From JBBIVP01 sp037439705 [NCBI: bacterium] (GTDB lineage: Bacteria; JBBIVP01), in NCBI GenBank assembly GCA_037439705.1, contig JBBIVP010000008.1, forward strand, positions 1 through 24,579: DNA of 24,579 nt, read 5' to 3'. Position numbers and translations under genes: made by a program. Shown piece after piece: positions 1 through 24,579 of the stretch. The first letter of the stretch is position 1. Every line of letters starts with the position of its first letter. The notes beneath the pieces were generated by a model. That model saw only the letters and a program-made list of their open reading frames with translations, had not been told where the DNA came from and ran no database searches.

Positions 1-657
1 GAACTGTGGGATGATAAACTATGGGGGCAGATACCACAATACATTGCCTTCATTTCAGCAATAACAATGACAGTCGGAAATCTCGCAGCACTCAATCAGA
101 AGAGCGTAAAGAGAATGCTTGCCTATTCAAGCATAGCGCATGCGGGATATATGCTCATCGGCCTTTCAGCAATGACGAGGTTAGGAATTCACGCGATTTT
201 ATTTTATGCACTGGTTTACCTTTTCATGAACTTCGGAGCATTTGCTTCCATTTCATATCTTACATCAAGAGGCATGAAGGATGAGATAGAAAGCTACAGG
301 GGTATTGGATGGATATCTCCGGTTTTCGGGGTCACAACAACAATTTTCCTTTTCTCACTCGTTGGAATTCCGCCTCTTGGAGGATTTGTGGGAAAGCTTC
401 TTATCTTTGCTTCTGCAGTAAAGGAAAAGATGTTTGTTCTTGTGATAATAGGTATTTTAAACAGTGTGATATCCCTTTATTACTATGCCTTGATAGTAAA
501 AAAGATGTTTCTTGAAACACCTGCATCCTATCAGGAGTTCAAGCTTTCATTCCTTGAATCTCTTCTCCTTATTATATGTGCTATTTCAGTAGTTTTTCTC
601 GGCCTCTTCTGGGGAAAACCTTTTCTTTTCCTTGAGAAGGCATTGAATATGTTTTAA
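1..657 (+). CDS. nuoN: NADH-quinone oxidoreductase subunit N, C-terminal part (5' end outside window)
   Basis: Frame 1 is open from the first base, so this is the last 218 codons of a longer gene; the internal ATG at 67 is not the start. The product is a membrane subunit of respiratory complex I, in the antiporter-like (Mrp-type) family that forms one proton channel. The fragment opens with the end of a membrane helix, then a stretch around NQKSVKRMLAYSSIAHAGY, which is highly characteristic of the NuoL/M/N family (Lys and His within the channel). A GIPPLGGFVGK segment typical of NuoN follows near window residue 125, then two or three more hydrophobic helices. It ends at TAA and is probably the last gene of a nuo operon lying to the left. 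It converges with the minus-strand gene ending at 673, and no convincing terminator separates them. Identity is firm; N rather than M or L rests on the length of the tail and on the SYLTSRG and GIGWISP stretches. Confidence 0.9.
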   Translation, partial: ELWDDKLWGQIPQYIAFISAITMTVGNLAALNQKSVKRMLAYSSIAHAGYMLIGLSAMTRLGIHAILFYALVYLFMNFGAFASISYLTSRGMKDEIESYRGIGWISPVFGVTTTIFLFSLVGIPPLGGFVGKLLIFASAVKEKMFVLVIIGILNSVISLYYYALIVKKMFLETPASYQEFKLSFLESLLLIICAISVVFLGLFWGKPFLFLEKALNMF

Positions 658-672
658 TTTAGATTTTAACCC

Positions 673-2622
673 TTAAAGGTTTATTTCATCCTTTGAGAAA
701 TGCATTCTCTGTTCTGCAGCCTGAAGGATCATTTCAAGCATTCTTGAATATGAGATTCCGGCAATTTTTGCCATTTTTGCTAAGTGCCCGTCCCAGCACC
801 AGCCAGGATTGGGGTTGACCTCAAGAAGTCTCGGTTCTCCTTTTGAATTCAATCTCCAGTCAAAACGAGCGTAATCCCTGCATTCAAGTCTTTCAAAGAG
901 TTTCAAGGAACATTCTATTATAATTTTTTCAGTTTCCTCTGGAAGAACCGCCGGGATGGAATCAACCTTTCCATATGGCGAATCAGGTAGCCATTTTGCT
1001 TCATAACCACATATCTTTGGAAGTTCCGGAGGAAGAGAATAATAATCTTCTTCTATTATTGGAAGAATTGTATAGGAATCGGGTGGATTACCTATTATTC
1101 CCACGCTCAAATCCTTTCCTGTCAAAAATTCTTCAACGAGAATTGGCTTTTCATATCCAAACTTTTCTCTTATTTCAGAGACCGCGTTGAGGAGTTCTTC
1201 ATGATTCTTTGCTACACTCCTCTGCGTTATTCCAAAACTTGAATCCCCAAAGTTGGGTTTCACAATTACGGGAAATTCAAAGGGAATTTGAAATGTCGTA
1301 TCTTCAGGTTTTATCACCACAGCCCTTGGCACAGGGATTCCCATTTCCCTCGCAATTCCTCTGATAAGGGATTTGTCATAACAATGAGCAAGGCAATGGG
1401 GTTTTGCACCGGTATAAGGTATTTTCAAAACTCCAAGGAGTGCAGGAATGTGAAGTTCCTTTCTCGGGTTGTTAAGATAGCCCTCGTCGCAGAGATTTAA
1501 TATGAAATCAACCTTACCCTTTTCTTTGAGTTTAAGGAGTTCCTGGATGAGGGTATCGTGATTTGTAAGATAGGTGAATCTGTAGTAACCTTTCTGCTCT
1601 ATATCCCTTAATGCTTCTTTTAACTGGTCAATTGTGTAAAGGTCGTCGTCGTCAAAGATTCCTTTCGGCTTCAACGGGTCTGGTTTTGAAGGGTCTCCCA
1701 GAAGAACAACAACTTCTTTTGCTACCTTCTTCTTTATTTTTACAGGCGTCCAGTTTTTTCTTGCAATGGCAGTAACAATTATTCTTCTCTTCATCATGCC
1801 GAGGTCCTGATTCCTTTTTGAGTCTGGGAAGAGTGTACCGTGAAATTGAATCTCGGCAAATCCAACCGTTTGAAGCAGTCCTTTCAATTTTTCTTTTGTG
1901 TAAAGTCTCTCAGCATAAAACTGGTCTACAATTACTCCCTTTTCCACATGGGATATGATTTCCCTTGAAATAAGCCTTTCTCCATCAATGGAGAGTGAGC
2001 GTTCTCTACACACAAAATGTTTTTTGTCTATCCATTCCCACGATCTTGGCTGAAAGTGTTCTTTCAAATACTCACCATCAGAAACATCTATGAGAAGTTT
2101 TCCCCATGGTTTTAAAACCTTTAAAACTTCTTTCAACACTTTTAGGTCTTCGTTAAGGCTATCAAAATATCCAAAACTGTTGCCAAGAATAAGCACAGCA
2201 TCAAATGTGTCGGGTGGATATGGAAGTTTCCTGGCATCTCCCTCGCGAAACCTTATGTTTAATCCATCCTTTTTTGCATTTATTTTTGCTTTCTGGATAA
2301 GATAGTGGGAACGGTCAAGGCCATCAATGTTCTGTATTTCTCTTCTTGCAAGTTCTAAAGAATGCCTTCCATGTCCACAGCAGAGGTCCAGGATTCTGTC
2401 TTCAGGAGAAATTTTTAGAATTGAAAGTATTGTATCTACTTCCCTCGCAGTGATTTCTCTGTCTTCCACCACATCGCCATCTGTTTTGAGATAAAAAGAG
2501 TTAAAGAGCCTTCTCCACCAATCTCTTGGAACATGTTCTTCTAAGTGTTGAACAGGTCCAAGTGTTCTTACTCCATTTGGTAGTTTTTTTCTTTTTAAAG
2601 ACTCTTCACTCACTACTTTCAT
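673..2622 (-). CDS. SAM methyltransferase fused to a D-Ala-D-Ala-ligase-like ATP-grasp enzyme
   Basis: A 649-residue protein with two catalytic halves. Residues about 45-290 are a class I SAM-dependent methyltransferase: motif I is DRILDLCCGHGRH (75-87), followed by acidic and GDARKLP segments and the post-motif stretch KPWGKLLIDVSDG. Residues about 305-640 are an ATP-grasp ligase of the D-alanine-D-alanine ligase type. Visible there are FPVIVKPNFGDSSFGI (ATP-binding Lys and glycine/serine loop), ILVEEFLTGKDLSVGI, and the metal-binding LEVNPNPGW near the C-terminus. The usual Ddl N-terminal GG-S-EH loop is absent, so cell-wall D-Ala-D-Ala synthesis is unlikely. More plausible is ATP-driven peptide/amide bond formation on a small molecule or peptide that is also methylated (inference). 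An AAGGGGG-like ribosome site lies nine bases before the ATG. A strong promoter sits about 95 bases upstream. The gene stands alone, so the substrate cannot be read from its neighbours. Confidence 0.8.
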   Translation of the reverse strand: MKVVSEESLKRKKLPNGVRTLGPVQHLEEHVPRDWWRRLFNSFYLKTDGDVVEDREITAREVDTILSILKISPEDRILDLCCGHGRHSLELARREIQNIDGLDRSHYLIQKAKINAKKDGLNIRFREGDARKLPYPPDTFDAVLILGNSFGYFDSLNEDLKVLKEVLKVLKPWGKLLIDVSDGEYLKEHFQPRSWEWIDKKHFVCRERSLSIDGERLISREIISHVEKGVIVDQFYAERLYTKEKLKGLLQTVGFAEIQFHGTLFPDSKRNQDLGMMKRRIIVTAIARKNWTPVKIKKKVAKEVVVLLGDPSKPDPLKPKGIFDDDDLYTIDQLKEALRDIEQKGYYRFTYLTNHDTLIQELLKLKEKGKVDFILNLCDEGYLNNPRKELHIPALLGVLKIPYTGAKPHCLAHCYDKSLIRGIAREMGIPVPRAVVIKPEDTTFQIPFEFPVIVKPNFGDSSFGITQRSVAKNHEELLNAVSEIREKFGYEKPILVEEFLTGKDLSVGIIGNPPDSYTILPIIEEDYYSLPPELPKICGYEAKWLPDSPYGKVDSIPAVLPEETEKIIIECSLKLFERLECRDYARFDWRLNSKGEPRLLEVNPNPGWCWDGHLAKMAKIAGISYSRMLEMILQAAEQRMHFSKDEINL

Positions 2623-2722
2623 TTTATTTAACCCCCTTTTCTTTTTTTGATTTAATACTACTTAAAGGATCTTCTCCAGCCTTTTTCATCTCTACTTTTT
2701 AAATCCTCTTTTCATGAGTGAA

Positions 2723-2751
2723 AATATATATCCATTTTTTTAAAATGTCAA
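2723..2751 (-). promoter_or_regulatory. Strong sigma70-like promoter for the methyltransferase/ATP-grasp gene
   Basis: On the minus strand TTGACA (2751-2746), a 17-base spacer and TATATT (2728-2723) form a near-consensus promoter. Start of transcription is expected near 2716, giving a leader of about 95 bases before the ATG at 2622. An ATG at 2715, right at the predicted start, opens a seven-codon ORF (MKRGFKK) that stops before the main gene. Whether it is translated is unknown. No other structure was recognised in the leader. Confidence 0.6.
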
Positions 2752-2954
2752 GTATTTTTTACTCAAGACCCACGAAAAGACATCCAGAAGTTAATTGAAA
2801 CCTATTATATGATGGGCAGTATTTCTTAAACTTGCTGATTGTGAAAGGAACAAAAGATTTGTAGGAAGAATTGATTTTCAAGGCTTTAAAAATGGATTTC
2901 TCCTACAACAAAGAAAGAGCGCACCTTATTTAATTTTACTATGATGGGTTTTTA

Positions 2955-2994
2955 TTGACTACATTATAGAAGTTTATAAATATCTTAAAGGAGG
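2955..2994 (+). promoter_or_regulatory. Candidate promoter and ribosome site for the FMN-binding redox gene
   Basis: TTGACT (2955-2960), a 16-base spacer and TAAATA (2977-2982) make a fair promoter. AAAGGAGG (2987-2994) lies six bases before the TTG at 3001. This strong Shine-Dalgarno site is what selects TTG as the start codon, as no ATG or GTG lies nearby in frame. Confidence 0.5.
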
Positions 2995-3000
2995 AAAAAA

Positions 3001-4146
3001 TTGAGGTTTCTTCTTATTCTTACATACCTATTTCTCTTATCCTCAATTATTTTCTTTTTCTTCTTCAAAAAAACAGAAAGGGTTGACCCTTCCACAGAAA
3101 ACCTTCTTGCTGTTCTTCCGTGTGCTTCAAATTTCGAAAAATCAAAAAATTACTGGAAGGGGATTGATTCAAAAGGGAATATATGTGGATATGCATTTCT
3201 CACATCATCAATGTCCCCGAGGGTAAAGGGATATGGAGGTGAAATATCAGCAGTTGTGGGTATTGATAAATCAGGAACAATAACAGGGATTGAAATTCTA
3301 AAGCACAACGAAACTCCTTTCTACTTCAGTGCCTTAGAAGAAGCTGGATTTTTTCGGGACATAAAGGGGCACAGGATTGAGGATGGTTATAAGGGTTTGA
3401 CTATAGTTTCGGGAGCCACAATTTCATCAAGGGCTCTTTTGAAGGATATTATAGGCGGAGCTGTAAGAATTGCAAAAGAGGAATTGAACATTCACCCCCA
3501 TCTTGAAGAGGAAACTTCAAAAAAAGAACTTGTCCTTTCATTTCTCCTTTTTCTAATTTTTCTCTCGGGTTTCATCGGCGTTAAAAAAAGAAAAAAGTTT
3601 TTTACCATCCTCTCCTCAATAGGTGGAATAATTCTCATAGGTTTCTACATGAATTCATCATTTTCCCTTGCGGATATTTCAAAAATTGTTGTCTTAAACT
3701 TCCCTTCAACTTCAAACCTTTCCCTTTTCCTCATATACATCTTTGTAATTGTAAGTTCTTTTATGAAAAAACCACTTTACTGCAGATGTATATGTCCCTA
3801 CGGAACCATCGTTGAGATTGCAGGAATGATTGGAAAGAAGAAAAAAATAGAATCGCCGTCTTCAGCCCGTTTTGCGAGTTTCTTGAGGGAATTTATCGGA
3901 ATTACTCTGCTTTTTCTTTTTCTCATCACAGGCTCTTCCATCTTCCTTTACTTTGAACCATTCCACTGGCTCTTTTCACTCAAAGGTTCTCTCACAATGT
4001 GGCTATTTGCCATATCAGGAATCCTTCTTTCAATTTTTATAAAAAGGTTCTGGTGCATCTTTCTCTGTCCAACCGGAGGAATACTTGAAAGAATTTCTTG
4101 GCTCTTTAATAGAACAAGAAACGCTATCTCGCAATGCAAAAGTTAG
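3001..4146 (+). CDS. FMN-binding domain / CX3CP-type membrane electron-transfer protein (NosR/RnfG-like)
   Basis: A 381-residue membrane flavoprotein probably moving electrons across or along the inner membrane. An N-terminal helix (residues about 2-22) is followed by an extracytoplasmic FMN-binding domain (about 60-160) of the RnfG/NqrC/NosR family. SGATIS at 127-132 is the covalent flavinylation motif, with S132 as the likely acceptor for FMN attached by an ApbE enzyme; no apbE lies in the window. About five more membrane helices follow, carrying two NosR/NapH-style Fe-S or redox motifs: C261-x3-C265-P and C352-x3-C356-P. No classical 4Fe-4S ferredoxin domain follows the helices, unlike full NosR. 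The TTG start is supported by a strong AAAGGAGG site. Family knowledge links such proteins to flavin-based extracytosolic electron transfer. The partner and electron acceptor are not shown here. Confidence 0.8.
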   Translation: MRFLLILTYLFLLSSIIFFFFFKKTERVDPSTENLLAVLPCASNFEKSKNYWKGIDSKGNICGYAFLTSSMSPRVKGYGGEISAVVGIDKSGTITGIEILKHNETPFYFSALEEAGFFRDIKGHRIEDGYKGLTIVSGATISSRALLKDIIGGAVRIAKEELNIHPHLEEETSKKELVLSFLLFLIFLSGFIGVKKRKKFFTILSSIGGIILIGFYMNSSFSLADISKIVVLNFPSTSNLSLFLIYIFVIVSSFMKKPLYCRCICPYGTIVEIAGMIGKKKKIESPSSARFASFLREFIGITLLFLFLITGSSIFLYFEPFHWLFSLKGSLTMWLFAISGILLSIFIKRFWCIFLCPTGGILERISWLFNRTRNAISQCKS

Positions 4147-4261
4147 GAACCGGGCAGAAGGTTAGACCTGGTGAATACGCTTTTGGGTACCTACTTTTTT
4201 TAATTCCCAACCACTAACTCTCAATTCCTAATTCTCCGAATAGTTATCATTTTACATTTCC

Positions 4262-5650
4262 TCAATAAGCTCCCTTACTTCTTAAAACTACAAAAGGGGT
4301 CTTAAAAAGAATAATAAGGTCAAGCCACAAAGACCAGTTCCTCACATAGAACTCATCAAGTTTTAATCTGTCCTCAAATTCCAGAGAGTTTCTGCCTGAA
4401 ACCTGCCACAGTCCAGTTATACCGGGCTTAACCCTTAAAATTACATCTTTATACATTCCCATCCTCTCCATTTCCCTCGGAAGATATGGTCTCGGACCTA
4501 TCAAACTCATATCTCCTTTCAGAACATTAAAAATCTGGGGAAGTTCGTCAAGACTCCATTTTCTCAAAAATTTCCCAATTTTTGTAACCCTCGGGTCAAA
4601 TCCCTTGAGTTTCATAAATTTTTCCCATTCTTCCTTTGCGGAATTGTTTTTCTCCAGATAGTCATTGAGTTTCTCATTCGCATCAGGAAACATGGTTCTG
4701 AATTTGTATAAATTGAAACTCCTTCCGTTTTTGCCGAGCCTTTCCTGGCTAAAAATTACGGGTTTTCCATCAAAAAGTAAAATGAGGAGGGTGATCACGA
4801 AAAGAACTGGAGAAATGATGAAAAGTATTATTATGGTCAAAAACAATTCCATTGCATTTTTTATGTAGATATTCCACGGCTTCGCAAGGTTTAAATTAAC
4901 GGTTAAAAGAAAGGTATCACCCGCTACAATGGGTTGTCCTGTGATGGCTACTCCCGAGGTATCAGGAAGTAGCATAATTGAATCTCCAAAATTTCCAAGG
5001 GTTTCAACAAGCTTAACAATGTATTCTTTCTTAATTCCTGAAGAGTCTATGATTATGTCAAAGTTCTTTTTATCATGAAACTTCTGGAATATTTTTTCGG
5101 AAGAAACTGGATTTTCTATTTTTACGAAGGAAGGAGAACGGTAGCCGAGAAAGAAGTTATTACCAATTTTTTTAATAAGGGATTCAGAAACGGGTTTTAA
5201 GCCTATAAACACAACCTCCTTTCCCCATATTCCCATCCTGTAGAGAAGAAATTTCACAAAAATCCTTCCTGCGAGGAAAAAGGGACCTCCGAGAATGAGA
5301 AGGATAAGCACAATTCCTCTTGATATATGGAGAATTTTTAAAAGATAGGAAATGGCAAGAAGTATTATTGATGAGCGAACATGGGCAAGCATTATTGACC
5401 TTGCCTCTTCAGAAATCGTCCTTCTCTTCGTATAAAGTCCTGAGAGAAGGAACTCAACAAACCATATAAAAAAGAAAAGTAGAAATTCCCCTGAAAAACG
5501 AGTTTCTAATAAATGAGGGGAAAAAAATCTTCCCCAATTTTTTATATTCACCGCAAGTATATAAAGGAGGAAAAAGGAGATAAAATCAGAGAGCATAAAG
5601 CAAAAAACAGAAAGGATTTTCTTCCCTGTTATGAAAATTTTCTGAGCCAT
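4262..5650 (-). CDS. WbaP-type polyprenyl-phosphate sugar phosphotransferase
   Basis: A 462-residue initiating enzyme of surface-glycan synthesis, transferring a sugar-1-phosphate from a nucleotide sugar to undecaprenyl phosphate at the inner membrane. The N-terminal half has four hydrophobic helices (about 15-145), then a degenerate nucleotide-binding-like domain (about 145-250). A further membrane segment (about 270-295) leads to the catalytic domain. That domain shows RLGKNGRSFNLYKFRTMF, the catalytic Asp-Glu in SLDELPQIFNVLKGDMSLIGPRP, and KPGITGLWQVSGRN. Length and order match full-size WbaP/CpsE proteins rather than the short PglC form. It is the last gene of a three-gene minus-strand operon, and its ATG lies inside the end of the hydrolase gene (22-base overlap), suggesting coupled translation. 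The sugar (galactose, glucose or other) cannot be told from sequence. No glycosyltransferase or Wzx/Wzy gene lies nearby. Confidence 0.88.
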   Translation of the reverse strand: MAQKIFITGKKILSVFCFMLSDFISFFLLYILAVNIKNWGRFFSPHLLETRFSGEFLLFFFIWFVEFLLSGLYTKRRTISEEARSIMLAHVRSSIILLAISYLLKILHISRGIVLILLILGGPFFLAGRIFVKFLLYRMGIWGKEVVFIGLKPVSESLIKKIGNNFFLGYRSPSFVKIENPVSSEKIFQKFHDKKNFDIIIDSSGIKKEYIVKLVETLGNFGDSIMLLPDTSGVAITGQPIVAGDTFLLTVNLNLAKPWNIYIKNAMELFLTIIILFIISPVLFVITLLILLFDGKPVIFSQERLGKNGRSFNLYKFRTMFPDANEKLNDYLEKNNSAKEEWEKFMKLKGFDPRVTKIGKFLRKWSLDELPQIFNVLKGDMSLIGPRPYLPREMERMGMYKDVILRVKPGITGLWQVSGRNSLEFEDRLKLDEFYVRNWSLWLDLIILFKTPFVVLRSKGAY

Positions 5651-6414
5651 CTTATAACTTCGTCAAATACCTTTTCGTTGTCAAGTTCGTTAAATGGTTC
5701 ATGATAGTATCCACCATATATACAGAGTTTTTTCTCAACCGATATTTTTTCGTAAAAATTTTTAGTGGCTTCCGGGTCTGTAAGTTCATCGGAGGAACCG
5801 TGAAGGAAAAGTACAGGAACTTTTATACCTTCTGGGTGAAGGTTAACATAATTCATCGCTTTCATTGTTTGAAAAAACCATCTTACTGTAATTTTTCTGT
5901 GAACGAGGGGGTCATTGATGTATGCTTCTACAACACTTTCATCGTGCGATAGTTTCCTGGGGTCTATCTCATTGGACATAGAAACCCGTGGTGCAATTCT
6001 TAACAGAACTTTTCCAAGAAGGAGTTTAAATTTAGGCGGCTTAATTTTCAGCCCGAGAAGCGGAGCACTCACCACAAGTGATTTGAGTCTTTCGGGCTTC
6101 TTTATTCCATAATAAAGAACGATGAGACCGCCGAGACTGTGTCCTATGAGATGAAATTTTTCTTTGAGCTCTGAGGTGGCTTTTTCTATATCTTCAACAT
6201 AATCATCAAAGGAACTTATATCTCCCCTTTTTCCCCATGACCTTCCATGTCCTCTCAGGTCAAACCTTATAAGGCCAAAATTATTCTCCAATAATTTTTT
6301 TGAAATTTTTTCGTATCTTCCACAATGTTCGCCCAGTCCATGGACAATTACACACCAGTTTTTTCCCTCTGAACCCCCATCTTTTAAAATAAATAGTCCG
6401 TTTTTTAATGGCAT
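5629..6414 (-). CDS. Alpha/beta hydrolase, monoacylglycerol lipase / lysophospholipase family
   Basis: A 261-residue serine hydrolase of the monoglyceride lipase type, probably cleaving acyl esters of glycerol or lysolipids. It has the expected HGLGEHCGRY oxyanion-hole segment (25-34), RFDLRGHGRSWGKRG (50-64), nucleophile Ser93 in GHSLGG, acid Asp209 in HGSSDELTDP, and His238 in GGYYHEPFNE. The triad is therefore complete and length is normal. There is no signal peptide, so it should be cytoplasmic or membrane-peripheral. It overlaps the upstream beta-grasp gene by 10 bases and the downstream sugar transferase gene by 22. No strong ribosome site precedes its ATG, which fits translational coupling. 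The exact substrate is unknown. Confidence 0.85.
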   Translation of the reverse strand: MPLKNGLFILKDGGSEGKNWCVIVHGLGEHCGRYEKISKKLLENNFGLIRFDLRGHGRSWGKRGDISSFDDYVEDIEKATSELKEKFHLIGHSLGGLIVLYYGIKKPERLKSLVVSAPLLGLKIKPPKFKLLLGKVLLRIAPRVSMSNEIDPRKLSHDESVVEAYINDPLVHRKITVRWFFQTMKAMNYVNLHPEGIKVPVLFLHGSSDELTDPEATKNFYEKISVEKKLCIYGGYYHEPFNELDNEKVFDEVIRWLRKFS

Positions 6415-6698
6415 TTTGAATTTGTATAAATGTATACCATGTCTCCATTTTTCAATCTCTTTTTCAGGTCATTGATAAGGCTCAACTTTTCTCCATTTAC
6501 TTCCAGCTCAGGTATATCTATCAGGGTGGGAAGGTCTCTGAAAAATCTCTTTCCGAGCCGGTTGCATCTGTCAAGAGCCTTCAGCAAATCCTTGACGGTT
6601 CCATCCTTCTTCATACACACATTAAACCTTTCTTTGATTTTTCTACCAAGGATTATCCCTTCAACCTTTACCGTTACTTCTATTGTTTCGCGCCCCAT
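6405..6698 (-). CDS. Beta-grasp (MoaD/ThiS-like) small protein
   Basis: A 97-residue protein. The reading frame extends to a TTG at 6713, but the true start is chosen as the ATG at 6698 because a strong GGAGGTAGGAG ribosome site lies just before it and within the longer reading. The pattern resembles the MoaD/ThiS ubiquitin-like fold: an N-terminal pair of strands (IEVTVKVEG, ERFNVCM), TVKDLLKAL as the first helix, then LEVNGEKLS and LKNGDMVYIY as the closing strands. It lacks the C-terminal Gly-Gly needed for thiocarboxylate or adenylate formation and ends in SKCH instead. A sulfur-carrier role is therefore doubtful, and a structural or regulatory beta-grasp role is as likely. It is first in the operon with the hydrolase and sugar transferase. 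Fold assignment is by pattern only. Confidence 0.55.
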   Translation of the reverse strand: MGRETIEVTVKVEGIILGRKIKERFNVCMKKDGTVKDLLKALDRCNRLGKRFFRDLPTLIDIPELEVNGEKLSLINDLKKRLKNGDMVYIYTNSKCH

Positions 6699-6725
6699 TT
6701 CTCCTACCTCCAAAAATTTTTTAAA

Positions 6726-6755
6726 ATAATATCACATTAATTAATTCTTTATCAA
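6726..6755 (-). promoter_or_regulatory. Promoter for the beta-grasp / hydrolase / sugar-transferase operon
   Basis: On the minus strand TTGATA (6755-6750), an 18-base spacer and TATTAT (6731-6726) give a good sigma70-like promoter. Predicted start near 6719 leaves a leader of about 20 bases holding the GGAGG ribosome site before the ATG at 6698. This supports the shorter start of that gene. Confidence 0.5.
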
Positions 6756-6877
6756 GTGGTTTCATCCTGTTAAATTGGAACCACAAAGTTTTAATATAAT
6801 GTTTATCAACCCGGGAACATTTGAGAATCGAAATTAAACCACATTATGCTTTTTGAGGACAGAGTTTTTATGAATAA

Positions 6878-6906
6878 TTGACACAATGCGTCTAAAGTGG
6901 TAAAAG
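6878..6906 (+). promoter_or_regulatory. Candidate leaderless promoter for the acyl-CoA synthetase operon
   Basis: TTGACA (6878-6883), a 17-base spacer and TAAAAG (6901-6906, four of six consensus bases) would start transcription at about the ATG at 6914. Only a weak AAGAAG lies before the ATG. Spacing from -35 to start codon (36 bases) equals that at other suspected leaderless genes here. A TATAAT at 6795-6800 is an alternative -10, but its only nearby -35 (TTGGAA) is just 14 bases away. Confidence 0.4.
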
Positions 6907-6913
6907 AAGAAAC

Positions 6914-7567
6914 ATGAAGACAATTGCACTTTCAGAATACAGATCAAAGGAGCTTTTGAGAAATTTAGGAATTGAAATTCCAGAGGAGTTATTTGTAAAA
7001 ACAGAAGAGGAATGTTTGAAAGGTGCAGAAAAACTCGGTTATCCTGTGGTTTTAAAAGGAACAGGAGAGGGAATTGCTCACAAAACAGAAAAAGGACTTG
7101 TCAAGGTAAAAATTATGAATGAGAATGAACTTATAAGAGCATATAGAGAAATAGTTGGTTCTGGAGAAAAAATTGAGGGAATGCTCCTTCAGAGGTTCAT
7201 ACCAGGAAAAAGGGAGTTTATAGCAGGTATTGTAAGGGACCCACAGTTTGGTCCTGTTATTATGTTCGGGCTCGGTGGAATTTTTACAGAAATTTTAAAA
7301 GATGTAAGTTTCAGAATTGCACCCATTGAAAAGGTTGATGCAGAAGAAATGATTTCAGAACTCCGGAGTGCAAAACTCCTGGATGCTTTCAGAGGAGAAA
7401 AACCAGTAAATAAAGAAAAATTGATTTCCCTCCTCATCAGGCTTTCAGAGGCTCCGTTCAAAGATGAAAGAATCGTTGAGGTTGACTTGAATCCAATAAT
7501 ACCCTGGGAGAATGAAATTTACATCGTTGATGCTCTCGTGGTTTTGAGGGATGAAGGAAAAAATTAG
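6914..7567 (+). CDS. acdB: ADP-forming acetyl/acyl-CoA synthetase, beta subunit
   Basis: A 217-residue ATP-grasp subunit of ADP-forming acyl-CoA synthetase (acyl-CoA + ADP + Pi to acid + CoA + ATP), used by fermenting anaerobes to make ATP from acyl-CoA. The fold begins with LSEYRSKELLRNLGI, typical of the succinyl-CoA-synthetase-like superfamily. GYPVVLKGTGEGIAHKTEKG (42-61) contains His56, which matches the second phosphorylated histidine described for archaeal ACD beta subunits. FGLGGIFTEILKDVSFR and VEVDLNPI carry the metal and nucleotide sites. Length suits the separate beta subunit of a two-gene enzyme rather than the fused roughly 700-residue form. It overlaps the alpha gene by 17 bases, so the two are co-made. 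Acetate, branched-chain or aryl acid preference cannot be read. Confidence 0.88.
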   Translation: MKTIALSEYRSKELLRNLGIEIPEELFVKTEEECLKGAEKLGYPVVLKGTGEGIAHKTEKGLVKVKIMNENELIRAYREIVGSGEKIEGMLLQRFIPGKREFIAGIVRDPQFGPVIMFGLGGIFTEILKDVSFRIAPIEKVDAEEMISELRSAKLLDAFRGEKPVNKEKLISLLIRLSEAPFKDERIVEVDLNPIIPWENEIYIVDALVVLRDEGKN

Positions 7568-9014
7568 ATTTCTTCTTTATCCTGAATCAATTGCTGTAAT
7601 AGGAGCAAGCACGAATCCGGGGAAATGGGGATTTATAATCCTTGACAACATATTAGCAGGTGGCTACAGAGGAAAAGTTTATCCCGTTAATCCAAATACA
7701 GATTCTATTTTCGGAATGAAATGCTACAGAAGAATTCAGGATATTCCCGATGGAATTCACCTCGCCGTGATTACTATTCCTAGGGAAAAGGTTTTTGATG
7801 CACTTAAAGACTGCGCAGAAAAGGGAGTAAAGTCAATCATGGTGATCTCATCGGGGTTCAGCGAATCGGGTAAAGAATATGTGGAACTTGAAAACAAAAT
7901 GGCAGATTTTGGAAGAGAAAAGGGTATACCGATAGCGGGACCAAATGGGCAGGGAATTTTTAATGCATTTATAAATCTCAGTGCCACCATGTCCTATTTC
8001 CACATAAAGCCTGCAAGGGTATCACTTGTTTCCCAGAGCGGAAATATGGGAAACACAATGATTAAGTGGGCGGAAAGATATGGAATGGGTTTTGGAAAGT
8101 TTATTTCGAGCGGAAACGAAGCTATGCTCAAAACGGAGGATTACTACGAGTATTTTGAAGATGACCCTGATACCGATGTTGTTCTTTCCTATGTAGAAGG
8201 AATTGATGATGGAAGGAGATTTTTTGAAAAACTCAAAAGCCTTTCTTTAAAGAAACCTGTTATAATTCTCAAAGGTGCTAAAACAGCTGAAGGAAAAAGG
8301 GCGGCTGAATCTCATACAGGTGCAATAGCAGGTACCTATGAGGTATTTAAATCAGCAGTTAAACAGGCAGGAGGAATTCTTGCTGAAAATCCAGAAGAAA
8401 TGGGAGACCTTGCTTTTGGTTTTCTGTATCAATCGCTTCCAAAAGGAAAAAGGGTTGGAGCAATAAGTGCAGGAGGAGGCTGGGCTGTGCTCCTTTCTGA
8501 TGCTCTGTCTCAGGAAGGGCTTGAACTTGCAAAATTTTCTCCTTCTTTAATGGAGGAACTCAACAAAATTCTCCCATATTACTGGAGCAGGAACAATCCC
8601 GTTGACCTTGTTGCAGAAAAAAGGGAAGGAATTTATCAAAGAGTAGCAGAACTTGTAATTTCAGAACCTTCAGTAGATATATTGATGACCCTCGGGATAG
8701 GATATGGTTATTCAGGGGTTTTCAAAATGGAGGCTTCAAAACTTATAGATCCCGAGGTGAGAGAGCATATAAAAAATATTGTGAGAGAGAGGGGAATAGA
8801 TGAAGCACTCTATCTTCTTGAACTAAAAGAAAGGATCAAAAAACCAATAATAGCTGCTTCTGACTCAATGTTTGCTGAGGATTTCTACAGAAACGAAACC
8901 ATAAAAATTTTGATAGAAAATGGAATTTTTGTTTATCCTACCCCGGAAAGGGCTGCGAGGGTAGCTGCGAAGATGTATTCTTACGCAGAGTACATAAGGA
9001 AGAGGAAGGGTTAA
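7551..9014 (+). CDS. acdA: ADP-forming acetyl/acyl-CoA synthetase, alpha subunit
   Basis: A 487-residue partner of the preceding beta subunit; it holds the CoA-binding and ligase domains and the phosphohistidine that accepts phosphate from the acyl-phosphate intermediate. The N-terminus LLYPESIAVIGASTNPGKWG is the CoA-binding Rossmann motif. SLVSQSGNMGN (about 162-172) begins the first ligase-CoA domain. His255 in ESHTGAIAGT is the expected active-site histidine. A second flavodoxin-like ligase domain starts near GAISAGGGWAVL. Length is a little above the usual 450-465. The ATG lies inside the beta gene, and GAGGG immediately before it is too close for a standard ribosome site, so translation is probably coupled. 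Neighbouring substrate-supply genes (for example 2-oxoacid ferredoxin oxidoreductase) are absent, so the substrate is open. Confidence 0.88.
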   Translation: MKEKIRFLLYPESIAVIGASTNPGKWGFIILDNILAGGYRGKVYPVNPNTDSIFGMKCYRRIQDIPDGIHLAVITIPREKVFDALKDCAEKGVKSIMVISSGFSESGKEYVELENKMADFGREKGIPIAGPNGQGIFNAFINLSATMSYFHIKPARVSLVSQSGNMGNTMIKWAERYGMGFGKFISSGNEAMLKTEDYYEYFEDDPDTDVVLSYVEGIDDGRRFFEKLKSLSLKKPVIILKGAKTAEGKRAAESHTGAIAGTYEVFKSAVKQAGGILAENPEEMGDLAFGFLYQSLPKGKRVGAISAGGGWAVLLSDALSQEGLELAKFSPSLMEELNKILPYYWSRNNPVDLVAEKREGIYQRVAELVISEPSVDILMTLGIGYGYSGVFKMEASKLIDPEVREHIKNIVRERGIDEALYLLELKERIKKPIIAASDSMFAEDFYRNETIKILIENGIFVYPTPERAARVAAKMYSYAEYIRKRKG

Positions 9015-9053
9015 AATCGTTTTTCATAATTTCTTAAGGGAATGATTACAGGG

Positions 9054-9081
9054 TTGCCAAAAATCCTTAAAAGAGTAAAAT
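9054..9081 (+). promoter_or_regulatory. Candidate promoter of tRNA-Ser
   Basis: TTGCCA (9054-9059), a 16-base spacer and TAAAAT (9076-9081) place the transcript start a few bases before the mature tRNA end at 9092. It lies in the 77-base gap after the synthetase alpha gene. Confidence 0.4.
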
Positions 9082-9091
9082 TATTAATAAA

Positions 9092-9179
9092 GGAGAGGTG
9101 TCCGAGTGGCTTAAGGAACACGGCTGGAAACCGTGTAGCCCCCAAAAGGGGCTCGTGGGTTCGAATCCCACCCTCTCCG
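9092..9179 (+). tRNA. tRNA-Ser (anticodon GGA)
   Basis: An 88-base class II tRNA folds completely. The acceptor stem is GGAGAGG/CCTCTCC (9092-9098 with 9172-9178) and the D-arm is TCC/GGA. The anticodon stem CACGG/CCGTG encloses loop CTGGAAA, so the anticodon is GGA (reads UCC/UCU, serine). A long variable arm with GCCCC/GGGGC and the T-arm GTGGG-TTCGAAT-CCCAC follow. The long variable arm and discriminator G at 9179 fit tRNA-Ser. The 3' CCA is not encoded, so a CCA-adding enzyme is needed. The next gene begins 25 bases on and may share the transcript. Confidence 0.96.
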
Positions 9180-9204
9180 AAGAGGAAAAATTTCCATACC
9201 TCAA

Positions 9205-10542
9205 ATGGAGAAATACCGAGTAATAGTAGTTGGAGCGGGTCCTTCTGGAATCTTAGCTGTAAAGAAACTTAAAGAAATGGGAATAAATGATATTGCGTTA
9301 TTTGAAGCAGGAAAGGACATAAATGAAAGGGGAAAGGATGAGGTTCTCAAGGGATGGGGAGGTGCAGGTGCTTTCAGTGACGGAAAGCTCATTCTTTCTC
9401 CAGAAGCAGGAGGAAATCTAACTGAGTACATTTCATATAATAAATTGAAGGAAATGATTGAGGATGTTGATAAAACGCTGGTAAATTATGGAGCTCCATT
9501 GGAAACCTACGGTGGAAATCCTCAAAAAAATGAATGGCTTAAAAGAAAAGCAACTATAGCAAGAATGATATACATTCCTATGGTCCTCAAACATCTTGGC
9601 ACTGAACTGGCAAGGGAAATTCTCTGGAAAATAAGGGAAGACGCCAATAACTGGTGCGAGTTCTATCCAAATTCACCTGTGGAGAGTTTGCTTGTTGAGA
9701 ACGGTGAAGTTAAAGGAGTTGTTGTAAACGGAAAAAAAGTTTACGGAAGGTATGTGATTCTTGCTCCTGGAAGGGTTGGAAGTGAGTGGCTCATGAAAGA
9801 ATGTTTGAAGCACGGAATTGAATCCATCCCCTCTCCTGTGGACATAGGCGTAAGGGTGGAAGTGCCAGCGGTTATTATGGAAGAAATAACAGATATTGTT
9901 TATGAAGCAAAACTTATTTATTTTACTCCTACATTTAATGACAAAGTTAGAACATTCTGTATGAATCCCCACGGAGAGGTTGTTCTTGAGAAAACAGAAG
10001 GATTGATAACAGTGAACGGACACAGTTTTAAGAACAGAAAAACAGAGCTCACAAACTTTGCCCTTCTCGCCTCAACAACCTTTACCCATCCATTCAAAGA
10101 CCCGATTTCCTACGGAAAATATATCGCATCTCTTGCAAACATCCTTGGAGGTACTGTGATTGTGCAGAGATATGGAGACCTTCTTGCAGGAAGACGTTCA
10201 AATCCTGAAAGGATAAAGAAAAATCTGTTTCAGCCATCCCTCGAATCAGCCACACCGGGTGATTTGAGTTTCGTTCTTCCATACAGGATCCTCCACGACA
10301 TAAAAGAAACAATTTCAGCAATGGAAGAGATAATTCCCGGCATCTCTTCACCAAATACCCTCCTTTACGGAGTTGAGGTAAAATTCTATTCAAATAGAAT
10401 AAAACTGAAAGAAACGATGGAAACAGATATAAAAAACCTCTATGTGGTAGGAGATGGTGCCGGTGTTTCAAGAGGGCTTGTTCAGGCTGCTATCAGTGGA
10501 ATGCTTGCAGGAGAGGATATAGCAAGAAAGGAAAAATGCTGA
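9205..10542 (+). CDS. FAD-dependent dehydrogenase, COG2509-type
   Basis: A 445-residue soluble flavoprotein with an N-terminal Rossmann FAD site VIVVGAGPSGILAVKKL (residues 6-22) and an acidic ribose-binding end (FEAG). The family-typical GWGGAGAFSDGKL (about 50-62) and a late FAD-contact stretch, NLYVVGDGAGVSRGLVQAA (about 412-430), are also present. This pattern matches the uncharacterised dehydrogenases grouped as COG2509, distant relatives of HI0933/GidA-like flavoproteins; the substrate is unknown. The start ATG is supported by immediate entry into the Rossmann strand, although the only ribosome-site-like AGAGG is rather far upstream. It is followed by a small gene overlapping it by seven bases, so the two are probably functionally linked. 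No signal peptide, so cytoplasmic. Confidence 0.8.
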   Translation: MEKYRVIVVGAGPSGILAVKKLKEMGINDIALFEAGKDINERGKDEVLKGWGGAGAFSDGKLILSPEAGGNLTEYISYNKLKEMIEDVDKTLVNYGAPLETYGGNPQKNEWLKRKATIARMIYIPMVLKHLGTELAREILWKIREDANNWCEFYPNSPVESLLVENGEVKGVVVNGKKVYGRYVILAPGRVGSEWLMKECLKHGIESIPSPVDIGVRVEVPAVIMEEITDIVYEAKLIYFTPTFNDKVRTFCMNPHGEVVLEKTEGLITVNGHSFKNRKTELTNFALLASTTFTHPFKDPISYGKYIASLANILGGTVIVQRYGDLLAGRRSNPERIKKNLFQPSLESATPGDLSFVLPYRILHDIKETISAMEEIIPGISSPNTLLYGVEVKFYSNRIKLKETMETDIKNLYVVGDGAGVSRGLVQAAISGMLAGEDIARKEKC

Positions 10543-10862
10543 AGGACTACACACACATAGATATCGGAAAAGAAATAAGGTTCATTTCCGGATTCTATGA
10601 GGTGGAAGAGGAAAAAAGAATAAAATTTAAAAATGATGAGATTCTTGTTATAATTGGCCATGCAATAGTGGATTCTGCCTGCTGCGGAATTGGAGCGTGC
10701 AGATACGCTCTTGTTCCCGGAAAAATAAAAAGATGGAAATACAGGAAGGACGAAAACGGAAATGTCCGAACAGAAGTTGAAACCATTTCTGATGAGGAAA
10801 AGAAGGAGTTTGAAAAATACATTAAGGAAAAAGAAGTCCTCAACCAGGTTGTATTCTGGTAG
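10536..10862 (+). CDS. Small Cys-rich protein of unknown function
   Basis: I do not recognise a named family. The 108-residue product has a compact core DSACCGIGACRYALVPG (about residues 47-63) with three cysteines in a C-C-x4-C arrangement followed by Arg-Tyr. The start is ordinary, and the C-terminal half is charged, helical and rich in Lys/Glu (about 65-100). The cysteine cluster could bind a metal or Fe-S cluster or act in redox chemistry, but this is inference. Its ATG overlaps the last codons of the FAD dehydrogenase gene by seven bases, with AAAGGAA just ahead as ribosome site. Coupled translation suggests it serves that flavoprotein, for instance as an electron or substrate partner. 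It converges with truA one base later, with no terminator seen. Confidence 0.65.
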   Translation: MLKDYTHIDIGKEIRFISGFYEVEEEKRIKFKNDEILVIIGHAIVDSACCGIGACRYALVPGKIKRWKYRKDENGNVRTEVETISDEEKKEFEKYIKEKEVLNQVVFW

Positions 10863-12776
<1,914 letters not shown>

Positions 12777-12784
12777 ATGGCAGT

Positions 12785-15700
12785 ATGCGGGCTGGAATAG
12801 ACATTGGAAGCATTTCTGTCAAGTATGTGATTTTGAACGACTTACATCTCGTTGAAAGAGGAGAAATTCCTCACAGAGGAGAAATTGCGGAGGCGATTTC
12901 AAATCTCGAAAAAAGCCTTCTAAAATTTAAAATCCGAACGCTTGGAATAACCGGAAGACTTCAGGGCAAAGCATTTGAAAAATTGAAACTCATACATCCC
13001 GTAAAAGTTCTGATAGAAGGAAGTAAATTTATTATGCCTGATGTGAAAAATATTATTGATGCGGGAGGATGCAGCGCAACACTGATCATTCTTAACGAGA
13101 AGGGAGAAATTTCAAGTTTCAAGACAAATTCTCAGTGTGCAGCAGGAACAGGTGCCTTTCTTGAACACCAGGCAGTGAGGCTTGATATATCTCCAGAAGA
13201 AATGGGAAAAAGAGCATTCAACTCTTTTCCACCATCAATAGCAACAAGATGTGCGGTTTTTGCAAAAACCGATATCATCCATCGCCAGCAAGAAGGATAT
13301 TCTGTAGAGGAACTCTGGCACGGATTGTGCAAAGGAGTTGCAGAAACCCTGATCTCCACACTTCTTAAAGGGGTTGAACTTCAGGGAAAAACCCTTCTAA
13401 CAGGAGGACTTTCAAGGAATCCACTTTTTGTAAGATGGCTCAAGGAATTCATACAGAATCTCTTCATTTCAGAACTCTCTCCTTTCATTCCTGCAATTGG
13501 CGCTTCCTTTTTTGGAACCGAAGGTAATCTGAATTTCTTGAGCGAAGAATTAAAAGAAGAAAGGGAAGAAAGGGAAAAAAGAAGAACCGACCTCCTCATA
13601 AAAACATCTTCAATAAATGAACACGATGGAAAGGTTTCCTTTACCGATGAAAACGGAACGGAAGTAGTGATTTTAAAGGAAGGGTATGAAGGAGGAATCT
13701 ACCTTGGAATTGACATAGGTTCAACAAGCACTAAGCTCTGTGCAATTTCAGAAGATAGTGATGTGGTCTTTCATCTTTACAGAAAGACAAAGGGAGACCC
13801 GATTTCTGCAACAAAATTTCTTTTTGAAGCCAAAAGAAAGGTTGATAATTATCTGAGAAAAACTGAACTGCTTGGAATTGGAACTACAGGTTCTGGAAGG
13901 AAATTGATAGGCACTCTCCTTAAGGCTGATCTAATATTGAACGAAATCACAGCCCATACAGAAGGAGCAAAGTTTCAATGTGATGGAGTTGAAACCATAT
14001 TTGAAATAGGAGGTCAGGATTCAAAATACATGCATCTCAAAAATGGGGTTCCGGACCACATAAACATGAACTATGTCTGTGCAGCAGGAACAGGTTCTTT
14101 CATTGAAGAGCTTGCGGAACTTCTCGGATTTAGAATTCAGGATGTTGGAGAGATGGTTATCGGTGTAGAACCTCCATATACTTCTGAAAGGTGCACTGTC
14201 TTTATGGAACAGGATGCACTTGAGCTTTTGAAAAGAGGATTTAGCAAAAAGGAAGTAATGGCGGGTGTCATATATTCGGTTGCTCTGAATTATCTTTCAA
14301 GGGTTGTTGGAAAAAGACCAATAACCGGAGATTTCATATTTTTTCAGGGAGCAACCGCAAGAAACAAGGGACTGGTAGCTGCATTTGAAACAATACTTTC
14401 AAAAAAGATATTGACAACTGATTTCTGCCACATAAACGGAGCTCTTGGCGTCGCTCTTGAATGCATGAGGAGGAGCAGGATTAGAAAAAAAATTGATGTT
14501 CATTCTTTTTTGACAGCAAAAATAGAAAAGAGAACGGAAGAATGTTCTATATGCTCAAATCACTGCAAAATCACACACATAAAATCAGGAAATGAAGAAG
14601 CCTCCTGGGGTTACATGTGTGGAAGGGAACCGGGTGAAACCAAGAAAAGAGAACTGAAATTTTATAGAGCCTTTGAGGAGAGAAGCAAACTACTTTCAGG
14701 TTTTATAAAGCAAAGCGTAAATTTTCGGGAAGAAATCGGCGTTCCCCTTTCCCTTTCAACCCAAATCCTCATGCCATTTTATGTGAAATTTTTGAACGAA
14801 CTCGGTTACAGGGTGGTTTTTTCGGGGGACACGACCGATGATGTGATAAAAAAAGGAGACATTATAAGCACATCAGATTTTTGTCTTCCCGTGAAGGCTG
14901 GAATAGGGCATGTCATTAAACTTGTTGAAAGAGGAGTTAAAAAAATTTTTATTCCCTATACCATAAGGAATTTTCCGAGAAAAAGGTTTTCAAATACTCA
15001 CTTCTGCCCTTACTGTCAGGGATTTGCAGGCATATTCAATTCAATAAAAAGGGAAAAAGGTCTGAATGTAGAGGTTCTTTCTCCTGTTCTTGACCTCTCC
15101 GTTCCTGAAAGGATAAACCTGAACAAATTCTTTGAGGTCTTTTCGAAAGAAGGGGTCTCATGCGGAGAAGTGAAAAAGGCTTACAGCAATGCAGTTGAAC
15201 ATTACAGGGAGTATTTGAAGGAATGTGAAGAACTTGGGAAAAGGCTGATTGAGGAAATGAAAGATGAAAAAACTCCCACGGTTTGCGTGATAGGAAGAAA
15301 TTATACCATCTATGACAAGAGACTTTCCCTTAGGATTCCGTTTCTCCTTGCCACCTACGGAGTAAATGTTATTCCATCTGAACTTATGAAGTTTTCAGAA
15401 GATGAAATTCCGGAAGGATTTGAAAACATGTTCTGGTGGAACGGGCAGAACATGATAAATGCGACAGTTCAGGCATTAAAAAATGGATTTTATCCAATGG
15501 TTATTTCAAACTTCTCATGCGGTCCGGATTCCTTCATAATAGGATACATAGAGATGTTATGTGAAAAGAACCCACATCTAATTCTGGAAATAGATGAGCA
15601 CAGTTCTGAAACAGGATTTCTAACAAGAATAGAAGCTTTCGTTGACCTCATAAGTAGGAGAAAACCTTCACAGGAGACGAAATTTTATATAAAGAAGGAA

Positions 15701-16855
15701 TCAGAAATAGATGGAAAAAAAATCCTTATCCCGAATATGCACCCAGTAGGAAATCATTTCTTTGCTGCTGTATTCAGAAAGTACGGATACGATGCAGAAA
15801 CACTTCCGCCGGAGAGAAGAACGGGTTTTGAAATGGGAAGAAAAATCACAAGGGGAAGCGAATGCCTTCCCATGGCAGTCACATTCGGAAATCTGCTGGA
15901 ATATATAAATGAAAAGGGATATGACCAGCGCAAACTTGCACTTTTTATGCCAACCTCAGATGGTCCGTGCAGGTTCGGTCAGTATGCAACAATGCAGAAG
16001 GCACTCCTTGAAAGGATTGGATTCAATGGTATCAGCATAATTACTCCTTCTGCTGCAAACGCATATCTCGGACTTCCTGACTCTATGAGAAAAGACCTCT
16101 GGAAAGCAATTATAGCGGGGGACATAGTTTTCAAGATGAGGTGCAAATTTAAACCAAGGGACAAAAGCGGAATGGTTGAATCTATGATTGAAGATTGTAT
16201 AAAGAAGGGAATTGAGGTATTTGAGAAGGGCGCGGACCTCTACGGGTTTCTTGAATATGTGCGAACGAAGTTCAGAGGGATAAATCTGGATATGAACAAA
16301 AAAGTTCCTCTTGTGGGAGTGGTGGGAGAGATATTTGTAAGATGTAATCCCTTCAGCAACGATTACCTTCTTGAATCAATTGAAAAATTCGGAGGTGAGA
16401 TGTGGCTTGCTACAATCTCTGAGTGGATATTTTTTACCTCTTTCAATCACATCTGGAAATCAAAAGAAAACCGGAATTACCTTGAGGTTTTGAAAAACAG
16501 GTTGAAGAACAGATTTTTAAAAGGAATTGAAGAAAAAGCCTACGAAATAGTTGAGGAATTTTTGTGGGACAGGAAGGAACCAGAAATTCATGAAATGGTA
16601 GAGTCAGCCATAAGATTTCTTCCCAAAGAACATACTACAGAGGCATTCATTACCATAGGAAGGGCGATAAAATTTATAGAAAGGGATGGATGCAGTCTCA
16701 TAATTAATGTATCACCCTTCACATGCATGCCCGGAAACATCGCTTCATCAATATTTTTTGAAATAGAAAGAAAATTCGGTGTCCCGGTTCTTTCAATATT
16801 CTACGACGGCGAAGAGGGTTTGAATCAAAAAATAGAAGTGTATTTAAAAAAATAA
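12785..16855 (+). CDS. Giant acyl-CoA dehydratase activase-type Fe-S protein (tandem BadF/HgdC ASKHA + DUF2229 + HgdB-like)
   Basis: A 1356-residue cytoplasmic protein resembling the fused 2-hydroxyacyl-CoA-dehydratase activator family. Residues about 1-255 are a first ASKHA ATPase domain (GIDIGSISVK, CAAGTG with C118, C156 in RCAVF). Residues about 305-565 are a second (GIDIGSTSTK, FEIGGQDSK, a second CAAGTG near 430, CTVF near 470). In the activator family these paired cysteines hold one 4Fe-4S cluster between subunits. A Cys-rich linker, ECSICSNHC, lies near 586. DUF2229 follows (about 650-860, with FCPYCQG near 740), then an HgdB-like region to the end with C1027 (SECLP), C1062 (GPCRFG) and cysteines near 1187 and 1313. 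ATP-driven low-potential electron transfer to a double-cubane-like cluster is the expected chemistry; the acceptor substrate is unknown. The first domain has GGCS in place of GGQD. The gene stands alone with its own promoter. Confidence 0.88.
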   Translation: MRAGIDIGSISVKYVILNDLHLVERGEIPHRGEIAEAISNLEKSLLKFKIRTLGITGRLQGKAFEKLKLIHPVKVLIEGSKFIMPDVKNIIDAGGCSATLIILNEKGEISSFKTNSQCAAGTGAFLEHQAVRLDISPEEMGKRAFNSFPPSIATRCAVFAKTDIIHRQQEGYSVEELWHGLCKGVAETLISTLLKGVELQGKTLLTGGLSRNPLFVRWLKEFIQNLFISELSPFIPAIGASFFGTEGNLNFLSEELKEEREEREKRRTDLLIKTSSINEHDGKVSFTDENGTEVVILKEGYEGGIYLGIDIGSTSTKLCAISEDSDVVFHLYRKTKGDPISATKFLFEAKRKVDNYLRKTELLGIGTTGSGRKLIGTLLKADLILNEITAHTEGAKFQCDGVETIFEIGGQDSKYMHLKNGVPDHINMNYVCAAGTGSFIEELAELLGFRIQDVGEMVIGVEPPYTSERCTVFMEQDALELLKRGFSKKEVMAGVIYSVALNYLSRVVGKRPITGDFIFFQGATARNKGLVAAFETILSKKILTTDFCHINGALGVALECMRRSRIRKKIDVHSFLTAKIEKRTEECSICSNHCKITHIKSGNEEASWGYMCGREPGETKKRELKFYRAFEERSKLLSGFIKQSVNFREEIGVPLSLSTQILMPFYVKFLNELGYRVVFSGDTTDDVIKKGDIISTSDFCLPVKAGIGHVIKLVERGVKKIFIPYTIRNFPRKRFSNTHFCPYCQGFAGIFNSIKREKGLNVEVLSPVLDLSVPERINLNKFFEVFSKEGVSCGEVKKAYSNAVEHYREYLKECEELGKRLIEEMKDEKTPTVCVIGRNYTIYDKRLSLRIPFLLATYGVNVIPSELMKFSEDEIPEGFENMFWWNGQNMINATVQALKNGFYPMVISNFSCGPDSFIIGYIEMLCEKNPHLILEIDEHSSETGFLTRIEAFVDLISRRKPSQETKFYIKKESEIDGKKILIPNMHPVGNHFFAAVFRKYGYDAETLPPERRTGFEMGRKITRGSECLPMAVTFGNLLEYINEKGYDQRKLALFMPTSDGPCRFGQYATMQKALLERIGFNGISIITPSAANAYLGLPDSMRKDLWKAIIAGDIVFKMRCKFKPRDKSGMVESMIEDCIKKGIEVFEKGADLYGFLEYVRTKFRGINLDMNKKVPLVGVVGEIFVRCNPFSNDYLLESIEKFGGEMWLATISEWIFFTSFNHIWKSKENRNYLEVLKNRLKNRFLKGIEEKAYEIVEEFLWDRKEPEIHEMVESAIRFLPKEHTTEAFITIGRAIKFIERDGCSLIINVSPFTCMPGNIASSIFFEIERKFGVPVLSIFYDGEEGLNQKIEVYLKK

Positions 16856-16858
16856 AAG

Positions 16859-17596
16859 TTATTTTTTTATCACAAATTCTGCCCTTCTGTTTTTAGCCCA
16901 TGCCTCCTCATTGTGCCCGGGGTCAAGAGGAATTTCCTCGCCAAAGCTCACTGTTTCAATCCTTGAAGGGTCAATTCCAAGTTCCACGAGAAATGCCTTG
17001 GCGCTCTCAGCCCTTTTCTGACCGAGGGCGAGGTTATATTCTGATGTCCCCCTTTCATCGCAGTGTCCTTCGATCACGAGTTTCACAGATGGATGCTCTT
17101 TTAACCACTGTGCATGTTTCCTCAAAATCTCCTTTGCGTCATCCCTTAATGAATAGTCATCAAAATCAAAGTGAATCCTCTCAAGAAGAATAACTTCTTC
17201 CTTCTCCTCCTCTCCTCCAAGGGCTACTTCACCTGTTGCTTTTATCTCTTCCGGAGGGGTTTCCTGAATCACAGGTGCTGGTGCAGACTCAGGAGATGGC
17301 TTTTCCATTTTAGCCCTCTTTTCCTTTTCTGATTTTGCCTTTTCAATTGCCATCTTTGAAAAGTTCTGTGAAGATAAAGCAGATGCCTTTGCTGCTATAT
17401 ACTCCTTTTTCGCCATCTCATCCATCGCCTTTTCAAGAAACTCTGATGCGCTCTTGAATTCATCAGGTGCGTATATATCAGCCTCGGCCTTCTTTGCCTC
17501 TTCAAGCAGGGCTTTTGCCTCATCAATTTCTCTATAGGGTTTATAAACACATCCAGCAATTATAAAAACAAACAGAGTCATTATAAGTTTTTTCAT
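16859..17596 (-). CDS. Pal-like OmpA-family lipoprotein
   Basis: A 245-residue outer-membrane lipoprotein expected to anchor the outer membrane to peptidoglycan. A signal peptide (1-14) ends in lipobox IIAGC, with acylated Cys16. Residues about 23-95 are Ala/Glu/Lys-rich helices resembling the DUF4398 coiled-coil module. A Pro/Glu linker (about 97-135) precedes the OmpA-like domain (about 135-243). That domain contains IHFDFDDYSLRDDAKEIL and EGHCDERGTSEYNLALGQ, whose Asp and Arg bind the peptidoglycan diaminopimelate in Pal. Length is greater than classical Pal (about 170) because of the added helical module. GGAGGTG lies five bases before the ATG. The ATG overlaps the tautomerase stop (ATGA). 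TolB and YbgF are not adjacent, so the pal symbol is not assigned. Confidence 0.87.
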   Translation of the reverse strand: MKKLIMTLFVFIIAGCVYKPYREIDEAKALLEEAKKAEADIYAPDEFKSASEFLEKAMDEMAKKEYIAAKASALSSQNFSKMAIEKAKSEKEKRAKMEKPSPESAPAPVIQETPPEEIKATGEVALGGEEEKEEVILLERIHFDFDDYSLRDDAKEILRKHAQWLKEHPSVKLVIEGHCDERGTSEYNLALGQKRAESAKAFLVELGIDPSRIETVSFGEEIPLDPGHNEEAWAKNRRAEFVIKK

Positions 17597-17784
17597 TTTT
17601 TCACCTCCTCATATGGCTTTCCCATGGGTCCCCAGTCAGCCTTTGATATTTCCCTTATTATTACATAAACCTCTTCAACCGGAATCTTCAAAACCTCAGC
17701 TACAGTTCTTGAAATACCCTTTATAAGTTCTGCCTTCTGTTCGTCCGTTCTTCCCTTAAACATTGTCACTTCAACGATCGGCAT
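17593..17784 (-). CDS. 4-oxalocrotonate tautomerase family protein
   Basis: A 63-residue small tautomerase. After removal of Met the chain begins with the catalytic amino-terminal proline (PIVEVTMFKGRTDEQK). Arg11 of the 4-oxalocrotonate enzyme is conserved, and the aromatic at position 50 is Trp rather than Phe. The second substrate-binding arginine (Arg39) is Tyr here (EEVYVIIRE), so the true substrate is probably not 4-oxalocrotonate. Length is normal for a hexameric member. The stop overlaps the ATG of the Pal-like gene, making an odd but clear two-gene unit. A weak AGG lies before the ATG. Family membership is firm; role is unknown. Confidence 0.88.
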   Translation of the reverse strand: MPIVEVTMFKGRTDEQKAELIKGISRTVAEVLKIPVEEVYVIIREISKADWGPMGKPYEEVKK

Positions 17785-17805
17785 TTTAACCTACTTTTTT
17801 ATAAT

Positions 17806-17832
17806 TTTATAAATTCTGTTCCCATTTGTCAA
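17806..17832 (-). promoter_or_regulatory. Promoter of the tautomerase-Pal unit
   Basis: On the minus strand TTGACA (17832-17827) is followed after 15 bases by TATAAA (17811-17806), or after 17 by TAAAAT. This gives a short leader of about 15 bases ahead of the ATG at 17784. The -35 lies just before the end of the exporter operon (17857), so this unit has its own promoter. Confidence 0.5.
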
Positions 17833-17856
17833 ATTATGATTGAGGTAAGGAAAACT

Positions 17857-18918
17857 CTATCCAAGCCTTTTTCTGAAAAGCCCTATTGAAAGAAGAATAA
17901 TAAGAGTGCCTGTTGTAAAAAGGGCGATTGCATCTGGTATGAGGTATTTGAATTCAAGACCTTTTAAAAATATACTCCTTGTTGCCCGGAGAAAGTAATA
18001 GAGGGGATTAATTTTTGCAATAATCTGAAAAAAAACTGGCATGTTTTCAACAGGAAATACAAATCCGGAAAGAATTATAACTGGGAGCATTATAATGAAT
18101 ATAGTCATCATAGCCTGCTGTTCAGTTCTTGATATGATGGAGAAGAAGATTCCTCCTCCAAGGGTATTCAATATGTAAAGGAGGGAGAAAAAGAAAAATG
18201 TGAGAAGTGAACCGCGAAATGGAACATCAAGAACAAATACAGCAACAAGAAATATGACGAGCGTATCAATGAATCCGATTATAACATAAGGAAGTAGTTT
18301 TCCGATAATAAAAGCACTTTCTGAAAGCGGGGTTGTGACTATTGATTCAATTGTTCCCCTTTCCTTTTCCCTTACAATGGATAGTGCGGTAAGAACCATT
18401 GTCATCACCAGGAGTATGGCACCGAAAATGCCTGTTACAAAAAAGTTTTTGCTCTTGAGTTCTTCGTTATAAAGGGTGTGTATTGATAGCCTTGGAGTAA
18501 AAGAAATGGTTGAGGGAGAAAGAAATTCCTCAAAGATAACTCGGGTTATATATGATGCAGTTATTATTGCATTGTTTGAGTTTGTTCCATCAATAATTAT
18601 CTCAGGCGGATTTTTGAAAACCACAATTGCTTCCACCACTCCTTTTCTCATAAGTTCAATTCCCTCATCATAGGATAAAACCTCGCCCTTGAACTGGAAG
18701 TATGGAGAAGAATTCATTATTCCGCCAAATTTGAGGCTCTTTTCCCTGTCTCCTCCTTTGAGCACCACCACAGGAATTTTCTTGACATCAAGGGTTGCAG
18801 CAAGTCCAAGAAGGATTATCTGAAACACGGGTGCAAAGAAAAGTATCGGAAATACCCTTCTATTCCTGCGAAGGTGAATAAACTCCTTCAGAAACACATT
18901 TATAACGCTCTTTATCAT
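17857..18918 (-). CDS. ABC-2 type exporter permease (second copy)
   Basis: A 353-residue inner-membrane permease of the YbhS/YbhR (DrrB-like, ABC2_membrane_3) family. The frame extends to 18996, but the ATG at 18918 is chosen: GAAGGGA lies just ahead, it forms an ATGA overlap with the upstream permease stop, and it then matches that paralogue's length and N-terminus (FLKEFIHLRRNRR versus AWKEFIHILRDKR). One N-terminal helix (about 20-40) precedes a periplasmic domain (about 45-160). Five C-terminal helices follow, with the cytoplasmic loop VREKERGTIESIVTTPL (about 183-199) and SGFVFPVENMP. It is the last gene of the exporter operon and probably pairs with the preceding permease as a heterodimer. 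The cargo is unknown. Confidence 0.87.
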   Translation of the reverse strand: MIKSVINVFLKEFIHLRRNRRVFPILFFAPVFQIILLGLAATLDVKKIPVVVLKGGDREKSLKFGGIMNSSPYFQFKGEVLSYDEGIELMRKGVVEAIVVFKNPPEIIIDGTNSNNAIITASYITRVIFEEFLSPSTISFTPRLSIHTLYNEELKSKNFFVTGIFGAILLVMTMVLTALSIVREKERGTIESIVTTPLSESAFIIGKLLPYVIIGFIDTLVIFLVAVFVLDVPFRGSLLTFFFFSLLYILNTLGGGIFFSIISRTEQQAMMTIFIIMLPVIILSGFVFPVENMPVFFQIIAKINPLYYFLRATRSIFLKGLEFKYLIPDAIALFTTGTLIILLSIGLFRKRLG

Positions 18919-19982
18919 AATTCCCTTCCCAGCCTTATTATGCTTGCGGTAAAAAAGAATAAAAAGAAAATGATGAGAACAAAAACCTCCTTCCACAAAA
19001 ATATGAGTGACGTGCCTTTGAGTATTATGAACCTTATAAGTTTTATGTAATACTTTGTCGGTATCAACCTGCTGTAAAGTTCTTTCGCACCGGGCATGCT
19101 TGTGGTAGGGAAAATGAAGTCTGAAAGAATGAGAGACGGAAGAACAGTAATTATGAAGGTGATAAGCCAGGCAACCATTGTGCTTGCTGTAAGAGTGGAA
19201 ACAAAAATTCCTATGGAGATGCCGGTTGTGATAAAAAGAAAGGTTGAGAATGTTAAAGAGATGAAACTGCCTTCACACCTTACATCAAACAGTAGATAGG
19301 CGAACAGAAGTCCTATCAGGAAATCACACAGCCCTATTAGAATGTATGGAAGAATCTTGCCAGCTATTATTTCTCCGGGGGTGATAGGTGAAACCCTGAG
19401 GGATTCCATTGTCCCTTTTTCCTTCTCCCTTACCACCGCCTGTGCGGTCATTGCAACCGCAAGAACGAAGAGAAATATACCTATGAGACCTGGAACGAAA
19501 AATTTACGAGAACTCAATTCCGGATTGTAAAGGAATTTGAGGCGAGGTCTTCTATTTTCCCTTTCAAATTCGTAAAACATCTGAAACAGATATCCCTGCA
19601 CAATTGTTGCAGAATTACTGTCAGAGCCATCAACGAGAAGGTCAAGGGGAACAGATAGATTTCTCGCAATGGAAGCGTATGTATCTTCTTTTATATTTAT
19701 GAGAATTGTAATTTTTCCTCTCCTTATGAGTTCCTCTCCTTCTTTCAGATTGAGTACGGGAATTAACTCAAAGTAGGTAGAACCCTCTATTTTCCTTTTT
19801 ATATTTTCGCCCACTATTCTATCCTCCTCTATCAAACCGATTTTGATGCGTTTTATGTCAAGAGTAATAGCATATCCAAGAAAGGATACTGTGAATGCAG
19901 GAAACACGAGCGTAAGGATGAACGCCCTTTTATCCCTCAAAATGTGGATGAACTCCTTCCATGCTACTGCAAGAAATCTCAT
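18915..19982 (-). CDS. ABC-2 type exporter permease (first copy)
   Basis: A 355-residue paralogue of the next gene with the same plan: an N-terminal helix (about 20-40), an extracytoplasmic domain (about 45-165), then five or six helices. The loop VREKEKGTMESLRVSPI, the SDFIFPTTSMP segment and the C-terminal hydrophobic tail are all present. The ATG overlaps the ATPase stop by four bases (ATGA). In the family (for example YbhF-YbhS-YbhR with YbhG), two permeases, an ATPase and a membrane-fusion protein form a drug, lipid or ion efflux system reaching toward the outer membrane. An outer-membrane channel such as TolC is not in this window. Confidence 0.87.
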   Translation of the reverse strand: MRFLAVAWKEFIHILRDKRAFILTLVFPAFTVSFLGYAITLDIKRIKIGLIEEDRIVGENIKRKIEGSTYFELIPVLNLKEGEELIRRGKITILINIKEDTYASIARNLSVPLDLLVDGSDSNSATIVQGYLFQMFYEFERENRRPRLKFLYNPELSSRKFFVPGLIGIFLFVLAVAMTAQAVVREKEKGTMESLRVSPITPGEIIAGKILPYILIGLCDFLIGLLFAYLLFDVRCEGSFISLTFSTFLFITTGISIGIFVSTLTASTMVAWLITFIITVLPSLILSDFIFPTTSMPGAKELYSRLIPTKYYIKLIRFIILKGTSLIFLWKEVFVLIIFFLFFFTASIIRLGREL

Positions 19983-20872
19983 TTTATTTCCGAAAGAAAT
20001 GCAAACACATCCTCTATACTGGGTATTACTTCAAAAATTTCCTTTCCTACAGTCCTTTCAACAGCGCTTTTTATTCTTTCGTCTTCTACAATTATGTGTA
20101 TCTCCTCTCCGTATTGATTTACATCTCTCACGCCATCCATTTCCATAAGAATTTTCTTGAGTGATGGAGAAAGTTTTTTCTTTATAGCATAAACCTTTGC
20201 AGAAATTCCCCTTGTTTTAATCTCCTCAGGTGTTCCAAGTGCAACAAGTTTTCCCTTCCACAGAAATCCTATTCTGTCACACCTCTCCGCTTCTTCCATG
20301 TAATGGGTGGTTATAAACAGGGTCTTTCCACTTGCCCTCTCTTCATACAATATGTCCCAGAAAAGCCTTCTTGAAACAGGGTCAACCCCTTGAGTTGGCT
20401 CATCAAGAAAAAGAAGAGGAGGTTCATGAACGAGGGCGTTGGCAAGAGCAAGTCTCTGCCTCCAACCTCCTGAAAGGTTCTCTGCCTTCGTGTTTCTGTA
20501 CTCTTTGAGATTCAGTCTTTCTATTATCTTTTCTGCCATAGTCTCTGCATCTTTCCAGTTATTTATGTAAAGCCTTGAATAGAACATCAGGTTTTCCATA
20601 ACAGTAAGGTCATCATAAAGCCCGAATTTCTGTGACATATATCCAATTCTTTTTTTAACTTCCTCAGGGTTTTTAACAACATGAATTCCAGCCACCTCTG
20701 CCCTGCCAGCGGTAGGCTTGAGTATTCCGCAAAGCATCCTTATAGTTGTTGACTTCCCTGCCCCATTTGGTCCCAAAAGACCGAAAATTTCGCCTTCTTT
20801 TACTTCAAGTGTAAGAGCATCTACAGCAACTATGCGCCCAAATTCCTTTCTCAGATTTTCAGTTTTTATCAT
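19979..20872 (-). CDS. ABC exporter ATPase (YbhF/DrrA-like)
   Basis: A 297-residue nucleotide-binding subunit powering the adjacent permeases. Walker A is GPNGAGKST (34-42). The Q-loop is in GYMSQKFGLYDDLT. The signature is LSGGWRQRLALA, the LSGGW variant typical of YbhF-type exporters. Walker B is LLFLDEPTQGVDP and the switch histidine is in TTHYMEEAERC. Only one ATPase module is present, unlike the double-module YbhF of enteric bacteria. A C-terminal accessory domain of about 75 residues, as in the DrrA group, ends the chain. It overlaps its upstream and downstream genes by ATGA. All catalytic residues are present. Confidence 0.93.
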   Translation of the reverse strand: MIKTENLRKEFGRIVAVDALTLEVKEGEIFGLLGPNGAGKSTTIRMLCGILKPTAGRAEVAGIHVVKNPEEVKKRIGYMSQKFGLYDDLTVMENLMFYSRLYINNWKDAETMAEKIIERLNLKEYRNTKAENLSGGWRQRLALANALVHEPPLLFLDEPTQGVDPVSRRLFWDILYEERASGKTLFITTHYMEEAERCDRIGFLWKGKLVALGTPEEIKTRGISAKVYAIKKKLSPSLKKILMEMDGVRDVNQYGEEIHIIVEDERIKSAVERTVGKEIFEVIPSIEDVFAFLSEIK

Positions 20873-21702
20873 TTCGGGAGACTAACCTTCACAAATTCTC
20901 CAGTGTTAAATCCTGACTCATCAGGAATTTTTACCCTGAACTCGTAGTGAAGGATATCCCTTTCACTGTCCGAGACAAAATACCTCGGCGTAAATTCAGG
21001 TTCCGAAGAAATAAAGTAAATTTTTCCTTTCAAAAAATGCTTTCCCTTTTTGACATCCACTTCTCTGTCAACCTTCACAACATCAAGTGCACTTTCTGAT
21101 GCATAGCACCTAAGATATTTTTCACCCTTCAATTCCACCTTTACGAGAATTAAACTTGGAATTGCAACTTCTCCTTCATCAACAGTAATTTCAACAACCC
21201 TCCCATCTTTAGGACTTGTAATTTTCCCATCCTTTATCTTTTTTTCAAGGAGTTCCTTTCTTGTGATTCCTGCGGAAATTTTTTTATTCAGACTTCTGAT
21301 TTCCTCCTCCGTAGTTTTTTCCTTAAGTTCAAGTTCCTCAACATTCATCCTTGATGCGCCACCCGCCTTCTCAAGTTCTCTTGACCTGTCAAGATTTTTC
21401 CTTATGTAGGAAAGGAGAGCCTTTAATTTTTCAATCTGATGAAGAGACGATTCTATTTCGTCTCCAATAGACCTCAACTCTATTTCCATATCTTCCGTAT
21501 CAAGCTCAATTATAACCTCTCCGTTTTTTACATTACTCCCCTCTTCAACAGCAATCCTTTTAACCTTTGCAGGATAAGAAGCTGATAACTCTACATATTT
21601 TCCCTCAACCCTGCATGTGAAAGAAAGTTCATCTCTTTTATTACATCTGATTATACATACAACTAAAGCGAGAATTAAAAAGAAAAATACCCTTCTTTGC
21701 AT
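20869..21702 (-). CDS. HlyD/YbhG-like periplasmic membrane-fusion protein of the ABC exporter
   Basis: A 277-residue adaptor, first gene of the exporter operon. An N-terminal hydrophobic segment (about 4-19) is a signal anchor; the CIIRC stretch does not make a good lipobox because Arg precedes the second Cys. The biotinyl-lipoyl half-motif SYPAKVKRIAVEEGSNVKNG (43-62) is followed by a helical hairpin (about 75-165, Glu/Lys rich coiled coil). The second lipoyl half, ITSPKDGRVVEITVDEGEV, and a beta-barrel tail follow. This is the usual order for YbhG-type fusion proteins, with a somewhat short hairpin. The gene has no Shine-Dalgarno site, but a promoter is placed for a leaderless start. The stop overlaps the ATPase start. 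Confidence 0.88.
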   Translation of the reverse strand: MQRRVFFFLILALVVCIIRCNKRDELSFTCRVEGKYVELSASYPAKVKRIAVEEGSNVKNGEVIIELDTEDMEIELRSIGDEIESSLHQIEKLKALLSYIRKNLDRSRELEKAGGASRMNVEELELKEKTTEEEIRSLNKKISAGITRKELLEKKIKDGKITSPKDGRVVEITVDEGEVAIPSLILVKVELKGEKYLRCYASESALDVVKVDREVDVKKGKHFLKGKIYFISSEPEFTPRYFVSDSERDILHYEFRVKIPDESGFNTGEFVKVSLPK

Positions 21703-21708
21703 AATGTC

Positions 21709-21737
21709 ATTTTATGGCATCTCACAAATGGGTTCAA
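21709..21737 (-). promoter_or_regulatory. Leaderless promoter of the ABC exporter operon
   Basis: On the minus strand TTGAAC (21737-21732), a 17-base spacer and TAAAAT (21714-21709) are followed by six bases and the ATG at 21702. Transcription is predicted to begin at or one base from the start codon, and no ribosome site is visible. Confidence 0.55.
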
Positions 21738-21786
21738 TCAAATTTGTGGCATTCTTCAATTAAAATTTTTTGCACCGTTCAAAAAA

Positions 21787-22521
21787 TTATTTCTTTATGT
21801 GTTTTTTTATCTTTTCAATAAGTTCAAGGGCTTTTATTCTGTCCCAGGTGAACCAGTCTGCATAATAGGTGGGATTTGTAATTGAAAGAACCATTTCTGC
21901 GGTTTTGAGTGCCTCTTCAAATCTTTTCTGTTTGTAAAGGTTTAAGGCGAGGTCGTAATAGGAAAGGGTATAATTTGGGTCAACCTCAATAGCCTTTCTC
22001 AGAATCTCTTCTGACCTTTTTAAATCTCCTCCAAGAAAAGAGGGAAGTTCGCAGTAAAAAGCTCCGAGCCCATCAAGGATCATAGCATCATCGGGCTTGA
22101 GTTCGTTAGCCCTTTTTATGTGTCTTTTCAGGTCGGAAAGGGTTTTGAGGCTGAATAAAGTTCCCTTGAGTTGCTGAAGCCTTGCAAGGTTTGCAAAATA
22201 CCAGAAATGTCCCATCGCATATTTTTCGTCTACATTTATTGCCTTCTCAGCCCACTTCATTCCTTCTTCATAAACTTTTTCCCTCTCTTTTTCATTCTTT
22301 GGAACAAGGTCCCCGTAGGTGAGAAGCGCTCTTGAAATCATTATCATCGGATATGGGTCAGAAGGATTTTTCTCAAGGGCTTTTTTGTAGAGTTCTATGC
22401 TTTTCTCAAGTTTTGGAAGGTCCTCGTGATAAGAAAAGAATACATCGTCTGCATTTTTGATTATACTGGCGTATTCGCTTTCTAAACCAATGAGAAGGAT
22501 TACAAATAATACTTCTTTCAC
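21787..22521 (-). CDS. TPR protein, TatT-like (TRAP-associated family)
   Basis: A 244-residue protein with a short hydrophobic N-terminus (about 3-13, possible signal peptide) and four or five tetratricopeptide-like helical pairs. Examples are the segment around SIELYKKALEKNPSDPY and the last one around RFEEALKTAEMVL. The stretch LPSFLGGDLKRSEEILRKAI (about 156-175) resembles the LP-LGG motif of TatT, the periplasmic TPR partner of TRAP transporters. No TRAP transporter genes are visible, so a different scaffold role is possible. The start is GTG at 22521, overlapping a TGA at 22518-22520 that closes the reading frame of the FadL-type gene. This coupling strongly suggests the barrel gene once ran to that point. 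No strong ribosome site is present. Confidence 0.75.
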   Translation of the reverse strand: MKEVLFVILLIGLESEYASIIKNADDVFFSYHEDLPKLEKSIELYKKALEKNPSDPYPMIMISRALLTYGDLVPKNEKEREKVYEEGMKWAEKAINVDEKYAMGHFWYFANLARLQQLKGTLFSLKTLSDLKRHIKRANELKPDDAMILDGLGAFYCELPSFLGGDLKRSEEILRKAIEVDPNYTLSYYDLALNLYKQKRFEEALKTAEMVLSITNPTYYADWFTWDRIKALELIEKIKKHIKK

Positions 22522-22706
22522 AATCTAAACCCTATAGCGATATCACCCTTTAATCCCTCAGCTGAATAACTTCCGTTTGCAGGAGGGGAAATTTGAGAAT
22601 TTTTTACATTCCTCCCAAATGGGATGTAGAAATTGAGATTTCCGCTCACGAACAGATTTTTTGAGATTTCAAAAAGAGCACCAGTGAGCAGTTCAAGTTT
22701 GTCAAA
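22518..22706 (-). pseudogene. Severed C-terminal segment of the FadL-type barrel gene
   Basis: Directly after the TAA at 22709-22707 the same frame stays open for 62 sense codons to TGA at 22520-22518. The encoded stretch begins FDKLELLTGALFEISKNLF and ends KGDIAIGFRL, with alternating hydrophobic residues typical of the last strands of an outer-membrane barrel and a plausible C-terminal assembly signal. Its TGA overlaps the GTG of the next gene in the same GTGA style used at the start of the barrel gene. There is no start codon or ribosome site of its own at its head. It reads as the original end of the barrel, cut off by one nonsense codon, or made only by readthrough. Confidence 0.75.
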
Positions 22707-23801
22707 TTAAAGGTTCATAACGGAAAGATGTGTATCCGAAATTACGCTCTGGTCGTATGCTCCTCCAACAAGAAATGTCCATCTTCTCAAAGGTTTATAC
22801 CTTGCATCAATTTTTATAGAAATGGCATCTTTAAAGTTAACAGTATAATCCCTGTTTTCTATCAAACCGATATCCACCTCTCTTCCTGTTTCTCTATCCA
22901 TTCCGTTTTTTATTCTTATTTTCATTTTTTCGTAATAACTCCAGTCAAACCACTGAAAGGCGAGATTAAACTCAAGTCTTTTCATAGGTCTTACCTTTGC
23001 CCCAAAACTCAAAAACATTGGATAGTCTATCTCTACATCCGCCTCTCCAGTTATGTCGTGGGATTTGAATGAGAAATCAAAAAGTTCTTTGGTATACTCT
23101 GTTGCATAAAACCTGTACTTCCCGCTGTGAACCACATCCATGGGACTGGTATATGAAATTCCTATATCAAGGAACTCAAGAGGTCTTATAAATAGTCCCA
23201 GAGAGTAGCCCAGCGCAATTCCGTTCATATCCTTAAATTCATACTTTCCTTCATTTGATGGCACTTCATCGGGTCCCATAAGAAGGGTGCTTCCTGTTGC
23301 ATAAAACCTTCCAAATCCTATATTTAGAGAAGAACCGATGGATAAAAAATCTGTTATTCTCACAGAGATAGAGGGTGAGAGGTTCATAAGGTAATTTTCT
23401 CCATCAACTCCATGAAATTTCTGCGGTCCTTCTTCTGGATAATGGGCGGACGCTCCAAATGGAATATAAAAGGCAATCCCTCCTGATAAAGATTTTATAA
23501 ATCCATTTATTTCTCGTGTATAACTGATGCCCACGAAAGGGAGATAGTCGGTTCCTGTGTATCTCACGGTTTCGTAGGAATCTCCACTCCTTTTGTATCT
23601 CGTCCTGAAATAAAAGACTGAAAGGTCAAGGAATCCGTTGATTCCACGAGAAAAGGAGATAGCTGATGGATTCCAGTAGATGGAAGCAAGGTTTATGTCG
23701 GCGGGTGAAGAAAAATTGCCACCAGTATCAGGAATGGTATAGCCATTAGCCATTACCTCAGCAGGAATAATAAGGAGCAATAGAAAGACAATTTTCTTCA
23801 C
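22707..23801 (-). CDS. FadL/OMPP1-type outer-membrane transport protein, ended early by in-frame TAA
   Basis: The reading frame to the first stop encodes 364 residues. A signal peptide ends near AEVMA (about residue 18), and the mature chain begins NGYTIPDTGG, like the FadL hatch, followed by ASIYWNPSAISF, a family hallmark. Repeated beta strands rich in Tyr/Phe run through GLFIRPLEFLDIGISYTSPM and FNLAFQWFDWSYY to VGGAYDQSVISD. FadL-type proteins let hydrophobic compounds such as long-chain acids or aromatics across the outer membrane. The TAA at 22709-22707 removes the last 62 codons, so the protein as read lacks its closing strands and should not assemble. Start is GTG (GTGA overlap with nitroreductase), with GGAGGAG upstream. 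It may be a recent pseudogene, a sequencing error or a readthrough case. Confidence 0.8.
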   Translation of the reverse strand: MKKIVFLLLLIIPAEVMANGYTIPDTGGNFSSPADINLASIYWNPSAISFSRGINGFLDLSVFYFRTRYKRSGDSYETVRYTGTDYLPFVGISYTREINGFIKSLSGGIAFYIPFGASAHYPEEGPQKFHGVDGENYLMNLSPSISVRITDFLSIGSSLNIGFGRFYATGSTLLMGPDEVPSNEGKYEFKDMNGIALGYSLGLFIRPLEFLDIGISYTSPMDVVHSGKYRFYATEYTKELFDFSFKSHDITGEADVEIDYPMFLSFGAKVRPMKRLEFNLAFQWFDWSYYEKMKIRIKNGMDRETGREVDIGLIENRDYTVNFKDAISIKIDARYKPLRRWTFLVGGAYDQSVISDTHLSVMNL

Positions 23802-24313
23802 CTTATCTCCTCCACCACATTTTTCAATGGAATTCTGGAAGGAGTTTCAGGATATTCTGCTGGATAACCAACTGGAATGATGGCAACCGGTCTTAAATGG
23901 GCTGGAAGGGAAAGGGCATCAGCAACCTTCCTTTCGTCAAATGCTCCCACCCAGCATGTCCCAAGTCCCTTTGAAACTGCATAAAGCATCATGTTTTGAA
24001 TTGCTGCAGCAGTGGATTGAAGGCAGTAAAGGTTCCTTCCTCTCTCTCCGTATGGAGATGTTCTTTTTAAGTCTGCACAAACAACAATGCAGACAGGAGC
24101 TTCAGCAATGAATTCCTGTCTCAATGCATAAAGTGCAATCTTCTCTTTCAGGTTTTCATTTTTTATCAGGTAAAATTTCCATGGCTGAAGGTTTCCTTCG
24201 GATGGAGCAAGGATAGCGCATTCAAGCATTTCCTTTATGATTCCATCGTCAATCTCTTTTTTCAGAAACATCCTTATGCTTCTCCTCTTTTTTATTGCTG
24301 AAACCACATCCAT
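23798..24313 (-). CDS. Nitroreductase-family FMN oxidoreductase
   Basis: A 171-residue FMN enzyme of the nitroreductase superfamily, which uses NAD(P)H to reduce nitro compounds, quinones, enones or related acceptors. The N-terminus VVSAIKKRRSIRMFLKKEI has the RRS-R FMN phosphate-binding pattern. APSEGNLQPWKFYLI (about 36-50) is the second FMN contact. The C-terminal GLGTCWVGAFDERKVADAL and IIPVGYPAEYPETPSRIPL close the family signature. Length is at the short end of the family. First gene of the operon with the FadL-type barrel and the TPR protein; its TGA overlaps the GTG of the barrel gene. The start ATG has no ribosome site, but a -10 lies seven bases upstream. Substrate is unknown; an imported hydrophobic compound is possible (inference). 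Confidence 0.9.
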   Translation of the reverse strand: MDVVSAIKKRRSIRMFLKKEIDDGIIKEMLECAILAPSEGNLQPWKFYLIKNENLKEKIALYALRQEFIAEAPVCIVVCADLKRTSPYGERGRNLYCLQSTAAAIQNMMLYAVSKGLGTCWVGAFDERKVADALSLPAHLRPVAIIPVGYPAEYPETPSRIPLKNVVEEIR

Positions 24314-24320
24314 TGATTTT

Positions 24321-24349
24321 ATTATTTCACAGCAATTTTATATTTTCAA
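24321..24349 (-). promoter_or_regulatory. Leaderless promoter of the nitroreductase-FadL-TPR operon
   Basis: On the minus strand TTGAAA (24349-24344), a 17-base spacer and AATAAT (24326-24321) are followed by seven bases to the ATG at 24313. Predicted transcription starts at the ATG itself or one base before it. The stretch before the ATG is only A/T plus one C, with no ribosome site. Confidence 0.5.
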
Positions 24350-24380
24350 TTATTAAGGGCTATCTCAAAGAGTCCAACGG

Positions 24381-24409
24381 TTGACTTTTGCTGGGTTATT
24401 TTATATTAT
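24381..24409 (+). promoter_or_regulatory. Candidate plus-strand promoter near the right edge
   Basis: TTGACT (24381-24386), a 17-base spacer and TATTAT (24404-24409) point rightward, back-to-back with the nitroreductase promoter. Start is expected near 24416, ten bases before the ATG at 24426. Confidence 0.4.
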
Positions 24410-24425
24410 TTTGGCAGTTAGTGCT

Positions 24426-24527
24426 ATGAACGAAAAAGAAATAACGACAGTTAAGGAGATTTCAAAATTACGCCTGGACATAGAGATAAAATATGGACAA
24501 GAAAACTTTAATACAAAAACAAATTAA
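24426..24527 (+). CDS. Short ORF of 33 residues, uncertain
   Basis: Starts at the first ATG after the candidate promoter. The product MNEKEITTVKEISKLRLDIE continues to residue 33 and ends in TAA. It is charged, has no recognisable motif and may be a leader peptide or a chance frame. It overlaps the following ATG frame by 35 bases. No ribosome site precedes it. Confidence 0.25.
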   Translation: MNEKEITTVKEISKLRLDIEIKYGQENFNTKTN

Positions 24528-24579
24528 ACAAGCTACAATGTTTGGAACTTACGAGTTTCCATCTTATGAAGAGATAATG
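24493..24579 (+). CDS. Start of an ORF running off the window, unrecognised
   Basis: Twenty-nine codons from ATG to the window end remain open. The product begins MDKKTLIQKQIKQATMFGTY and goes on FPSYEEIM. A weak AGAG lies nine bases upstream. No family can be named from so short a piece, and the true start could be the later ATG at 24538. It probably belongs to a rightward gene served by the promoter at 24381-24409. Confidence 0.35.
   Translation, partial: MDKKTLIQKQIKQATMFGTYEFPSYEEIM

What the first reader, a model, noticed from the sequence alone, without database searches (positions are those of the whole stretch)
22518..22709. Single in-frame TAA splits a FadL-type barrel gene just before its closing strands
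Seen directly: after the TAA the same frame continues for 62 sense codons with barrel-like sequence to a TGA that overlaps the GTG of the next gene. The same GTGA coupling joins the barrel gene to the gene before it, so the operon layout was built around the longer protein. A barrel without its last strands should fail assembly. Possible reasons are a fresh nonsense mutation, a consensus error, a phase-variable or population-level switch, or programmed UAA readthrough. Other genes in the window use TAA as an ordinary stop (for example nuoN), which argues against a recoded genome.
Basis: partly seen in the sequence, partly recalled or inferred. Interest (0 to 1): 0.72.

Follow-up and report, generated by a model that had tools for sequence, protein, structure and literature searches.

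The report
FadL-like gene cut by one stop
A bacterial gene for an outer-membrane transport barrel is cut short by a single stop codon just before its last strands, which is most likely an ordinary recent loss-of-function mutation or a sequence error rather than a new mechanism.

Summary
A minus-strand FadL/Toluene_X gene (GTG at 23801) stops at TAA 22709-22707 after 364 codons; the frame then runs 62 sense codons to TGA 22520-22518, overlapping the next gene's GTG. The tail is the family's C-terminus: 15.1 bits against a homologue profile, none of 2000 shuffles. All 35 aligned homologues run 57-92 residues past the stop column, the first D of a PDxDR motif (27 D, 3 S, 3 T, 1 A, 1 V). Register is kept, so one in-frame substitution suffices. 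TAA ends 9 of the other 19 genes listed. Readthrough is unlikely (UAA followed by U; PMC11126739; folding after the stop unremarkable), and no tandem repeat marks a phase switch. Best reading: a fresh, probably polymorphic nonsense allele; main rival: a consensus error. Reads would decide. No genome is held, and two collection scans with this protein found no close relative. Ordinary; interest low.

The parts
22707..23801 (-). FadL/Toluene_X-type outer-membrane barrel ORF, 364 codons plus TAA, GTG start
   Evidence: Pfam PF03349 E 3.1e-27, profile 27-349 of 421
22707..22709 (-). premature in-frame TAA, at the column of the first D of the conserved PDxDR motif
   Evidence: 27 D, 3 S, 3 T, 1 A, 1 V in 35 homologues; none ends there
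22521..22706 (-). 62 in-frame sense codons after the TAA: the family's C-terminal part, ending ...GDIAIGFRL
   Evidence: C-terminal profile 15.1 bits, none of 2000 shuffles; end resembles that of L082
22518..22520 (-). original TGA stop, overlapping the GTG of the TPR gene as GTGA (22518-22521)
21787..22521 (-). downstream TPR-repeat protein gene, 244 aa, GTG start
23798..24313 (-). upstream nitroreductase-family gene; its TGA overlaps the barrel GTG as GTGA (23798-23801)
23807..23813 (-). GGAGGAG, Shine-Dalgarno-like, before the barrel GTG (the TPR start has no comparable purine run)
   Evidence: read by eye from the sequence; not scored by a tool

Best explanation
A normal FadL/Toluene_X-type outer-membrane barrel gene, 427 codons long in its uninterrupted frame and coupled by GTGA overlaps to its neighbours, has suffered a single in-frame nonsense substitution in the sequenced organism or strain. 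Ribosomes stop at codon 365. The product lacks everything after the PDxDR motif, by alignment the last three strands including the closing strand, so it should fail assembly and be degraded. Coupled translation of the TPR gene at GTGA should also fall. The lack of any second lesion in the 62-codon tail suggests the event is recent, quite possibly a strain-level polymorphism. Shown: the frame, the stop, the homologous tail, and that the aligned relatives do not end there. Inferred: that the stop is real in the cells, the number of strands lost, assembly failure, reduced coupling and recency.
For: Frame and stop. Family: Pfam PF03349. Tail homology: (15.1 bits, none of 2000 shuffles). 35 of 35 aligned homologues run 57-92 residues past the column. 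The profile alignment is ungapped across the stop, so it is a substitution and not a frameshift. Of the listed homologous genome matches, 6 of 13 and 24 of 44 span residue 365 (counted), and none of these 13 and 44 rows reports a stop inside; two places are in both lists. TAA is the stop of 9 of the other 19 genes listed. PMC7918605 (abstract, part 1 of 2 of Results and of Discussion read; [quoted passage not shown]
Against: No reads, no second assembly and no close relative are at hand: the genome is not held, and scans of genome contigs and viral contigs with this protein gave none. The best homologues are 29% and 25% identical. Recency therefore rests only on an undamaged tail. The Pfam model gains only 0.5 bit by crossing the stop, and the tail alone hits no Pfam family. 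PMC7918605 itself argues that many in-frame stops are not pseudogenes (dN/dS below 1).
Confidence: 0.62

Rival explanations
1. The TAA is a consensus or assembly error (base-call error or collapsed strain mixture) and the gene is intact in the organism.
For: Body and tail both look like a normal gene in one frame, with no second lesion seen. A single substitution is all that is needed. I noticed no other broken gene in the window, but did not test this systematically. PMC7918605 expects a substantial fraction of raw in-frame stops to be artefacts.
Against: Well-covered short-read consensus seldom has isolated substitution errors (general knowledge); coverage and read type are unknown.
Confidence: 0.28
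2. The site is a population-level or phase-variable switch of the surface barrel.
For: Surface proteins are frequent targets of phase variation (general knowledge); a polymorphic site cannot be excluded without reads. The longest inverted repeat found in 22400-23000 (17 nt, 82% complementary, arms 22538-22554 and 22706-22722) has one arm over the stop.
Against: No tandem repeat overlaps 22518-22709. The inverted repeats are short and imperfect, and no chance expectation was computed for them. No recombinase family appeared among the 20 ORFs scanned with Pfam. A reversible switch by point substitution is not a mechanism known to me.
Confidence: 0.04
3. Programmed or regulated UAA readthrough makes a minor full-length barrel.
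For: The tail is intact and in frame. A hairpin of 8 pairs starts 15 nt after the stop (z -1.87, 6 of 200 shuffles as stable). PMC7918605 argues that readthrough of in-frame stops is frequent, and PMC11126739 did detect readthrough peptides for 6 TAA genes of E. coli (0.23%).
Against: None of 35 homologues ends at this column. 6 of 41 windows along the operon, 5 of them not overlapping the tested stretch, fold at least as well by z-score. In E. coli reporters UAA is the codon least read through, and a following T raised termination accuracy in the proteome data (PMC11126739, passages); here the next base is T.
Confidence: 0.04
4. The 364-aa protein is a functional shorter barrel and the tail is a remnant.
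For: The ORF body is intact.
Against: None of 35 homologues ends near this point; the shortest continues 57 residues. The closing strand that usually carries the BAM beta-signal would be missing, though internal signals exist (PMC10945584, passages).
Confidence: 0.02

Closest known systems
FadL / TodX / TbuX outer-membrane transporters (Pfam PF03349 Toluene_X)
   Same: Pfam score 95.6 against a cut-off of 29.7; the profile of the window protein and 26 relatives finds E. coli FadL 1t16 at 7.4e-61 and 3dwo at 8.9e-64.
   Different: The ORF stops at the point that aligns with D363 of chain 1t16, so the last strands are not encoded before the stop; NPS in place of the consensus NPA at residues 44-46.
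In-frame nonsense alleles of bacterial genes (PMC7918605)
   Same: One in-frame stop in an otherwise intact gene with a homologous tail.
   Different: No orthologue from a close relative is at hand, so neither persistence nor dN/dS could be measured.
Stop-codon readthrough genes of bacteria (PMC11126739)
   Same: An intact extension follows the stop.
   Different: The stop is UAA followed by U, and distant homologues do not share it.

Membership tests
FadL / Toluene_X (PF03349) | Pfam gathering score passed | tested here: met
   95.6 bits against 29.7
FadL / Toluene_X (PF03349) | conserved N-terminal NP motif (NPA; name recalled) | tested here: met
   N44 and P45 invariant in alignment A1 of 27 rows; the window has NPS where the consensus has NPA
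FadL / Toluene_X (PF03349) | complete C-terminal strands in the translated ORF | tested here: not met
   stop at codon 365; the matching sequence lies after it
FadL / Toluene_X (PF03349) | 14-strand barrel with N-terminal hatch (recalled) | tested here: inconclusive
   single-sequence fold failed, mean pLDDT 29.2
FadL / Toluene_X (PF03349) | signal peptide | not tested
   the N-terminus looks like one; no predictor was run
programmed stop-codon readthrough | stop conserved among homologues with a conserved tail | tested here: not met
   0 of 35 homologues end at the column; all are distant, so a younger conserved stop is not excluded
programmed stop-codon readthrough | leaky stop and context (UGA, or stimulating downstream structure) | tested here: not met
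   UAA followed by U; folding after the stop is matched by 6 of 41 operon windows
phase-variable gene | simple repeat or invertible element at the switch | tested here: not met
   no tandem array at the site; only short imperfect inverted repeats
stop-codon reassignment (TAA sense) | TAA not used as a terminator elsewhere | tested here: not met
   TAA ends 9 of the other 19 genes listed
pseudogene / nonsense allele | stop is present in the organism's DNA and not an error | not testable with these tools
   no reads and no second assembly

The most novel reading that the evidence does not exclude
The UAA is regularly read through (or suppressed) so that a small, tuned amount of the full barrel reaches the outer membrane and translation couples on to the TPR gene.
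Probability: 0.03. Interest if true: 0.6.

Novelty: already known. Interest (0 to 1): 0.12.

Why it matters
It shows that a striking break seen in raw sequence is an ordinary kind of event. If real in the population, it marks loss of one outer-membrane uptake route, and probably lowered expression of the coupled TPR gene, in a poorly sampled bacterial lineage. It also warns annotators not to file the 364-aa ORF as a natural short barrel.

Tried and rejected
Closer relatives: the read-through barrel in genome contigs gave 18 pattern matches and no relative, and in viral contigs 3 pattern matches and no relative. A second genome-contig scan with the CoA-activase protein placed the window only roughly: 156 relatives, 80 loci kept, best identity 46%. 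Obg against the genomes of 34 of those 80 loci gave its two best E-values in G004 (58% identity) and G031 (62%). The class of these two genomes holds only those two among the genomes held. Conserved operon: the TPR and HlyD proteins were sought in 13 genomes; in G031 the barrel and HlyD matches lie about 1.7 Mb apart and the TPR protein had no match at E 1e-8, so the operon is not shared there. Structure: AlphaFold2 on the single read-through sequence failed (mean pLDDT 29.2); not used, and no fold search was made. I did not hand in an alignment with the loci fetched by the genome search, since the structure tool's list of permitted sources does not name them. phmmer against PDB sequences found nothing up to E 1; the profile did. 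Pfam on the tail alone found nothing up to E 10. RNA structure after the stop looked mildly strong but not against 41 overlapping operon windows. TAA reassignment was rejected, and a frameshift was rejected because the register is kept.

Rows dropped before counts: one search gave loci for 10 of its 13 matches and for the best 30 of its 44, two of them the same places, so the homologue set comes from 38 loci, L081-L118. In one search, 38 ORFs from 37 of those loci matched (L087 gave none at E 1e-3). 37 ORFs passed E < 1e-8; two of 600 aa or more (L098, L105) were left out of the 35-row alignment, and their ends, shown, also look like barrel C-termini. One open L081 fragment (E 1.1e-4) was left out. 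The rows are stop-to-stop frames, so they cannot hold an internal stop; what is tested is whether any ends at the column. Several rows are closely alike in the part shown (for example L108, L109, L111), so the 35 are not independent. Alignment A1 used 26 of the 35 and gives the same column picture (20 D, 2 S, 2 T, 1 A, 1 V). The homologues were found with the read-through query, tail included, so the tail test is not wholly independent, though the window was left out of the profile.

Full report
What is there. On the minus strand, genes for a nitroreductase-family protein (24313-23798), a FadL/Toluene_X-type barrel (23801-22707), a TPR protein (22521-21787), an HlyD-type protein (21702-20869), an ABC ATPase (20872-19979) and two ABC-2 membrane proteins follow one another. 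The barrel ORF is 364 codons long, starts with GTG and ends with TAA at 22709-22707. The same frame continues for 62 sense codons to a TGA at 22520-22518 that overlaps the GTG of the TPR gene; the nitroreductase/barrel junction has the same GTGA form.

Is the tail real coding sequence? Length alone is weak evidence: P is about 0.014 for 62 open codons at the tail's composition, and one other gene of 19 (TruA) has a longer open extension, antisense to another ORF. Codon usage favours the tail's own frame (log-odds 0.158) over the five others, all negative; overlapping body segments of the same length score 0.06 to 0.33. The decisive test is homology. A C-terminal profile made from 35 homologues without the window scores the tail at 15.1 bits; 1897 of 2000 shuffles gave a score, the best 10.3, so none reached the tail; four of the five other frames scored -0.6 or less and one was not reported. 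By eye the tail's end, SQISPPANGSYSAEGLKGDIAIGFRL, resembles that of L082, SQVYPPANGTYKSSASLINLNIELRFL. Against this, the Pfam model gains only 0.5 bit by crossing the stop (96.1 against 95.6), ends at residue 381, and the tail alone hits no Pfam family up to E 10.

What stands at the stop in relatives? Homologues were found in 10 of 34 genomes (E <= 1e-5) and in 43 of 297 genomes of one phylum (E <= 1e-10); the best two places are in both lists. No row of the 13 and 44 listed matches reports a stop inside; 6 and 24 of them span residue 365 (counted). In an alignment of 35 homologues the TAA column is the first D of the PDxDR motif: 27 D, 3 S, 3 T, 1 A, 1 V, and no row ends there; a second alignment with 26 of them agrees (20 D, 2 S, 2 T, 1 A, 1 V). 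All 35 continue 57-92 residues beyond the column, where the window has 62, and 27 of 35 end in F, the window's frame in L. The profile alignment is ungapped across the stop, so a substitution and not an indel made it. The homologues are distant (29% at best), so they show the ancestral form but cannot date the event.

What is lost? A profile of alignment A1 (window plus 26 of the 35 homologues) finds E. coli FadL 1t16 (E 7.4e-61) and 3dwo (8.9e-64). Along that alignment the stop falls at D363 of chain 1t16, just before a stretch that reads as three strands (RFWLSAGTTYAF, ASVDVGVSYMHGQSVKI and the C-terminal strand). That three strands of a 14-strand barrel are lost is inference from the alignment and from recalled knowledge of FadL; the single-sequence structure prediction failed (pLDDT 29.2). 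The closing strand normally carries the beta-signal for the BAM machinery, although internal signals exist (PMC10945584, passages seen), so failure of assembly is likely and not proven. Because the barrel start has a GGAGGAG motif and the TPR start has no comparable one (read by eye), ribosomes ending at the TAA, 185 bases before the TPR start, probably also reinitiate less at the TPR gene; this is inference.

Which cause? TAA ends 9 of the other 19 genes listed, so it is a stop here. Readthrough is unlikely: UAA is the codon least read through in E. coli reporters, and a following T raised accuracy in the proteome data, though the same paper detected readthrough for 6 TAA genes (PMC11126739, passages seen); the next base here is T. 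A hairpin after the stop (z -1.87, 6 of 200 shuffles) is matched by 6 of 41 windows along the operon, one of which overlaps the tested stretch. No tandem repeat lies at the site; inverted repeats nearby are short and imperfect, though the longest (17 nt, 82%) has one arm over the stop, so a phase-variation device is not seen. What remains is a real nonsense substitution or a wrong base in the consensus. PMC7918605 (abstract, part 1 of 2 of Results and of Discussion read; [quoted passage not shown] I put 0.62 on a real, recent, probably polymorphic loss-of-function allele and 0.28 on an error; these odds are my judgement. Reads would decide; the window's genome is not held.

Verdict. Nothing here points to a new system.

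Noticed in passing
window 673-2622 (-): A 649-aa protein joins a methyltransferase domain (residues about 72-182) to a D-Ala-D-Ala ligase C-terminal domain (426-634) in one ORF, an uncommon-looking fusion.
   Followed up: no
window 17857-21702 (-): HlyD-type protein, ABC ATPase and two ABC-2 membrane proteins (exporter-like set) lie directly behind the barrel and TPR genes; in G031 the barrel and HlyD relatives lie about 1.7 Mb apart, so the grouping is not shared there.
   Followed up: partly
window 22814-22933 (-): This stretch of the barrel gene's RNA has the lowest folding z-score of 41 operon windows (-4.2, 60 shuffles).
   Followed up: no
window 10863-11717 (-): After the TruA TAA the frame stays open for 126 codons, antisense to the + strand ORF 10536-10862.
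   Followed up: partly
window 1-24579: The window belongs to a poorly sampled lineage: the best Obg matches by E-value, 58% and 62% identical, are in two genomes that alone make up their class among those held.
   Followed up: partly
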